Source: Caulobacter rhizosphaerae
Lineage (GTDB): Bacteria; Pseudomonadota; Alphaproteobacteria; Caulobacterales; Caulobacteraceae
DNA: 64,000 nucleotides
Direction: 5' to 3'
Assembly: GCF_010977555.1 (NCBI RefSeq)
Contig: NZ_CP048815.1
Location: forward strand, 2,472,501-2,536,500
The number at the start of each line of letters is the position of its first letter. Positions within the stretch are counted from its first letter, which is position 1. Below are positions 1 to 64,000 of the stretch, piece after piece. The position numbers and the translations under genes were made by a program. The notes below the pieces were generated by a model that was not told where the DNA came from, did not search any database, and saw nothing but the letters and a program-made list of their open reading frames with translations.

Positions 1-1041
1 ACCGATCTGCATCAGCCACAGGCCCTCGTTGCGGCCCTCCTTGTCGCGCCAGAACCGCCCCTGACGACGCGGGCCGCCTTCGGAGGCGGGATAGGGATCG
101 GCCGCGTCGCCCACCGAGGGCGTGTGGGCCTTGGCCTGCTCGACATAGATGTCGAACACGCGGGACAGCGTGTACTGGGCGGGCAGTTTCGTCAGGTAGA
201 GGGTCGCCGTCGCGGTGGCCGGGGACGACGCATAGCCGCAGCTGACGTCGCGGCCGCCCTGGGCGGCGTCGTAGACGGTCAGGCGGTCGCGCTTGAAGCC
301 GTCGATCGCCCCGGGACACGTGAAACCCGAGGCTTGGTGCAGGGCCCCGCCGTCCGGCTGCTCGCGGAAGCTCTGGTTCTGCGGCGTCGCGCTGACGGCC
401 GGCAGTCCCGGACCGGAGCCGGGCAGGGGCGTCGCTCCGGGCGTGGACTTGGGACCTTCGTAGGCGTCGGCCTGGACGTTGATCTGGATCCCCTTGGTCC
501 GTTCGTCGCGGCTGACCAGCGGCGGGATCCGACCCAGCAGCGCCGCGGCGATGTCGGCCTTGAACGTCTCGTTGTCGGGAACGGACGGATACAGGCGCAG
601 CGCCGAGGCGCCCGTCCGGGTGGAGATTCCCAGCACGTAACTGGCCTTGGCGGGAGGGACAGGACGTTTTTCGACCTCGGCCATGACCGCGGCGGTGATG
701 TCGGCGAACGGGGCGACGAAGAAGATCGGCGCATCGGGGCTGGCGGTTCGGGCCATCAGGACCGGCGAAGCCGCCGTGGTCTCGAAGAGCGCGTAGGTCG
801 CGCCGCCGGCCTCGAGACCGGCCTCGTCGCACTTGGGCTTGGCCTTCAGCAAGGCCTTGCGCTGAAGCGTCTTGTCGGCGATCGCCGGACCCAGGGAGAT
901 CAGGGTGACCAGATCACTCTGCATGTTGGTCGAGGGCATGACGATCGCCTGCACGGGCGGTCGCGGCGGGCAAGCCTCGCGCGCCGTCGCCGAAGTCGCC
1001 GCCATGGCCAGGCCAAGCGCGGTCCAAGCCCAGGATCTCAT
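1..1041 (-). CDS. Secreted hypothetical protein, C-terminus cut by window edge
   Basis: The minus-strand frame is open from an ATG at 1039-1041 to the window edge, giving 347 visible codons without a stop. The first residues (MRSWAWTALGLAMAATSATA) are a typical Sec signal peptide, cleaved before REAC. The mature part contains scattered cysteines and a proline/glycine-rich linker in the middle, which suggests a periplasmic or exported protein. I do not recognise a family. It begins about 76 bp after the moxR stop on the same strand, so the two may be co-transcribed. MoxR genes are often followed by VWA-domain genes; this is not one. Confidence 0.7.
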   Translation of the reverse strand, partial: MRSWAWTALGLAMAATSATAREACPPRPPVQAIVMPSTNMQSDLVTLISLGPAIADKTLQRKALLKAKPKCDEAGLEAGGATYALFETTAASPVLMARTASPDAPIFFVAPFADITAAVMAEVEKRPVPPAKASYVLGISTRTGASALRLYPSVPDNETFKADIAAALLGRIPPLVSRDERTKGIQINVQADAYEGPKSTPGATPLPGSGPGLPAVSATPQNQSFREQPDGGALHQASGFTCPGAIDGFKRDRLTVYDAAQGGRDVSCGYASSPATATATLYLTKLPAQYTLSRVFDIYVEQAKAHTPSVGDAADPYPASEGGPRRQGRFWRDKEGRNEGLWLMQIG

Positions 1042-1117
1042 GTTGCTCGCTCCCCCAACTCGGCCAAAGGTTGGCCGAGCCGGGCGCGAACGTCCAGATG
1101 CAATCTTTCGGCGAGCC

Positions 1118-1987
1118 CTACTGCCCTGGCCGGAGCCCCGAGCCCTCGCGGCGGGCCAGGAAGGCCAGGCGTTCGAACAGGTGGACGTCCTGCTCGTTCT
1201 TCAGCAGAGCGCCGTGCAGCGGCGGGATCAGCTTGGTCGGGTCCTTCTCGCGAAGGACGGTTTCATCGATGTCCTCGACCAGCAGCAGCTTCAGCCAGTC
1301 CAGCAACTCGGAGGTCGAGGGCTTCTTCTTGAGGCCCGGCACCTTGCGCATGTCATAGAAGATCCGCAGGGCCTCGGCGACCAGCTTCTGCTTGATGCCC
1401 GGGAAGTGCACGTCGACGATAGCCTGCATCGTCGTTTCCTCCGGGAAGCGGATGTAGTGGAAGAAGCAGCGGCGCAGGAACGCGTCCGGCAGCTCCTTCT
1501 CGTTGTTGGACGTGATGATGATGATCGGCCGCACCTTGGCCGCGATCGTCTCGTTGGTCTCGTAGACGTAGAACTCGTTGCGATCCAGTTCCTGCAGCAG
1601 GTCGTTGGGGAACTCGATGTCGGCCTTGTCGATCTCGTCGATCAGCAGGACGGGCCGGACCGGGGCCTCGAAGGCTTCCCACAGCTTGCCCTTCTTGATG
1701 TAGTTGCGAACATCCTTGACCCGCTCGTCGCCCAGTTGGCTGTCGCGCAGCCGCGTCACCGCGTCGTACTCGTAGAGGCCTTGCTGGGCCTTGGTGGTCG
1801 ACTTGATGTGCCAGGTCAGCAGGGGCGCGTTCATCGCCTTGGCCACCTCGTAGGCCAGGACGGTCTTGCCAGTACCCGGCTCGCCCTTGATCAGCAGAGG
1901 ACGTTCCAGGGCCACGGCGGCGTTGACGGCCACCTTCAGGTCGTCGGTGGCGACGTAGTCGGCGGTGCCTTCGAAGCGCGAGCTCAT
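1118..1987 (-). CDS. MoxR-family AAA+ ATPase
   Basis: A 289-residue AAA+ ATPase. It shows a Walker A motif GEPGTGKT near residue 36, a Walker B motif VLLIDEID near residue 114 and a sensor-1 region IIIITSNNEKELPDAFLRR. The N-terminal layout (residues 10-35, a regulatory loop preceding Walker A) is typical of MoxR proteins. These act as chaperone-like ATPases that help mature metalloenzymes or protein complexes, usually with a VWA-domain partner. No VWA gene is seen next to it inside the window. The start ATG at 1987 gives the conserved MSSRFEGT beginning. The family is clear; the client protein is unknown. Confidence 0.9.
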   Translation of the reverse strand: MSSRFEGTADYVATDDLKVAVNAAVALERPLLIKGEPGTGKTVLAYEVAKAMNAPLLTWHIKSTTKAQQGLYEYDAVTRLRDSQLGDERVKDVRNYIKKGKLWEAFEAPVRPVLLIDEIDKADIEFPNDLLQELDRNEFYVYETNETIAAKVRPIIIITSNNEKELPDAFLRRCFFHYIRFPEETTMQAIVDVHFPGIKQKLVAEALRIFYDMRKVPGLKKKPSTSELLDWLKLLLVEDIDETVLREKDPTKLIPPLHGALLKNEQDVHLFERLAFLARREGSGLRPGQ

Positions 1988-2087
1988 TCGGTTTCCTGAC
2001 GGCGGCTCCGGCGAGCCGCCTCGAACAGTTGTTCAAATCAGGGCTAACCTACAGACCAAGGGTCGGCCGGATCAAGCCGGCTTATCG

Positions 2088-2255
2088 TCAGTCCTCGTCA
2101 TTCGGCTGGGTTTGCCCGGACGACGGCTTGCGATGCCGGCGGGCGACCGAGGGCGGGTCACTGGCCGGAAAGCTGTCCTCCAGTCCCTCTTCGAGCTGGT
2201 CATCGAGATCTTCGGCCGGGTCGTCGCTGTGAGCGTTCGGCGTGGCGTCGGGCAT
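2088..2255 (-). CDS. Small acidic protein (55 aa) with SFPASDPPS motif
   Basis: A short minus-strand gene starting at ATG 2255 behind a good ribosome site (GGAGAG, about 6 bases upstream) and ending at a TGA at 2088-2090. The 55-residue product is acidic in its N-terminal half and contains EDLDDQLEEGLEDSFPASDP. The core D-E-S/D-S-FPASDPP is a motif I recall from many small uncharacterised alphaproteobacterial proteins. The C-terminus is basic and polar. There is no signal peptide or membrane segment. Function unknown. The motif, the ribosome site and gene-like codon use support it as real. Confidence 0.7.
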   Translation of the reverse strand: MPDATPNAHSDDPAEDLDDQLEEGLEDSFPASDPPSVARRHRKPSSGQTQPNDED

Positions 2256-2332
2256 GGTCGCTCTCCTGTCGCCCGGCGGATTCGGGCGTCGAGCGATCCA
2301 GCTTCGACGACGACCCGCCAGTCTTGAAGGTC

Positions 2333-2722
2333 TCAGCTTTCCTTCGCGTAGCCGAGCGACTCGATGTCGTCTTCGGCCAGTTCGGTGGATTCGAAGTCGG
2401 CGGCGCTGTCGTCGTCGTCCGAGACGGAGTCTTCAAGGTCCTCGTCGTCGCCGGCGATGGCCGCCAGCGGCTCGCGCTCGATGTCCAGGCCCTCGTCGTC
2501 GCGTTCGCCCTCAAGGTCGTCGTCGATGTCCTCGAGATCCTCGTCATCGAGCAGGTCGTCGACGTCCTCGTCGTCGTCGTCCGCGTCGCCCTCGGCCTGG
2601 GTCACGTCGTAGACGTCGTCCAACTCGTCGAAATTGGCGATGTCTTCGCCGTCGTCCGTCAGGTTGGTTTCGTCCAGGGCTTCGGCGCCGTCCTGGTCGT
2701 CATAGTCGATGTCGGCGGGCAT
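2333..2722 (-). CDS. Highly acidic Asp/Glu-rich protein (129 aa)
   Basis: A 129-residue protein made largely of Asp and Glu, with runs such as DADDDDEDVDDLLDDEDLED, almost no basic residues and no cysteine. It must be strongly negative and probably disordered. A GGGAG ribosome site lies upstream of the ATG at 2722. The composition resembles acidic nucleic-acid mimics, chaperone tails or metal/Ca-binding linkers, but no family is recognised. It lies upstream of the small acidic gene at 2088-2255 on the same strand, with a 77-bp gap, so the two may be a unit. An artefact is possible in GC-rich DNA, but the antisense frames here are arginine/serine-rich and less plausible. Confidence 0.6.
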   Translation of the reverse strand: MPADIDYDDQDGAEALDETNLTDDGEDIANFDELDDVYDVTQAEGDADDDDEDVDDLLDDEDLEDIDDDLEGERDDEGLDIEREPLAAIAGDDEDLEDSVSDDDDSAADFESTELAEDDIESLGYAKES

Positions 2723-2812
2723 GGCGGGCTCCCTGAGGTCGAGAAGCGAGGGCGGCGCGCCCTCGCGGTCGCCGATTCAACCCGTCGTCCGCGACGATTG
2801 TTCCGTCGAGCG

Positions 2813-3394
2813 TCAGGCGAAGGGGAGGGCGTAGCCCTTGGCCAGCAGGCGCTGAGCCATCGCCTCGCGCTGGGCCGGCCAGTCCTGGGCCAGCAAGCCC
2901 ATCCCCACCACGTCGGCGGGCGCTCCGTCCTTGATCACGTGGTGACGGAACAGGGCCTCGCGCTGGAAGCCATAGCGCTCGTGCAGCTTCCAGACACTCT
3001 CGTTGGACAGCAGCACCTCGCACCACAGCTTGTCGAAGCCCAGGATGCGGAACACGTATTCGATCACCCAGAACTCGATGTAGGAGCCCACGCCCAGGCC
3101 GCGCACGGACGGGCTGGCCAGGTAATAGGCCCAGGCGCAACGACGGTTTCGGGCGTCGATATCGGCCAGGTTGGCCAGGCCCACCGGCTCGCCGTCCACC
3201 TCGATCAGCCAGTAGCGTCGGCGGCGGTCGCCGGCCATGCCGTCGAACCAGCGGTCGTGCTCGGCCTGGCCGATCCTGTGGTCGGAATACATGAACGCCG
3301 CGACCTCGGGACTGTTGCGCCAGTCCAGCAGCCTTTGGCGGTCGGCTTCGATCACGTCGCGCAGGACGACGGCGTGCACGGGCTGAGTTGTCAT
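2813..3394 (-). CDS. flmH: PseH/FlmH-like GNAT N-acetyltransferase
   Basis: A 193-residue GNAT-fold acetyltransferase. It resembles PseH, which acetylates the 4-amino group of the UDP-sugar precursor of pseudaminic acid; the Caulobacter counterpart is called FlmH. The acetyl-CoA loop region is visible around RGLGVGSYIEFWVIEYVF, and the C-terminal strand carries N-ES-VWKLHERYGFQREALFRHH, typical of the family. The start at ATG 3394 overlaps the stop of the upstream gene in an ATGA, so translation is probably coupled. Its place beside the nucleotidyltransferase and FlmG supports a role in making the flagellin nonulosonic acid. Exact substrate is inferred. Confidence 0.8.
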   Translation of the reverse strand: MTTQPVHAVVLRDVIEADRQRLLDWRNSPEVAAFMYSDHRIGQAEHDRWFDGMAGDRRRRYWLIEVDGEPVGLANLADIDARNRRCAWAYYLASPSVRGLGVGSYIEFWVIEYVFRILGFDKLWCEVLLSNESVWKLHERYGFQREALFRHHVIKDGAPADVVGMGLLAQDWPAQREAMAQRLLAKGYALPFA

Positions 3395-4110
3395 ATGCGG
3401 CGATCTCCCCCCAGGGCGGCCAGGTCCGGCCGGCTCCGCACGAAGGCGCGCACGTCGTCGGAGGTGAAGGCCGGATTGGCGGCGTAGAGTGCGTCGTACA
3501 CGGCGCGGACGAAATCCAGGTCGTCGGGCCGGTCGACCGTCCAGCGCACCTCGCCCTCGTCCGGCGCCTGCTCCAGGCCCGCGATCCTGAAGCGGCTGGG
3601 ATGGCGGTAGAGGAACGGCGTGACGTGCTCGTGGTCGTAGGGATCGACGGTCTGGTCGGCGGCGATCTTCAGCGCCACGGCCTCGAAGACCTCGACGTCC
3701 AGGCCCTTGGCGAAGCTTCGCCGGGCGGGCGTGTTGGAGGTGTAGTCGGCCCCCGAACGCTGATGGAGATCGAGGGTCTGGTCGATCAGGTCGGGATCGG
3801 CGAGCGGGCAATCGGCGGTCAGGCGCACGATCGTGCGGACCGGCCCGAAAGCCTCCATCGCGCCGATATAGCGGGCCAGCACGTCGTCCAGCGACCCGCG
3901 AAACACCGGAACGCCGGCGGCGATCAAGCAGACGGCCAGCGGGTCGTCGCTGGCCTGGTCCGAAGTGGCGACCACGATCCGGTTCAGCCGCGTGGCGCGC
4001 TGGAGCCGTTCGATCTGCCTGAGGATCATCGGCGCCCCGGCCACATCGGCCAGGACCTTGCCCGGCAGCCGGGTCGACGACATGCGAGCTTGAAGGATGG
4101 CGAGCGGCAA
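3391..4110 (-). CDS. SpsF/PseF-like cytidylyltransferase family protein
   Basis: A 239-residue nucleotidyltransferase of the SpsF/acylneuraminate cytidylyltransferase group. The N-terminus (LAILQARMSSTRLPGKVL) carries the nucleotide-binding signature of the family, and LTADCPLADPDLID near residue 98 is the metal-binding region. Its likely job is to attach CMP to the nonulosonic acid (pseudaminic or related) before transfer to flagellin. It sits between the PseH-like gene, overlapped by 4 bases, and flmG, about 93 bp upstream, which fits this pathway. The synthase and the remaining pathway enzymes (PseB, C, G, I types) are not in the window. Confidence 0.8.
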   Translation of the reverse strand: MPLAILQARMSSTRLPGKVLADVAGAPMILRQIERLQRATRLNRIVVATSDQASDDPLAVCLIAAGVPVFRGSLDDVLARYIGAMEAFGPVRTIVRLTADCPLADPDLIDQTLDLHQRSGADYTSNTPARRSFAKGLDVEVFEAVALKIAADQTVDPYDHEHVTPFLYRHPSRFRIAGLEQAPDEGEVRWTVDRPDDLDFVRAVYDALYAANPAFTSDDVRAFVRSRPDLAALGGDRRI

Positions 4111-4203
4111 GGGCTTACTCGAGATTGGGACGGGACCTTAAAGCCCGAACGCCGGCGTTCGTCTAACGCTGAAATACGGTGTGCTTTTGGCGAAGCTTGT
4201 GGA

Positions 4204-6003
4204 TCAGCCGGCGGGGAAGCGTTCGTGCAGGGCGGCGCCCACCTCCTGCATGGTCGGAGTCCAGTCGTTGAAGTCCGGCGTGATGAAGCAGCGGGTCTGC
4301 GGGTACCAGGGCCAGATCTCGGCGCCCAGACGGGTCCAGGACGCAGCCCCGGTCAGCATCCAGATCGGCGCCCCACAGGCTCCGCCCAGGTTGGTGGTGG
4401 CGTTCGAGAAGCCGACGATCAGGTCCATGGCGCAGCACAGGGCGGCGACGTCGTCCAGGTCCTGCTTCAGGTCGATGCCCGGCGGCCGCCAGATGTCGAC
4501 GCCGAATTCCGCCTTGGCCAGGGCGATCTCCTCGTCGCAGTCGCCGTACTGCAGGTTGACGAAGGTGATTCCCGGCGTTTCCAGCACCGGCCGCCAGAGC
4601 ATGAAGGGCGAGAACTGCCGGGCGCGTTCGCCGTTCAGTTTCAGGCTCTTCCACAGCAGCCCGACCTTGGGCCCCTTGGGCGCGTCCTCCAGCGTCCGCC
4701 GCCAGTGCGCCACCCGAGCCGGATCGGCCTCGAGGAAGTTCGGCCGGTTCGGGAACGCGGCCAGGCTGGGGCGGAAGGTTTCCAGCAGGTCGCCCATCGG
4801 GGTCCAGAGGTCGACGCCGCTCCAGTCCTCGATTTCCGGCGCGCCGCGATAGACGCGGCCCTCGTACGAGACCGTCTTGTGCGGGAAGACGTCGGCCTGG
4901 GGGAACGAGCGCCTGAACAGCGGGACCAGCCGCCGCTCAACGGCCAGGGTGAGCTTGCCGTCTGGCCCAAGCGCCTCGATCACGTCGGGCATCATGTTGG
5001 CGAACATGACCTCGTCGCCCAGGCCCTGTTCGGCGCAGATCATCAGCGACTTGCCGGCCAGGTCCATGCCCGGACGCCAGCGGGGCGCCTCGATCGTGAA
5101 GCGCGGGGCCTCGACCAGGTCCGTGGAGAACCGGGCCTCGTACGCCTTCCAGCCTTCCTCGACTCGCCCGAGGGCCAGCAGGATGGTCGCGCGGCCGAAT
5201 TGCATGGTCGCCAGGTCCTCGGCCGATTCGACCGCGGCGATGGCCAGGTCGCAGTCGGCCAGGGCGCCCGCGACGTCGCCCAGGTCGAGCTTGGCGTAGG
5301 CGCGGTTGTGGTAGGCCTTGCCGAAATCCGGAGCCAGCCGCAGGGCCTCGTCGAAGAAGGTCACCGCCGTCTTGCCGTCGCCCAGGCTGCACATCACCGT
5401 GCCCAGGGTGTTCCAGAGCAGCGGCTGTTCGGGATTGTCGTTGATCGCCGGGCGCAGGACCTCGATGGCCTCGTCGCAGCGATTGAGGTCGCGCAGGGCG
5501 CAGGCCAGGTTGTTGACGCCTTCCAGGTCGCCTGGGCGGGCGTTGATGTAGTGCATGAAGAACTTGGCGGCGATCTCCGGCATGTCCATGCGGAAGGCCA
5601 GGCGTCCCAGGTCGCCGGCGACGGCGCCGTGGTCGGGCAGCAGCTTGAGCGCCACCTCGTAACAGCGCATCGAACCGGCGAAGTCGCCGATCTTTTCGCG
5701 GGCGATGCCCAGCACATGCCAGGCCACCCCCAGCTTGTCGTCCCGCTCCAGGGCCTCCAACGCCAGCTTCTCGCCGTGAGCGAAGTCCCGGTTCTGCATG
5801 GCATGGATGGACCGGGCCAGGAGCCGGGCGGTTTCCTGGTTGCGAACCTCGTTGGTCTGGCGATCCAGCCGCGCCAGGGCTTCGACCGAAGCCGCGTCGC
5901 CGACGGTCGTCTTGAAGCCGAAGTTGACGGCCTGGGCGACCGCTTCCTGGGCGATGGCCAGGGCGCTGGCTGAGATCTGGGTGTCGCGGACGCTGGACAT
6001 CAT
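4204..6003 (-). CDS. flmG: FlmG-like TPR-glycosyltransferase for flagellin
   Basis: A 599-residue two-part protein. Residues about 45-270 are tetratricopeptide repeats (for example AWHVLGIAREKIGDFAGSMR and AYHNRAYAKLDLGDVAGALA). Residues about 300-590 form a GT-B-like glycosyltransferase domain with GLGDEVMFANMMPDVIEALG and a C-terminal SNATTNLGGACGAPIWML nucleotide-sugar site. This architecture matches Caulobacter FlmG, where the TPR part recognises flagellin and the enzyme part transfers the nonulosonic acid. Two adjacent ATGs (6003 and 6000) could start it. It is transcribed divergently from flbT, across a 179-bp gap, next to the flagellins it would modify. Confidence 0.87.
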   Translation of the reverse strand: MMSSVRDTQISASALAIAQEAVAQAVNFGFKTTVGDAASVEALARLDRQTNEVRNQETARLLARSIHAMQNRDFAHGEKLALEALERDDKLGVAWHVLGIAREKIGDFAGSMRCYEVALKLLPDHGAVAGDLGRLAFRMDMPEIAAKFFMHYINARPGDLEGVNNLACALRDLNRCDEAIEVLRPAINDNPEQPLLWNTLGTVMCSLGDGKTAVTFFDEALRLAPDFGKAYHNRAYAKLDLGDVAGALADCDLAIAAVESAEDLATMQFGRATILLALGRVEEGWKAYEARFSTDLVEAPRFTIEAPRWRPGMDLAGKSLMICAEQGLGDEVMFANMMPDVIEALGPDGKLTLAVERRLVPLFRRSFPQADVFPHKTVSYEGRVYRGAPEIEDWSGVDLWTPMGDLLETFRPSLAAFPNRPNFLEADPARVAHWRRTLEDAPKGPKVGLLWKSLKLNGERARQFSPFMLWRPVLETPGITFVNLQYGDCDEEIALAKAEFGVDIWRPPGIDLKQDLDDVAALCCAMDLIVGFSNATTNLGGACGAPIWMLTGAASWTRLGAEIWPWYPQTRCFITPDFNDWTPTMQEVGAALHERFPAG

Positions 6004-6182
6004 TGAGGCCTTGGCGATTTCAGAGAGTCATCCTCTGGGTCAGTATGCTTAATTGTATCCTAAGCTGCGTCCCACGGTCGCAGGCTTGGCAAGGGGACGT
6101 TAACCGCCTCCGCCTAGCTTCTGGTTCGAAACCGTCATCTCGGCGGGTGGGGCGACACAGCAATGCAAAAGGGAGCGGCCCT

Positions 6183-6578
6183 GTGCCATTGAAGCTGTCG
6201 CTGAAACCCGGCGAGAAGTTCGTGCTGAACGGCGCGGTGGTCCAGAACGGCGACCGCCGCGGCGTGCTGGTGCTTCAGAACAAGGCCTCGGTGCTGCGTG
6301 AGAAGGACATCATGCAGCCCGACGAGGCGACCACGCCGGCGCGTCGGATCTATTTCCCGGTCATGATGATGTACCTGGATGAGTCCGCCGCCGAGCGTCA
6401 GTACGAGGAATTCGCCACCCGCCTGACCGAATTCATGGGCGTGGTGCGCAATCCCGAGGTGCTGAGCGACTGTATCGCCATCTCCAAGCACGTGATGGCG
6501 CGCGAATACTACAAGGCGCTCATGTTGAGCCGTAAGCTAATCGAATACGAAGATCAGAGGTTGGGGCATGTCTCTTAG
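6183..6578 (+). CDS. flbT: FlbT, flagellin mRNA regulator
   Basis: A 131-residue protein starting at a GTG (6183) with [20 protein letters not shown], the typical FlbT beginning. A purine-rich GGGAGCGG lies upstream. The middle [14 protein letters not shown] and the C-terminal [16 protein letters not shown] are characteristic. In Caulobacter FlbT acts after transcription, binding the flagellin mRNA leader and promoting its decay until the hook is built. It overlaps flaF by 11 bases, so the two are translationally coupled, and both precede the flagellins they control. Confidence 0.93.
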
Positions 6579-6930
6579 GGCCTATCAACAGACGGCGACG
6601 CGGACCGAAAACCCGCGCGAGATGGAGTACCGTCTGTTCGGTCAGGTGACGCGCGCGCTGATGGCGGCGTCCGAGGCTCCGGCGGACGACATCGCCACGC
6701 GCATCGACGCCCTGGACTGGAACCGTCGCGTCTGGTCGGCCCTGGCGACCGACTGCTCGCTGCCGGAGAACACCCTGCCGGTGCAGCTGCGCGCCAGCAT
6801 CATCTCGCTCAGCCTCTGGGTCGGCCGTCACTCCAGCGCCATCATGCGCAAGGAGGAGGATTTCGAGCCGCTGATCGAGATCAACCGCATGATCATGCAA
6901 GGCCTGGCCGGCCGCGCCGACGCGGCCTGA
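6568..6930 (+). CDS. flaF: FlaF, flagellin synthesis activator
   Basis: A 120-residue helical protein with the FlaF features AYQQTA at the N-terminus, [19 protein letters not shown] helix, and [12 protein letters not shown] followed by [12 protein letters not shown] at the C-terminus. In Caulobacter FlaF is needed for flagellin translation or secretion and counteracts FlbT. Its ATG lies inside the flbT 3' end. Two hairpins follow the stop, so the flbT-flaF unit appears to end before the flagellin promoter. Confidence 0.93.
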
Positions 6931-6939
6931 CCCAGGTGA

Positions 6940-6960
6940 GGAGGGCGGCTTTCGCCCTCC
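6940..6960 (+). terminator. Hairpin just after flaF
   Basis: Perfect 8-bp arms (6940-6947 and 6953-6960, GGAGGGCG with CGCCCTCC) enclose a 5-base loop. No T-run follows, so it may help pausing or mRNA stability together with the stronger hairpin 25 bp downstream. Confidence 0.5.
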
Positions 6961-6984
6961 GGCAAACCTTTCCGGAAAAACCTG

Positions 6985-7018
6985 CCGCCCGGCGAATTCT
7001 GCATTCGCCGGGCGGTTT
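6985..7018 (+). terminator. Strong terminator after flbT-flaF
   Basis: Perfect 13-bp arms (6985-6997 and 7003-7015, CCGCCCGGCGAAT and its complement) enclose the loop TCTGC and are followed by TTT. This should separate flbT-flaF transcription from the flagellin promoter at 7091. Confidence 0.75.
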
Positions 7019-7090
7019 CGTATCCGGCGAGATCTCTGGGAAAAATCAGAAAAATCAGCAGTTTAGAAATTTCTCCAAGGCGGCGCCAAT

Positions 7091-7105
7091 TGGCCCGCCG
7101 CTTGC
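7091..7105 (+). promoter_or_regulatory. Sigma-54 promoter of first flagellin
   Basis: TGGCCCGCCGCTTGC matches the -24/-12 consensus TGGCAC-N5-TTGC with the required 10 bases between the GG and GC dinucleotides. It predicts a transcript start near 7116 and a leader of about 60 bases, the region FlbT would act on. Confidence 0.85.
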
Positions 7106-7177
7106 GATGGGTTCCGCGGGCAAAACGCCCGACCGGCAAAACGCCGGGGCAATCCTCCCAAAATGGCGAGAACCATC

Positions 7178-7996
7178 ATGCTGAACTCGATCAACACCAA
7201 TGCCGGCGCCATGATCGCGCTGCAAAACCTGAACGCCACCAACTCGGAGCTCCAAAGCACCCAACAACGCATCAACACCGGCAAGAAGATCTCCAACGCC
7301 AAGGACAACGGCGCGATCTGGTCGATGGCTAAGATGCAAAGCGCTACGTCGAGCTCGTTGAACGCCGTGAAGGACTCGCTCCAGCGCGGACAATCGACGA
7401 TCGATGTGGGCCTTGCCGCTGGCGACACCGTCACCGACCTGCTCGGCAAGATGAAGGAAAAGGCCCTGGCCGCTTCCGACACCTCGCTGAACACCGCTTC
7501 GTTCAACGCCCTGGTTTCGGACTTCACCTCGCTGCGCGACCAGATCACCAAGGCTGTCACCAACGCCAAGTTCAACGGCGTCAGCCTCGTGGACGGCACC
7601 ACCACCAAGCTGCAGTTCCTCAGCAACTCGGACGGTGTCGCTTACACGGTGAACGCCAAGACCCTGTCGCTGGTCGGCCTGGGTCTGACGGCGACGTCGA
7701 CCTTCGCCAACGCGGCCGCGGCCAAGACGATGATCGCCACGATCACGACGGCCCTGACCACGGCGACGAACAAGTTGGCGAACCTGGGCACCAGCTCGAC
7801 GGGCCTGGACATGCACCTGACCTTCACGGGGAAGCTGCAGGACAGCCTGGACGCGGGTGTCGGCAACCTGGTCGATGCGGACCTGGCCAAGGAAAGCGCC
7901 AAGCTGCAATCGCTGCAGACCAAGCAGCAACTGGGCGTTCAAGCCCTGTCGATCGCGAACCAGACGCCTCAGTCGATCCTTTCGCTGTTCAAGTGA
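7178..7996 (+). CDS. Flagellin (FljK/FljL type)
   Basis: A 272-residue flagellin. The N-terminal helix region begins [20 protein letters not shown], and the C-terminal part ends [19 protein letters not shown] followed by a short tail, the two conserved D0/D1 segments that pack in the filament core. The variable outer domain is very small, as in Caulobacter flagellins. The start at 7178 is preferred over an in-frame ATG at 7163 because a GCGAGA-like site precedes it and homologues begin M(A)LNSINTN. There is no cysteine. The protein is rich in Ser/Thr in the middle, where FlmG-type sugar addition would occur. It has its own -24/-12 promoter and terminator. Confidence 0.95.
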
Positions 7997-8027
7997 TCGG
8001 CGGCTAGGCTTCAAGAAGCGATCAAAG

Positions 8028-8065
8028 CCGGACGGCCCACAGGCCGTCCGGTCTTTCTTTTTTTT
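8028..8065 (+). terminator. Rho-independent terminator after first flagellin
   Basis: Perfect 10-bp arms CCGGACGGCC (8028-8037) and GGCCGTCCGG (8042-8051) with a 4-base loop are followed by a T-rich tract to 8065. This is a textbook terminator. Confidence 0.9.
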
Positions 8066-8229
8066 ACGGCATGAGTTCGTCGACCAGTCCGAACTCAACC
8101 TGAATTTGCCCGGCATAATTTTCCCACCCCGCAAGACGGCCGGCAATTATTGCCGATCAAAATCATGGTAAATCAAAGTATAATCTAGATCTTTCAGGGG
8201 CTTGCCGATTTTTGCCCACTGGGCAGTTT

Positions 8230-8244
8230 TGGCCCGATCTTTGC
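8230..8244 (+). promoter_or_regulatory. Sigma-54 promoter of second flagellin
   Basis: TGGCCCGATCTTTGC fits the -24/-12 consensus with 10 bases between GG and GC. The predicted transcript start is near 8255, about 60 bases before the ATG at 8317, the same spacing as the first flagellin promoter. Confidence 0.87.
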
Positions 8245-8316
8245 TGCCTAGTTCTCCGAGCAAAATGCTCCCGGCTGTCAAAATGACGCCGGAACCCTTG
8301 AATAGGAACTGTCGCG

Positions 8317-9138
8317 ATGCCGCTGAATAGCATCAACACGAACGCTGGCGCTCTGATCGCCCTGCAAAACCTGAACGCCACCAACAGCGAACTTCAGGTC
8401 ACCCAGCAGCGCATCAACACCGGCAAGAAGGTCGGTAACGCCAAGGACAACGGCGCGATCTGGGCGATGGCCAAGAACCAATCGACCACTGCCAATTCAC
8501 TGAACGCCGTGAAGGACTCGCTGCAACGCGGTCAATCGACCATCGACGTGGCCCTGGCCGCGGGCGACACGGTCACCGACCTGCTGGGCAAGATGAAGGA
8601 AAAGGCCTTGGCCGCTTCCGACACCTCGCTGAACACCGCCTCGTTCAACGCCCTGGTTTCGGACTTCGACAGCCTGCGCGACCAGATCACCAAGGCCGTC
8701 ACCAACGCCAAGTTCAACGGCGTCTCGATCGCCGACGGCTCGACCACCAAGCTGGCCTTCCTGGCCAACTCGGACGGCACCCAGTTCACCGTCAACGCCA
8801 AGACCCTGTCGCTGGCCGGCCTGGGCCTGACGGCCACCTCGTCGTTCACGACCGCCGCCGCGGCCAAGACGATGATCAACACGATCTCGACCGCCCTGGG
8901 CACGGCGACCAACAAGCTGGCCTCGCTGGGCACCAGCTCGACCGGCCTGGACACCCACCTGACCTTCGTCGGCAAGCTGCAGGACAGCCTCGACGCCGGC
9001 GTGGGCAACCTGGTCGACGCCGATCTGGCCAAGGAAAGCGCCAAGCTCCAGTCGCTGCAGACCAAGCAGCAGCTGGGCGTGCAGGCGCTGTCGATCGCCA
9101 ACCAATCGACGTCGTCGATTCTCAGCCTGTTCCGATAG
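8317..9138 (+). CDS. Flagellin (FljK/FljL type), second copy
   Basis: A 273-residue flagellin nearly identical to the one at 7178-7996 along its whole length. Differences are concentrated at residues about 35-60 and in the central variable part. It begins [20 protein letters not shown] and ends with the conserved [16 protein letters not shown] helix. An AGGAA ribosome site precedes the ATG. The pair reflects a tandem duplication, but each copy keeps its own -24/-12 promoter and terminator, so they can be expressed independently, as Caulobacter does with its six flagellins. Confidence 0.95.
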
Positions 9139-9150
9139 GAACGAAGAAGG

Positions 9151-9180
9151 AGGCGGGTCTTCGGGCCCGCCTTCGCCTTT
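9151..9180 (+). terminator. Terminator after second flagellin
   Basis: Arms AGGCGGG (9151-9157) and CCCGCCT (9166-9172) are followed by a pyrimidine-rich TCGCCTTT. It is weaker than the terminator after the first flagellin. Confidence 0.6.
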
Positions 9181-9248
9181 CTCTTGGGCTTTCGCGCAAG
9201 GGGAGGGGCCACTAGAGGCGCCGCCGCGAACCGGCCGCGATAGGAGTC

Positions 9249-9599
9249 ATGGAAAACAAAGTCGCGTTGACGCCCATCATGCCCGAGCCGTCCACGCCCG
9301 CCGTGAGCGTCGCAACGACCCTCCCGGCCCATCCCGCGGTCGGTTTCTTGTCGCCAGGGGCCCTGGGCGCCGCGCCCAAGGAGGCGGCGTCGGTGGAGAA
9401 GCCCGCGACGGCCGACGGCCCCCAGCCAGGAGACCTGCGGCTGGTGATCGAGCAGGACAGCAAGACCGGCACCTATGTCTACAAGACGGTGGATCGCCGG
9501 ACGGGCGACATCCTGCAGCAGTTTCCGCGTGAGGAGGTCCTGCGGTTCAAGCAGGCCGAGCACTACGATCCGGGCGAAGTCTTCGACGCCTTGACCTGA
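9249..9599 (+). CDS. flaG: FlaG-like flagellar protein
   Basis: A 116-residue protein with a disordered, Pro/Ala-rich first 60 residues and a compact C-terminal part. That part contains DLRLVIEQDSKTGTYVYKTV and DRRTGDILQQFPREEVLRF, the pattern of the FlaG family (VDxxTGEVIRQIPPEEVL). FlaG proteins affect filament length in several bacteria; the mechanism is unsettled. It lies between the second and third flagellins, as in other alphaproteobacterial flagellin loci. No obvious promoter was seen in the 110-bp gap, and read-through from the flagellin upstream is possible. Confidence 0.8.
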   Translation: MENKVALTPIMPEPSTPAVSVATTLPAHPAVGFLSPGALGAAPKEAASVEKPATADGPQPGDLRLVIEQDSKTGTYVYKTVDRRTGDILQQFPREEVLRFKQAEHYDPGEVFDALT

Positions 9600-9768
9600 A
9601 CGTCCGTCGAGCGGCCGTGCTCACCGCGACCTGGCGTCGCAGGTGAAACATGGTTTACGCGCGTTAACCATATTCTTACTCCCTCAGCCCCACTTTCACG
9701 GCCGACCTGCTCGGCCGCCGAATCGCGTCCCGAGCCCCACTGGCAAGAACCGCCGTTCGGAGACCGTG

Positions 9769-10608
9769 ATGACGCTGAGCGTGAACACCAATCAGCCTGC
9801 GCTGATCGCCCTGCAAAATCTGAACAAGACCAACGACGAGATGTCGGGCGTGCAGTCCCGCATCAACACGGGTCTGGCGATCTCCACCGCCAAGGACAAC
9901 GCCGCCGTCTGGTCGATCGCCCAGGATCAGCGCGCCGATCGCTCGGCCCTGAACGCGGTGAAGATGAGCCTGGACCGCGCGACCTCGATCACCGACGTGG
10001 CCCTGGCCGCCGGTGAATCGGTCTCCGACCTGCTGACCCAGATGCGCGAGAAGGTGGTCGCCGCCAAGGACACCTCGCTGTCGACCTCGTCGCGCACCGC
10101 CCTGAACGCTGACTTCCAGGGGCTGCTGAAGAACCTGACCCAGGTGATCAACAGCGCCACCTTCGACGGCGCCAACATCCTCAACGGCAGCGAGCCGACG
10201 AACATCACCTTCCTGGCCGACGCCGACGCCGCGACGGTCATCACGCTGAACCTGCAGAACCTGTCCCTGGGCGGTACGATCAACACCCTGACGGCGACCG
10301 ACAACATCAGCACCATGACCCAGGCGACGGCGGTGCTGACCCGCCTGGACACCACGATGACCGCCGTGAACCAGGCGGTCGGGTCGATCGGCTCGCAAGC
10401 CAAGCAGATCGACGCCCACAACACCTTCGTCTCCAAGCTGAACGATGTGCTCGAGACCGGCGTGGGCAATCTCGTTGATGCCGACATGGCCAAGGAAAGC
10501 GCGCGGCTGCAGGCCCTGCAGGTCAAGCAGCAACTCGGCGCCCAGGCGCTGTCGATCGCCAACCAGGCGCCGCAGATCATCCTGTCGCTGTTCAGCGGCG
10601 GCAGCTAG
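9769..10608 (+). CDS. Divergent flagellin (FljJ-like)
   Basis: A 279-residue flagellin that begins [20 protein letters not shown] and ends [19 protein letters not shown] plus a short tail. It differs clearly from the tandem pair (NQPA instead of NAGA, and a distinct central part with TFDGANILNGSEPTNITF). It most resembles the FljJ-type minor flagellin of Caulobacter, which sits at the hook-proximal end. The ATG at 9769 is chosen because homologues start M(A)LSVNTN. The best -24/-12 candidate upstream (GG at 9713-9714 with GC 10 bases later) is poor, so its promoter is uncertain. A near-palindrome with a TTAA half-site lies around 9653-9670. Confidence 0.93.
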   Translation: MTLSVNTNQPALIALQNLNKTNDEMSGVQSRINTGLAISTAKDNAAVWSIAQDQRADRSALNAVKMSLDRATSITDVALAAGESVSDLLTQMREKVVAAKDTSLSTSSRTALNADFQGLLKNLTQVINSATFDGANILNGSEPTNITFLADADAATVITLNLQNLSLGGTINTLTATDNISTMTQATAVLTRLDTTMTAVNQAVGSIGSQAKQIDAHNTFVSKLNDVLETGVGNLVDADMAKESARLQALQVKQQLGAQALSIANQAPQIILSLFSGGS

Positions 10609-10667
10609 GCTTGACGTCTTCGGCGGGCTAGACTCTCTGGCGCGACACGAGGGAGAATCGACCCGGT

Positions 10668-11222
10668 ATGATCGAGCTTCGCGATCTGAGGGACGGCGAC
10701 GAGGCGATCCTGTTCCAGTGGCGGGGCGAGCCGGAGGTCGACCGGTGGATGTCCGACGCGGCCTTTCCGAGCCGCGAGGCCCACGCCGCCTGGTTTCAGG
10801 CCCTGCGCTCCGATCCCGACATGCGCGGCTGGATGATCGTCCGCTCGGGCGAGCCCTCCGGCCTGCTGACCCTGACGGGCCTGCTCAGCCATCACCGCCG
10901 CGCCGGCTGGAACTGGTTCCTCGGCTCCGCCGAGGCGCGGGGCAGGGGCGTGGGGCGCGCCGCCCAGGTGCTGGGCCTGGATCGCGCCTTCGGCGAGCTG
11001 GGCCTGCACAAGGTGTTCGCCGAGGTCATGGCCGACAACGACGCGGCCCTGAAGGCCCAGGCGGCCTCCGGCTTTCGGCGCGAAGGCTATCTGCGCGGTC
11101 ACGTGCTCAAGGACGGCGCGCCGCGCGACGTCGTCCTGCTCGGCATCCTGGCCGAGGAATGGAGCGAGCTGCGCGGCGACGTCCGGCGGTCCCTGACCGA
11201 CGCTCACCTGATCGCCGCCTGA
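10668..11222 (+). CDS. Second PseH-like GNAT acetyltransferase
   Basis: A 184-residue GNAT protein with the same general pattern as the FlmH-like gene at 2813-3394: a DGDEAILFQWRGEPEVDRWM start, an acetyl-CoA loop EARGRGVGRAAQVLG and a C-terminal NDAALKAQAASGFRREGYLR followed by HVLKDGAPRDVVLLGIL. It lies directly after the third flagellin (60 bp) and before FlaEY, so it probably modifies the flagellin sugar or one of its precursors. Having two such genes around one flagellin locus suggests either two acylation steps or two different sugars. Ribosome site GGGAG lies about 12 bases upstream. Confidence 0.8.
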   Translation: MIELRDLRDGDEAILFQWRGEPEVDRWMSDAAFPSREAHAAWFQALRSDPDMRGWMIVRSGEPSGLLTLTGLLSHHRRAGWNWFLGSAEARGRGVGRAAQVLGLDRAFGELGLHKVFAEVMADNDAALKAQAASGFRREGYLRGHVLKDGAPRDVVLLGILAEEWSELRGDVRRSLTDAHLIAA

Positions 11223-11291
11223 TTCACACGTCTTAACGAAACGTCAGCGTTCCTCGCCGACACTCGGAATCAAGGGGCGTCGCGCGTCCCG

Positions 11292-14147
11292 ATGGGACCC
11301 GCTGTGATCACTTTCGATTCCAGTCTGCTGCTCGGCTACTACCAGGCCAAGACCGCTGGCCTGGCCGCGAACGCGACCGCGTCGACCAGCAACGTCTCGT
11401 CCTCGTCTTCCTCGACGACCAAGGCCGTGCCCAGCGCGCCCTGGACCGGCGTCGCGAGCGAGCCCAGCGACCTGGTCAAGGCCGCCCTCAACGGCCGCAA
11501 GTTCGTCGACGAGGGCGCGGCGGTCGCCGCCGCCCCGACGATTTCGGGCGACTACAAGAAGCTGTTCGCCGCCTACCAGGCGCTCAACACCCTCTCGGCC
11601 ATCGCCAATCGCTCAGACGAGAAGGGCGTGACCGACAGCGAAATCAAGCGGCTGCAGGCGGTGTTCAGCAAGGGGCTGAACGAGGTCAACAGCTACGTCC
11701 AGAATCTCAGCACCGACGGCATGCGCCTGACGACCGGCGCGGTCATGACCAGCGACAAGTCGACGGTCGGCGTGCCCAAGAGCAACTACACCTACGTCAC
11801 CAACAAGATCTACAGCGGCCAGGTCGACGACGAGGTCCCCACCTTCAAGGGCGCCGTCAGCTTCACGATGAACGTCAAGAAGTTCGGCGTCGCCACCGAC
11901 GTGGTCATGGACCTGTCCCAGATGGGCTCCACGCCGCGGACGATGGCCAATGTCGTCAGCTTCTTCAACGACAAGCTGGCCGCCGCCGGCTTCGACACCC
12001 AGTTCGCGGTCAACCGCACCGTGGGCGAGGAGCGCACCACCACCGTCAACGGCCAGACCGTCAAGCTGCCGGCCACCGGTGACGACTTCGCCCTGCAGGT
12101 GAAGGGCGACCTGACCGAGACCCTGACCTTCTCGGCCCCCGCGCCGAAGCCTGCGGTCTACATCACCACGGCGGCGGGCAACCCCGACCCCGACAAGAAC
12201 ACGACCACCGACGACGCGGTGATCGAGAACACCCTGACCAAGTACGGCCCCGGCGCGGGCGTCACGCCCGGAACCAAGGTGTTTTCCGACACGCTGGAGG
12301 GCACGGTCAGCACCGTCCACAAGACCATGACCGGGCCCGACGGCTCGCTTTACGTGTTGGCCGACGTCGACGGCGTCACCAGCACTCAGACCATCAAGGG
12401 CGACCAGGACGTCGCCCTGCTGAAGTACGACTCGTCCGGCAAGCTGCTCTACGCCCGCACCCTGGGCGCTTCCAACACCGCCACCGGCTACAACATGGCC
12501 ATCTCCGACGACGGCCAGGTGGCGATCGCCGGTTCGGTGGCCGGCGGCCTTTCCGGCGCCACCAACGGCCCGATCAATTCCGATTCCGCCGGCACGATCA
12601 CCGACAGCTTCGTCACCCTCTACGACGACAAGGGCGACGAGACCTGGACGGTGCGCCGGGGCGGCATGCTGGAGGACGAGGCCACCGCCGTGGCCTTCGG
12701 CGATGACGGCGTCGTCTATGTGGGCGGCCGCACCAAGTCGGACATTCCCGGCTCGGCCACCAACGCCTCGGCGGGCGGCTACGACAGCTACCTGACCGGC
12801 TTCGCCACCGACATCTCCGGCACGCCCAAGGCCCTGTTCACCACCCACTTCGGCAGCGAGAACGACGACACCGTCGCCGGCATCGTCGTCAACGGCGGGC
12901 AGGTGGTGGTCGCCAGCAAGGAGGGCAGCGAGGCGATGCTTCGCAGCTTCAACGTGGCGACCAGCGTCGTGACCGAGGACCGCACCTATCTGAACGACAA
13001 GGAAGTCTGGGTCACCGAACCGACCACCTACACCAAGGCGGCCACGTTCACGACCGGCGCCACCCGCGACCTGGGCACGCTGAAGGGCGGCAATATCGCC
13101 GGCCTGACGATCGACAACGGCCAGCTCTACATCGGCGGCTCGACCACCAACGGCGCCCTGGACGTCAACAACCAGACCAAGGCCGCCTCGGGCGGTTCCG
13201 ACGGCTTCGTGGCTCGGATGTCCCTGAACCTGGCCGACAAGAGCCAGGACACCCTGGCCTATTACGGCGGGACGGGCGACGACACGGTCACCGGCATGGC
13301 GGTGTCCAACGGCCAGGCCTGGCTGGTGGGGTCGGCCGGCAAGGACCTGGCGGGCCAGCCGACCGTCGGCGACAAGGACGGCTATGTCGCCCAGATCGAC
13401 GTCGCCACGGGCGCGGCGACCTGGGAGCAACGGCTGACCGGCAAGGACGGCTACGCGACCGCCACCTCGATCGCGGTCGACGCCTCCGGTTCCAGCGCGC
13501 TGGACATCTTCGGCATCCCGCGCGGCGAGATGGAGTTCACCCAGACCGACAAGATCGTCTCGGCGACGTCCGCGCGGGCGGGGGACACCTTCCAGGTCCG
13601 GACCCGGGCGCGCGGAACCCTGACCACCATCAAGATCGCCGCCGACGACACCCTCGACACCCTGGCCGACAAGATCCGCAAGGCCACGGGCTTCGCCGCC
13701 AAGGTCGAGTTCAGCAGCGTCGGCAACAATCGGACCCTGCGGATCAGCCCCTCCCAGACCACTTCCACGGTCGAGATCCTGCCCGGCAAGGGCGGCACCG
13801 ACGTGCTGGAGTCGCTGGGGCTGAAGCCGGGCATCGTGCGCAACACCAAGACCGACCACGGCCAGACCGTCTCGGCCGACGGCAAGGGGCCGATCTACGG
13901 CTTCTCGCTGGATACGGGCCTGGACCTCACCGACGACGTCGGCCGCAAGGCGGCCGTGGCGGCCATGACCAAGGCCCTGTCGGCGGTGCGCACCGCCTAT
14001 CGCGAGATGGCCGACACCGCCAACGGCGTGAAGCGGGCCGATGCGACGGCGTCCTCCGGCCATGTCGACGGCCCGGTCCCCGCCTATCTGACCAACCAGA
14101 TCGCCAACTACCAGGCGGCGCTGAACCGCCTGACCGGGGGCGGCTAG
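11292..14147 (+). CDS. flaEY: FlaEY-like flagellar protein with beta-propeller core
   Basis: A 951-residue protein whose size and place match Caulobacter FlaEY, described genetically as acting in trans on flagellin and chemotaxis gene expression. There is no signal peptide. Residues 1-180 are Ala/Ser-rich. Residues about 185-285 and 745-855 each contain a helix-strand block (MANVVSFFNDKLAAAGFDTQ and TLDTLADKIRKATGFAAKVE) resembling the repeated blocks of FliD and hook-associated proteins. Between them, residues about 330-745 hold repeats of the form G-x-LYVLADVDG, VYVGGRTKSD, LYIGGSTTNG and AWLVGSAGKD, typical of SBBP-type beta-propellers. The C-terminus ends NYQAALNRLTGGG. The domain reading suggests an exported axial or assembly protein rather than a DNA-binding regulator. 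Confidence 0.8.
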   Translation: MGPAVITFDSSLLLGYYQAKTAGLAANATASTSNVSSSSSSTTKAVPSAPWTGVASEPSDLVKAALNGRKFVDEGAAVAAAPTISGDYKKLFAAYQALNTLSAIANRSDEKGVTDSEIKRLQAVFSKGLNEVNSYVQNLSTDGMRLTTGAVMTSDKSTVGVPKSNYTYVTNKIYSGQVDDEVPTFKGAVSFTMNVKKFGVATDVVMDLSQMGSTPRTMANVVSFFNDKLAAAGFDTQFAVNRTVGEERTTTVNGQTVKLPATGDDFALQVKGDLTETLTFSAPAPKPAVYITTAAGNPDPDKNTTTDDAVIENTLTKYGPGAGVTPGTKVFSDTLEGTVSTVHKTMTGPDGSLYVLADVDGVTSTQTIKGDQDVALLKYDSSGKLLYARTLGASNTATGYNMAISDDGQVAIAGSVAGGLSGATNGPINSDSAGTITDSFVTLYDDKGDETWTVRRGGMLEDEATAVAFGDDGVVYVGGRTKSDIPGSATNASAGGYDSYLTGFATDISGTPKALFTTHFGSENDDTVAGIVVNGGQVVVASKEGSEAMLRSFNVATSVVTEDRTYLNDKEVWVTEPTTYTKAATFTTGATRDLGTLKGGNIAGLTIDNGQLYIGGSTTNGALDVNNQTKAASGGSDGFVARMSLNLADKSQDTLAYYGGTGDDTVTGMAVSNGQAWLVGSAGKDLAGQPTVGDKDGYVAQIDVATGAATWEQRLTGKDGYATATSIAVDASGSSALDIFGIPRGEMEFTQTDKIVSATSARAGDTFQVRTRARGTLTTIKIAADDTLDTLADKIRKATGFAAKVEFSSVGNNRTLRISPSQTTSTVEILPGKGGTDVLESLGLKPGIVRNTKTDHGQTVSADGKGPIYGFSLDTGLDLTDDVGRKAAVAAMTKALSAVRTAYREMADTANGVKRADATASSGHVDGPVPAYLTNQIANYQAALNRLTGGG

Positions 14148-14235
14148 GGCGCGTCAGCGCCATCCTTCGAAGGTCTCCCGAGCCTTCTTCGCGCCTGGAC
14201 TTGAAAGCGTCATCGGCGCGTCGTAGCCAGGGATC

Positions 14236-14907
14236 ATGGAACTTCTCAAAGATCGACGCGTGTTGCTGGGCGGCGGCGCGGCCCTGGCCCTGGTCGCGGG
14301 TCTCGGCATCGCCCTGGCCCTGATGCACGGCGCCAAGTCGCCGACCGAAGACCCGCCGGCTTCGCGCTCGGGCCTGATCGTCGAGACGGGGAGGGCCGAC
14401 GACACCAAGCTCGACGCCAACCGCCCCCTGCGCTGCTTCGTCGGCGGCCAGTTCGTCGGCGAAACCACCCTGGCCGAGTGCGCCAAGAAGAACGGCGTGG
14501 CGACCGGAGCCCTGGATGTCGGCGTCGATGAAACCGGGGCCCTGGCCGCCGCCGACCAGGCGGGCCTGGTGCTGACGCCGCTGCCGCCGCCCGCCGAGAC
14601 GCCCGCCGTCCCGGCGCCCGCCGCGACGCCGACCGTCTCGACCCCCGCCGTGTCCAGCGCGCCCCTGGCCGCCTGCTGGCGCTATGCCGGCGGCGAATGG
14701 CGCAAGCTGCCTGGCGAGATCACCGTCAATGCGTGCGCCCAGCAGATCTCCAGCGGCAAGTGCGAGAAGGCCGGGGGCGCCACCTACGGCCGCTGGGGCG
14801 ACGAGACCATCCGCCTGGTGCCGGGCAAGGTCGAATCCTCGTCCGACAACCGCACCTTCCATCCGATCATTGATCTGGGGCCGAGCTGCTCCGTCCCGTC
14901 CGCCTAG
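14236..14907 (+). CDS. Membrane-anchored hypothetical protein (223 aa)
   Basis: A 223-residue protein with an N-terminal membrane anchor (residues about 9-31, LLGGGAALALVAGLGIALAL), then a periplasmic part. Two small modules are joined by a Pro/Ala-rich linker (residues about 115-145). The first module (RCFVGGQFVGETTLAECAKK) and the second (CWRYAGGEWRKLPGEI, then CAQQISSGKCEK) each carry a pair of cysteines, so disulfides are likely. I do not recognise a family. The following lipoprotein gene starts 15 bp after the stop and is probably in the same operon. Its position after FlaEY could hint at an envelope role linked to the flagellum, but nothing in the sequence shows that. Confidence 0.65.
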   Translation: MELLKDRRVLLGGGAALALVAGLGIALALMHGAKSPTEDPPASRSGLIVETGRADDTKLDANRPLRCFVGGQFVGETTLAECAKKNGVATGALDVGVDETGALAAADQAGLVLTPLPPPAETPAVPAPAATPTVSTPAVSSAPLAACWRYAGGEWRKLPGEITVNACAQQISSGKCEKAGGATYGRWGDETIRLVPGKVESSSDNRTFHPIIDLGPSCSVPSA

Positions 14908-14922
14908 AGAGAGCCTCAAGCC

Positions 14923-15312
14923 ATGCGCCTTCCCGTCGTCGCCCTCTCGCTCCTCGCCGCGACCGCCGCCGTCAGCCTGACCGGCTGCGAGAAACAGACC
15001 AAGGCTCCGTTCCAGGCCGGCGTCTGCCTGCACGTGATCGAGCAGAAGGACGGCACGCTGAAGTTCAACCCTGTGGCCCAGAACGTGCCGAGCCTCGAAC
15101 TCTGCGCGGCCGAGCTGGAGGGCATGCGCCTGCGCTTCGTGCGCCTGGGCAGCCCCAATCGCGAAATGACCGGCGCCTACCAGGGCAAGTTCATCTTCCT
15201 GCAGAAGGAAGGCATCTATCTGGGCGACACCTACGAAGGGGCCCGGTTCATGTCGCTGGTCCGCACGGGCGACGGCCGCCTGGCCGTGCCGGGGGCGATG
15301 CCGGCCCAGTAG
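14923..15312 (+). CDS. Small lipoprotein (129 aa)
   Basis: A 129-residue lipoprotein with a signal peptide ending in the lipobox LTGC at residues about 19-22. The mature part has two further cysteines and no recognised domain. It starts 15 bp after the preceding membrane-anchored gene and is likely co-transcribed with it. The mature N-terminus EKQTKAP has no Asp at +2, so sorting to the outer membrane is plausible. Function unknown. Confidence 0.7.
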   Translation: MRLPVVALSLLAATAAVSLTGCEKQTKAPFQAGVCLHVIEQKDGTLKFNPVAQNVPSLELCAAELEGMRLRFVRLGSPNREMTGAYQGKFIFLQKEGIYLGDTYEGARFMSLVRTGDGRLAVPGAMPAQ

Positions 15313-15353
15313 GACGCGCCGCAAACCCGGGGATAACCCGCCTCGGTCCACAG

Positions 15354-15368
15354 GAACATTTGTGGAAC
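15354..15368 (-). promoter_or_regulatory. LexA (SOS) box upstream of ssb
   Basis: GAAC-N7-GAAC on the plus strand reads GTTC-N7-GTTC on the minus strand, the direct-repeat LexA box of alphaproteobacteria. It lies about 90 bases before the ssb start, in the promoter region, so ssb is probably induced by DNA damage. Confidence 0.75.
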
Positions 15369-15456
15369 AAAGCTTGATTTTGCCTTTAGGAACCCGTTAA
15401 CGTCCGCGCCAGATGCCGGCGCGTTGGGTCGCCGGGCGTGAACAGGAATCTTCCCC

Positions 15457-15966
15457 ATGGCGGGCAGCGTCAACAAGGTCATTCTGGTCGGCAACCTCGG
15501 CGCCGATCCCGAGATCCGCACCCTCAGCTCGGGCGACCGCGTCGCCAACCTGCGCCTGGCCACGTCGGAAACCTGGCGCGACCGCACCTCGGGCGAGCGC
15601 AAGGAAAAGACCGAGTGGCACCGCGTGGTGATCTTCAACGACAACCTGGTGAAGGTGGCCGAAAGTTATCTGCGCAAGGGCTCGACCGTCTATATCGAGG
15701 GCGCCATCCAGACCCGCAAATGGGCCGACGCCTCGGGTGTCGAGAAGTATTCGACCGAGATCGTGCTGCAGAAGTTCCGCGGCGAACTGACCATGTTGGG
15801 CGGCCGCGGCGACAACGCCGGCGCTTCGTCGGGCGGCGGCTATGACGAAGGCTACGCCGGCGGCGGTGGCGGCGGCGGCAACTTCGGCGGCGGCGCGCCG
15901 CGCAGCCAGCCCAGCGGCCCGCGCGAGAGCTTCTCAGCCGACCTGGACGACGAAATTCCGTTCTAA
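15457..15966 (+). CDS. ssb: Single-stranded DNA-binding protein
   Basis: A 169-residue SSB. Residues 5-110 form the OB fold ([40 protein letters not shown] and [15 protein letters not shown]). A Gly-rich flexible linker follows (residues about 120-150). The acidic tip DDEIPF recruits replication and repair proteins such as the clamp-loader chi/PriA/RecO types. SSB coats single strands during replication and recombination. A LexA box lies upstream and a clear terminator follows. Confidence 0.97.
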
Positions 15967-15992
15967 TTTTCCTCAAGGACGTTGTTGTAAAC

Positions 15993-16027
15993 AAGTGGCC
16001 GATCCCTTTGGAATCGGTCACTTTTTT
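15993..16027 (+). terminator. Terminator after ssb
   Basis: Arms AAGTGGCCGAT (15993-16003) and ATCGGTCACTT (16013-16023), with one G-T pair, are followed by TTTT. Confidence 0.85.
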
Positions 16028-16333
16028 ATCGCATCTGCCCAATTCAAATTGGTCGATCTAGCGTGGGTAAAAACCCACCAGGACCGACCGTAAATGAACG
16101 GCTCCACGACTGTTCGAGTGCGTGCTGAAGGGCGGAGAGTGGTTTCCCGTCGGACATCTCGCCGACGCCGCTGGCGAAGATGCTGGCGCGCTCCTCGCGC
16201 ACGTCCTGAATTCAAAACAGGCGACGGCTATCGCTCCCGAGCTTGGCGGGCTGAGACGCTTGGCGTGATCAAGGTCTCGCCCCGAGAAGGTTCGCGCCCT
16301 GACCGGAACGTCGCCGCCGACCTTTCTCTGGAC
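16028..16333. other. Gene-poor stretch with small hairpin and possible remnant
   Basis: No convincing complete gene is visible. GTGGGT/ACCCAC arms with an AAAA loop (16063-16078) make a small hairpin. A plus-strand frame from GTG 16122 to a TGA at 16266-16268 would give 48 residues (VLKGGEWFPVGHLADAAGED onward) with ordinary protein-like composition but no ribosome site. It could be the 3' remnant of a lost gene. Confidence 0.35.
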
Positions 16334-16606
16334 TCAGGGGGCGAAGCCGTTCGCCATCCAGTCTTGATAGACCGTCAACCACGCGTCAGGCCAGGGCTGG
16401 TCGGGCGGCATCGAGCCCTTTTGCAGCACCGCGAACACGCGCCGTGCGTTGGCGTAATCCGGATACTCTGGGTCGCCGCCGGGGTCGGTCATCCAGTCGG
16501 GATTGTTCAGCCGGACGCCCATGGGGCGCATGCAGGCGATGTCGTCAGGCCGAAACATTGGCATAATGTCTTTGGCGAAACTTGGCAAAGAGGTGCGTTG
16601 GACCAT
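16334..16606 (-). CDS. Small cytochrome-like orphan protein (90 aa)
   Basis: A 90-residue minus-strand protein whose ATG at 16606 sits behind a strong AAGGAG ribosome site. The pattern SFAKDIMPMFRPDDIACMRP, then MPPDQPWPDAW and YQDWMANGFAP, is the framework I know from the end regions of c-type-cytochrome-like proteins (FRPxDIxxM ... MPxDxxWP ... FxxWxxxGxP). The CxxCH haem motif is absent. It may be a stand-alone family or a piece of a larger oxidase-linked protein. There is no signal peptide. It runs convergent to ssb. Confidence 0.65.
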   Translation of the reverse strand: MVQRTSLPSFAKDIMPMFRPDDIACMRPMGVRLNNPDWMTDPGGDPEYPDYANARRVFAVLQKGSMPPDQPWPDAWLTVYQDWMANGFAP

Positions 16607-16662
16607 TTCCCAGGTCTCCTTTCTCGGTTCGGCGCGACTTTTGAAGACGTTGAAGCGACGGA

Positions 16663-16718
16663 TAGACCGGGCCTCTGGAACGCATTCGAATAGACCGGGC
16701 CTCTGGAACGCATTCGAA
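16663..16718. repeat. 28-bp tandem direct repeat (two exact copies)
   Basis: The 28-base unit at 16663-16690 is repeated without change at 16691-16718. It begins TAGACCGGGC and ends CATTCGAA. It lies immediately upstream (about 57 bp) of the minus-strand start at 16606, within that gene's likely promoter region, so copy number could affect its expression. Recent slippage or duplication is likely since both copies are identical. Confidence 0.9.
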
Positions 16719-17225
16719 TAGCCCGAGCTTGCTGGACCCGACATGTCCCGACCATCATGCGTGTGGTCTGTACATCCTCGACCTTTGCATAGGGCGGACG
16801 CCGACCGAGCGATGGTTGGACACCGGCGCCTGTATGAGGCGAGGCCGCCTCATACAGGCGCATAGCCGCCCGATTGGTCGGAGCCCTGGGACGTGGCCGA
16901 TCTGGACCCTGGAAATAGGCGCGACCGACGTCCTGAGACGCCATTGCCTCCTAGGCTTATCGCGCCGGCGCCTAGACCTTCGAAGGGGGAGGGCAGTCCC
17001 TTTCGCGAGATAGGCGAGGTCCTGAAGATCGAACATCCTTCTTCGCATGGGCCGTCGTGGCGCCGGAGATTTCCATGCTCAAGACTTTCCAAACCCTGTC
17101 GCTCACCGCCCCCCAGCCCGCCGCCAAGGCGGTCCTGATAGCGACCCGGCTCGGCGGACGTTGACGCGACGTCCTCCCGACGGCCTGTCGGCGCCGCCGA
17201 TCTCCGGCCATGAACGCAGAAGACG
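16719..17225. other. Intergenic stretch without a recognised gene
   Basis: This 500-base stretch holds the long hairpin at 16826-16861 but no gene I can support. A 29-codon plus-strand frame (ATG 17075, stop 17162-17164) has a GGAGA ribosome site and encodes MLKTFQTLSLTAPQPAAKAV plus a short tail; it may be a tiny gene or the start of a truncated one. Several arginine-rich frames are composition artefacts. Confidence 0.4.
16826..16861. repeat. Perfect 16-bp-arm inverted repeat
   Basis: The arms 16826-16841 (GCGCCTGTATGAGGCG) and 16846-16861 are exact reverse complements separated by only AGGC. No T-run follows on either strand, so it is not a standard terminator. It is isolated between the small orphan gene and the nitrobindin-like gene. 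Confidence 0.85.
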
Positions 17226-17930
17226 ATGATCAAATTTCCCGACGACATCTTCTCCGAACCCGAGGACGTGGATCCCGACACGCTGGCCAACCTGGGCCCT
17301 CTGCGACGGCTGGCCGGCGTGTGGGAGGGCCGCAAGGGCGTTGACCTGAATCCCAAGGCCGAGGGGCCTGAGCGGCGCGACTACCTCGAACGCATCGAGA
17401 TGCAGCCGATCGATCCCCAGGCGAACGGGCCGCAGCTCTTCTACGGCCTGCGCTACCATGTCCACATCGTCGCCTCGGACGAGGAGACGACCTTCCATGA
17501 CCAGGTCGGCTATTGGCTTTGGGAGCCGGCCACCGGACTCATCATGCAGACCCTGGCCCTGCCGCGTGGGCAGGTGGCGCTTGCCAAGGGGCGGACAACG
17601 CCGAACGGCTCAGGCCTCGTCGTCAGGGCCGAGCGGGGCGGGCCTGGCTATGGGATCTGCTCGACCGACTTCCTGGAATGGGCTTTTCGGACGGACTCCT
17701 ACGAACTCGATGTGCGGTTCGGCGCCGATGGCGGATGGTCGTACGTCTCCACGACCATGCTCCAGGTCCGGGGGCGAAGCGCGCCCTTTCGCCACGTCGA
17801 CGGCAACAGCTTGCATAAGGTCGCCGAGCCTCGGCCCAATCCCCTGGCGCGGATCACGACGGGCGACGCGACCCTCGTGGAGGCGCACGGCTTCATTTCG
17901 CTAGGCGGCGACCTCGAACGCCCTGCCTAG
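17226..17930 (+). CDS. Nitrobindin/THAP4-like beta-barrel protein
   Basis: A 234-residue protein that looks like the FABP-like haem-binding barrel family (nitrobindin/THAP4 C-terminal type). Signs are the LGPLRRLAGVWEGRKGVDLN opening with the G-x-W-x-G motif, YHVHIVASDEETTFHDQVGYW strand pairs, EPATGLIMQTLALPRG, and a long barrel strand pattern to the end. Some members bind ferric haem through a C-terminal His and react with nitric oxide; His near VEAHGFI at the C-terminus could play that part, but this is inference. No signal peptide. The barrel is longer than the common 160-residue form because of an N-terminal extension and an internal loop. Confidence 0.65.
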   Translation: MIKFPDDIFSEPEDVDPDTLANLGPLRRLAGVWEGRKGVDLNPKAEGPERRDYLERIEMQPIDPQANGPQLFYGLRYHVHIVASDEETTFHDQVGYWLWEPATGLIMQTLALPRGQVALAKGRTTPNGSGLVVRAERGGPGYGICSTDFLEWAFRTDSYELDVRFGADGGWSYVSTTMLQVRGRSAPFRHVDGNSLHKVAEPRPNPLARITTGDATLVEAHGFISLGGDLERPA

Positions 17931-18039
17931 CTGGCCCTCGCCTGATCAATGCGATGCAGCTTCGATCAGCTTGGGCGCCTCATGAGGTGGCCTGCCAAGA
18001 TCTAATGGAGGCGAGCGGGAGGGCTTGGCTAGCGTCGAG

Positions 18040-18052
18040 CGTGAAATTCACG
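18040..18052. promoter_or_regulatory. Small perfect palindrome upstream of 18127 gene
   Basis: CGTGAAATTCACG reads the same on both strands around its centre, about 80 bases before the ATG at 18127, and could be a repressor site. The evidence is the symmetry alone. Confidence 0.25.
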
Positions 18053-18126
18053 AACTGTTTGTAACTAGCGCATATGTTGTGAATTGGATTTGTATGGTGT
18101 TCGCGCGAGTCGAGCGGAGAAGCGTG

Positions 18127-18789
18127 ATGGTTGATGCGATTGGCGCCACGTCGTTGCTCGCCCTGAAGGCGCGGATGGTGGGGCTGAGCGCGGCCACGGC
18201 CGAGGCGGGTCCCAGTTCGGCGGTGACCCCCGCGAACACGGCTCCAATCCCGCCGTCGCCCGCGACCAAACACAGTACGTCGGCCTCTGCGACACCGTCC
18301 TATCCGCGCGGCTCGGTCGAGTCCGAGAACGTCCAGATGGCGACGGGTATGGCCAAGGCCGCGCGCACCAACATCGAGACCCTGAATATCGGCGTCAGTT
18401 CCTACAACGGCGCCACGCGCCTGCTGGCCGACAAGAACTACATCGAGGACCTGCGGGCCCGGGGGGGCGACAAGGTCGTCGACCTGTTCATTCGCAGCCA
18501 TCAACAAATTCAGCGCGGGGCGATGATGCTGATGAACGGGGCGTCCGGGAAGATGGCGCAGGAGTTCACGATCACCGGCACGCCGCTGTCGAAGGCGGAC
18601 GATGGTTCCTTCAAGGTCGGCGACTATGTCCAGTCAACCGGCGGCGAAGGCTGGTCGGTGTCGGTCAAGTCGGATGGGAAGGCCTTGGCGATCGCCAACG
18701 GCGTCGATGTCAGCGCCCAGATCGATGACTCCAGCTCCTCCGGCTTCAAGTGGTCGGCGCTCGGCCAGTCCATCAACATCGAAGCTTGA
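18127..18789 (+). CDS. Unrecognised protein (220 aa) upstream of RTX giant
   Basis: A protein of 220 residues from the ATG at 18127, which has a GGAGAAG ribosome site; an in-frame start at 18025 would add a poor-looking 34-residue extension. The N-terminal 70 residues are Ala/Ser/Pro/Thr-rich, like the beginning of FlaEY. A helical middle follows (ARTNIETLNIGVSSYNGATR, KVVDLFIRSHQQIQRGAMML), then a C-terminal strand-rich part (FKVGDYVQSTGGEGWSVSVK). There is no signal peptide or membrane helix. I do not know the family. It lies 157 bp before the giant RTX gene, same strand, but a separate promoter candidate lies between them. Confidence 0.65.
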   Translation: MVDAIGATSLLALKARMVGLSAATAEAGPSSAVTPANTAPIPPSPATKHSTSASATPSYPRGSVESENVQMATGMAKAARTNIETLNIGVSSYNGATRLLADKNYIEDLRARGGDKVVDLFIRSHQQIQRGAMMLMNGASGKMAQEFTITGTPLSKADDGSFKVGDYVQSTGGEGWSVSVKSDGKALAIANGVDVSAQIDDSSSSGFKWSALGQSINIEA

Positions 18790-18831
18790 GGTCGTATTCG
18801 GAAAAATTGCCTCTTAGGCTGCATTTTTCAC

Positions 18832-18860
18832 TGGACGCGATTTGAGGGCCTTATAGTCTA
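18832..18860 (+). promoter_or_regulatory. Candidate housekeeping promoter of RTX gene
   Basis: TGGACGC (18832-18838) resembles the Caulobacter -35 TTGACGC. About 10 bases later CCTTATAGTC loosely resembles the -10 GCTANAWC. It lies 90 bases before the start of the giant gene. Confidence 0.3.
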
Positions 18861-18946
18861 GGTTGCGCTTGTCCGGGCGCTTCGTAGTGAAGTAATTTGG
18901 TCGCACAGTTCGTGCCGCCCCGCCCCGATGTCATCGGAGGCGCGCC

Positions 18947-21900
18947 ATGTACGTCAAGACTCTGGATTCGGGCGATAATACGTATCTTGGCGATGAGGGT
19001 TCGCCGGATTTTGTTGACCTCATCTTTGGCGGCGACGGCGATGACTACATCGCGGGCGGAGTCGACGACGACACGCTGTATGGGCAGAACGGCGATGACA
19101 CCCTGCACGGCGGCTTCAACAATGACTTCCTTTCGGGGGGCGCGGGCGCCGACTGGCTCTACGGCGACACGGGCGACGACACCGTCTTCGGCGGAACCGG
19201 CGCCGACCGGCTGTTCGGCGGTCGCGGCACGGATTATCTGAGCGGCGAGGACGGCGACGACACCTTCTATGTCGACAGCGCCGATGGGGTGTTTTTCGAC
19301 ACCTACAACGGGGGAGCCGGCTTCGACACGATCATGGCGTCGTCTACGATCTACGCCGAGGCGATCTACGGCGTCGAGAAGATCGACATCGGTGGCCTAA
19401 CCTCTACCGAACTTCAGTTCAGCGCCGCCGATACGACGGTGGATCTGACCGGAGTGAATACGACCGCCCTCGTCATCATCCGCACCGGCGCGGGCGCCGA
19501 CCACCTGATCGACAACGACTCCAGCCATGTGTTGTTCGGCGACGACGGCGCTGACGTGCTGATCGCGCGCGGCGGCGACGACCTCCTGCTGGGCGGCGCT
19601 GGCGATGACGACCTGGACGGCGGCGACGGCGAGGACACGTTCTACTTCCTCGGCACGAGCGGCGGGTTTGATCGCATCTCGGGCGGCGCTGGTGTTGAGG
19701 ACACCATAACGGTCGGCGACGGTGCGGGCGGCATGGCCGGCGACGGCACGGTCATCGGCCTGTCGTCCGTGGGCGGCATCGAGGTGATCAGCGCCGGCGG
19801 CTTCCTCAACGTGGTGATCGCGGGCGATGCGACGGACAACGTCTTCGACTTGTCGACCACCTTGCTGGTCGGGATCGGCTCGATCAATGGGGGCGACGGA
19901 TCGGACTGGATCGTCGGCAGTATGTCCTCCAGCGATGTCATCAACGGCGACGCCGGCAACGACTTCCTGGCCGGGGGCGACGGCGACGACCTGCTGGACG
20001 GCGGGACAGGCGACGATACGGCCTTCTTCCTGGGCAACGAGACCGACTACAGCGTGGTCACTGTGGGCGGAGTGACCACGGTCACCGATCTGCGCGACCC
20101 CGCGCTGACCCTGGAGTTCGATGGCCAGGACACCCTGACGAACGTCGAGTTCCTGCTGTTCGCCGACGCGCTGGTGACGATTGGCGCGCCGTCGAACGTG
20201 GCGCCAAGCGATCCGGTCGACGTCAACGCGGCGGCCAACGCCATCTCCGAGGACACCGTCAACGGCGCCGTGGTCGGCGGCCTGACCCTATCCTCGACCG
20301 ACACGGCCGGCGACAGCCGCGTCTATCAACTGGTCGACGACGCGGGCGGGCGGTTCGCCATCAACGCCGCGACCGGCGTGGTCAGTGTCGCCAACGCCGC
20401 CCTGATCGACTACGAGACGGCCACGTCCCACGATATTCAGGTGCGGGTGTTCGACGGCCTGGCCTATTCGGCGACCGTCACCTTCACGATCAACGTCACC
20501 GACTTCCTCGAGAACGTCACCTATACCGGCACCAGCGGCGCCGACACCAAGGCGGCCGACACCAACGCCCGCTGGACGATGTCGGGCCTTGCGGGCGCCG
20601 ACGTCTTGACGGGCGCGGGCAAGGACGACGTGCTGATCGGCGGCGCGGGCGACGACACCCTGAACGGCGGGGCGGGCGCGGACCTTTTCCTGTTCGACGG
20701 GACGGGCGAGGGCTTTGACGCGATCGTCGGCGGTGCGGACGCCGACACCATCCGCGCGGAGTCCGACGGCACGGTAATCGGCCTGCGCTCACTGTCCGGC
20801 GTCGAGACCATCTCGGCCGGCGGACACGCCAACGTCTCGATCGCCGGCTCGGCGGGCGCCGACACGTTGGACCTTTCGGCCGTAGTCCTGGACGGCATCA
20901 CCGCGCCGATCGACCTGGGGGCGGGCGCCGACACCTTCACCGGCACGGCGGACGCGGACCTGGTCATCGGTGGGACGGGGGCCGACACCCTGAACGGCGG
21001 GGCTGGGGCCGACATCTTCCTGGTCAACACCTTCACGGTCGAGGCCGACACCTATAACGGCGGCGGCGGCGTCGACCAAATCCTGGCCACCGCCGACAAC
21101 GTGGTCATCGGCCTCAAGAGCAGCGGGCTCTCCGGGATCGAACTGATCTCTAGCGGCGGCTTCGCCAATGTGGTGGTCGCCGGCGGCGCGACGGGCGACA
21201 TCCTGAACTTCACCGGCGTGGCGCTGGACGGCGTTGCAGAGATCCAGGGCGGCGCAGGCGCCGACACCATCACCGGCTCGTCGGGCGTCGATGTCATCGA
21301 CGGCGGTAATGACGGCGACACCATCCATGGCGGGGCGGGCGACGACATCATCATCGGCGGCCGGGTCTCGGGCAACAGCGGCAACGACCTGCTGTATGGC
21401 GACGACGGCGACGACACCTTCCTGTTCTTCGTCAATCCGCAGGTGGATTCCTATTATGGCGGCAATGGCTGGGACAAGATCCAGGCCGGCCAGGCGGGCG
21501 TGCAACTCAACATCGGCTTGGGTCCCAGCGTCAGCGCGACCCTGCAGGTGGAGGAGATCTCGGCGGGCGGCTTCACGGGCGTCTCGATCGCTTTGCAGGA
21601 CCGCTACACCGGCAGTTCATGGCTGGGTCAGACACTGGACTTCTCGGCGGTCAAGCTGACCGGCATCGCCTATCTGGCCGGCACCCTGGGCGCGGACAAC
21701 ATCATCACCGGGGCCGACGACGACACCGTCGTGGGCGGCGACAGCGCGGACGTGATCCAGACCGGCGCTGGTGCTGACTATCTGCGCGGCGACGCGGGCA
21801 ATGACACCCTGCGCGGCGGCCTGGGCAATGACACCTTGATCGGTGGCGTGGGCGACGACTCCAGCTTCGGCGACGACGGCGACGACGTCTTCAGTTTCAC

Positions 21901-24900
21901 GGGCACGGGTCTGGGCTACGACGCGGTCACCGGCGGGGCCGGCGATGACGTGATCACCGCCCTGGCCAACGGCACGGTGATCGGCCTGCGCAGCTTCAGC
22001 GAGATCGAGACCATCACCGCCGGCGGCTTCACCGGCGTATCGATCCTGGGCTCGACCGGGGCTGACTTGCTCGACTTCTCCACGGTTTCGGTGGTCGGCA
22101 TCTCGACCTTCAACGCCGGCGCGGGGGCCGACATCCTGATCGGCACGGCGGCGGCCGACACCATCCTGGGCGGCGACGGCGACGACATCCTGGCTGGCGG
22201 GGACGGCGACGACGTGTTCCAGTTCACCGGAACCACCAACGGCGCCGACGCCATCAACGGCGGCAACGGCGTCGACACGGTCACGGCCCTGGCGGCCAAC
22301 ACCATCATCGGCCTGTCCAGCTTCAGCAGTGTCGAGCTGATCACCAGCGGCGGTTTCGCCGGCGTGACCATCGCCGGCTCGGCCAACGGCGACGTGCTGG
22401 ACTTCTCGACCACGACCCTGAGCGGGATCGGCAAGATCGACGGCGGCGCGGGCAACGACACCATCACCGGCACGGCTGCGGCCGACATCCTGCTCGGCTC
22501 GGGCGGCGACGACACGCTGGTCGGCGGGCAGGGGAACGACAGCTTCCAGTTCACCGGCGCGGCCAACGGGGCCGACATCATCGATGGCGGCGATGGGACC
22601 GACACCCTCGTCGCCCTGGCGGCCAGCACGGTGATCGGCCTGGCCAGCTTCACCAACATCGAGGCGATCTCCTCGGGCGGCTTCGCCGGCGTGTCGATCG
22701 CCGGCTCGGTCAACGCTGACAATCTGGACTTCTCGGCGGTGACCCTGACCGGCGTCACCAAGATCGACGGCGGGGCGGGCAACGACACCATTACCGGCAC
22801 GGCGGCGGCCGACGTCATCCTCGGTTCGGGCGGCGACGACGTGCTGAACGGCGGCGACGGCGCCGACAGCTTCCAGTACACCGGCGCGGCCAACGGCTTC
22901 GACACGATCGTCGGCGGCAATGGAACCGACACCCTCAAGGCCCTGGCGGCCAGCACTGTGATCGGCCTGACCAGCTTCTCCGGCTTCGAGGCCATCGACG
23001 CCACCGGCTTCGCCGGCGTCTCGGTGGTGCTGGGCGGCGGCGACGACCTGATCGACCTGACGGTGGTGACCGCCACCAACCTCGCCGCGATCAGCGGCGG
23101 GGCGGGGGCGGACACCTTCGTCGGCTCGTCGGCCAACGACACCTTCAACGGCGACGACGGCGACGACGCCTTCTTCGCCAGCGCCGGAGCCGACGCCTAT
23201 GCCGGCGGCCTGGGCAATGACAGCCTCAAGGCCACGGCCAACAACCAGGTCATCAGCCTGCGCTCGATCGCCGGCGTCGAGATCATCACCGCCAACGGCT
23301 TCACCGGCGTCACCCTCGCCGGAACCACCGCGGCGGATACGCTGGACCTGTCGTCCACCACCCTGGTCGGGATCGGCAAGATCGACGGCGGGGCGGGCAA
23401 TGACGTGATCATCGGCACGGCCGGCGCCGACGTGCTCGACGGCGGCGCGAACGACGATACGCTAAACGGCGGCGACGGCGACGACGTCATCACCTACGGC
23501 CCTTCCGGCGGCATCGACGCGGTCAACGGCGGCAACGGCGCCGACGTGCTGCAGGCGACGGCCGCCAACCTGACGATCACGGTCTCCAGCCTGACCAATG
23601 TCGAGACGGTCACCGCCAACGGCTTCGCCAATGTGATCCTGGGCGGCGGCGCCAACGCCGACCTGATCGACCTGTCCTCGACGGTCCTGGTCGGCATAGG
23701 CCGGATCGACGGCGCGGCCGGCAATGACACGATCCTCGGCTCGGCCGCCGCCGACATCATCATCGGCGGACTGGGCGACGACACCCTGGCTGGCGGGGAC
23801 GGCGACGACGTGTTCCAGTTCACCGGAACCACCAACGGCGCCGACGCCATCAACGGCGGCAACGGCGTCGACACGGTCACGGCCCTGGCGGCCAACACCA
23901 TCATCGGCCTGTCCAGCTTCAGCAGTGTCGAGCTGATCACCAGCGGCGGTTTCGCCGGCGTGACCATCGCCGGCTCGGCCAACGGCGACGTGCTGGACTT
24001 CTCGACCACGACCCTGAGCGGGATCGGCAAGATCGACGGCGGCGCGGGCAACGACACCATCACCGGCACGGCTGCGGCCGACATCCTGCTCGGCTCGGGC
24101 GGCGACGACACGCTGGTCGGCGGGCAGGGGAACGACAGCTTCCAGTTCACCGGCGCGGCCAACGGGGCCGACATCATCGATGGCGGCGATGGGACCGACA
24201 CCCTCGTCGCCCTGGCGGCCAGCACGGTGATCGGCCTGGCCAGCTTCACCAACATCGAGGCGATCTCCTCGGGCGGCTTCGCCGGCGTGTCGATCGCCGG
24301 CTCGGTCAACGCTGACAATCTGGACTTCTCGGCGGTGACCCTGACCGGCGTCACCAAGATCGACGGCGGGGCGGGCAACGACACCATTACCGGCACGGCG
24401 GCGGCCGACGTCATCCTCGGTTCGGGCGGCGACGACGTGCTGAACGGCGGCGACGGCGCCGACAGCTTCCAGTACACCGGCGCGGCCAACGGCTTCGACA
24501 CGATCGTCGGCGGCAATGGAACCGACACCCTCAAGGCCCTGGCGGCCAGCACTGTGATCGGCCTGACCAGCTTCTCCGGCTTCGAGGCCATCGACGCCAC
24601 CGGCTTCGCCGGCGTCTCGGTGGTGCTGGGCGGCGGCGACGACCTGATCGACCTGACGGTGGTGACCGCCACCAACCTCGCCGCGATCAGCGGCGGGGCG
24701 GGGGCGGACACCTTCGTCGGCTCGTCGGCCAACGACACCTTCAACGGCGACGACGGCGACGACGCCTTCTTCGCCAGCGCCGGAGCCGACGCCTATGCCG
24801 GCGGCCTGGGCAATGACAGCCTCAAGGCCACGGCCAACAACCAGGTCATCAGCCTGCGCTCGATCGCCGGCGTCGAGATCATCACCGCCAACGGCTTCAC

Positions 24901-26380
24901 CGGCGTCACCCTCGCCGGAACCACCGCGGCGGAGACCTTCAACTTCGCCGGCCTCACCTTGAGCGGCATCGACAGCATCGACGGCGGGGCGGGCAATGAC
25001 GTGATCACCGGCACGGCCGGCGCGGAGGTCATCATCGGCGGCGTCGGCGATGACACCCTGGCGGGCGGCGACGGCGATGACGTCTTCCGTTTCGGCGGCG
25101 CGGGCCTGGGCACCGATACGATCAACGGCGGGTTGGGCTATGACAGCCTCGTGGCGACGGCCAATGGCACGGTGATCGGCGTCGGGGTCCTGAGCGGGAT
25201 CGAGGCGATCTCGGCCGGTGGTTTCACCGGCGTCAGCCTGGCAGGTTCGACGGTCGCTGATCTGTGGGACTTCTCGGGCGTCGCCTTGAGCGGGATCGGC
25301 CTCATTGATGGCGGAGCGGGCAACGACAACATCACGGGCACCGCCGATGCGGACCTTCTGCAGGGTTCGGCCGGCGATGACATCCTGAACGGCGGAGCGG
25401 GCGACGATACGTTCTTCTACACCGCCGCGGCGAATGGCCTGGACACCGTGTCGGGCGGCCTGGGTTACGACACGCTGAAGGCGACGGCGGCGGGGGCGGT
25501 GATCGGCTTGGCCTTGTTCTCCGGCCTGGAGTCGATCACCGCCAACGGTTTCGCCGGGGTCAGCATCACCGGAACCAGCGTGGCCGACACCCTGGACTTT
25601 TCGGGGACTACCCTGACCGGCATCACCAAGATCGATGGCGGGACCGGCAACGACACCATCACCGGTTCGGCCGGGGATGACGTCATCTATGGCGGCTTCG
25701 GACTGGACACCATCTACGCCGGCGGCGGCAACGACACGATCGGCGTGGTCGCCATCGAGGCCGGGCAGAACGCGGACTTCCTGGTCGACGGCGGCGCGGG
25801 CTTCGACACCGTCGTCGCCGTGCAGACGGGCGGCATCTACATGCTGGGTTTCACCGGGATCGAGGCGTTCTCGAACAACGGTTTCGCCAACGTCTACATC
25901 TGCGGCTGGACCAACGGGGCCGAAAACTTCGACTTCTCGAACGCGACCCTGACCGGCATCAGCTACATCACCGGCCAGGGCGGCAACGACACGATCATCG
26001 GCTCGGCCGGCGCCGACAAGATCATGCTCAGCCTGGGCCAGGACGTCCTGACCGGCGGCGGCGGGGCCGATATCTTCTTCATGGAGACGGCCACCGACAG
26101 CACGGTGGGCGCCGCTCACGACGTGATCACCGACTTCCTTGTCGGAACCGATCATGTCGACCTGACGACACTGGACGCCAGGACCAATGTCTCGGGCAAC
26201 CAGGCCTTCACCTTCATTGGCAACGCGGCGTTCTCGAACCTCTCGGGCGAGCTCCGCGCGGACTATTCCGATCCGCTTCATACGATGGTCTACGGTGACG
26301 TCAACGGAGACGGCGTCGCCGATTTCGCGATCGAACTGGCGGGTTCCGCCTCGCTGTCGAGCGGCGACTTTTTCCTCTAG
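18947..26380 (+). CDS. Giant RTX-repeat secreted protein (2,477 aa)
   Basis: The ATG at 18947 follows a clear GGAGG. There is no N-terminal signal peptide, as expected for type I secretion. Residues 1-400 and most of the rest are glycine/aspartate nonapeptide (GGxGxDxUx) calcium-binding repeats. Residues about 420-520 form a cadherin-like domain (GDSRVYQLVDDAGGRFAINA, then DYETATSHDIQVRVFDG). From residue about 240 a second repeat type alternates with the RTX blocks: V/IExIxAxGFxxVxIxG...DxLDFSxxxLxGI, about 18 times, with a period near 106 residues. The last 110 residues (AHDVITDFLVGTDHVDLTTL to DFFL) match the serralysin-type C-terminal secretion domain. No type I exporter genes are in the window. 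It is probably a surface or adhesion protein. It contains a large internal duplication. Confidence 0.93.
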   Translation: MYVKTLDSGDNTYLGDEGSPDFVDLIFGGDGDDYIAGGVDDDTLYGQNGDDTLHGGFNNDFLSGGAGADWLYGDTGDDTVFGGTGADRLFGGRGTDYLSGEDGDDTFYVDSADGVFFDTYNGGAGFDTIMASSTIYAEAIYGVEKIDIGGLTSTELQFSAADTTVDLTGVNTTALVIIRTGAGADHLIDNDSSHVLFGDDGADVLIARGGDDLLLGGAGDDDLDGGDGEDTFYFLGTSGGFDRISGGAGVEDTITVGDGAGGMAGDGTVIGLSSVGGIEVISAGGFLNVVIAGDATDNVFDLSTTLLVGIGSINGGDGSDWIVGSMSSSDVINGDAGNDFLAGGDGDDLLDGGTGDDTAFFLGNETDYSVVTVGGVTTVTDLRDPALTLEFDGQDTLTNVEFLLFADALVTIGAPSNVAPSDPVDVNAAANAISEDTVNGAVVGGLTLSSTDTAGDSRVYQLVDDAGGRFAINAATGVVSVANAALIDYETATSHDIQVRVFDGLAYSATVTFTINVTDFLENVTYTGTSGADTKAADTNARWTMSGLAGADVLTGAGKDDVLIGGAGDDTLNGGAGADLFLFDGTGEGFDAIVGGADADTIRAESDGTVIGLRSLSGVETISAGGHANVSIAGSAGADTLDLSAVVLDGITAPIDLGAGADTFTGTADADLVIGGTGADTLNGGAGADIFLVNTFTVEADTYNGGGGVDQILATADNVVIGLKSSGLSGIELISSGGFANVVVAGGATGDILNFTGVALDGVAEIQGGAGADTITGSSGVDVIDGGNDGDTIHGGAGDDIIIGGRVSGNSGNDLLYGDDGDDTFLFFVNPQVDSYYGGNGWDKIQAGQAGVQLNIGLGPSVSATLQVEEISAGGFTGVSIALQDRYTGSSWLGQTLDFSAVKLTGIAYLAGTLGADNIITGADDDTVVGGDSADVIQTGAGADYLRGDAGNDTLRGGLGNDTLIGGVGDDSSFGDDGDDVFSFTGTGLGYDAVTGGAGDDVITALANGTVIGLRSFSEIETITAGGFTGVSILGSTGADLLDFSTVSVVGISTFNAGAGADILIGTAAADTILGGDGDDILAGGDGDDVFQFTGTTNGADAINGGNGVDTVTALAANTIIGLSSFSSVELITSGGFAGVTIAGSANGDVLDFSTTTLSGIGKIDGGAGNDTITGTAAADILLGSGGDDTLVGGQGNDSFQFTGAANGADIIDGGDGTDTLVALAASTVIGLASFTNIEAISSGGFAGVSIAGSVNADNLDFSAVTLTGVTKIDGGAGNDTITGTAAADVILGSGGDDVLNGGDGADSFQYTGAANGFDTIVGGNGTDTLKALAASTVIGLTSFSGFEAIDATGFAGVSVVLGGGDDLIDLTVVTATNLAAISGGAGADTFVGSSANDTFNGDDGDDAFFASAGADAYAGGLGNDSLKATANNQVISLRSIAGVEIITANGFTGVTLAGTTAADTLDLSSTTLVGIGKIDGGAGNDVIIGTAGADVLDGGANDDTLNGGDGDDVITYGPSGGIDAVNGGNGADVLQATAANLTITVSSLTNVETVTANGFANVILGGGANADLIDLSSTVLVGIGRIDGAAGNDTILGSAAADIIIGGLGDDTLAGGDGDDVFQFTGTTNGADAINGGNGVDTVTALAANTIIGLSSFSSVELITSGGFAGVTIAGSANGDVLDFSTTTLSGIGKIDGGAGNDTITGTAAADILLGSGGDDTLVGGQGNDSFQFTGAANGADIIDGGDGTDTLVALAASTVIGLASFTNIEAISSGGFAGVSIAGSVNADNLDFSAVTLTGVTKIDGGAGNDTITGTAAADVILGSGGDDVLNGGDGADSFQYTGAANGFDTIVGGNGTDTLKALAASTVIGLTSFSGFEAIDATGFAGVSVVLGGGDDLIDLTVVTATNLAAISGGAGADTFVGSSANDTFNGDDGDDAFFASAGADAYAGGLGNDSLKATANNQVISLRSIAGVEIITANGFTGVTLAGTTAAETFNFAGLTLSGIDSIDGGAGNDVITGTAGAEVIIGGVGDDTLAGGDGDDVFRFGGAGLGTDTINGGLGYDSLVATANGTVIGVGVLSGIEAISAGGFTGVSLAGSTVADLWDFSGVALSGIGLIDGGAGNDNITGTADADLLQGSAGDDILNGGAGDDTFFYTAAANGLDTVSGGLGYDTLKATAAGAVIGLALFSGLESITANGFAGVSITGTSVADTLDFSGTTLTGITKIDGGTGNDTITGSAGDDVIYGGFGLDTIYAGGGNDTIGVVAIEAGQNADFLVDGGAGFDTVVAVQTGGIYMLGFTGIEAFSNNGFANVYICGWTNGAENFDFSNATLTGISYITGQGGNDTIIGSAGADKIMLSLGQDVLTGGGGADIFFMETATDSTVGAAHDVITDFLVGTDHVDLTTLDARTNVSGNQAFTFIGNAAFSNLSGELRADYSDPLHTMVYGDVNGDGVADFAIELAGSASLSSGDFFL
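22189..23337 (+). repeat. First copy of 1,149-bp internal duplication
   Basis: This block of the RTX gene recurs at 23785-24933, exactly 1,596 bases (532 codons) downstream. The protein copies are identical over about 383 residues, and the DNA looked identical at every point I compared, including rare codons such as the ATTACC at 22790 and its partner. Identity ends abruptly on both sides (ATCCTGGC versus CACCCTGGC upstream; GCGGATACG versus GCGGAGACC downstream). Confidence 0.9.
23785..24933 (+). repeat. Second copy of 1,149-bp internal duplication
   Basis: Partner of 22189-23337. The two copies are separated by 447 bases of diverged repeat. The 532-codon offset equals about five 106-residue units, so the reading frame and the repeat phase are preserved. 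Confidence 0.9.
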
Positions 26381-26400
26381 TTGAACCGCCGACAGCGCGA

Positions 26401-26427
26401 GCGTCGTGCTCCCATCGAGCACGACGC
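26401..26427 (+). terminator. Hairpin after RTX gene
   Basis: Perfect 11-bp arms (26401-26411 GCGTCGTGCTC and 26417-26427) enclose CCATC, 21 bases after the RTX stop codon. There is no T-run, so termination is only likely. The rest of the 340-base gap to the permease gene shows no gene. Confidence 0.5.
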
Positions 26428-26719
26428 CCAGGCGTGGCCGGAGGGGCAGAGCGCTCGGCGTCTCTCTGGCCGTCCAGAGCCCGTCGTTGTCCCAAGGTCC
26501 GCTCGGGGTGATCGCGCGCGCCATGGGTCGCCGACGTCCTTAAGGCCAAAGTGGGCCGAAGAACGTGCAGAAGTTCACCGCCCCCGAGGCCTCGGCCTTC
26601 GTCTGTGCCCATGATCTGTACAGACTTTGCGGGAGCGGGCGAGACTTGGGCGCCATGTGTGGGGGCAAGATGCATGGCGCGTCAGGTTGGATCCTTCACC
26701 AGCCGCTAACGAGCCCGCC

Positions 26720-28093
26720 GTGCAGACGCCCCGAACGCTACACCGCACGCTCGGGCCGCTGGAAATCCTGTTCCTGGTCTTTTCCGCCCTGTCGCCGGCG
26801 ATGTCGGTGTTCATCTATGGGGACGGCGTGCTGCGCATGGCCGGCACGGGGGCGGTGGCGGCCGTCATGGCCGGCGGATTGATCGCGGCGGTGGCGGCGT
26901 ATCTCTACGCCGAGCTGGGCGCCGCGTTCCCCCAGGCCGGCGGTGTCTATCCGAGCCTGGTCGGCGTATTGGGACCCTTATGGGCCTTTCCGTACATCAC
27001 GATGATGATGGTGGCGGCGCCCACCGTGATGGCCTTTGGCCTGCTGGGCTTCGCCGACTATGTGCGCGTTTTGGTTCCTGGCCTGCCGCAGCTTCCGGTG
27101 GCGCTGGGCTGCCTTGTTCTGGCCTGCGGTGTGGCGGTGCTGCGCGTGCGTCTCGGCGCCATCGTCACCGGCCTGTTCCTGCTGATGGAGGTCGCGGCGC
27201 TGGTCCTTCTGACCGCGATCGCCCTGGCCCACCCATCCCGGTCTCTGCTGAGCGCCCTGGCGCATCCAGTCTGGCTGGACCACGCGGTGGCCAAGCCGCT
27301 GCCGATCGCGACGCTGGGCCTTGCCGTGGTCTCCGCTATCTTCACCTGCTCCGGCGCCCACTGGGCGCTCTATTTCGGCGAGGAGCTCACCGACGCCCCG
27401 CGCCGGATCGGGCCGCTGGTCACATGGATCGGCGGACTGGCCGCCCTCGTGATCGCCGTACCTCTGATACTGGTGGTGTTAAGCGCTCCCGACCTTGCGC
27501 GGATCCTCGGCTCCGACACCCCGGTGGTCTCCTATATGAACCTGGTGGCCGGGCCGAAGCTCACGGCGGCGATCAGCGGCGTGCTGGTGATCGCCATTTT
27601 CAACGCCCTTGTCGTCGGCATCATGGGTTTTGGCCGGCTCTATTACTCCACCGGTCGCGACGGCGTCTGGCCTCGACCGATCAGCCGGCTGCTGGCCCAG
27701 GTTCAAGCCGGTTCGCATGCGCCGATGGTGGCGACCCTCGCCGTCTGCCTGGCCTCGGCCGCTCTCATGCTGCTCGGGCAGAGGACGCTTTTGATCTTCA
27801 CCGCCATGCAGAACATTCCAGAATATGTGCTGCTGGCGATCGCCGTTCTGATTGGTCGACGGACCGGCCGAAGCGGCGGTCCGTTCAAGGCGCCGCTGCA
27901 TCCCCTCGTACCGTTGGTCACCCTGGTCGCGGCCGGTGGCATGATCTATTCGGCCTTGATGGACCGAGCGGCCGGTCGGCCGGCCCTGCTGCTGGTCGTC
28001 ACCCTGTTCGTCGGCAGTTGGGCCTATTTCCGCTTTCGCGCCAAACACGCGTCCGCCTGGACGCCCGCGACGACCGATGCGGTGGAGCCTTGA
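26720..28093 (+). CDS. APC-family amino-acid permease
   Basis: A 457-residue membrane protein (from the GTG at 26720, giving VQTPRTLHRTLGPLEILFLV) with about 12 hydrophobic segments. The first helices carry LSPAMSVFIYGDGVLRMAGT and AYLYAELGAAFPQAGGVYPS, which fit the substrate-binding region of the amino acid-polyamine-organocation family. FNALVVGIMGFGRLYYSTGRDG in the middle is the characteristic TM8 region. An in-frame TTG at 26627 would add an arginine-rich, unlikely leader. It converges on the racemase-like gene (13-bp gap) and may import the substrate for the neighbouring racemase-like and PatB enzymes. Substrate not shown. Confidence 0.85.
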   Translation: MQTPRTLHRTLGPLEILFLVFSALSPAMSVFIYGDGVLRMAGTGAVAAVMAGGLIAAVAAYLYAELGAAFPQAGGVYPSLVGVLGPLWAFPYITMMMVAAPTVMAFGLLGFADYVRVLVPGLPQLPVALGCLVLACGVAVLRVRLGAIVTGLFLLMEVAALVLLTAIALAHPSRSLLSALAHPVWLDHAVAKPLPIATLGLAVVSAIFTCSGAHWALYFGEELTDAPRRIGPLVTWIGGLAALVIAVPLILVVLSAPDLARILGSDTPVVSYMNLVAGPKLTAAISGVLVIAIFNALVVGIMGFGRLYYSTGRDGVWPRPISRLLAQVQAGSHAPMVATLAVCLASAALMLLGQRTLLIFTAMQNIPEYVLLAIAVLIGRRTGRSGGPFKAPLHPLVPLVTLVAAGGMIYSALMDRAAGRPALLLVVTLFVGSWAYFRFRAKHASAWTPATTDAVEP

Positions 28094-28106
28094 CCCTACC
28101 CGCAGC

Positions 28107-28862
28107 TCAATCGGGCGCGGCGGGCAAGGCGAGGCCGCTCCTGGCCAGCAACTGCTCAAGCGGTCCGGACACGCCAGCGACCTGCACCGCGTCGGGCCGC
28201 GGGCGACCGGACGCGCCTGCGGCTTCCGCGCAGCGGGCGAGCTTTTCGATGGCGGCGCGATGAGCGTCCAGCACCGGGACTTCGCTCGCGGCGGCGATGG
28301 CGTCGTGGTTTGGGATCAGCCCCGCCCCGCCCATCAGCACCCGGCGGGCGCCGGTCTCCCGCGCCCGTGTCGCCAGGAAGGCGGCGATCCGCGTCGGGTC
28401 GTCCGTCAGGTGATCGATGGTTTCGACGCCGGCGAGATGGCCCGCGATCCCCAGCTTCTGCGCCAGTTCCAGGATGACCTCGCGCCAGACGCGGCCCCGG
28501 GTGGCGGCGATGAAGGGGCCGGACAGCGCTGCGGCGGCGTGCAGTCCCGCTTCGGCGAAGCCCACCACGGGCATGTCGCAGACCTCCGCAAGGGCGTCGA
28601 ACCCCGGATCGCCAAAGCAGGCCAGCAGGATCGCGTCGGGCCGGTCGCCCTCCGCGAGCGCCTTGGCCACGGCGTCCAGGACGGCATGTCCCGCCACCGC
28701 AATGCCCGCGCGCGAGGCGACATAATCAAAGCCGAACCCCGCGGTCGCGGTTCGCAGCACGAAGCAGTCTTTGAGTTGCAAGCGGACGCGCGCTTCGATC
28801 ATCCCGGTGATCCTCGCCGAGGTATTGGGGTTGACGATCAGCAGTCGGCGGCGGGATTCCAT
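28107..28862 (-). CDS. Asp/Glu/hydantoin racemase-family protein lacking second Cys
   Basis: A 251-residue member of the HyuE/aspartate-glutamate racemase superfamily. LLIVNPNTSARITGMIEARV is the family opening. ACFGDPGFDAL places the first catalytic cysteine at residue 82. The usual second motif (LGCAG) reads MGGAGLIP at residues 177-184, so glycine 179 replaces the second catalytic cysteine. Standard two-base racemisation needs both cysteines. Related one-cysteine enzymes such as arylmalonate decarboxylase or maleate isomerase-like proteins work differently, so a non-racemase reaction is likely. Divergently arranged with the PatB-like gene and convergent with the permease. Confidence 0.8.
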   Translation of the reverse strand: MESRRRLLIVNPNTSARITGMIEARVRLQLKDCFVLRTATAGFGFDYVASRAGIAVAGHAVLDAVAKALAEGDRPDAILLACFGDPGFDALAEVCDMPVVGFAEAGLHAAAALSGPFIAATRGRVWREVILELAQKLGIAGHLAGVETIDHLTDDPTRIAAFLATRARETGARRVLMGGAGLIPNHDAIAAASEVPVLDAHRAAIEKLARCAEAAGASGRPRPDAVQVAGVSGPLEQLLARSGLALPAAPD

Positions 28863-29008
28863 CGCCGATTGACGTCAGCCTGGGCGGGAGGGCGCAATCG
28901 TCTCGGTCGGGTCTGGCCGCGCCATCAAGCCGGGCGCCACGGAATTTGGCGCCGACCCCGCCGACTTGGTGTGCGTCCGATCGGCCTGGGCCGCAGGAAG
29001 CGCCTTTC

Positions 29009-30202
29009 ATGACCACGGCCGCGTCCGAGTTCGACGTCATCTACGATCGCAGCGCCTACGGATCCGCCAAATGGGCCAATCGGTGGGACGAGTACGCCCC
29101 GGCGGTCGAGAGCGAAGGAATCCTGTCGCTATGGACCGCCGACATGGACTTTCGCGCTCCGCAGCCGGTGATCGACCGGCTGGTCGATGCAGCGCAGCAC
29201 GGCGTTTACGGCTACACCCTGCGCGACCCCGCCCACTTCGAGATCGTGCGAGCCTGGTTCTCCGAGCGTCATGGCTGGACGCCCGAGGTGGAAACCCTGC
29301 TGCCCGGTCCCGGCGTCATGCCCTGCGTCGCGGCGATCCTTCGCACGTTCACCCAGCCCGGCGACGGCGTGATCGTGCAGACGCCGGTCTATTCCCCCTA
29401 TTTTGAAGTCATCAGCGGCAACGGGCGGCGTCTGCTGGTCAACCAACTCAGACTCGAGGGCGGTCGCTACCATCTCGACCTTGAGAACTTCGAAGCTTTG
29501 GCGAGATCCGGCGCGAAGGTGTTCATCCTGTGCAATCCACACAATCCGTCCGGCCACGCCTGGACGTTCGACGAGCTGACGGCGCTCAACGCTGTCTGCG
29601 AGCGATATGGTCTCATCGTCATTTCAGACGAGATCCACTGCGATATCCGGCTGAGCGCGGCGCCGCACGTTGTGTTCGCCTCGATCAGCGAGAGCGCGCG
29701 CCAGCGGTCGTTCATTTGCCTGGCCCCGACCAAGACCTTCAACCTGGCCGGCCTGCAGTGCGCGGTGGTTTCGGCAGCCAACCCCGCGTGGCGGGCGCGG
29801 CTGTTCGACACCCTGCGCTTCTCGTTCATGACCAACCCGAACTACTTCTCCAGGCTGGGTCTGGAGGTCGCCTATCGGGAAGGCGGCCCTTGGTTGGACG
29901 CGCTCACGGACTATCTCCGCGGCAACCTTGATCTCGTGACCCGTTTCGCGGGGGCGTCCTTGCCAGGACTGCATCCCATGCGGCCGGACGCCTCGTTCCT
30001 GGTCTGGATCGACGCTCGGCCGGTTGACGACCGGGTCGGCGATGTGAAGGCGTTCTTTCTCGAACAGGCGAAGGTCAATCTGTACAGCGGTCGCGTCTAT
30101 GGGCCTGGCGGCGAGGGCTTCATCCGTCTCAACATCGGCTGTCCGCGACCCTTGCTGCGGGACGCCTTGAACCGCATGGCCGAAGCGTTGGGGAAGACAT
30201 GA
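29009..30202 (+). CDS. PatB/MalY-type PLP C-S lyase or aminotransferase
   Basis: A 397-residue fold-type I PLP enzyme. SLWTADMDFRAPQPVIDRLV and GVYGYTLRDPAHFEIVRAWF are typical of the MalY/PatB group. CNPHNPSGHAW carries the substrate-carboxylate and PLP-binding residues, SDEIHCDI the PLP aspartate, and APTKTFNLAGLQ the Schiff-base lysine. RLNIGCPRPLL near the end holds the substrate-carboxylate arginine. These enzymes cleave cystathionine and other S-conjugated cysteines. The ATG at 29009 follows AGGAAG. The neighbouring permease and racemase-like gene suggest a small amino-acid scavenging set, but no substrate can be read from the sequence. Confidence 0.88.
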   Translation: MTTAASEFDVIYDRSAYGSAKWANRWDEYAPAVESEGILSLWTADMDFRAPQPVIDRLVDAAQHGVYGYTLRDPAHFEIVRAWFSERHGWTPEVETLLPGPGVMPCVAAILRTFTQPGDGVIVQTPVYSPYFEVISGNGRRLLVNQLRLEGGRYHLDLENFEALARSGAKVFILCNPHNPSGHAWTFDELTALNAVCERYGLIVISDEIHCDIRLSAAPHVVFASISESARQRSFICLAPTKTFNLAGLQCAVVSAANPAWRARLFDTLRFSFMTNPNYFSRLGLEVAYREGGPWLDALTDYLRGNLDLVTRFAGASLPGLHPMRPDASFLVWIDARPVDDRVGDVKAFFLEQAKVNLYSGRVYGPGGEGFIRLNIGCPRPLLRDALNRMAEALGKT

Positions 30203-30342
30203 GCCGCTCGCCGGCGGCAAGGTCACGGGAACCGCGGCGGCCCGGAGTCGCGGCGGATCTGGGCGTCATGTTTCTGGACCACGTCTCGAGTCCGCTCCTT
30301 GCGCATTTCCGCCATGCGCCAGCGAAATGGAGGCCGCCGCCG

Positions 30343-30810
30343 TCAGCGTAGGATGGATAGGAACTCGTTGAACGTCTGGGCCACCGTGGTCACGGCCGGC
30401 GCGAAATCTTCGGAAGCCTCATGGTCCCACAAGCCGATCGTCGGGTGTTCGCATCCCTCACGGTAATCCAGAACGATGAAGTCGCCGGCGAGCACCGCGG
30501 CGATCGGGACGAGGTTGATGTTCTCGCCGTCCTCATCGTCGGTCAGGCGCGAGTCGAGTTGTGAGGCTACGACTTCCAAGTCCAGCCACCCAAGAGGGTG
30601 GCCCTCGACATCCTGGATGATCGGCAGGAAGCGCTCGACCGCCCGTTCCAGACCCGCGACGTCGAAGCGGTTTTCAAGCGGAACGGCGCCATTATGGGTA
30701 GCGACGAACTGCTTGTAGTCGTCAGGAAGCGTGATCTCGAAATAGTCCTCGAGCGTCTCGACCCGGCCCGGCGGCGGGGGCGGAATGATAGAAGCTGGAT
30801 CGAATGGCAT
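30343..30810 (-). CDS. SMI1/KNR4 (SUKH) family protein
   Basis: A 155-residue protein with the SUKH signature near the N-terminus: EITLPDDYKQFVATHNGAVP, a central LGWLDLEVVASQLDSR block, and an acidic, aromatic C-terminal half (DFIVLDYREGCEHPTIGLWD). The start at 30810 has a GGAGAAGG ribosome site. SUKH proteins often act as immunity proteins to polymorphic toxins, but free-standing members also exist. No toxin gene is adjacent. It runs convergent to the PatB-like gene. Confidence 0.85.
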   Translation of the reverse strand: MPFDPASIIPPPPPGRVETLEDYFEITLPDDYKQFVATHNGAVPLENRFDVAGLERAVERFLPIIQDVEGHPLGWLDLEVVASQLDSRLTDDEDGENINLVPIAAVLAGDFIVLDYREGCEHPTIGLWDHEASEDFAPAVTTVAQTFNEFLSILR

Positions 30811-31377
30811 GCGCCTTCTCCGTACGCATCTGGTGAGACCGCGCGGGCTCAATCCGGTTAGCAGATGTCGTCAAGTTCAGGGCAGGGTGGTTATCAGACC
30901 TTCCTGACCGTGAGGTACGCCTTCTGTCGAGCATCCGTATAGGTGTGATTATCCGCCCCTCCTCGACCGAGGGTATGCGCGATTGTCGAGATGTTCGTTG
31001 CGAAGCCGCAGTGCTTCATACCAAGACGACGCGTGGATTTCGAAAGCCTTCCGGGCGTTGGGTGTCAGGCGAGCGCGCAACTGGTCGCGCCACGCCCCGT
31101 AGGCGGCGCGAACGTCCAGTTTCTGGACTTACGGCAACGGCGGCTGGCGCTCGGATCAACAGGGAAGGGGAGAGCGGGCCTAAGGCTATCTGTATTTCGA
31201 AGTTGTGCTGTTCGACCTACCGCCGATCTTTGCCGCGGCCATGGGCATGGCCAGCGAAGGCGAGGTTCCGACCGGGGTGGCGCCGGGTGAGGGGCATGAC
31301 CAATTGTTTGTCTCATTCTCGCGTGATGTCCGGCGTTAAGAGATCCGATGGGTCGCTTTTAGCGCCGTGCAGGGACA
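30811..31377. other. Gene-poor 570-bp stretch with a possible coding remnant
   Basis: No intact gene is supported. Around 31190-31340 a plus-strand frame reads YFEVVLFDLPPIFAAAMGMA and continues with protein-like composition to a stop near 31340. It has no start and is preceded by stops, so it may be a decayed 3' gene fragment. Other open frames are arginine-rich and unconvincing. Confidence 0.4.
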
Positions 31378-31383
31378 ATGTTC

Positions 31384-32037
31384 ATGGCCACGTTCGTGAT
31401 GATCCCTGGCGGCTGGCAGGGCGGCTGGGTTTACGACCAGGTTGGTAAGATCCTGGCGGCCAACGGGCACAGAGCCTTGCAGATCACGCTCGCGGGCCTT
31501 GGCGACACGCCGGCCCCGGCGGCCAACCTGGACACGCACATCGGCGATGTCGTCGACGCCATTAAATCGCAGGGCGATGGCTTGGTTGTTGTCGGGCAAT
31601 CTTACGGCGGAATGGTCGTGAGCGGCGTGGCCGACGCCGCGCCATCGCAAATCGGAGCATTGGTCTATGTCGATGCTTACGTGCCTGACTCAGGCGATTC
31701 CGCCTGGTCTCTGACGAGCCCTCATTTTCGAGAGGTCTTTGCCGAAGGCGCAAGGTTGGACGGGCTGAACTGCGCGCCCCCGCCCGGTCTTGATCCTCGG
31801 GCCCGTCCCCACCCGATCGGAACGTTCTTGCAGTCCATTCGCCTCACCGGACGTTGGCGCGAGGCGCCCCGCAAGATCTACGTCGGCGCGTTCGGCTGGG
31901 AAGGAAGTCCGTTCCTGGATCTTCACGCGCGCCTGAGCCGCGATCCGGAATGGTCCACCTATTCCCTGGACTGCCCCCACAACGTCGCGCGGTTTCAGCC
32001 TGAGGCGCTGGCTGAGATCCTGCTGGCCCAGGTCTGA
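31384..32037 (+). CDS. Alpha/beta hydrolase
   Basis: A 217-residue alpha/beta hydrolase. FVMIPGGWQGGWVYDQVGKI is the oxyanion strand. VVVGQSYGGMVVSGVAD contains the nucleophile elbow G-Q-S-Y-G with the serine near residue 77. YVDAYVPDSG follows and CPHNVARFQPEALAEIL carries the likely catalytic histidine. It resembles the small EstC/salicylate-esterase-like group. A GTG/ATG choice exists; ATG 31384 is best spaced from AGGGA, while ATG 31378 would add two residues. It may be a single-gene unit, since the upstream region is gene-poor and the next gene is convergent. Confidence 0.85.
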   Translation: MATFVMIPGGWQGGWVYDQVGKILAANGHRALQITLAGLGDTPAPAANLDTHIGDVVDAIKSQGDGLVVVGQSYGGMVVSGVADAAPSQIGALVYVDAYVPDSGDSAWSLTSPHFREVFAEGARLDGLNCAPPPGLDPRARPHPIGTFLQSIRLTGRWREAPRKIYVGAFGWEGSPFLDLHARLSRDPEWSTYSLDCPHNVARFQPEALAEILLAQV

Positions 32038-32144
32038 CGCGAGCATCGAACAGGCGTTTGGAGGCCTGCTGGAGAACGCTCGTCGAGCACTGAACGTCCG
32101 GAGCCTGGCGCGGACCCAAGGGCGCTAGTTGGCGCGCAGCCGAC

Positions 32145-32915
32145 CTACTTGATCGTTGTCTCGATGACGCGCACGCCGCGCGCTTCGCATTTCGCCGCCA
32201 GGTCCGGGCTGTCCAGCCGGTCGGTGACGAAGACGTGGACGTCGCCGATGTGCCCGATCCGCACCGGCGCCGGACGGCCCAGCTTTTGGCTGTCGGCGAC
32301 CAGGATCACCCGCCTCGAGCTTTGGATGATGGTCTGCGACACTTGCACCTCGTTGATGTCGAAGTCGAGCAGCGACCCGTCTTCATCCATTGCCGAGGCG
32401 CCGATGATGGCGAAATCGACCTTGAAGTTGCGAATGAAGTCGACCGCGAAGGCTCCGACGGAGGCGCGGTCGGCGCTGCGCACCCGCCCTCCGACCACGA
32501 TCACCTCGATGCCGGGCGAAGACGCCAGGATATCGACGACATTAAGGTTGTTGGTGATCACCAGAAGGCCGGTCCGCCCCTGCAGGGCCCGGGCGACCTC
32601 TTCGGTGGTCGTGCCGATGTTGATGAACAGCGAGGCCTTTTCGGGGATCAGGGCCGCCGCCGCGGCGCCGATGGCCTCCTTGGCTTCTCGCGCCAGAATC
32701 CGCCGCGCCTCGTATTCCAGATTGTCGACGCCGCCCGCGGCGATCACCGCGCCGCCGTGCACGCGGGCGAGCAGTCCCTGGTCGCAAAGGTCGTTGAGGT
32801 CCTTGCGGATGGTCTGGCGCGAGACCTGAAGTTGATCGGACAAGGCCTCGACCGTCACCCGTCCGCTTTTGCGGGCGAGCGCCAGGATCGCCTCGTGACG
32901 CTGCTCGATAGCCAT
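32145..32915 (-). CDS. glpR: GlpR, DeoR-family glycerol regulon repressor
   Basis: A 256-residue DeoR-type regulator. The N-terminal helix-turn-helix is seen at VEALSDQLQVSRQTIRKDLN, followed by ARVHGGAV. The C-terminal sugar-phosphate sensor shows INIGTTTEEVARAL and ITNNLNVVDILA, plus GASAMDEDGSLLDFDINEVQ. It reads divergently from glpD-glpK, so its effector is almost certainly glycerol-3-phosphate. The ATG at 32915 is preceded by GGAGGTG. It probably represses both directions through the site around 33015-33045. Confidence 0.9.
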   Translation of the reverse strand: MAIEQRHEAILALARKSGRVTVEALSDQLQVSRQTIRKDLNDLCDQGLLARVHGGAVIAAGGVDNLEYEARRILAREAKEAIGAAAAALIPEKASLFINIGTTTEEVARALQGRTGLLVITNNLNVVDILASSPGIEVIVVGGRVRSADRASVGAFAVDFIRNFKVDFAIIGASAMDEDGSLLDFDINEVQVSQTIIQSSRRVILVADSQKLGRPAPVRIGHIGDVHVFVTDRLDSPDLAAKCEARGVRVIETTIK

Positions 32916-33014
32916 CAACGCACCTCCAAGTCCGGCTTAGCGCGTCGGCGTCGCTGTTGGCCAGAGCGCCGTGCCAGGCGCCTTCGTATTCACGCGCGAT
33001 TTTTGAAAATAACT

Positions 33015-33033
33015 TTCGCTTTTCAATTGCGAA
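33015..33033. promoter_or_regulatory. Likely GlpR operator
   Basis: Half-sites TTCGC (33015-33019) and GCGAA (33029-33033) form an inverted repeat, and another GCGA copy follows at 33037-33040. It lies in the 175-bp gap between the divergent glpR and glpD starts, in an AT-rich stretch typical of promoters. DeoR-family operators commonly contain TTCG/CGAA half-sites. Confidence 0.5.
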
Positions 33034-33090
33034 TTTGCGATTAACGAATGAATACGCCAGCGGCTGATTCTAGGCGGGGGAGCATCAGGG

Positions 33091-34608
33091 ATGGAGTTCG
33101 ACCTTCTGGTGGTCGGCGGCGGCGTGAACGGCGCGGGCGTGGCCCGGGACGCCGCCGGGCGCGGACTGTCGGTCCTGCTGGTCGAGCAGAACGATCTGGC
33201 GAGCGCGACCTCGTCGGCCAGCACCAAGCTGGTGCATGGCGGCCTGCGCTATCTGGAATATTACGAATTCAGGCTGGTTCGCGAAGCGCTCGAGGAGCGC
33301 GAGACGTTGCTGGCCATGGCTCCCCACATCATCTGGCCGCTGCGCTTCGTCCTGCCGCACGCCCACGCCACGCGTCCCGCCTGGATGGTCCGACTGGGGC
33401 TGTTTCTGTACGACCATATCGGTGGTCGCCGCCGCTTGCCGGGGTCGCGCGGGCTCAGCCTGAAGGGCGCGCCGGAGGGGGCGGCGCTACGTCCGGACTA
33501 CCGCAAGGCCTTCGCCTATTCGGACTGCTGGGTGGACGACGCGCGTCTGGTGACGCTGAACGCCCTGGACGCGCGCGAGCGCGGCGCGGTGATCGAAACC
33601 CGCACCAAGCTGGTCTCCGCCCGTCGCGTGGGCGCGACCTGGGAAGCGCGCCTGCAACCCGCGGACGGGCCCGAGCGCCAGGTCCGCGCCCGCGCGATCG
33701 TCAACGCCGCCGGCCCCTGGGTTTCCGAGGTCTTAGGCGGCGCGCTGAACGTGGAGACGGGCAGTGGAACGCGCTTGATCAAGGGCAGCCACATCGTGGT
33801 CCCGCGCCTGTTCGAGGGCGAGCACGCCTACATGCTGCAGAACCCCGATCGCCGGATCGTGTTCGCCATCCCCTACGAGGGCCGCTTCACCCTTGTGGGC
33901 ACCACCGACGTGGCCTGGGACGCGCCCCCCGGGCCGGCGCGGATCAGTCCGGAGGAGGTCGATTATCTCCGCCAGAGCATCAACCGTTACTTCGTGCCCC
34001 AGACCACCGCCGAAGACGTGGTGTGGAGCTATGCGGGCGTTCGTCCGCTGTTCGACGACAACGCCGACAGCGCCTCTGCGGTGACCCGCGACTACGTGCT
34101 GGAGGTCGACGCGCCGGAAGGGCAGGCGCCGGTGCTGTCGGTGTTCGGCGGCAAGATCACCACCTATCGCCGTCTGGCCGACCAGGCGATGGACCGCCTG
34201 GCCGAATTCTTCCCGCGGGCCCGCCCCTCCTGGACGCGCGGCGCCGTGCTGCCCGGCGGCGACCTGCCTGACTTCGACCGCGCCGCTCTCGCCCGCGCGC
34301 TCTGCGCCGAGTTTCCGTTCCTTCCCGACGACCTGGCCGCGCGGCTGGCGCGGTCCTACGGGACGCGCACGCGGCGCATCCTGGCCGACGCGAAGAGCTT
34401 GACCGACCTGGGCGAGGACCTCGGCGCGGGGCTCCATGCCGCCGAGGTCGACTATCTGGTCGCCGAGGAATGGGCGCGCACGGCCGAGGACATCCTGTAT
34501 CGCCGCAGCAAGCTGGGCCTGCACCTGCCGCCCGAGGCGGTCGGTCGCCTGGAAGCCTATCTGAAGCAGAAAGCCCCGCCGTTACCGGTCAGGGCGATGA
34601 AAGCATGA
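33091..34608 (+). CDS. glpD: Glycerol-3-phosphate dehydrogenase (aerobic)
   Basis: A 505-residue FAD enzyme that oxidises glycerol-3-phosphate to dihydroxyacetone phosphate and feeds electrons to the respiratory quinones at the inner membrane. The FAD-binding opening is [20 protein letters not shown], followed by [33 protein letters not shown] and [20 protein letters not shown] are also typical. Its stop overlaps the glpK start in an ATGA, so the two are coupled. Confidence 0.97.
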
Positions 34609-36125
34609 CCGGCGCCCGCTACATCCTGGCTATCGACCAGGGCACGACCAGCACCCGCAGCATCGTCTTCGACGACCAGGGCGGCGTCGCCGGCCTCGAC
34701 CAGCGCGAATTCGCCCAGAGCTATCCGGAGTTGGGTTGGGTCGAACATGACCCCGAGACCATCTGGCGGGACGTCGTGGACACCGCGCGCGCCGCCCTCG
34801 TCAGCGCGGACGTTGCGGTCGATGCGGTCGCCGCCATCGGCATCGCCAATCAGCGCGAGACCGTCGTGGTCTGGGAGCGACGAACCGGACGCGCGATCCA
34901 TCCGGCGATCGTCTGGCAGGACCGGCGGACGACCGATCGATGCGAGGCGCTGCGGCAGGCCGGCCACGAGCCCCTGGTCCAGGCGCGGACCGGCCTTCGC
35001 CTGGATCCCTACTTCTCGGCCAGCAAGCTGGCCTGGATTCTCGACCACGTCCCTGGCGCGCGCGAGGCCGCCCAGCGCGGAGAGCTGGCTTTCGGCACCA
35101 TCGACAGCTTCCTGCTCTGGCGGCTGACCGGCGGTCGCGTGAATGCGACCGACGCGACCAACGCTTCGCGAACCCTCCTGTTCGACATCCACCGCCAGGC
35201 CTGGGACGAGGACCTGCTGCGGCTGTTCGACATCCCCGCCGCGCTGCTGCCGGAGGTGCGCGACAATTGCGCCGACTTTGGCGAGACGCAGGCCGATCTG
35301 TTCGGCGCCCCGATCCCCATCCGGGGCATGGCCGGCGACCAGCAGGCGGCGCTGATCGGCCAGGCCTGTTTCGACGAGGGCATGATCAAGGCCACCTACG
35401 GGACCGGCTGCTTCATGCTGATGAACACGGGCTCGCGGCCGGTGACTTCGCATGCGCGCCTCCTGACCACGGTCGCCTACCGCCTCGACGGGCGGCCCAC
35501 CTACGCCCTCGAAGGCTCGATCTTCGTGGCCGGCGCGGCGATCAAGTGGTTGCGCGACCAGCTGGGGCTGATCGTGCGGGCGTCCGACACATCGAGCCTG
35601 GCGACCAGCGTCCCCGACGGGCACGGCGTCTACATGGTTCCCGCCTTTGTCGGCCTGGGCGCGCCCTTCTGGGATCCGCAGGCGAGGGGTCTGATCCACG
35701 GCCTGACGCTGGACACCTCGGCCGCCCACATCGCTAGGGCCGCCCTGGAGTCGGTGGCGTTCCAGACTCACGACCTGATCGCGGCGATGTTCGCCGACGG
35801 GGCCGCGCGGCCCAGCGCCTTGCGCGTGGACGGTGGCATGGCCGCCAACGAATGGCTGTGCGCCTTCCTGTCGAGCGTCATCGACGCACCCGTCGAGCGG
35901 CCGGTCAATATCGAGACCACCGCCTTGGGCGCGGCCTTTCTTGCCGGTCTGGGTGCAGGCGTCTGGTCCAGCCTGGACGCGATCGCCGGGGGCTGGCGCC
36001 TGGATCGACGCTTCGATCCGGAGATGGCGCCGCGTGAGCGCGAGCAATGCCTGGAAGGCTGGCGCGACGCTGTCGCCCGGACCCTCTATCGGCCAGAACG
36101 CCGCGCCGAAACGTCCGGACGATGA
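34605..36125 (+). CDS. glpK: Glycerol kinase
   Basis: A 506-residue FGGY-family kinase that phosphorylates glycerol with ATP. The phosphate-1 motif [18 protein letters not shown] is at the N-terminus. [18 protein letters not shown] and IVWQDRRT hold the substrate-binding Arg-Glu pair, and [20 protein letters not shown] and [10 protein letters not shown] are the C-terminal domain motifs. Its start overlaps glpD by 4 bases. No glycerol facilitator gene (glpF) is present in the window, so uptake must depend on a gene elsewhere or on diffusion. Confidence 0.97.
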
Positions 36126-36171
36126 CGCCAACAGGTTTCGTCTCCCCGAACTGTTCTGCCACTTCTCGCAT

Positions 36172-36208
36172 ATTGGCTTGACCAATATAGAAAATTGGCC
36201 TAGCCAAG
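36172..36208. promoter_or_regulatory. Paired palindromic operators before TonB receptor
   Basis: Site A is ATTGGCTTGACCAAT (36172-36186) and site B is ATTGGCCTAGCCAAG (36194-36208). Both are symmetric around a GC-rich centre and lie 22 bases apart centre to centre, two turns of the helix. The same 15-base motif occurs twice upstream of the transporter gene at 43438. The form ATTGG-N5-CCAAT resembles GntR/UxuR-type operators. Confidence 0.7.
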
Positions 36209-36251
36209 ATTCAACAATTCTAAAAACAACAACAACTTTGGGAGGGTGTTC

Positions 36252-38597
36252 ATGCGTAAGTTGATCCTGCTGGCGAGCGCGGCCGCCGGCGTACTGGCGA
36301 CGCCGCATCTGGCGGCGGCCCAGGACAAGACCGAGAGCACCGGCCTGGCCGAGATCGTCGTCACGGCGACCAAGCGTTCGGCCAATCTGCAGAGCGTCCC
36401 CGTGGCCGTGACGGCCGTCACCGCCGAGACGATCGAGAACCAGCGGATCAACGAGTTCGGCGACCTCACGCGCGCGGCCGCGTCGCTGACCCTGACCCAG
36501 AGCACGGCCTCGCCGAACAACGCCATCATCCTGCGCGGGATCGGCACCTACGCCTTCTCGATCGGGGTGGAGCCCTCGGTGGCGGTGATCATCGACGACG
36601 TGCCGGTGGTCCAGCAGGCCCAGGCCTTCGACAACCTGTCCGACGTCGAGCGCATTGAGGTCCTGCGCGGCCCGCAAGGCACGCTGTTCGGCAAGAACGC
36701 CAGCGCCGGCGCGATCAACATCGTCACCCGCGATCCGTCGGCCGCTTTCAGCGGCCACGCCTCTGCGACCGCCACGACGGACCGCGGCTACAAGGCCGAC
36801 GGCGCCATTTCGGGCCCGATCTCGGACACCACCGGCTATCGCCTCGGCGTCTACTACAACCAATGGGACGGCAATGTCCGCAACCTGCACAACGGCCACC
36901 GCCTGAACGACAACACCTCCTACGGCGTGCACGGCAAGCTGCGGTCCGAGCTGACCGACAAGCTGGTGCTGTCGCTGAGCGGCTCGTACGCCAAGTCCAA
37001 GTCCGACGGCACGGCCGCCACGCTGCGCTACATCGACCTGAACTACCGGCCGGCCGGCGCGACCACCCCGGTGATCCCGCGCTACAACGGCGTCTCGATC
37101 CTGCCGGCCCTGGCCGACATCCAGCCCGGCGCCGACAACCGCCGCACGCGGGTCGACAACGACGGCTTCACCGAAAACAAGCAGGCCAGCTTCAGCGGCA
37201 AGCTGGCCTACGACCTCGGCTTCGCCAGCCTGATCTCCGTCACCTCGTACCAGGACTGGAAGTACGACTTCTCGGCCGACGTCGACGGAACCGACCTGGC
37301 GGTCAACGGCGCGGCGCCGAACGTCACCAACCCGATCGCGCCGGGCCTGGGCGTCAGCAATTCGGGCCCGTACCATTCCAAGTCGTTCACCCAGGAAGTC
37401 CGCCTGACGTCGAAGGGCGAGGGCCCGCTGTCCTACGTGGCCGGCGCCTTCTTCGCGGACGCCAAAACCAACCGCTCGTTCCAGCGCGGCCCGGCCCTGA
37501 TCCTGGCCAATTGGTACGGCGAGCAGAGCACGCGCAGCATCGCCGCCTTCGCCGGCCTGGACTACAAGTTCCCGACCAAGACCACGCTCAGCGGCGCGGT
37601 GCGCGTCAACAACGAGCGGATCGAGGACTTCTTCGTCAACCGCCTGCCGACCGCCACGGTGTACGTGTCGCCGACCAGCATCGGCACCTGCGGCGCCGGC
37701 AGCCAGCAGTGCGCCGGCCGCAACGAGGACACCGTCGCCACCTGGAAGCTGTCGGTGAACCAGGAGATCGCGCCGCGTGTCTCGGTCTACGCCAGCGCGG
37801 CCACGGGCTATAAGGGCTACGCCTACGACATCTCGTCGGGCTACACGCCGCTGCGCACCCAGAATCCAGTGCGGTCCGAGACGTCGACGTCCTACGAAAC
37901 CGGCCTGAAGAGCCGCTTCTTCGACAATCGGCTGCAGTTGAACATCGCGGCCTTCTACACCGACTACGACAACTTCCAGGCTCAGTCGTCGCAATACATC
38001 AACGGCGCCCTGCAGCAGAAGCTGAACAATGTCGGCAAGCTGCGCACCAAGGGCCTGGAGGTCGAAGCCCAGGCCATGCCCGTCGAGTGGCTGCGCCTGG
38101 ACGCCTCGGCCGCCTATACCGACGCCCAGGTGCTCTCGTTCCCGAACGCCGCCTGCTATCCCGGCCAGGCGCAGACCGGCACGGGCTGCGCCCCCTCGAC
38201 CAATCCGACGGGCCTGGGCAACGTCCAGGACCGTTCCAACACCCAGCTGCCCAACAGCCCGAAGTTCAAGATCAACCTCGGGGCCATGGTCACGCGCGAC
38301 CTGGGCAACGACATGAAGGGCATGTTCGGCTTGAACTATCAGCACCAGAGCAAGGTCAATTTCGACCTGCTGGGCAATCCGCTGGCCGAGCAGAAGGCCT
38401 ATGGCCTGCTCAACGGTTCGGCCGCCATCGAGCGCGGCAACGTCAAGGCCACCATCTTCGTCAACAACCTGCTCAACGAGCACTTCGTGTCGGGGATCGG
38501 CGACGGCTTCGGTTCGTACGGCGTCCACCTGGTCACGCAGGTGCTGTCGCGCGACAGCGATCGCTATTTCGGCCTGAAGGTGGACACCAAGTTCTAG
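36252..38597 (+). CDS. TonB-dependent outer-membrane receptor
   Basis: A 781-residue TonB-dependent receptor. It has a signal peptide (MRKLILLASAAAGVLAT to AAAQ). The plug domain includes AEIVVTATKRSANLQSVPVA, ERIEVLRGPQGTLFGKNASA and GAINIVTRDP, followed by a 22-strand barrel ending FGLKVDTKF with a terminal aromatic residue. GGGAGGG lies just upstream of the ATG at 36252. Because its promoter shares operators with the GH31-transporter unit, it probably imports an oligosaccharide. The plug resembles the large Caulobacter receptor group for plant-derived compounds. Confidence 0.93.
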   Translation: MRKLILLASAAAGVLATPHLAAAQDKTESTGLAEIVVTATKRSANLQSVPVAVTAVTAETIENQRINEFGDLTRAAASLTLTQSTASPNNAIILRGIGTYAFSIGVEPSVAVIIDDVPVVQQAQAFDNLSDVERIEVLRGPQGTLFGKNASAGAINIVTRDPSAAFSGHASATATTDRGYKADGAISGPISDTTGYRLGVYYNQWDGNVRNLHNGHRLNDNTSYGVHGKLRSELTDKLVLSLSGSYAKSKSDGTAATLRYIDLNYRPAGATTPVIPRYNGVSILPALADIQPGADNRRTRVDNDGFTENKQASFSGKLAYDLGFASLISVTSYQDWKYDFSADVDGTDLAVNGAAPNVTNPIAPGLGVSNSGPYHSKSFTQEVRLTSKGEGPLSYVAGAFFADAKTNRSFQRGPALILANWYGEQSTRSIAAFAGLDYKFPTKTTLSGAVRVNNERIEDFFVNRLPTATVYVSPTSIGTCGAGSQQCAGRNEDTVATWKLSVNQEIAPRVSVYASAATGYKGYAYDISSGYTPLRTQNPVRSETSTSYETGLKSRFFDNRLQLNIAAFYTDYDNFQAQSSQYINGALQQKLNNVGKLRTKGLEVEAQAMPVEWLRLDASAAYTDAQVLSFPNAACYPGQAQTGTGCAPSTNPTGLGNVQDRSNTQLPNSPKFKINLGAMVTRDLGNDMKGMFGLNYQHQSKVNFDLLGNPLAEQKAYGLLNGSAAIERGNVKATIFVNNLLNEHFVSGIGDGFGSYGVHLVTQVLSRDSDRYFGLKVDTKF

Positions 38598-38626
38598 GCT
38601 CGCCCTCCCCGGACGAACCCTGTGAT

Positions 38627-38658
38627 GGGGAGCGGGCCTGGCCTGCTCCCCCTTTTTT
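38627..38658 (+). terminator. Terminator after TonB receptor
   Basis: GGGGAGCGGGCC (38627-38638) and GGCCTGCTCCCC (near 38640-38651) form a GC-rich stem with one G-T pair and a very short loop, followed by CCTTTTTT. The esterase ATG follows at 38691, so it may be expressed by partial read-through. Confidence 0.75.
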
Positions 38659-38690
38659 CGATCCGTGCAGCGACACGAAGGGATCTCGCC

Positions 38691-39623
38691 ATGCGTAACG
38701 CACCTTCCCGTCATCTGGTCGGCCTTCTCGCCGGCCTGGCGGTCGGTCTGACCGGCCTGAGCGCCCAGGCCGCTGCCGGCGACTGGGTCAAGGGCGTGAC
38801 GGCCGCGCCGACGCCCAGGGAGCCCCCCGCCATCGCTCTGCCCGTGGCGACCGAGCAGGCCAATCCCGCGCCCGAGGCCTGGGCCCGGCAGGACGCCAGC
38901 CAGCGCCTCGTCTACAACGTCTCGCGGCCGAGCCTGACCCTGATGCCGGGCGGTCCGGCCGCCGACAAGGCCGCGCCGGCGGTGATCCTGGTCCCCGGCG
39001 GCGGCTTCCAGTTCCTGGCCATGGACAACGAAGGCTACGACGTCGCCAAGCGGTTGGCGCCCTTGGGCGTGCGGGTCCTGATCCTGAAGTACCGCACAAC
39101 GCCGCTTCCGGGCGGTTTCGACGGCTTCAAGGCCGCGCTCGCCGCCACCTTCCAGCGCCGCGAGGGCGGCGAGGAACGGGCCCGCCAGGCGCCCTACGCC
39201 GTCGCCGACGCCCAAGCGGCCGTGCGCGCTGTGCGCGCCCACGCGCGCGAGTGGGGCGTCGATCCCCAGCGAGTGGGAATCCTCGGCTTTTCCGCCGGCG
39301 CGATGACGGTGCTGGGCGCCCTGCAGGCCAACGCGCCCGATGCACGGCCCGACTTCGCGGGCATGATCTATGGCCCGACCCAGTCGAGCGTGGTCCCGCC
39401 CAACGCGCCGCCGCTGTTCGCCGCCCTGGCCGCCGATGATCGCTTCTTCCGGTCGCAGGATCTGAGCCTGATCCAGAATTGGCGGGCGTCCGGCGCCTCG
39501 GTGGAGTTCCACCTGTACAGCGCGGGCGGCCATGGCTTCGCCTCGCAGCCGCACGGCACGACCAGCGACGCCTGGTTCGATCAGTACGCCCTGTGGCTGA
39601 AGGCGATGAAGCTGACGCCCTGA
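38691..39623 (+). CDS. Exported esterase/lipase-like alpha/beta hydrolase
   Basis: A 310-residue hydrolase with a signal peptide (RHLVGLLAGLAVGLTGLSAQ, cut after AQA). VILVPGGGFQFLAMDNEGYD is the oxyanion region of the HSL/BD-FAE-like esterases. GILGFSAGAMTVLGAL holds the nucleophile serine, and the histidine is in SAGGHGFAS. Such enzymes deacetylate sugars or cleave ferulate or acetate esters on plant polysaccharide. GAAGGGA precedes the ATG. Placed behind the TonB receptor, it probably works in the periplasm on the imported oligosaccharide. Confidence 0.8.
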   Translation: MRNAPSRHLVGLLAGLAVGLTGLSAQAAAGDWVKGVTAAPTPREPPAIALPVATEQANPAPEAWARQDASQRLVYNVSRPSLTLMPGGPAADKAAPAVILVPGGGFQFLAMDNEGYDVAKRLAPLGVRVLILKYRTTPLPGGFDGFKAALAATFQRREGGEERARQAPYAVADAQAAVRAVRAHAREWGVDPQRVGILGFSAGAMTVLGALQANAPDARPDFAGMIYGPTQSSVVPPNAPPLFAALAADDRFFRSQDLSLIQNWRASGASVEFHLYSAGGHGFASQPHGTTSDAWFDQYALWLKAMKLTP

Positions 39624-39667
39624 TCCGCTCCAGACGCTGTCGACAGTCGACGATCCTGGGCCGAATT

Positions 39668-39753
39668 CCTCGTCCTTCGACAGGCTCAGGATGAGGAATT
39701 CTACTCAGCCGCCGTGCCATTCGCCCTCATCCTGAGCCTGTCGAAGGACGAGG
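39668..39753. repeat. Perfect 29-bp-arm inverted repeat between convergent genes
   Basis: The arms 39668-39696 (CCTCGTCCTTCGACAGGCTC...) and 39725-39753 are exact reverse complements with a 28-base spacer. The same sequence family appears at 45174-45260. It sits between the 3' ends of the esterase and the GH31 gene and probably acts as a two-way terminator or REP-like element. Confidence 0.85.
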
Positions 39754-39770
39754 GCGGCGCCTCGACGCTC

Positions 39771-42188
39771 TCAGACCATCCAGGTCATGACCAGGCGCTC
39801 GATCCCCATGACCTGCATCGGCTGCAAGGTCGCCGCCGCGCCGTTCAGCGTGATCCGCCGGGTCTCGGTCGGCGGCAGGATGATCCGCAAGGCGTCTGCC
39901 GGCGGCGAAGTCGCCCCCCTCCAGCCGGCCGTGATCGCCAGGGTTTCGGCGCTGGCCTGGACCTCAACGGTCCAGCCCCGCGGGGCGGCCGGATCGCGCG
40001 GCGCGGCGTCGCTTTCGTCGAAGCCGCTCCAGCTCATTCGTCCCGCCTTGTCCGGCGGATAGAGCAGGACGCCGGGGAGGGGGGCGGAGTCGGCGAACCC
40101 GGCGGGCGCCAGGTCGACGAACAGGCCGGAGCCTTCGCGCGCCAGCATCGGCGGCAGCCCGCTGAGCGGCGCGGCGAGGTCGTATTCCGCGCCCCCGACG
40201 TAGACCCGGTCGTCGCGCACGTCGCGCCAGGTGGTCCCCGCCGGCAGATAGGCGCGCACCGTCGCCACGCCCGGGTCGAGCGCCGGAACGACCAGAAGGT
40301 CCGGTCCCAGCAGATAGGCGTCGCCGTCCTCCCAGGCCCGGGGATCGTCCGGGAAGTCCAGCCACAGCGGCCGCGTCACCGGCTCGTAATCGGCGTGGTG
40401 GCGCCACAGCAGGTCGTGCAGCAGCGGCTGCAAGGTCTGGCGCAGCTGCATCATGCCGACGATGGCGGGCGTGGCCTCGGGATACATCCAGGGCTCGTTG
40501 ACCGTGCGGTCGGTGTTCCAGCTGTGGATCGAGAAGCGCGGCATCAGGACGCCCGCCTGCACCCAGCGTAGCAGAAGCTCGGGTTCGGGGGCGGGTCCGG
40601 CGAAGCCGCCGATGTCGTGGCCGGTGTTGGAGACGCCCGACAGCGCCAGGCCCAGGCCCATCTTCTGATTGAAGCGCAGCGTCTTCCAGGCGGTGTAGTT
40701 GTCGCCCGACCAGGTCTGGGCGTAGCGCTGCATGCCGGCCATGCCGCTGCGGGTGACGACATAGGGCCGCTCGCCGGGCCGATACGCGATCTGCGCCGCG
40801 CGGCTGGCCCGCATCATCAGCAGGGTCTGGACCGGACGCTCGCCCGCCGCCGGACGCGCATCGCCAAAGCCGGCGATGCGGGCCCGGGTGTCCCAGATCT
40901 CGTATTCGTTATTGTCGTTCCAGGTCGACCGAATGCCGTAGGCCAGCAACTGCTCGGTCACCTGCCGGCGCCACCAGGCGGCGGCGTCGGGATGGGTGAA
41001 GTCGACATAGCTGCCGACCTCGTCCCAGAACTGGCAGACCACCGGCTCCCCGTCGGCGTCGCTGACGAACCAGCCCTTTTCGGCCAGTTCGGCGTAGCGC
41101 GGATGGCTGACCAGCAGCGCCGGCTTGATGTTCGGCACCAGCTCGACGCCGGCGTCGGCATAGCCGCGCACGAAGCCCTCGACGTCGGGGAACTTGTCCC
41201 GGTTCCAATGGAAGACGTAGCGCTTGTCGCCGATGGAGGTGTAGCCGGACGACAGGTGGAAGGACTGGCACGGGATGTCGTGGCGGCTGACGCCCGCGAT
41301 GAACTCGCCCATGCGCGCCTGGGCGTTCGGCGCGTCGGTATAGGTCATGGTCGAGCCGGAATAGCCCACCGCCCAGCGGGGCATCAGCGCCGGCCGGCCG
41401 GTCAGCCACGTGTAGCGGCGAGTGACCGCCCGGGCGTCGGGTCCGGCGATCATGTAGTAGTCGAGGTCGCCGCTTTCGGCCCGCATGTAGCGGTAGTGCG
41501 GGTGGTAGTTGTCGTGCTCGTGGCCGAAATCGAAGACCGGGTCGGCGGTGGTGTCGTAGAACACGCCGTGCGCCGCGCCCTCGGCGTCGACGACCAGCAC
41601 GTACGGGATCGCCTTGTAGAGCGGATCGTCGGCGGAGGCGTCGTAGCCCATCGGGTCCAGATTGGTCAGGCGGAACCGACGTCCCGCCCGGTCCATGGCG
41701 CCGGCACGCTCGCCCAGGCCGTAATAGCGCTCGCCCGGCTGTCGCTTGACGTAGTGATAGACGCCGTCGTCCCACCAGCCGAAATTGTAGGCCTGGGTCG
41801 GCCGGTCCTCGGCGATGACGCGCCAGCCGTCGGAGGCGGCCTGCGACCAGCGGCAGAAGAAACCCGCCAGGGTGATCTCCAGGCGCAGACGCGAGGTGGT
41901 CAGCACCAGCACGCCCTCCGCCTCATCGAGGGTGAAGACGGGGGCCGCGAAGCCGGAAACATCCATCCGATCGCGGCCCGGCTCGGCGATATCCGTCTGT
42001 CCGGGTGCGACGGCCCAACTGGGCGGCGATGTCGAGACGCCGCCGGCCAGCAGCAGGACCCGGATGATGTCGTCCTCCAGCACGAAGACGTGGGCGACCG
42101 CGCCGGTGTCGGCGCGCAGGGTCACGCGGGAGCCGGTCCGCTCGGCCAGGATGAAGAGGGGAGGCAGGGCCAGGGTGGCTTTTCGCAT
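39771..42188 (-). CDS. GH31-family glycoside hydrolase
   Basis: An 805-residue GH31 enzyme. The N-terminal sandwich domain ends near YYGLGERAGAMDRAGRRFRL. The catalytic barrel shows STWNDNNEYEIWD, where the aspartate in WND is the expected nucleophile, and GMAGMQRYAQTWSGDNYTAW, where the Asp in WSGD is the likely acid/base. There is no signal peptide, so it works in the cytosol. GH31 covers alpha-glucosidases, alpha-xylosidases and transglucosidases; the NDNNE form does not decide between them. Its ATG lies 2 bases after the transporter stop, so uptake and hydrolysis are coupled. Confidence 0.88.
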   Translation of the reverse strand: MRKATLALPPLFILAERTGSRVTLRADTGAVAHVFVLEDDIIRVLLLAGGVSTSPPSWAVAPGQTDIAEPGRDRMDVSGFAAPVFTLDEAEGVLVLTTSRLRLEITLAGFFCRWSQAASDGWRVIAEDRPTQAYNFGWWDDGVYHYVKRQPGERYYGLGERAGAMDRAGRRFRLTNLDPMGYDASADDPLYKAIPYVLVVDAEGAAHGVFYDTTADPVFDFGHEHDNYHPHYRYMRAESGDLDYYMIAGPDARAVTRRYTWLTGRPALMPRWAVGYSGSTMTYTDAPNAQARMGEFIAGVSRHDIPCQSFHLSSGYTSIGDKRYVFHWNRDKFPDVEGFVRGYADAGVELVPNIKPALLVSHPRYAELAEKGWFVSDADGEPVVCQFWDEVGSYVDFTHPDAAAWWRRQVTEQLLAYGIRSTWNDNNEYEIWDTRARIAGFGDARPAAGERPVQTLLMMRASRAAQIAYRPGERPYVVTRSGMAGMQRYAQTWSGDNYTAWKTLRFNQKMGLGLALSGVSNTGHDIGGFAGPAPEPELLLRWVQAGVLMPRFSIHSWNTDRTVNEPWMYPEATPAIVGMMQLRQTLQPLLHDLLWRHHADYEPVTRPLWLDFPDDPRAWEDGDAYLLGPDLLVVPALDPGVATVRAYLPAGTTWRDVRDDRVYVGGAEYDLAAPLSGLPPMLAREGSGLFVDLAPAGFADSAPLPGVLLYPPDKAGRMSWSGFDESDAAPRDPAAPRGWTVEVQASAETLAITAGWRGATSPPADALRIILPPTETRRITLNGAAATLQPMQVMGIERLVMTWMV

Positions 42189-42190
42189 CG

Positions 42191-43438
42191 TCAGGCCTCT
42201 TTCACGATCAGATGACGACGCATGGCGAACAGCCACGCGGCGCCCAGCAGGTCGAACACGCCGAGGCAGGCGAACAGCGGCGCGAAGCCGATCTTGTCGG
42301 CCAGCTGGCCGATCGCCAGCGAGAACAGCAGCCCGCCGGTCCAGCCGGCCATGCCGACCAGGCCGTTGGCCTTGGCGATGTCGCCCTTGGCGAACACGTC
42401 CGCCGACAGGGTGTTGATCAGCACCGAGATCACCTGGTGGGCGAAGCCGCCGATGGACAGAAGCGCGATCGCCGCCATCGGATGGCCGACCAGGCCGACA
42501 AAGCCCGGCGCGATCATCAGCACCGCGCCGAGCCCGACGCCGGCGATGCGGGAGGACTCCAGGCTCAGGCCGCGCCACTTCTGCAGGAATGGCGCGAGAT
42601 AGCCACCCAGGACGCCGCCGGCATCGGCGGCCAGGAAAGGCATCCAGGCGAACAGGGCGATGTGGGCCAGATCCATGCCTCGCTCCTTGGCCAGGTACAG
42701 CGGGATCCAGAACGAGAAGGTCTGCCAGGCCGGCTCGGCCAGGAACCGCGGAACGGCGATGGCCCAGAACCGGGGGGTGACGATGATCGCCTTCAGCGTG
42801 GTGGCGCTGGCCGGTACGGGGCGTTGGCCCGCCTGGATCTCCGCCAGTTCGGCGGGCGAGACGTAACTTGCCTTGGTCGGTGAGCGGTAGAGGTGGAACC
42901 AAACGCCGGCGAAGACCACACCGAACAGACCCGTGACGAAGAACGCCGACTGCCAACCCCAGGTCTTGGCGACCACGACGACCAGGACGGGAGCGATCAC
43001 CGCGCCGAGCGAGGTTCCCGCATTGAACCAGCCAACGGCGACGGATCGCTCGCGATCGGGGAACCACTCGCCAATCGACTTCATGCCGGCCGGGATGGCG
43101 GCGGCCTCGGCCATGCCCAGCATGCCGCGGAACGCCGCCAGGGACAGCCAGCCACGGGCCGCGCCATGGGCCATGTTGGCCAGGCTCCAGGCCAGGGCGA
43201 ACAGCGCGAACCCCGCCGTCAGCCCAATCCTGTCGATCAGCAGGCCGGCGATCGGCTGCATGATCGTATAGGCCAACTGGAAGGCGCCGACGATGTAGCT
43301 GTACTGCTCGGTGGTGATCGCCAGATCGTGCTTCAACTGCGGCGCCAGCACGCCGAGCGAGTTCCGCGCGATGTAATTGATGATCGTGCCGACGATCACC
43401 AGCAAGAGAATGCGCAGTCGCGCCGAGCGCCAAGTCAT
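42191..43438 (-). CDS. MFS transporter, ExuT/hexuronate-like
   Basis: A 415-residue major-facilitator protein of the anion:cation symporter group. The first helix region NYIARNSLGVLAPQLKHDLA and the second, IVGAFQLAYTIMQPIAGLLI, match hexuronate/glucarate permeases such as ExuT and GudP. GMLGMAEAAAIPAGMKSIGE and WFPDRERSVAVGWFNAGTSL are family signatures. It imports an acidic sugar or a small oligosaccharide, probably for the GH31 enzyme it is coupled to. The upstream region carries the same palindromic motif as the TonB receptor, consistent with uronate-type control. Confidence 0.85.
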   Translation of the reverse strand: MTWRSARLRILLLVIVGTIINYIARNSLGVLAPQLKHDLAITTEQYSYIVGAFQLAYTIMQPIAGLLIDRIGLTAGFALFALAWSLANMAHGAARGWLSLAAFRGMLGMAEAAAIPAGMKSIGEWFPDRERSVAVGWFNAGTSLGAVIAPVLVVVVAKTWGWQSAFFVTGLFGVVFAGVWFHLYRSPTKASYVSPAELAEIQAGQRPVPASATTLKAIIVTPRFWAIAVPRFLAEPAWQTFSFWIPLYLAKERGMDLAHIALFAWMPFLAADAGGVLGGYLAPFLQKWRGLSLESSRIAGVGLGAVLMIAPGFVGLVGHPMAAIALLSIGGFAHQVISVLINTLSADVFAKGDIAKANGLVGMAGWTGGLLFSLAIGQLADKIGFAPLFACLGVFDLLGAAWLFAMRRHLIVKEA

Positions 43439-43701
43439 TCTTTTTCTCCCCCTAACATCTTCTTTTAGCGAAGAGCTCTCATTGGCTTGGAACTCGACGA
43501 CCGCGCCGCCTCGCTCCAGGGCGACCCCATGTCACTTACGGGCGGATTAGTGGGCCGCAAAAGGCCTATTCGCCCTCTTGGTCGGTCCCGACTTCAGCGT
43601 GGCGAGGCCAGCGAGCCGACACCCTCGCGCCTCGGCGTAATGGACCGTCAGAGGCCAAGTTCGGCGGTCGAGCTATGGCGTTCCATCCATGACCAATTGG
43701 G

Positions 43702-43738
43702 ATTGGCCTGTCAATTCTAAGAAATTGTCCTGGCCAAT
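43702..43738. promoter_or_regulatory. Paired palindromic operators before transporter-GH31 unit
   Basis: ATTGGCCTGTCAAT (43702-43715) and ATTGTCCTGGCCAAT (43724-43738; reverse ATTGGCCAGGACAAT) are the same motif as at 36172-36208, with centres again about 22 bases apart. They lie about 270 bases upstream of the transporter start. Confidence 0.65.
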
Positions 43739-43876
43739 CTGGGCGGGCCAAACGGCAAGTTGTTGTCGTTTTCGCTGAGTGAACAAAAACTTTCGTTGGA
43801 TCAGATGCTTTGATGGCGTCGCAGCACCGATAGGCGCGCATAACCGCTTAGGACCGGCTTTTCCCGGATCTGCGAC

Positions 43877-43908
43877 AATGGCCGGCGTTTCGACGCCGGC
43901 CATTTTGC
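43877..43908 (+). terminator. Orphan terminator in divergent intergenic region
   Basis: AATGGCCGGCGT (43877-43888) and ACGCCGGCCATT (43893-43904) are perfect 12-bp arms around the stable tetraloop TTCG, followed by TTGCG; the last T's of the arm give TTTT. No gene reads into it on the plus strand. Confidence 0.7.
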
Positions 43909-44017
43909 GTTAGAGGCTTTCAGCGGTTTTCGTCCGTTCACCCGTCCATGCGGATTGAATTTCGAAGGTCGGGGCGCCAAGTCGGGGCGCTGAAGTTGGC
44001 GTGGGCGTGAGGACGAC

Positions 44018-45091
44018 GTGGGATCATCCCCGAAAGACGAGGCCGGACTTGTCCGCCAGGCGCACAGCCTGACGGCGGACCTGACGACGCCCAGCCGCGC
44101 CGTCTACTGGCTCGACCTGATCCTGACGGCCGCGGCGACCTGGGGCGGCCTGGCCCTGGCGGCCACGACCCACGGCCTGGCGATCGGGCTGGTCGCGGGC
44201 CTGGTCGGCCTGCTGGCCCTCTATCGCGGCCTCAGCTTCATCCACGAGATCAGCCATCTTCGCCCCAAGGACGTGCCGGGCTTCCGTCTGGGCTGGAACC
44301 TGCTGATCGGCGTGCCGCTGATGACCCCGTCGATGATGTACGAGGGCGTGCACAACCTGCACCACGCCAAGGACCGTTTCGGCACCGCCCGCGATCCGGA
44401 ATACCTGCCCCTGGGCCGCTATTCGCCGTTCAAGCTGGCGCTGTTCGCGGCGATCTCGCTGCTGGCCCCGCTGGGCGTGATCCTGCGTTCGGGGATCCTG
44501 ATCCCGCTGTCGTTCGCGGTCCCGGCCGTGCGCCGGCTGGTTCGCACCAAGCTGTCGGCCCTGGTGATCAATCCCGACTTCGTGCGCGAGGACAACGACA
44601 GGACCCGGCCCGACTGGCTGGCCCAGGAGGTGGGCTGCTGGCTGTGGTGCTGGGGCGTCGCGGTCCTGGCCGTCGCCGGCGTCGTGCCGGTGCGCGTGGT
44701 CCTGACCTGGTTCGCGCTGTTCTCGCTGGCCACCTTCGTCAACCAGCTGCGCACGCTCGTCGCCCACTATTGGGAGAACGACGGCGACCGGATGAGTTTC
44801 GAGGACCAGTTCCTGGACTCGGTCAACGTGCCGCCGCCGGCCCTGCTGCCGTTCCTGTGGGCGCCGGTCGGCCTGCGCTACCACGCCCTGCACCACCTGC
44901 TGCCGCGCCTGCCGTACCACAACCTGGGCAAGGCCCACGCGCGGCTGTCGGCCCAGTTGGCGGCGACCTCGCCCTATCACCGGGTCGAGGAGAAGGGCCT
45001 GTTCCTGGCCCTGGCCAAGCTGTTCCGTCGCGCGGGGGTGACGCCCGCCCTGGCGGTCGAGGCCGACGCGGTCGAACGCCAGAGCGCCTGA
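44018..45091 (+). CDS. Membrane fatty-acid desaturase
   Basis: A 357-residue membrane desaturase/hydroxylase. The three histidine boxes that hold the di-iron centre are FIHEISH (residue about 74), EGVHNLHHAKD (about 109) and RYHALHHLLPRLPYHNL (about 292). Several hydrophobic segments separate them. These enzymes use O2 to unsaturate or hydroxylate lipid acyl chains. The start is a GTG at 44018 (GTG GGA TCA TCC). The preceding gap has a terminator but no clear operon partner. Confidence 0.88.
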   Translation: MGSSPKDEAGLVRQAHSLTADLTTPSRAVYWLDLILTAAATWGGLALAATTHGLAIGLVAGLVGLLALYRGLSFIHEISHLRPKDVPGFRLGWNLLIGVPLMTPSMMYEGVHNLHHAKDRFGTARDPEYLPLGRYSPFKLALFAAISLLAPLGVILRSGILIPLSFAVPAVRRLVRTKLSALVINPDFVREDNDRTRPDWLAQEVGCWLWCWGVAVLAVAGVVPVRVVLTWFALFSLATFVNQLRTLVAHYWENDGDRMSFEDQFLDSVNVPPPALLPFLWAPVGLRYHALHHLLPRLPYHNLGKAHARLSAQLAATSPYHRVEEKGLFLALAKLFRRAGVTPALAVEADAVERQSA

Positions 45092-45173
45092 GCAAGCTGT
45101 GGCGGGCGGGACCTGGAGCGCGTTTAGGGCGCTCCGGGAGCTGTGGACAGTTGCCGTCCAGCGCGGTGCGCCG

Positions 45174-45260
45174 CCCTCGTCCTTCGACAAGCTCAGGATG
45201 AGGGCTGCTTGTACGGCGGCAGAGTAGAGTTCCTCATCCTGAGCCTGTCGAAGGACGAGG
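45174..45260. repeat. Inverted repeat, second copy of the 39.7-kb element
   Basis: The arms near 45174-45203 and 45232-45260 match the element at 39668-39753 apart from one base (CAAGC instead of CAGGC in the left arm). It lies between the convergent desaturase and Gfo/Idh/MocA genes. Confidence 0.85.
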
Positions 45261-45294
45261 AATTCGGTCCAAGGCCGTCAGCTGTCCATGGGGC

Positions 45295-46188
45295 CTACGC
45301 GCTCAATGCGGTCACCACCGTTTCGCACAGCCGATGCGTCTCCAGCGCGTCCATCGCCGACAGCCGGCGGCCGTCGCGCACCGCGTCCAGGAAATGCTCG
45401 CACATCGCCTCAAAGCCGCGCTGGCGGCCGACGGACGTCCAGTTGCCCCGTCGGGTCAGCGCCTCGACGGGACCGTGGTCGACGATCTGCTCGAGGTCGC
45501 TGATGCTGCGCTTGCGTCCTTGGCCGGAGACTTCCAGCAGCTCTTCGCTGCCGCCGCTGACCCGGTTCATGATGCCGACGGCGTCGCATCCATCACCCGA
45601 CAGCGACAGCACCACATGTTCCAGCCGGCCGTCGCGGACCCGGCCGCGGACGGCGGCCTCGCGCGCGCCGGGGGCCAGGAAGCGCAGGGTGTCGACCACG
45701 TGGATGTAGTCGTCGAACACCGCCCGGCGCACGTCGTCCAGCGGCCCGGGGCGGTTCTTCTGCATCACCACCAGGGGCAGGTTCAGGGCGGCGGCCTCAC
45801 GATAGGCCGGGGCGAAGCGGCGGTTGAAGCCCACCATCAGCGAGACGCCGCGGGTTTCGGCCAGGTCGACCAGCGCCTCGCTGTCGACGAGGTTGTCGGC
45901 GATCGGCTTGTCGACCAGGGTCGCCACCCCGGCCTCCAGCAGGCGGCGGAGGATGTCGGGATGGGCGCCCGTGGCGGCGTGGACCAGCGCGCCGTCCAGG
46001 CCCTGCGCCAGAGCCGTGTCGAGGTCGGCGTGCAGCTGCTGGACCCGCCAGGCCGCGCCCAGCTCGGCCAGGGTCGCGGCGTTGCGGGTGACGAACACCA
46101 GCTCGACATCGGCGCGAGGTCCCAGCACGGGCAGGTAGGCCTTCCGGGCGATGTCGCCCAGGCCGATCATGGCGATGCGCAGGGTCAT
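45295..46188 (-). CDS. Gfo/Idh/MocA oxidoreductase coupled to bioD
   Basis: A 297-residue NAD(P)-binding oxidoreductase. IAMIGLGDIARKAYLPVLGP is the Rossmann nucleotide site and LVDKPIADNLVDSEALVDLA carries the EKP-like (here DKP) lysine of the family. GFNRRFAPAYREA is the usual third block. The ATG at 46188 overlaps the bioD stop in an ATGA, so it is translated as part of the biotin operon. Its reaction is not known; the family mostly acts on sugars and inositols, which is not obviously needed for biotin. The C-terminal part is compact, so the protein is shorter than typical (330-370). Confidence 0.8.
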   Translation of the reverse strand: MTLRIAMIGLGDIARKAYLPVLGPRADVELVFVTRNAATLAELGAAWRVQQLHADLDTALAQGLDGALVHAATGAHPDILRRLLEAGVATLVDKPIADNLVDSEALVDLAETRGVSLMVGFNRRFAPAYREAAALNLPLVVMQKNRPGPLDDVRRAVFDDYIHVVDTLRFLAPGAREAAVRGRVRDGRLEHVVLSLSGDGCDAVGIMNRVSGGSEELLEVSGQGRKRSISDLEQIVDHGPVEALTRRGNWTSVGRQRGFEAMCEHFLDAVRDGRRLSAMDALETHRLCETVVTALSA

Positions 46189-46859
46189 GGAGTTTCCCGA
46201 TGGAGCAGCAGGTGGTCGGCCAGAGCCCCGGCGTCCCAGGATTCCCCGCGCGGCGCGAGGAACAGCGGAACGCCGTCCAGGAACGGGGCCAGGGCCCGGG
46301 CCGTCTGGCCAAGGTCGGGGGCGTCGAGGCTTTCGCTGATCACGACCGCCGCGACCGGGGCCCTGGCTCCGCGCAGGGCGACCAAAGCGGTCAGGACATG
46401 GCTGATCGTGCCCAGGTAGGATCCGGCCACCAGCAGCGTCGGCGCGCCCAGGGCGGCGATCATGTCGAGATTGGTCTCGCCGTCGGTCAGGGGCGACATC
46501 ACCCCGCCGGCCCCCTCGACCAGCAGCAGGCCGTCGCGCAGCTCGGCGGTCCGCGCCACCGCGTCGATGACCATGTCGTCCAGGACCAGGGTCTGGCCTT
46601 CCAGGCGCGCGGCGATGTTGGGCGACAGCGGGGCGCGGTAGCGGCGCGGAGCGATGCGCAGCACGGCGCCGGGATCGCCCAGGGCGGCGGCCAGCCGGGC
46701 CGGGTCGCTGCCGGCCGCGTCCCTGGGGTCGAAGCCGCTGACCACGGGTTTGAAGGCGTCGACGGTCGCGCCCAAGGCCTTCAGGGCGCGGATCAGCGCG
46801 CAACTGACATAGGTCTTGCCGATGTCGGTGCCCGTGCCGGTCACGAACAGGGCGGGCAT
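46185..46859 (-). CDS. bioD: Dethiobiotin synthetase
   Basis: A 224-residue BioD. FVTGTGTDIGKTYVSCALIR is the P-loop that binds ATP, and VEGAGGVMSPLTD is the second conserved block. It makes dethiobiotin from DAPA, CO2 and ATP. The start overlaps the stop of bioF (TAATG). Confidence 0.95.
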   Translation of the reverse strand: MPALFVTGTGTDIGKTYVSCALIRALKALGATVDAFKPVVSGFDPRDAAGSDPARLAAALGDPGAVLRIAPRRYRAPLSPNIAARLEGQTLVLDDMVIDAVARTAELRDGLLLVEGAGGVMSPLTDGETNLDMIAALGAPTLLVAGSYLGTISHVLTALVALRGARAPVAAVVISESLDAPDLGQTARALAPFLDGVPLFLAPRGESWDAGALADHLLLHRETP

Positions 46860-48013
46860 TAGGGGCGCCCCTTCACATAGGGCTTCACCAACTGCGCCAG
46901 GCGGGCGATCTCGGCGTCGGGGTGCTCGGCGCTGAAGGCGATGCGCAGGCGGGCCGCGCCCGCGGCGACCGTGGGCGGGCGGATGGCCACGACCAGGAAC
47001 CCCTCGGCCTCCAGAGCGCGCGAGGCGTCCAGGGCGTCCTGGGCCTCGCCGATAATCACCGGCACGATCGGGCTCGCGGCCGGCGGCAGACCCACGGCTT
47101 TCGTGAAGGCCCGGGCCTTGGCCAGGGGCAGGGCGGTCAGGGCCGGCTGGGCCTCGATGATGTCCAGCGCGGCCAGGGCGGCGGCGGCGGCGGCCGGGGG
47201 GAGGCCGGTGGTGTAGACCAGGGTGCGGGCTCGGGTCTTGAGCAGGTCGACCACGGCCTGCGAGCCGCAGAGATAGCCGCCGTATGAGCCCAGCGCCTTG
47301 GACAGGGTGCCCATCTGGAACGGGATCTGGGCCTCGGGAAACAGGGCGGCCGAGCCGTGGCCGTCGGCCAGCACGCCCACGCCATGGGCGTCGTCCGACA
47401 GCAGCCAGGCGTCGTTGGCCTCGCAGACCGCCGACAGCCAGTCCAGCGGGGCGAGGTCGCCGTCCATCGAGAACACCCCGTCGGTGGCGACGATGGCGTG
47501 GCGGGCGCCGGCCCGGTGCTCGGCCAGCAGGGCGGCCAGGTGGTCGGTGTCGTTGTGGGCGAACGGGAGGATCCGCGCGCCCGACAGCTGGGCCCCGGCC
47601 CAGATGCAGGCGTGGGCCAGCTCGTCGACCAGCACGATGTCGCCCTTGCCGGCGAAGGTGGGGATGACGCCGGTATTGGCCAGGTAGCCCGAGCCGAACA
47701 CCACGCAGGCCTCGGTCCCCTTCAGCCGCGCCAGACGAGCCTCCAGTTCCGACAGCAGGGGCGTGTCGCCGGTCACCAGCCGGGAAGCGCCGGAGCCCGC
47801 GCCGTAGGTCTCGATCGCGGCCTGGGCGGCGGCCTTGACCGCCGGATGCTGCGACAGGCCCAGATAGTCGTTGCAGGAAAAGGACAGCAGCCTGCGGCCG
47901 TCGCGTTCGACGAAGGCGCCGGCCGTGCGCTGGGTGGGCTTGAGCCGGCGCATCAGGCTGGCGGCCTCCAGGCGCTGGATCTTGTCGGCGGCGTAGGTGT
48001 CCAGACTGTGCAT
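46859..48013 (-). CDS. bioF: 8-amino-7-oxononanoate synthase
   Basis: A 384-residue PLP enzyme that joins pimeloyl-ACP/CoA and alanine. NDYLGLSQHPAVKAA is the KAPA-synthase start, GSGASRLVTG the substrate loop, DDAHGVGVLADG the PLP aspartate, and GTLSKALGSYGGYLCG the Schiff-base lysine. The ATG at 48013 is chosen because the conserved region starts soon after. It is divergent from bioA. Confidence 0.96.
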   Translation of the reverse strand: MHSLDTYAADKIQRLEAASLMRRLKPTQRTAGAFVERDGRRLLSFSCNDYLGLSQHPAVKAAAQAAIETYGAGSGASRLVTGDTPLLSELEARLARLKGTEACVVFGSGYLANTGVIPTFAGKGDIVLVDELAHACIWAGAQLSGARILPFAHNDTDHLAALLAEHRAGARHAIVATDGVFSMDGDLAPLDWLSAVCEANDAWLLSDDAHGVGVLADGHGSAALFPEAQIPFQMGTLSKALGSYGGYLCGSQAVVDLLKTRARTLVYTTGLPPAAAAAALAALDIIEAQPALTALPLAKARAFTKAVGLPPAASPIVPVIIGEAQDALDASRALEAEGFLVVAIRPPTVAAGAARLRIAFSAEHPDAEIARLAQLVKPYVKGRP

Positions 48014-48098
48014 CGCGGTTCCCGTTTGCCCCCCGGTGCGGGAGGGCATAGGCAGTGCGCCCCAAGCACGCAATGGCCAGGCATGAAGGATCGCCCCG

Positions 48099-49406
48099 AT
48101 GACCGCCCATTATCTGGAAAGAGCGGGTCCCGATTGGCTTGTGGCCGGCGCCCGCCACGTCTGGCGGCCCTATTGCCAGATGAAGACCGCCCGCCCGCCG
48201 CTGCCGGTGGTCGCCACGCGGGGCTCACGGCTGATTCTGGACGACGGGCGCGAGCTGGTTGACGGCCTGGCCTCGTGGTGGACCGCCTGCCACGGCTACA
48301 ACCACCCTCATATCGCAGGAGCGATCCGCGACCAGCTGGAGCGCATGCCGCACGTGATGTTCGGCGGCCTGGCTCATGAACCCGCCTATCGCTTGGCCCG
48401 GCGCCTGGCCAACCTGCTGCCGGGCGACCTGAACCACGCCTTCTTCGCCGAGTCCGGCTCGGTGTCGGTCGAGATCGCCATGAAGATGGCGCTGCAGTTC
48501 CACATCAACCAGGGCCGGGAAGGGCGGACGCGGTTCCTGTCGTTCCGGGGCGGCTATCACGGCGACACCCTGGCGACGATGACGGTCTGCGACCCGGAGG
48601 AGGGCATGCACAGCCTGTTTTCCGGCGTGATGCCGTCGCAGGTCATCGCCGACCTGCCCGTGGACGCGGCGTCGGAGGCGGCGCTGGACGCGGTGCTGGC
48701 CCAGCGGGGCGGGGAGATCGCCGCCATCCTGACCGAACCGCTGGTCCAGGGCGCGGGCGGCATGCTGTTCCATTCGCCTCAGGTGCTGCGAACCCTGCGC
48801 CGGCTGGCCGACAAGCATGGCGTGCTGCTGATCTTCGACGAGATCTTCACCGGTTTCGGGCGGACGGGCACGCTGTTCGCCATGCAGGCGGCGGGCGTCG
48901 AGCCGGACATCGTCACCCTGTCCAAGGCCCTGACCGGCGGGACCCTGCCGCTGTCGGTCGCCGTGGCCTCGAGCCGGGTGTTCGAGGCCTTCTGGTCGGA
49001 CGACGCGGGGGCGGCCCTGATGCATGGCCCGACCTATATGGGCAACGCCCTGGCCTGCGCCGCGGCCAACGCTTCGCTGGACCTGTTCGAGGCCGGCGCC
49101 TGGCGGGCCGACGTGGCGCGGGTCTCGGCGGCGTTGGCCGCAGGGTTGGAGCCGGTCCGGACCGCGCCGGGCGTGGTCGACGTCCGGGTGCTGGGCGCGA
49201 TCGGGGTGGTGGAGTTCGACGCGCCGGTGGCCGTCGGCGCCCTGTGCGACGCCTTCGCGGCCGAGGGGGCGTGGATCAGGCCGATGGGCCGGACGGTCTA
49301 CCTGACCCCCGCCTTCACGACCCCGGACGCCGACTTGGCGATCCTGACGGCCGCGATCCGCGAGGTCGTGAGCGCCGGCGGGGTTGAAGGAAACGGCGGG
49401 GTCTGA
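48099..49406 (+). CDS. bioA: DAPA aminotransferase
   Basis: A 435-residue class III aminotransferase that converts KAPA to DAPA using S-adenosylmethionine. HVWRPYCQMKTARPPLPVVA is the BioA-specific start. DGLASWWTACHGYNHPHI and FAESGSVSVEIAMKMALQFH are typical, GYHGDTLATMTVCDPEEGMH is the PLP region, and SKALTGGTLPLSVA the lysine. It is transcribed away from bioF-bioD across an 85-bp gap in which I see no clear BioR or BirA box. Confidence 0.96.
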   Translation: MTAHYLERAGPDWLVAGARHVWRPYCQMKTARPPLPVVATRGSRLILDDGRELVDGLASWWTACHGYNHPHIAGAIRDQLERMPHVMFGGLAHEPAYRLARRLANLLPGDLNHAFFAESGSVSVEIAMKMALQFHINQGREGRTRFLSFRGGYHGDTLATMTVCDPEEGMHSLFSGVMPSQVIADLPVDAASEAALDAVLAQRGGEIAAILTEPLVQGAGGMLFHSPQVLRTLRRLADKHGVLLIFDEIFTGFGRTGTLFAMQAAGVEPDIVTLSKALTGGTLPLSVAVASSRVFEAFWSDDAGAALMHGPTYMGNALACAAANASLDLFEAGAWRADVARVSAALAAGLEPVRTAPGVVDVRVLGAIGVVEFDAPVAVGALCDAFAAEGAWIRPMGRTVYLTPAFTTPDADLAILTAAIREVVSAGGVEGNGGV

Positions 49407-49419
49407 TCCAAGCGAGGCT

Positions 49420-50316
49420 ATGTCCTCCAGCACGCCCCTCACGGCGATCGAGCGCCTGGCCATCGCGGCCATCATCCTGACCTGGGGCCTGAACAACGCC
49501 GCGGCCAAGGTGGCGACCGCCGAGCTGCCGCCGATGATGGTCGGCGCCCTGCGTTTCGCCCTGGCCCTGGCCTTCCTGGCGCCATTCCTGAAGCCGCCGT
49601 TCCCGTGGTCCAGGCGACTGGCCGCCATCTGCCTGTTGTCGGGACCGATCCACTTCGGGATCATCTACATCGCCTTCGGCTTGGCCAAGTCGCTGAGCCC
49701 GCTGGTGGTGGCCACCCAGCTGTGGATCCCGTTCACCGCCCTGTTCGCCTGGAAGATGCTGGGCGAGACCATGAAGCCGCTGGCCGTGGCCGGCCTGGTC
49801 GTGGCCTTCGTCGGCGTGGCGTGGATGAGCCTGGACCCGCACGGGGCGGCCGACCTGCCGGCCATCGCGCTGGGCGTGGTGGCCAGCGCCTGCTGGGCCG
49901 TGGCCACCGTGCTCGTCCGCCAGACGCCGGGCGCCAAGCCGCTGCAGGTCCAGGCCCTGACCGCCGTCGTCGCCGCGCCGGTGCTGCTGGCCATGTCGTT
50001 CGGCTTCGAGGACAACGTCGTCGAGCGGGTCAGGACGGCCGCGCCGATCGCCTGGGCCTGCGTGGCCTTCGCCGGCGTGGTCTCGACCATCGGGGCCAGC
50101 GCGTTGCTGTTCTGGCTGGTCCAGCGGCGCGAGGCGGGGCGGGTGACGCCCTATTTCCTGCTGACGCCCCTGGTGTCGTGCACGATCGGCGTGCTGTTCA
50201 TGGGCGACGCCCTGTCGCCGCAGCTGGTGATCGGCGCGGCCGCAACCATGGGCGGCGTCGCCCTGGTGGCCCTGACGGCCAAGAAGGTCGTGCCGGCCGA
50301 GGGCGAGGCGACGTAG
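49420..50316 (+). CDS. EamA/DMT-family transporter
   Basis: A 298-residue membrane protein with about ten helices arranged as two repeated EamA units (residues about 8-140 and 150-285). AAIILTWGLNNAAAKVATAE and VATVLVRQTPGAKPL open the two halves. These carriers export amino acids or metabolites. The ATG at 49420 has GCGAGG upstream; an in-frame TTG at 49384 is less likely. It starts 13 bases after bioA and may be co-transcribed, so it could handle a biotin-pathway metabolite, but this is only positional. Confidence 0.85.
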   Translation: MSSSTPLTAIERLAIAAIILTWGLNNAAAKVATAELPPMMVGALRFALALAFLAPFLKPPFPWSRRLAAICLLSGPIHFGIIYIAFGLAKSLSPLVVATQLWIPFTALFAWKMLGETMKPLAVAGLVVAFVGVAWMSLDPHGAADLPAIALGVVASACWAVATVLVRQTPGAKPLQVQALTAVVAAPVLLAMSFGFEDNVVERVRTAAPIAWACVAFAGVVSTIGASALLFWLVQRREAGRVTPYFLLTPLVSCTIGVLFMGDALSPQLVIGAAATMGGVALVALTAKKVVPAEGEAT

Positions 50317-50322
50317 GCGTGG

Positions 50323-50424
50323 TGCGTCCTTCGAGGCTCGGCTACGCCTCGCACCTCAGGATGAGGAAATCAGCACAAAGCTCCTCATCCTGAGGCGCCC
50401 GCACAGCGGGCCTCGAAGGACGCA
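50323..50424. repeat. Composite inverted repeat between eamA and sodC
   Basis: Outer arms TGCGTCCTTCGAGGC (50323-50337) and GCCTCGAAGGACGCA (50410-50424), and inner arms CCTCAGGATGAGGA (50354-50367) and TCCTCATCCTGAGG (50382-50395), are both perfect. Together they make a long hairpin between two convergent genes. It is a different subfamily from the repeats at 39.7 and 45.2 kb but shares the CTTCGA and CTCAGGATGAGG elements. Confidence 0.8.
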
Positions 50425-50430
50425 AGGCCG

Positions 50431-50943
50431 CTACTTCACCACCCCGCACGCCACGCGCGCCCCGGCCCCGCCGATCGGCTGGGTCTTGTAGTCGTCGGGG
50501 CTGGCGTGGACGACGATGGACGAGCCGTCGGCGTCGAGCAGGGCGGGGCGGCCGCCCGCGCCGTTCAGCGACACCAGGGGCGAGAACAGCTCGACGGTCG
50601 CCGAGCCGTCGGCCGTCGCGAACAGGTTGGGCAGGTCGCCGTTGTCGTTGCCGTCCGGGTTCAGCAGGCCGTGGACCACGGCGGTGGTGGTGTGGACGTG
50701 GGCGCCGGCCGACTTGAAGTCGGGCGTCCCGCAGTCGCCCTTCTCGTGGAAGTGCAGGCCGTGCCAGCCCGGCGTCAGGCCCTTGGCCTCGATGCGCAGC
50801 AGCACGCCGTGCGGCGCGTCGGTCAGGGTCGCGGTCCCCAGGGCCTTGCCGTCGGCGCCTTTCAGCTCGGCGGTGGCGGCGTGGGCGATCGAGACGGGGG
50901 CGGCGATCAGGCCAAAGGACAGGGCGAGGGCGGTCAAACGCAT
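50431..50943 (-). CDS. sodC: Cu/Zn superoxide dismutase
   Basis: A 170-residue periplasmic SOD with a signal peptide (ALALSFGLIAAPVSIAHA). GWHGLHFHEKGDC holds the first copper-ligand histidines and one disulfide cysteine. GAHVHTTTAVVHGLLNPDG and VVHASPDDYKTQPIG carry further metal ligands, and ARVACGVVK the second cysteine. It converts superoxide to peroxide and oxygen. Confidence 0.93.
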   Translation of the reverse strand: MRLTALALSFGLIAAPVSIAHAATAELKGADGKALGTATLTDAPHGVLLRIEAKGLTPGWHGLHFHEKGDCGTPDFKSAGAHVHTTTAVVHGLLNPDGNDNGDLPNLFATADGSATVELFSPLVSLNGAGGRPALLDADGSSIVVHASPDDYKTQPIGGAGARVACGVVK

Positions 50944-51014
50944 CTGAAACTCCCGGAAAACCAAGGGCTGGGGCCGCGAAGGTGGCGTCTTGGCGAGGGG
51001 AATGCTAACTGTTT

Positions 51015-51040
51015 TTGACGGTTCCGTGTTCGATTCTGAC
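51015..51040 (+). promoter_or_regulatory. Candidate gyrA promoter
   Basis: TTGACGG at 51015-51021 matches the Caulobacter -35 consensus TTGACGS. A loose -10 (TCGATTC) follows near 51030. It lies 35-40 bases before the TTG start of gyrA, so the leader would be very short. Confidence 0.3.
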
Positions 51041-51054
51041 GGCGAAAAATTCCC

Positions 51055-53838
<2,784 letters not shown>

Positions 53839-53886
53839 GCGTTCCCGTCAAGGGGCCAGCGGGCTCAGGCCGGGTGAGGGAAAAGC

Positions 53887-54375
<489 letters not shown>

Positions 54376-54432
54376 GGACCCAACGCCCCGAGGCCAGCCT
54401 CACCGGCGACCGGCGGAGCCCGGCCGCCGCGC

Positions 54433-55821
54433 GTGTCAAACAGCAGTGCAGTGAACCCGAACGACCAGAGTGGGTTCCAGGCCGAGGCGCGCGTCGCGCC
54501 GCGGGTGCGATGCATGGGCGAACCGATCCGGGAACCGTTGGAGGCCAGGGAGCGTCACGCGAGCTCCAAGCCGCCCACGAGTCTTTTCCGGATGGTCGGT
54601 TCGGGCGTGATCACCGGCGCGGCGGACGACGACCCGTCCGCGATCGGCACCTATGCCAGCGCCGGCGCCAAGTACGGGCTGGCGTTCCTGTGGGTCGCGC
54701 CCGTCCTGCTGCCGATGATGTACGCGGTCGTGTACCTGTCGTCCAAGCTGGGGCAGGTCTACGGCAAAGGCCTTTTCGACGCGATCCGCGACAGGTTCCC
54801 GCGTTGGGTGCTCTATCCGATGCTGGTGGGCGGCGTGGTCGGCAACGTCATCGAGGCGGCCGCTGACCTGGGCGGCGTGGCGGCGGCGCTGAACCTCCAC
54901 GTTCCGCTGCCCATCCCGGTGATCGTCGCCCTGGCGGCGATGGTGGTGTTCGCGTTCCAGTGGTTCGGCTCCTACGCCCTGTTGCGCAAGGTCTTCCGTT
55001 GGCTGGCCCTGGCGCTGTTGGCCTACGTGATCGCCGCCGTCATGACCAAGCCCGACCTGCGGGAGGTGCTGCGCGCCACGCTCACGCCCAGGATCCAGTT
55101 GGACGCCCAGTTCCTGTCGCTGGTCGTCGCCTGCATCGGCACCTCGCTGTCGGCCTACATCTACACTTGGCAGTCCAACCAGGAGGTCGAGGAGGAGATC
55201 GCCGTCGGGCGCCGCCATTGGTGGCAGCGCCGCGGGGCCAGTCGCACCGAACTTCGCCGCACGCGGCGCGACGTGCTGATCGGGATGCTGTTCTCCAATC
55301 TGATCCTCTACTTCGTCATCCTGTCGACCGGCGCGACGCTGCACGCGGCGGGAAGGACCGAGATCGAGAGCGCCGCCCACGCCGCGGAGGCGCTTCGGCC
55401 GCTGGCGGGCGACCTGGCCGGCCTGCTGTTCATCGCCGGGGTGGTCGGGGTCGGCTTCCTGGCCGTACCGATCATGACCACCGGCGCGGCCTACGACCTC
55501 GTGCAGAGCTTCGGTCGGCAGGGGAGCCTGCACGACAAGCCCAGGGACGCCGGGCTGTTCTACGGGACCATCGCGGGCGTGACCGTCGTGGCCGTCGGCC
55601 TGAACACCTTGGGCTTCAATCCCATGAAGATGCTGGTCTGGTCGGGGATCGTGCAGGGATTTTCCGTGCCGCCCCTGCTGGTCCTCATGCTGATCATGAC
55701 CAATGATCGCCGCATGATGGGCGACAAGGTCAATGGACCGGGCACGAACCTTCTGGCCGGCGGCACGGCGATCGTCACCTTCGCCGCGACCTTGTTCCTG
55801 GTGGGGACCTGGGTGCTGTAG
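54433..55821 (+). CDS. Nramp-like divalent metal transporter, non-canonical motifs
   Basis: A 462-residue membrane protein with about 11 helices of the Nramp group. The GTG at 54433 gives the longest form; an ATG at 54514 would shorten it by 27 residues. In TM1 the canonical DPGN metal motif reads DDDPSAIGTYASAG, and TM6 has GTSLSAYIYTWQSNQEVEEE in place of the usual MPH. So the Asn and the sulfur ligand that define Mn2+/Fe2+ selectivity are missing. Variants of this kind occur in several bacteria, and some related ones have been linked to Mg2+. Substrate cannot be read from the sequence. Confidence 0.85.
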   Translation: MSNSSAVNPNDQSGFQAEARVAPRVRCMGEPIREPLEARERHASSKPPTSLFRMVGSGVITGAADDDPSAIGTYASAGAKYGLAFLWVAPVLLPMMYAVVYLSSKLGQVYGKGLFDAIRDRFPRWVLYPMLVGGVVGNVIEAAADLGGVAAALNLHVPLPIPVIVALAAMVVFAFQWFGSYALLRKVFRWLALALLAYVIAAVMTKPDLREVLRATLTPRIQLDAQFLSLVVACIGTSLSAYIYTWQSNQEVEEEIAVGRRHWWQRRGASRTELRRTRRDVLIGMLFSNLILYFVILSTGATLHAAGRTEIESAAHAAEALRPLAGDLAGLLFIAGVVGVGFLAVPIMTTGAAYDLVQSFGRQGSLHDKPRDAGLFYGTIAGVTVVAVGLNTLGFNPMKMLVWSGIVQGFSVPPLLVLMLIMTNDRRMMGDKVNGPGTNLLAGGTAIVTFAATLFLVGTWVL

Positions 55822-55830
55822 CGCGGTCGG

Positions 55831-55879
55831 AGATTCCGGGGTGGGTCCGGGATCAGCGACCCCAAACTCGCCGGAATCT
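55831..55879. repeat. Inverted repeat after Nramp-like gene
   Basis: AGATTCCGG (55831-55839) and CCGGAATCT (55871-55879) are perfect arms with a partly pairing interior. It is a possible transcription end but has no T-run. Confidence 0.4.
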
Positions 55880-55956
55880 TCGGCTGTAACGCGCGGCCAC
55901 TTGTCGTCCGCGCGGCGGCGTTCTACGCCGTCGGGTCAGTTCTATCGGGGATCTCC

Positions 55957-56772
55957 ATGAAGCTTGCGTCCATCGCCGCCGTCCTGGCGCTTACCGCGGC
56001 CTCGGCCGCCAGCGCCCAGCAGGCCTCCGACTGGCGGACGCCCGACCCCGAGAACATCCTGGTGGTGGACACCAACAAGGGCCGGATCATCGTGGAGCTG
56101 TCGCCCGAGACGGCGCCGAACCACGTGGCGCGGGTGCGCGACCTGGCCAAGGCCCACTTCTATGACGGCCTGACCTTTTTCCGGGTGATCGACAGCTTCA
56201 TGGCCCAGACCGGCGACCCCAAGAACGACGGCACCGGCGGCTCCGACCAGCCCAATCTGGCGGCCGAGTTCCTGTTCCGTCGCGGCCCCGGCTATGTCCC
56301 AGCGGGCAAGGCCGGAACGGTCGAGATGGGCTTCGTCGGCTCCCTGCCGGTCTACAGCCAGAACAGCGCCCTGGCGGCCATGACCGCCGACGGCAAGGTG
56401 GCCGCCTGGGGCGCCTTCTGTCCCGGCGTGCTGGGCATGGCCCGGGCCGGCGACCCCGACAGCGCCAACAGCCAGTTCTTCTTCATGCGCCAGCACTATG
56501 CGTCGCTGGAAAAGACCTACACCCCGTTCGGCCGCGCCCTGACCGGCATCGAGGCCATCCGCGCGATCAAGACCGGCGAACCCGTCCCCGACCCGCAGGA
56601 CAAGATGCTGACCGTCCGCGTGCTGTCCGACATGCCCGCCGCCCAGCGCCCGTCCATCCAGGTGATGGACACCCGTTCGGCGGCCTTCGCGGCGCTGGTC
56701 GCCAAGAAGCGGGCCGAGATGGGCGGGGCGTTCGGGCCGTGCGACGTCGACGTGCCGGTGAAGGTGAAGTGA
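55957..56772 (+). CDS. Periplasmic peptidyl-prolyl isomerase (cyclophilin)
   Basis: A 271-residue cyclophilin with a signal peptide (LASIAAVLALTAASAASAQ). DTNKGRIIVELSPETAPNHV opens the domain. FFRVIDSFMAQTGDPKNDGT and DSANSQFFFMRQHYASLEKT are the active-site stretches (Arg in RVI, Phe-Phe after SQ). A 50-residue insertion and a C-terminal extension make it longer than PpiA. Its TGATG junction with the next cyclophilin couples translation. Confidence 0.9.
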   Translation: MKLASIAAVLALTAASAASAQQASDWRTPDPENILVVDTNKGRIIVELSPETAPNHVARVRDLAKAHFYDGLTFFRVIDSFMAQTGDPKNDGTGGSDQPNLAAEFLFRRGPGYVPAGKAGTVEMGFVGSLPVYSQNSALAAMTADGKVAAWGAFCPGVLGMARAGDPDSANSQFFFMRQHYASLEKTYTPFGRALTGIEAIRAIKTGEPVPDPQDKMLTVRVLSDMPAAQRPSIQVMDTRSAAFAALVAKKRAEMGGAFGPCDVDVPVKVK

Positions 56773-57620
56773 TGATCCGCCCGTCGGTCGCCGCGGTCGC
56801 CGTTCTCTCGAGCCTCGTCGCGGTGGGCGCCACCCAGGCCGCGCCGAAGATCGCGCCGCCCAAGGCCGCCGACTGGCGGACGCCGGCGGCGCAGGACGTG
56901 GTGGTGATCGACACCAACAAGGGCCGGGTGATCCTGGAGCTGATCCCCGAGGTCGCCCCCGGCCACGTGGCGCGTTTCCAGGAGCTGACCCGCGAAGGGG
57001 TCTATGACGGCCGCACCTTCTTCCGGGTGATCGACCGCTTCATGGCCCAGACCGGCGATCCGGACGACACCGGCGAGGGCGGCACGAAGAAGCCCAACCT
57101 GAAGGCCGAGTTCACCTTCCGCCGCGACGCCGCCACGCCGTTCGTGGCCGCCGCCGCCCCGGCCGGGACCGAGGTGGGCCTGCTCAAGTCGCTGCCGGTC
57201 GTCAGCCAGGCGTGGAGCTGGGCCGAGGTCACCTCGGACAAGAAGGTCTCGGCCTGGGGGACCTACTGCCCCGGCGTGGTCGGCGAGGCCCGGGACGAGG
57301 CCGTCGATTCCGCCAACAGCCAGTTCTTCCTGATGCGCCAGCCCTATCCGTCGCTGGACAAGCGCTACACCGCCTTCGGCCGGGTTCTGGTCGGGCTGGA
57401 CGTGGTGCGGGCCATCAAGACCGGCGAGCCGGTCGAGAAGCCGCAGGACCGGATGATCAAGGTGCGGCTGCTGGCCGACATCCCGCCGGCCGAGCGCCCG
57501 ACGGTGCGGGTCGTCGATCCCGCCAGCCCCTGGTTCAAGGCCGAGATCGCCCGCAAGCGCGCGGCCCGTGGGGCGGATTTCTCGGTCTGCGACCTCGATC
57601 TGGCGGTCGATGTTCGTTAG
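56772..57620 (+). CDS. Second periplasmic cyclophilin
   Basis: A 282-residue paralogue of the preceding gene with its own signal peptide (VAAVAVLSSLVAVGATQAA). FFRVIDRFMAQTGDPDDTGE and DSANSQFFLMRQPYPSLDKR carry the active site. It has the same insertion and C-terminal extension as its neighbour, so the two arose by duplication. The start overlaps the first gene's stop by one base. Confidence 0.9.
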   Translation: MIRPSVAAVAVLSSLVAVGATQAAPKIAPPKAADWRTPAAQDVVVIDTNKGRVILELIPEVAPGHVARFQELTREGVYDGRTFFRVIDRFMAQTGDPDDTGEGGTKKPNLKAEFTFRRDAATPFVAAAAPAGTEVGLLKSLPVVSQAWSWAEVTSDKKVSAWGTYCPGVVGEARDEAVDSANSQFFLMRQPYPSLDKRYTAFGRVLVGLDVVRAIKTGEPVEKPQDRMIKVRLLADIPPAERPTVRVVDPASPWFKAEIARKRAARGADFSVCDLDLAVDVR

Positions 57621-57734
57621 GCCGCAGGCTGGGCCGTAGCAATTGATCCGCGTTCGGGATTCAACCGGGCGGTTTCCCGCTTGCCGAAAGCGGGCTAGAA
57701 GCCTTGCGACTCCTCCAATCCTCAAGGGATGACC

Positions 57735-58202
57735 ATGTCGGCCGACCTCGAAAACACCCTGATCCTGACGCTTGAGACCGGCCCGGTCACGATCAAGATG
57801 CGTCCCGACCTGGCCCCTGGGCACGTGGACCGCATCAAGGAACTGGTCCGCGAAGGCTTCTATGACGGCGTCGTCTTCCACCGCGTGATCCCGGGTTTCA
57901 TGGCCCAGGGCGGCGACCCGACCGGCACCGGCCGCGGCGGTTCGGCCAAGCCGGACATCAAGGCCGAGTTCTCCAAGGAGCCGCACGTGCGCGGCGTCTG
58001 CTCGATGGCCCGCACCCCCGATCCGAACTCGGCCAACAGCCAGTTCTTCATCGTGTTCGACGACGCCACCTTCCTGGACAACCAGTACACCGTCTGGGGC
58101 CAGGTGGTCGAAGGCATGGAGAACGTCGATTCCCTGCCGACCGGCGAGCCGCCGCGCAACCCGGGCAAGATCCTCAGCGCCAAGATCGCCGCCGACGCCT
58201 GA
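57735..58202 (+). CDS. ppiB: Cytosolic peptidyl-prolyl isomerase B type
   Basis: A 155-residue cyclophilin without a signal peptide. GVVFHRVIPGFMAQGGDPTG and NSANSQFFIVFDDATFLDNQ are the active-site blocks, YTVWGQVVEGMENVDSL the end. The ATG at 57735 is chosen because AAGGG is 6-7 bases upstream; an ATG at 57729 adds two residues. It is separate from the two periplasmic copies by 114 bases. Confidence 0.93.
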   Translation: MSADLENTLILTLETGPVTIKMRPDLAPGHVDRIKELVREGFYDGVVFHRVIPGFMAQGGDPTGTGRGGSAKPDIKAEFSKEPHVRGVCSMARTPDPNSANSQFFIVFDDATFLDNQYTVWGQVVEGMENVDSLPTGEPPRNPGKILSAKIAADA

Positions 58203-58222
58203 GCGCCGCGCTTTCGGAACGG

Positions 58223-58251
58223 AAAAGGCCCCGGGAGACCGGGGCCTTTTT
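58223..58251 (+). terminator. Terminator after ppiB
   Basis: AAAAGGCCCCGG (58223-58234) and CCGGGGCCTTTT (58239-58250) are perfect arms around GAGA and end in a T-run. As the A-tract on the other side is symmetric, it can also stop transcription of the convergent EEP gene. Confidence 0.9.
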
Positions 58252-58273
58252 GCTGGGCGCTCGCCGGCCGGCC

Positions 58274-59254
58274 TCAGCGGGCGAGGGTCGCCACCACCGG
58301 CCGATGATCCGACCCCAGGCTTGGGCCGCGCTCGACCTTCACCGTCTCCCACGCCTTGCCGGCATAGACCTGGTCGATCGGCAGGACGGGGAACGGGGCC
58401 TTGGCGATGCGGATGAACTGGCCGGTCGGCCAGCTGGCCAGGGCGCGGGTGCGGCGCTCCAGGCCCAAGGCCCTGTCCTGCCGGCGCAGGCCCCACGACC
58501 AGGGCGTGGCGTTGAAGTCGCCGGTCACGATCAGGCTGTCCTTCGCGAAGGGCGCGACCTTTTTCGCCAGCAGGCGGCTTTGCGCCTGCCAGCGGCCGGC
58601 CGGGACCGGCCAGACGAAGTGGGTCCCCACTACGGTGACGTCGCCGCCGGGGTGGCGCAGCGTCGCCTGCGTCGCGACCAGGCTTTCGCCGTCTCCATAG
58701 AAATCGTGCTCGTCGACGATCGGCCACCGGCTATGGATCCGGGTGTCGCAGCCGTATTTGGCGTGGCACGTGGTGCTGTACGGATAGGCCTTCTTCAGCG
58801 CGCGCAGGACCCGCCAGGCGTTGCCGCCGGATTCCTCGGTGATCACCACGTCGGCGTTCTGCTTCAGGATCCAGGCCGCGGTTTCCGGCGGGGCGTCGTT
58901 CTCGGCCCACAGATTGAACTGGATCAGCTTCAGCGTGGCCGCGCCCTTGCCCGGCGCCTCGGCCGGTCGGAGCGTCGACAGCAGCTCGGGCCCCATCAGC
59001 ACGAGCAGGGCGGCGATCCCCAAGGCGGCGACGGCCACCAGCGCCCGACGCTCATCGTCGCGCGAGGCCAGGACGGCCAGGATCAGGCCCAGGACGCTGC
59101 AGACCATCCACAGCGGGGCGGCGTGGGTCAGGACGTCCAGCCAGTCGCTGAACGCGCCCCCCAGGCAGGCAACGCCGGCGACCGCGCCGACCAGGCACAG
59201 CATCAGCGCCGTGCCGCGCAGGAACAGGTTGGTGAGATGGAGGATCAGCCGCAT
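58274..59254 (-). CDS. Membrane-anchored endonuclease/exonuclease/phosphatase-family protein
   Basis: A 326-residue protein. Residues 1-90 form three hydrophobic segments. Residues about 105-326 are an EEP domain: LIQFNLWAENDAPPE, VVITEESGGN with the metal-binding glutamate, VVGTHFVWP, IVTGDFNATPWSW, and GSDHRPVVATLAR with the catalytic Asp-His. The order matches DNase I-like phosphodiesterases. The membrane anchor is a common arrangement in bacteria, where the substrate is mostly unknown (DNA, lipid or phosphate ester). Confidence 0.88.
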   Translation of the reverse strand: MRLILHLTNLFLRGTALMLCLVGAVAGVACLGGAFSDWLDVLTHAAPLWMVCSVLGLILAVLASRDDERRALVAVAALGIAALLVLMGPELLSTLRPAEAPGKGAATLKLIQFNLWAENDAPPETAAWILKQNADVVITEESGGNAWRVLRALKKAYPYSTTCHAKYGCDTRIHSRWPIVDEHDFYGDGESLVATQATLRHPGGDVTVVGTHFVWPVPAGRWQAQSRLLAKKVAPFAKDSLIVTGDFNATPWSWGLRRQDRALGLERRTRALASWPTGQFIRIAKAPFPVLPIDQVYAGKAWETVKVERGPSLGSDHRPVVATLAR

Positions 59255-59294
59255 CCGCTGGCCCTTAGCACGCCGGCGCGACGTTCGCCCCAGG

Positions 59295-59894
59295 CTAGTC
59301 GCCGCCGAAGTACTGGAAGACGATGTTGCGGAATTGATGCTCGCCGACCTGCAGCACGCCGGTCAGGACGGGCTTCGGTTCGCCGGGGCCGGCGGCCTTG
59401 GCGGACTTCAGCGCCTGAAGGTCGAAGGCGCCGGTGAAGGTCACCTGGCCAAGGTCCGGATCGACGCCATGGAAGCTGACCTCCCGGGCGTCGACGCGAT
59501 AGGCGGTCGGCATCACCCGGATCGACACCGTGCGACCCGTCTGGCCCAGTTCGTTCTCCGCCGTCGGGCTGGCGACGTCGTCGAAGGCCATGAAGATCGG
59601 CGCATAGGCCGCCGGGCGCTTGCCGGCTTCCCAATCGGCGAAATCGTCGGCCTGGCCGATGTCCAGCGAGGCCAGTTTCAGGTCGCCGGACTGTACGACG
59701 GCGTCGGTGAGGTAGACGCCTTGGCTGTCGAGCTTCGGGTCGTGAGAGAAGGTCACCGGCGCGGGCGGAGCGGCGGCCGGGGCGGTCGACGGTGCGGGCG
59801 CGGCTTCGGCCGTCTTGACCTCGGTCGCCGGCTTGCAGGCGGCGACGGCCAAGCAGGCCAGCAGGGCCGGCAGGCGACGGTCGATGGTGCTCAT
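59295..59894 (-). CDS. Lipoprotein (199 aa)
   Basis: A 199-residue lipoprotein with lipobox AVAAC at residue about 20, a Pro/Ala-rich linker, then a domain of about 150 residues rich in beta strands (VYLTDAVVQSGDLKLASLDI, RTVSIRVMPTAYRVDAREVS, LTGVLQVGEHQFRNIVFQYF). I do not recognise the family. It lies 40 bases before the EEP gene on the same strand, so the two may form one unit. Confidence 0.7.
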   Translation of the reverse strand: MSTIDRRLPALLACLAVAACKPATEVKTAEAAPAPSTAPAAAPPAPVTFSHDPKLDSQGVYLTDAVVQSGDLKLASLDIGQADDFADWEAGKRPAAYAPIFMAFDDVASPTAENELGQTGRTVSIRVMPTAYRVDAREVSFHGVDPDLGQVTFTGAFDLQALKSAKAAGPGEPKPVLTGVLQVGEHQFRNIVFQYFGGD

Positions 59895-60024
59895 GGCTCC
59901 TCCGTTTCAGGCCTGGAAAGGCAGGATGGCGACCGATGCGGCGGTTTGTCCATCGAAGCTTGGCTGGGCCCGTCGCGCCTCGGCGCTTGACCTCGACGTC
60001 CCGTCGTGGCCTTGAAGCCGCCCC

Positions 60025-61146
60025 ATGCGCCTGTCCGACTTCGATTTCCACCTGCCCGACGAGGCGATCGCCCTGCGGCCGGCCGAGCCGCGGGATTCCG
60101 CGCGGCTGCTGGTGGTCAAGCCGGGCGAGGGGCTGGAAGACCGGGTCGTGCGCGACCTGCCCGACTTCCTGCGGCCCGGCGACGCCCTGGTGTTCAATGA
60201 CACCCGCGTGATCCCGGCCCGGCTGATGGGCCGCCGGGCGGCGCGGGAGACCGGCGGCGGCGACGGCTCGCCGGTGGCGGTCGAGGCCACCCTGCACCGA
60301 CGGGTCGCCCCAGACCGCTGGATCGCCTTCATGCGGCCGGGCAAGCGGCTGAAGGCGGGCGACCGCATCGCCTTCGGTCACGACGCCGCCAAGGGGGGAG
60401 GGGACAGGGCCTGCCTGGCCGGCCTGCTGGACGCCACCGTGGTCGCCAAGCACGAAGGCGGCGAGATCGAGCTGGCCTTCGACTTCGCCGGCGTCGACCT
60501 GGACCTGGCGGTGGCCGCCCACGGCGAGATGCCGCTGCCGCCGTATATCGCCGCCAAGCGCGCCGAGGACGATCGCGACCGGGCCGACTACCAGACCGTC
60601 TACGCCCGCGAGGACGGCTCGGTGGCCGCCCCGACCGCCGGCCTGCACTTCACCCCCGACCTGATGGAACGGTTGAAGGCGCGGGGTGTGTCCCTGCACT
60701 TCGTCACCCTGCACGTCGGCGCGGGCACCTTCCTGCCGGTCAAGACCGACGTGATCGCCGAACACCGGATGCACGCCGAGTTCGGCGAGGTGCCCGCCGC
60801 GGTCGCCGACGCCCTGAACGCCGTCCGCGCCGCCGGCGGCCGCATCGTCTGCGTCGGCACCACCAGCCTGCGGCTGCTGGAAAGCGCCACGGGCGAGGAT
60901 GGCGTGATCAAGCCGTTCGCCGACGAGACCGCGATCTTCATCACCCCCGGCTACCGCTTCCGCGCCGCCGACGTGCTGATGACCAACTTCCACCTGCCCA
61001 AATCGACCCTGTTCATGCTGGTCAGCGCCTTCGCCGGCCAGGCGACGATGAAGGCGGCCTATGAACACGCGATCGCCACCGGCTATCGCTTCTATTCCTA
61101 TGGCGACGGCAGCCTGCTGTTCCGCGCCGATCCTGAGCAGACCTGA
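60025..61146 (+). CDS. queA: S-adenosylmethionine:tRNA ribosyltransferase-isomerase
   Basis: A 373-residue QueA, which turns preQ1 at the tRNA wobble base into epoxyqueuosine. [20 protein letters not shown] is the start, [14 protein letters not shown] and [20 protein letters not shown] follow, and [20 protein letters not shown] is the end. The TGATG overlap with tgt couples both genes. Confidence 0.96.
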
Positions 61147-62261
61147 TGGCCGCCTTTCCCTTCGAGATCTCCGCCACTGACGGCGCGGCGCGGACCGGGG
61201 TGCTGAGGACGCCTCGCGGCGACATCCGCACCCCGGCCTTCATGCCGGTGGGCACGGCGGCGACGGTCAAGGCGATGACCGTCGATCAGGTCAAGGCCAC
61301 CGGCGCGGACATCATCCTGGGCAACACCTACCACCTGATGCTGCGGCCCGGCGCCGAGCGGGTGAAGCGCCTGGGCGGACTGCACAAGTTCATGCGCTGG
61401 GACCGGCCGATCCTGACCGACAGCGGCGGCTTCCAGGTGATGAGCCTGTCGGGGATCAGCAAGGTCACCGAGGAGGCCGTCACCTTCTCCAGCCACATCG
61501 ACGGCTCCAAGCACGTGCTGAGCCCCGAGCGGTCGATGGAGATCCAGGCCGACCTGCTGGGCAGCGACATCGTCATGCAACTGGACGAGTGCGTGGCCTG
61601 GCCGGCCGAGGAGGCCAGGGCGCGCCAGGGCATGGAACTGTCGGCCCGCTGGGGCAAGCGCTCGAAGGCCGCGTTCGGCACGCGGGATGCCCAGGCCCTG
61701 TTCGGCATCCAGCAGGGCTCGACCTTCCGCGACCTGCGCCAGGAGTCGTCGGAGCGCCTGCAGGAGATCGGCTTCGACGGTTACGCCCTGGGCGGGCTTG
61801 CCGTCGGCGAGGGCCACGCGGCCATGTGCGAGGTGCTGGACTACGCGCCCGCCATGCTGCCGGCCGACCGGCCGCGCTACCTGATGGGCGTGGGCAAGCC
61901 GATCGACCTGGTCGAGGCGGTCTGGCGCGGCGTCGACATGTTCGACTGCGTGCTGCCCACCCGCTCAGGCCGCCACGGCCAGGCCTGGACCTGGGACGGG
62001 GCGATCAATATCAAGAACGCCCGCTACGCCGAGGACGAAGACCCGCTGGACGAGGCCAGCGACTGCCCGGCCAGCCGCGACTATTCCAAGGCCTATCTGC
62101 GCCACCTGTTCAAGGCCGAGGAGATCCTCGGCCAGGTGCTGCTGTCCTGGCACAACATCGCCTTCTTCCAGGCCCTGACGGCGGCCATGCGGACGGCGAT
62201 CGCCGAGGGCCGGTTCGAGCAGTTCCGGCGGGACTTCGCCGCGCGCCAGCAGGGCGGCTAG
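61146..62261 (+). CDS. tgt: tRNA-guanine transglycosylase
   Basis: A 371-residue Tgt, which exchanges guanine-34 for preQ1. [20 protein letters not shown] carries the catalytic aspartate and [17 protein letters not shown] the nucleophile region. [11 protein letters not shown] is the substrate site. The usual zinc site (CxCxxC...H) is changed: [20 protein letters not shown] has a single cysteine, as in other alphaproteobacterial forms that have a degenerate zinc site. Confidence 0.95.
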
Positions 62262-62324
62262 GGGCGTCGCGCGGAAAAAGCGGACGCCGGTTTTCCGCAG
62301 AGGCGATGCGAAAATATCTAGCGG

Positions 62325-62957
62325 TCAGGCCGGCCGGTAGATTTGCGCCACCGCGCCGCCCGGGAAGGCCTTCGAGCTGACCAGCTTGAGGGGCCTGGGC
62401 GCAGCCAGGTCCGAGAACAGCGGCAGGCCCTTGCCCAGCGCCACCGGGGCGACGATCAAGGCGAACTGGTCGACCAGCCCCTGGGCGACGAGGCTGCGCG
62501 CAAAGCTGGCGCCGCCGTGGGCGATGATCGGCTTGCCGTCCTGGGCCTTCAACGCCGCGATCTCCTCCGCCAGGTCGCCGCTCGCCACATAGGCCTGGGC
62601 CCAGGTCTCCGCGTTGGGCTGCAGCGCCACGGATTGCTCGGCCCCCGCGCGGGCGCGGGCGGCGTCGAGCGCGGCCGTCGTGGTCGCGGTCTCCAGGATC
62701 GCCGGCCCCTGGCGGGAGAAGACGGCCTTGGGGATCTGGTTCATCGGCGCGGCGAACGGGTCGGCGGAGGTTTGCCAATACGGGGCCATGGCCTGGAAGC
62801 TGCGGCTGCCCATGATGTGCAGGCTGGCGTCCCAGATATAGTCCACGCCCCAGGCCTTGGCCTCCTGGTCGGCGCCGAACATCCATCGGTTCACGCCCTC
62901 CAGGTCGCTCACGAAACCGTCGACCGACATGGCCATCTTCAGGATCAGGTCTCTCAT
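62325..62957 (-). CDS. RibD C-terminal/dihydrofolate-reductase-like protein
   Basis: A 210-residue protein with LILKMAMSVDGFVSDLEGVN at the N-terminus, LHIMGSRSFQAMAPYW, and IIAHGGASFARSLVAQGLVD, the pattern of the RibD-C/YyaP-like reductase family. These bind NADPH; their substrates are often unknown. It converges on tgt. Confidence 0.87.
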   Translation of the reverse strand: MRDLILKMAMSVDGFVSDLEGVNRWMFGADQEAKAWGVDYIWDASLHIMGSRSFQAMAPYWQTSADPFAAPMNQIPKAVFSRQGPAILETATTTAALDAARARAGAEQSVALQPNAETWAQAYVASGDLAEEIAALKAQDGKPIIAHGGASFARSLVAQGLVDQFALIVAPVALGKGLPLFSDLAAPRPLKLVSSKAFPGGAVAQIYRPA

Positions 62958-63023
62958 GGCGTCCTCCTCTTGCTGGTCTCGATGCGAGGACGGACCAGAT
63001 CGACGACTCCCGACAGCGGGCGA

Positions 63024-64000
63024 TCATTTTTCAGCGGCGCCAAACACCCATTCCGAAAACACCGGCCGCAAGTCGCGGCCGCTGGAGGCTTCCATCGCCC
63101 TCTGGAAGTCGAGGCTGGTGACGACGCCGCCGGCGTGCGCGCGGGTGTAGCGCCGCAGGCCGGCCCAGAAGGCGTCTTCGCCCAGCACGGTGCGCAGATG
63201 ATCCATGAAAAGCGCGCCCTTGCTGTACTGGACCGCCCGTCGGGTCGCCAGGGTGGGATAGGTCCCTTCCCAGGCCAGAGGCTTGTCGAAGCCCGCCGCC
63301 CGCGCCTTGTCCAGCCGGCTCCTCGCGACGGCCAGTTCGGCCTCGTAGGCGGCGCGCCCGTACCGGTGCTCCTTCCAGGCGGCGGTCATGAAGGTCGTGA
63401 CGCCCTCGTTGAGCCAGAAGTCCTGGAGCGTCGCGCAGGTGACGAGATTGCCCCACCATTGGTGGGCCAGTTCGTGGGCGATGGCCCAGTCCTCGGCGGG
63501 GTCGTCCGCTTTCGTCGCCAGCGCGTCGACGCCCAGCACGGCATAGGTCGCCGCTTCCTGCGCTTCGCGCCCCTGCACCAGGAGCTGGCTGTATTCGGAG
63601 ACCGGGAGGGGGACGCCAGCCTTGTCGGAGAGGAACCGGACCATGGGGCCCGTCTCGGCGAACCGCCGTTTCAGCTCGGCCGCGTCGGCCGTCTCGCCGA
63701 GGTAGGAGAGCCTGGCTGGGCCGACGCGGTCGTCGGCGCGGGCGAACCGGCCGACCGCGAAGCCGAACAGATAGGCCGAATAGGGCCGGGGCGCCGCCCA
63801 CCGGTGGACCTCACCCCCGTCCGGCGCCGTCCGCCGGGCGACCCTGCGGCCGACCGAGAGCGTGTCCAGGCCGGCCGGCACGTGCAGCGCCAGCGAGAAC
63901 GCCGCCTTGTCGCCGAACCGATCCTGTACGCACACCATCCAGTCGCAGGCGAAATAGCTGGTGTAGAGCGCGGTCGCCGAGCTGGACAGGCCGCGCGCCG
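63024..64000 (-). CDS. M1-family zinc aminopeptidase, N-terminus cut by window edge
   Basis: The frame is open to the window edge; the visible part is about 325 codons. AIAHELAHQWWGNLVTCATL and DFWLNEGVTTFM give the HExxH...E zinc site. Upstream it reads YTSYFACDWMVCVQDRFGDK, a common pattern in the N-terminal domain of M1 enzymes. The usual GxMEN exopeptidase motif is replaced by GREAQEAATYAV in the matching position (GREAQEAATYAVLGVDAL), so substrate N-terminus binding is changed. The N-terminal part lies outside the window. Confidence 0.85.
   Translation of the reverse strand, partial: ARGLSSSATALYTSYFACDWMVCVQDRFGDKAAFSLALHVPAGLDTLSVGRRVARRTAPDGGEVHRWAAPRPYSAYLFGFAVGRFARADDRVGPARLSYLGETADAAELKRRFAETGPMVRFLSDKAGVPLPVSEYSQLLVQGREAQEAATYAVLGVDALATKADDPAEDWAIAHELAHQWWGNLVTCATLQDFWLNEGVTTFMTAAWKEHRYGRAAYEAELAVARSRLDKARAAGFDKPLAWEGTYPTLATRRAVQYSKGALFMDHLRTVLGEDAFWAGLRRYTRAHAGGVVTSLDFQRAMEASSGRDLRPVFSEWVFGAAEK

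Follow-up and report, generated by a model that had tools for sequence, protein, structure and literature searches.

FlaEY of Caulobacter rhizosphaerae, a probable exported axial flagellar protein and candidate filament cap with an outer β-propeller

Results

The flaEY locus and the domain organization of FlaEY

The window, i.e., the whole stretch of DNA analyzed, comprises 64,000 nucleotides of Caulobacter rhizosphaerae (contig NZ_CP048815.1) and contains a flagellar gene cluster (Table 1). Its gene order, flbT, flaF, flagellins, flaG-like gene, flagellin, (GNAT), flaEY, two small genes, and ssb, is common to most of the Caulobacteraceae loci listed. No flagellin, flaF, or flbT match was present in the fetched stretch of eight relatives (L048, L077, L078, L079, and L081 to L084). 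The 951-codon open reading frame (ORF) is intact and encodes a protein presumed to correspond to FlaEY of C. crescentus. The GTG at 11304 is the first possible start in many orthologues, and the true start is uncertain. A scan of named bacterial genomes yielded relatives at 60 loci, mostly of Caulobacter and Phenylobacterium and including C. vibrioides (L020, L025); the 39 relatives that were aligned share 38 to 91% identity with the query. Around the flaEY start of 28 related loci, 37 GANTC sites were counted versus 7.5 expected, and no sigma-54 site was found upstream of flaEY with the pattern used. The excess of GANTC sites fits with flaY being named among CcrM-regulated genes in a published study (PMC10073500) and is neutral with respect to the role proposed below.

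Table 1. Features of the flaEY region, with positions counted from the first nucleotide of the window
Feature	Position	Strand	Remarks
flbT	6117..6578	+	PF07378, E 3e-46
flaF	6568..6930	+	PF07309, E 4e-37
Flagellin 1	7163..7996	+	
Flagellin 2	8317..9138	+	
FlaG-like protein	9249..9599	+	PF03646, E 7e-4, under Pfam cut-off
Flagellin 3	9766..10608	+	
GNAT acetyltransferase	10668..11222	+	
GANTC (CcrM) site	11221..11225	.	71 bp upstream of ATG
GANTC (CcrM) site	11267..11271	.	25 bp upstream of ATG
GANTC (CcrM) site	11316..11320	.	just within flaEY ORF
flaEY ORF	11292..14147	+	951 aa; GTG start possible at 11304
Flagellin D1-like motif (residues 98-151) in residues 86-152	11547..11747	+	helical hairpin and short strands
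N-block, probably FliD/hook IN-type (residues 185-281)	11844..12134	+	C-block likeness, relative L101, model
β-Propeller, SBBP/CylK type (residues 286-735)	12147..13496	+	
C-block, FliD/hook IN-type (residues 745-862)	13524..13877	+	FliD and FlgE matches
C-terminal helices (residues 882-948)	13935..14135	+	conservation, model

A preliminary description of the gene had placed a propeller between two blocks, and this architecture was largely borne out. The central domain, residues 286 to 735, combines a propeller fold with SBBP/CylK-type repeat sequence and is CylK-like; the Pfam family SBBP was matched in 16 of 29 diverse members, but not in the query protein. FlaEY appears to differ from the Friedel-Crafts alkylating enzyme CylK and from SBBP proteins, LipL53 among them, by the parts of the flagellin and FliD/hook types that flank its propeller on both sides. 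Whole-model comparisons with Foldseek and VIA covered only residues 285 to 735, approximately. They included a match to the P. aeruginosa flagellin 4nx9 (rank 46, E 2.5e-3, TMq 0.07, rmsd 23) that was not used as evidence. Conservation among the 29 members, calculated in bins of 25 residues, peaks at residues 926 to 950 (0.67), followed by residues 376 to 400 within the propeller (0.66). No DNA-binding family was matched in Pfam or NCBIfam, in agreement with the earlier observation that such a domain is lacking, and a PHROGs search returned no match.

A flagellin-type motif near the N-terminus of FlaEY

Residues 98 to 151 were aligned by hhalign with the second half of the Flagellin_N domain (columns 85 to 138 of an alignment of 52 sequences) with a probability of 93.7% and an E value of 2e-7 (reversed decoy, 0.6); the 40 close sequences alone gave 76% and 2e-5 (decoy, 0.9). 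This motif is an addition to the features named in the preliminary description. In the predicted structure model residues 86 to 108 and 115 to 137 are helices. FlaEY shares with flagellin (FliC/Flj) the D1 helix pair and turn, and its model also shows C-terminal helices. It differs from flagellin in lacking a Flagellin_C match, in carrying the propeller and blocks in its middle, and in being present in one or two copies. Neither Flagellin_N nor Flagellin_C exceeded its curated cut-off in the query protein; PF00669 was detected in 3 of the 29 members (best E value, 6e-4), and a PF00669 score of 16.3 bits compares with a cut-off of 26.6.

Models of the individual parts were searched against 6149 six-frame ORFs from 85 loci (minimum length, 80 residues), with FlaEY removed and reversed copies added, a set holding 155 flagellin-type ORFs, many of which are near-copies. 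The best 30 matches of the N-terminal model were 30 forward flagellins and no reversed sequence, while the propeller model matched 22 ORFs, none of them a flagellin. Flagellins made up 25 of the best 30 matches of the C-tail model, the best E value being 0.62 versus 0.63 for a reversed ORF, and the direct comparison of the C-tail with flagellin (E 0.05) is not significant alone. Among the best 30 matches of the two block models were 22 flagellins and 5 ORFs from the FliD loci L071 to L076 for the N-block, and 20 flagellins, 6 ORFs from the same FliD loci, and 2 reversed flagellins for the C-block. In the phylum sample described below, profile positions 95 to 156 matched ORFs of mostly 240 to 350 residues in other classes, with a best E value of 2.6e-7.

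That the D1 match is to flagellin counts against a cap role and suits a minor filament subunit or a junction protein as well. FlaEY might be axial without being a cap, its propeller decorating the base or shaft, either as a minor subunit of the filament or as a third protein at the hook-filament junction. Although the clearest terminal homology is indeed to flagellin D1 and not to FliD, we regard this alternative as rather unlikely, since the source genome already has FlgK, which scored above its cut-off, and an adjoining ORF that was named FlgL-like by eye.

The C-block, and probably the N-block, are of the FliD/hook type

Segments of an alignment of 62 sequences (the query, 39 close relatives, and 22 distant relatives) were compared with 26 FliD sequences, i.e., the 27 sequences gathered less one FlgE. 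The C-block aligned with FliD columns 171 to 253 with a probability of 95.9% (E 5e-9), and with 95.3% (E 2e-8) when only the 24 FliDs other than those of L095 and L096 were used, while reversed decoys in the block comparisons ranged from 0.029 to 0.4. The whole-family FlaEY profile also matched the hook protein FlgE of genome G341 (E 1.6e-8) and the FliD of G236 (E 2e-5), both of which were missed by the local default search and recovered with the bias filter switched off, as well as a frame of G243 (E 3e-5) whose place and length (487 residues) identify it as the FliD of that genome. The FlgE match lies in an insert that Pfam calls Flagellin_IN (E 1.6e-5). On the basis of these sequence comparisons, the C-block is a FliD/hook-type block, an IN-type (D2/D3) block set between helical ends.

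The N-block aligned with the C-block with a probability of 65% (E 6e-5), also without the two cut proteins; with 40 sequences the E value was only 0.054. Its match to FliD fell from an E value of 0.0046 to 0.09 without the FliDs of L095 and L096, and the N-block was dropped as a proven FliD relative. Because it is like the C-block, the N-block is probably of the FliD/hook type too. The initial proposal of two such blocks hence holds for the C-block; for the N-block it is carried by the likeness to the C-block, the match to FliD not being robust.

FlaEY resembles FliD (HAP2) in having an IN-type block between helical ends, in being poor in cysteine, and in its full-length form never occurring together with FliD in the class sample described below. 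It differs in its flagellin-type D1 motif and in the propeller of approximately 450 residues between the blocks, and FliD_N and FliD_C gave no match in FlaEY up to an E value of 10. On this ground FlaEY cannot count as homologous to FliD at its ends, and homology over the whole length was rejected. Its likeness to FlgE is that of the C-block to the IN insert of the G341 protein; the rod/hook terminal domains of FlgE had no match in FlaEY.

FlaEY is free of cysteine

Cysteine is absent from 40 of 40 FlaEY family members (37,689 residues) and from 19 of 22 distant relatives; a wider, overlapping set of FlaEY ORFs contains 10 cysteines, 71 of its 79 ORFs being free. The cysteine content is 0.025% for FliD (25 of 26 sequences cysteine-free), 0.016 to 0.069% for the three flagellin groups, 1.36% for FlbT, and 0.84% for FlaF; it is also low for SSB (0.19%), and the FlaG-like protein has none. 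The lack of cysteine supports export of FlaEY without proving it. Taken with the D1 motif and the FliD/hook-type C-block, it leads us to conclude that FlaEY is very probably an axial, exported part of the flagellum rather than a DNA-binding regulator.

Modulation of flagellin and chemotaxis genes by FlaE and FlaY reportedly goes back to work by Minnich in 1988. In a later paper (PMC8921679), FlaEY is called a possible regulatory protein in Caulobacter, and FlaE and FlaY are said to modulate the expression of flagellin and chemotaxis genes in C. crescentus. This would suit a secretion-coupled regulator or sensor that stays inside or attached to the cell up to the onset of export and exerts direct control over flagellin expression. 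Such a role is improbable in view of the missing DNA-binding family, the contrast in cysteine content with FlbT and FlaF, and the presence of a flagellin motif together with a FliD/hook block.

FlaEY, FliD, and DUF1217 proteins largely exclude one another

FliD_N and FliD_C had no match in the source genome. Among 14 control genomes, FliD_N was matched in E. coli, B. subtilis, and T. maritima, and flagellin in these three and in Caulobacter vibrioides, which had no FliD_N match. Co-occurrence was determined in an order sample of 120 genomes and a class sample of 289 genomes; the counts of flagellin-bearing genomes are slightly loose, since PF00669 can match FlgL too, and the Fisher tests on co-occurrence in both samples ignore shared descent.

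The order sample comprised 116 genomes with flagellin, 65 with FlaEY, 46 with DUF1217, and 5 with FliD; three of originally 68 genomes with a FlaEY match (G059, G085, and G094) had been dropped as propeller-only. FlaEY and DUF1217 never occurred together, all 65 FlaEY genomes had flagellin, 5 of the 116 flagellin-bearing genomes had none of the three proteins, and the 4 flagellin-less genomes had neither FlaEY nor DUF1217. Viewed by genus, FlaEY was present in 18 of 28 genera and DUF1217 in the other 10; the families f2 and f4 showed both states. FliD was confined to five Caulobacter genomes, in each of which it adjoins its own FliD-type flagellin. All five have FlaEY as well, which counts against a cap role.

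FlaEY was found in 25 of 25 genomes of the source family and 24 of 24 of family f3, all flagellin-bearing. An exported tip adhesin or enzyme, whose propeller, kin to CylK and to lectin propellers, would bind sugars or act on a substrate and for which assembly would be secondary, is very improbable, as so constant a presence is easier to reconcile with a structural need than with an optional function.

In the class sample 182 genomes had flagellin, and of these 23 had FlaEY, 64 FliD, and 34 DUF1217; one further FliD genome (G384) had no flagellin match. Full-length FlaEY never coincided with FliD or with DUF1217, while FliD and DUF1217 coincided in three genomes. A shaft role alone would leave the exclusion of FlaEY with FliD and DUF1217 unexplained. 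None of the three proteins was present in 64 of the 182 flagellin-bearing genomes, and therefore a missing FliD alone does not demand FlaEY. Of 31 genomes with a FlaEY match, 8 had been dropped because the match did not span both ends (G141, G159, G209, G236, G267, G306, G319, and G341). The matches of G236 and G341 are to FliD and FlgE, and flagellin went unmatched in G141, whose FlaEY-like match is a C-terminal ORF of 181 residues, in G159, and in G319, whose match is a propeller fragment. Full-length FlaEY was thus confined to flagellin-bearing genomes of both samples. A phylum sample of 299 genomes contained it in 14, all of one class, the same as that of the query. In family f15 one genus (G595) had FlaEY and other genera had FliD.

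Like FlaEY, DUF1217 proteins were confined to flagellin-bearing genomes in both samples, and in the four loci listed the DUF1217 ORF follows flagellin-flaF-flbT. They are mostly of approximately 280 residues, some of 500 to 980, and never shared a sampled genome with FlaEY. In one publication DUF1217 is entered as unknown. Rhizobiaceae are described as lacking FliD in PMC6913195, and a FliD gene is listed from KEGG in a Brucella review (PMC8781033).

The flagellins sampled group by FlaEY, FliD, or DUF1217

In a tree of flagellin N-domains with 52 rows, one branch (support 96/92) sets apart the 25 rows of FlaEY genomes, a second branch (100/99) the 18 rows chosen as FliD-side flagellins, and a third (74/94) 6 flagellins of DUF1217 genomes. 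The flagellin L180 of the DUF1217 genome G326, with a branch length of approximately 10, had been left out of this tree and of the Flagellin_N alignment; the tree including it is less clean, the number of changes being 2 for FlaEY versus 3 for FliD. The FliD side also takes in flagellins from genomes that lack FlaEY, FliD, and DUF1217 alike, namely G248, G290, and G391. In the five dual Caulobacter genomes the FliD-adjacent flagellin groups with FliD types and the flaEY-side flagellin with FlaEY types, and in f2 and f4 the flagellins are of the DUF1217 or the FlaEY type, with the matching protein present in the genome. FlaEY relatives of approximately 1500 residues (L077 and L078) occur in genomes with large flagellins; their extra middle part scores with the block models and has one propeller match at 0.015, E values that are generous because only these two sequences formed the scored set.

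Discussion

The D1 motif, the FliD/FlgE-type block, the lack of cysteine in 40 of 40 members, the association with one flagellin group, and the restriction of full copies to genomes with flagellin lend sequence support to the early suggestion of an exported axial or cap-like part. Judged by the exclusion patterns with FliD and DUF1217, the FliD-type C-block, and the gene neighborhood, FlaEY may well cap the filament in those Alphaproteobacteria that lack FliD, either as the cap itself or as a cap-like protein at the tip. In the literature consulted, mostly titles and the beginnings of abstracts, we recognized no suggestion that FlaEY acts as a cap; one may be in print.

We infer that FlaEY would be exported via the flagellar apparatus, be located at the tip, and act in capping, flagellin being inserted on a cap or cap-like complex. 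The flagellin-type D1 and the highly conserved C-terminus would provide helical ends in the core of the filament, and a plate or spoke would be built by the C-block and probably by the N-block as well. Exposed to the medium, the propeller would lie outermost. Loss of such a FlaEY would stop flagellin polymerization and, by a presumed feedback, alter secretion and expression indirectly, so that the label of a regulator would describe a secondary effect.

A bolder, tentative reading of the pairing is that Alphaproteobacteria possess at least three filament caps (FliD, FlaEY, and DUF1217), each of them bound to a flagellin group of its own, FlaEY possibly being a flagellin-derived cap with an outer β-propeller and a spoke that can grow, as in L077 and L078. 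The split among FlaEY, DUF1217, and FliD would then point to a joint exchange of caps and flagellins in matched sets. For flagellar assembly, Caulobacter has served as a classic model; if the cap role of FlaEY is true, a gene filed there as a regulator would be a missing structural part, and it could explain how a filament is built without the usual cap protein.

Variant forms and surroundings of FlaEY

In the enlarged FlaEY relatives of loci L077 and L078, the additional middle part scores against the models of the blocks and of FliD, at best with E values of 2e-5 and 9e-4 in a set of two sequences, and the corresponding genomes contain flagellin frames of 437 and 584 residues. The FlaEY of locus L050 carries the terminus ASLLSLFG beyond the usual conserved end, resembling the flagellin C terminus LLSLFR. 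At L045 and L085, FlaEY is divided between two reading frames, which may reflect sequencing error or decay. The C-terminal block (C-block) is weakly similar to ubiquitin-like folds; OTU1_UBXL matched it in 5 of the 29 diverse family members (best E value 0.003), and polyubiquitin matched with an E value of 0.5.

Two small genes follow flaEY and are kept in most Caulobacteraceae loci displayed. Their products are cysteine-rich (2.6% and 2.2% for genes 1 and 2, respectively), and a Pfam search of both gave no match; on visual inspection, one product carries a hydrophobic segment at its N terminus, and the other begins like a lipoprotein. Elsewhere in the window, a long frame consists of acidic Gly-Asp repeats, in which inspection by eye shows extended internal duplications.

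Coordinates of the features discussed
Feature	Location	Remark
C-block	window 13524-13877	
Small gene 1	window 14236-14907	3' of flaEY
Small gene 2	window 14923-15312	3' of flaEY
Gly-Asp repeat ORF	window 18947-26380	2477 aa
FlaEY, extended terminus	L050:9995-12871	
Split FlaEY	L045:10007-12815	
Split FlaEY	L085:6496-9212	
Enlarged FlaEY relative	L077:6945-11372	1475 aa
Enlarged FlaEY relative	L078:7270-11952	1560 aa
Cys-free ORF	L184:10759-11604	~280 aa; FlaEY-less; 3' of flagellin-flaF-flbT
Cys-free ORF	L185:11575-12408	as L184
Cys-free ORF	L186:6277-7116	as L184
Cys-free ORF	L188:5905-6741	as L184

Other putative cap genes

Within the order sample, five genomes of Caulobacter (loci L071-L074) possess, besides FlaEY, a FliD with its own adjoining flagellin, a pair that looks acquired. 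In four FlaEY-less relatives, the Cys-free ORF occupies the position of the DUF1217 match in genomes G045, G016, G019, and G065. DUF1217 and FlaEY were never found together in one genome of the order or class sample. The DUF1217-type ORF is a candidate for a third filament cap.
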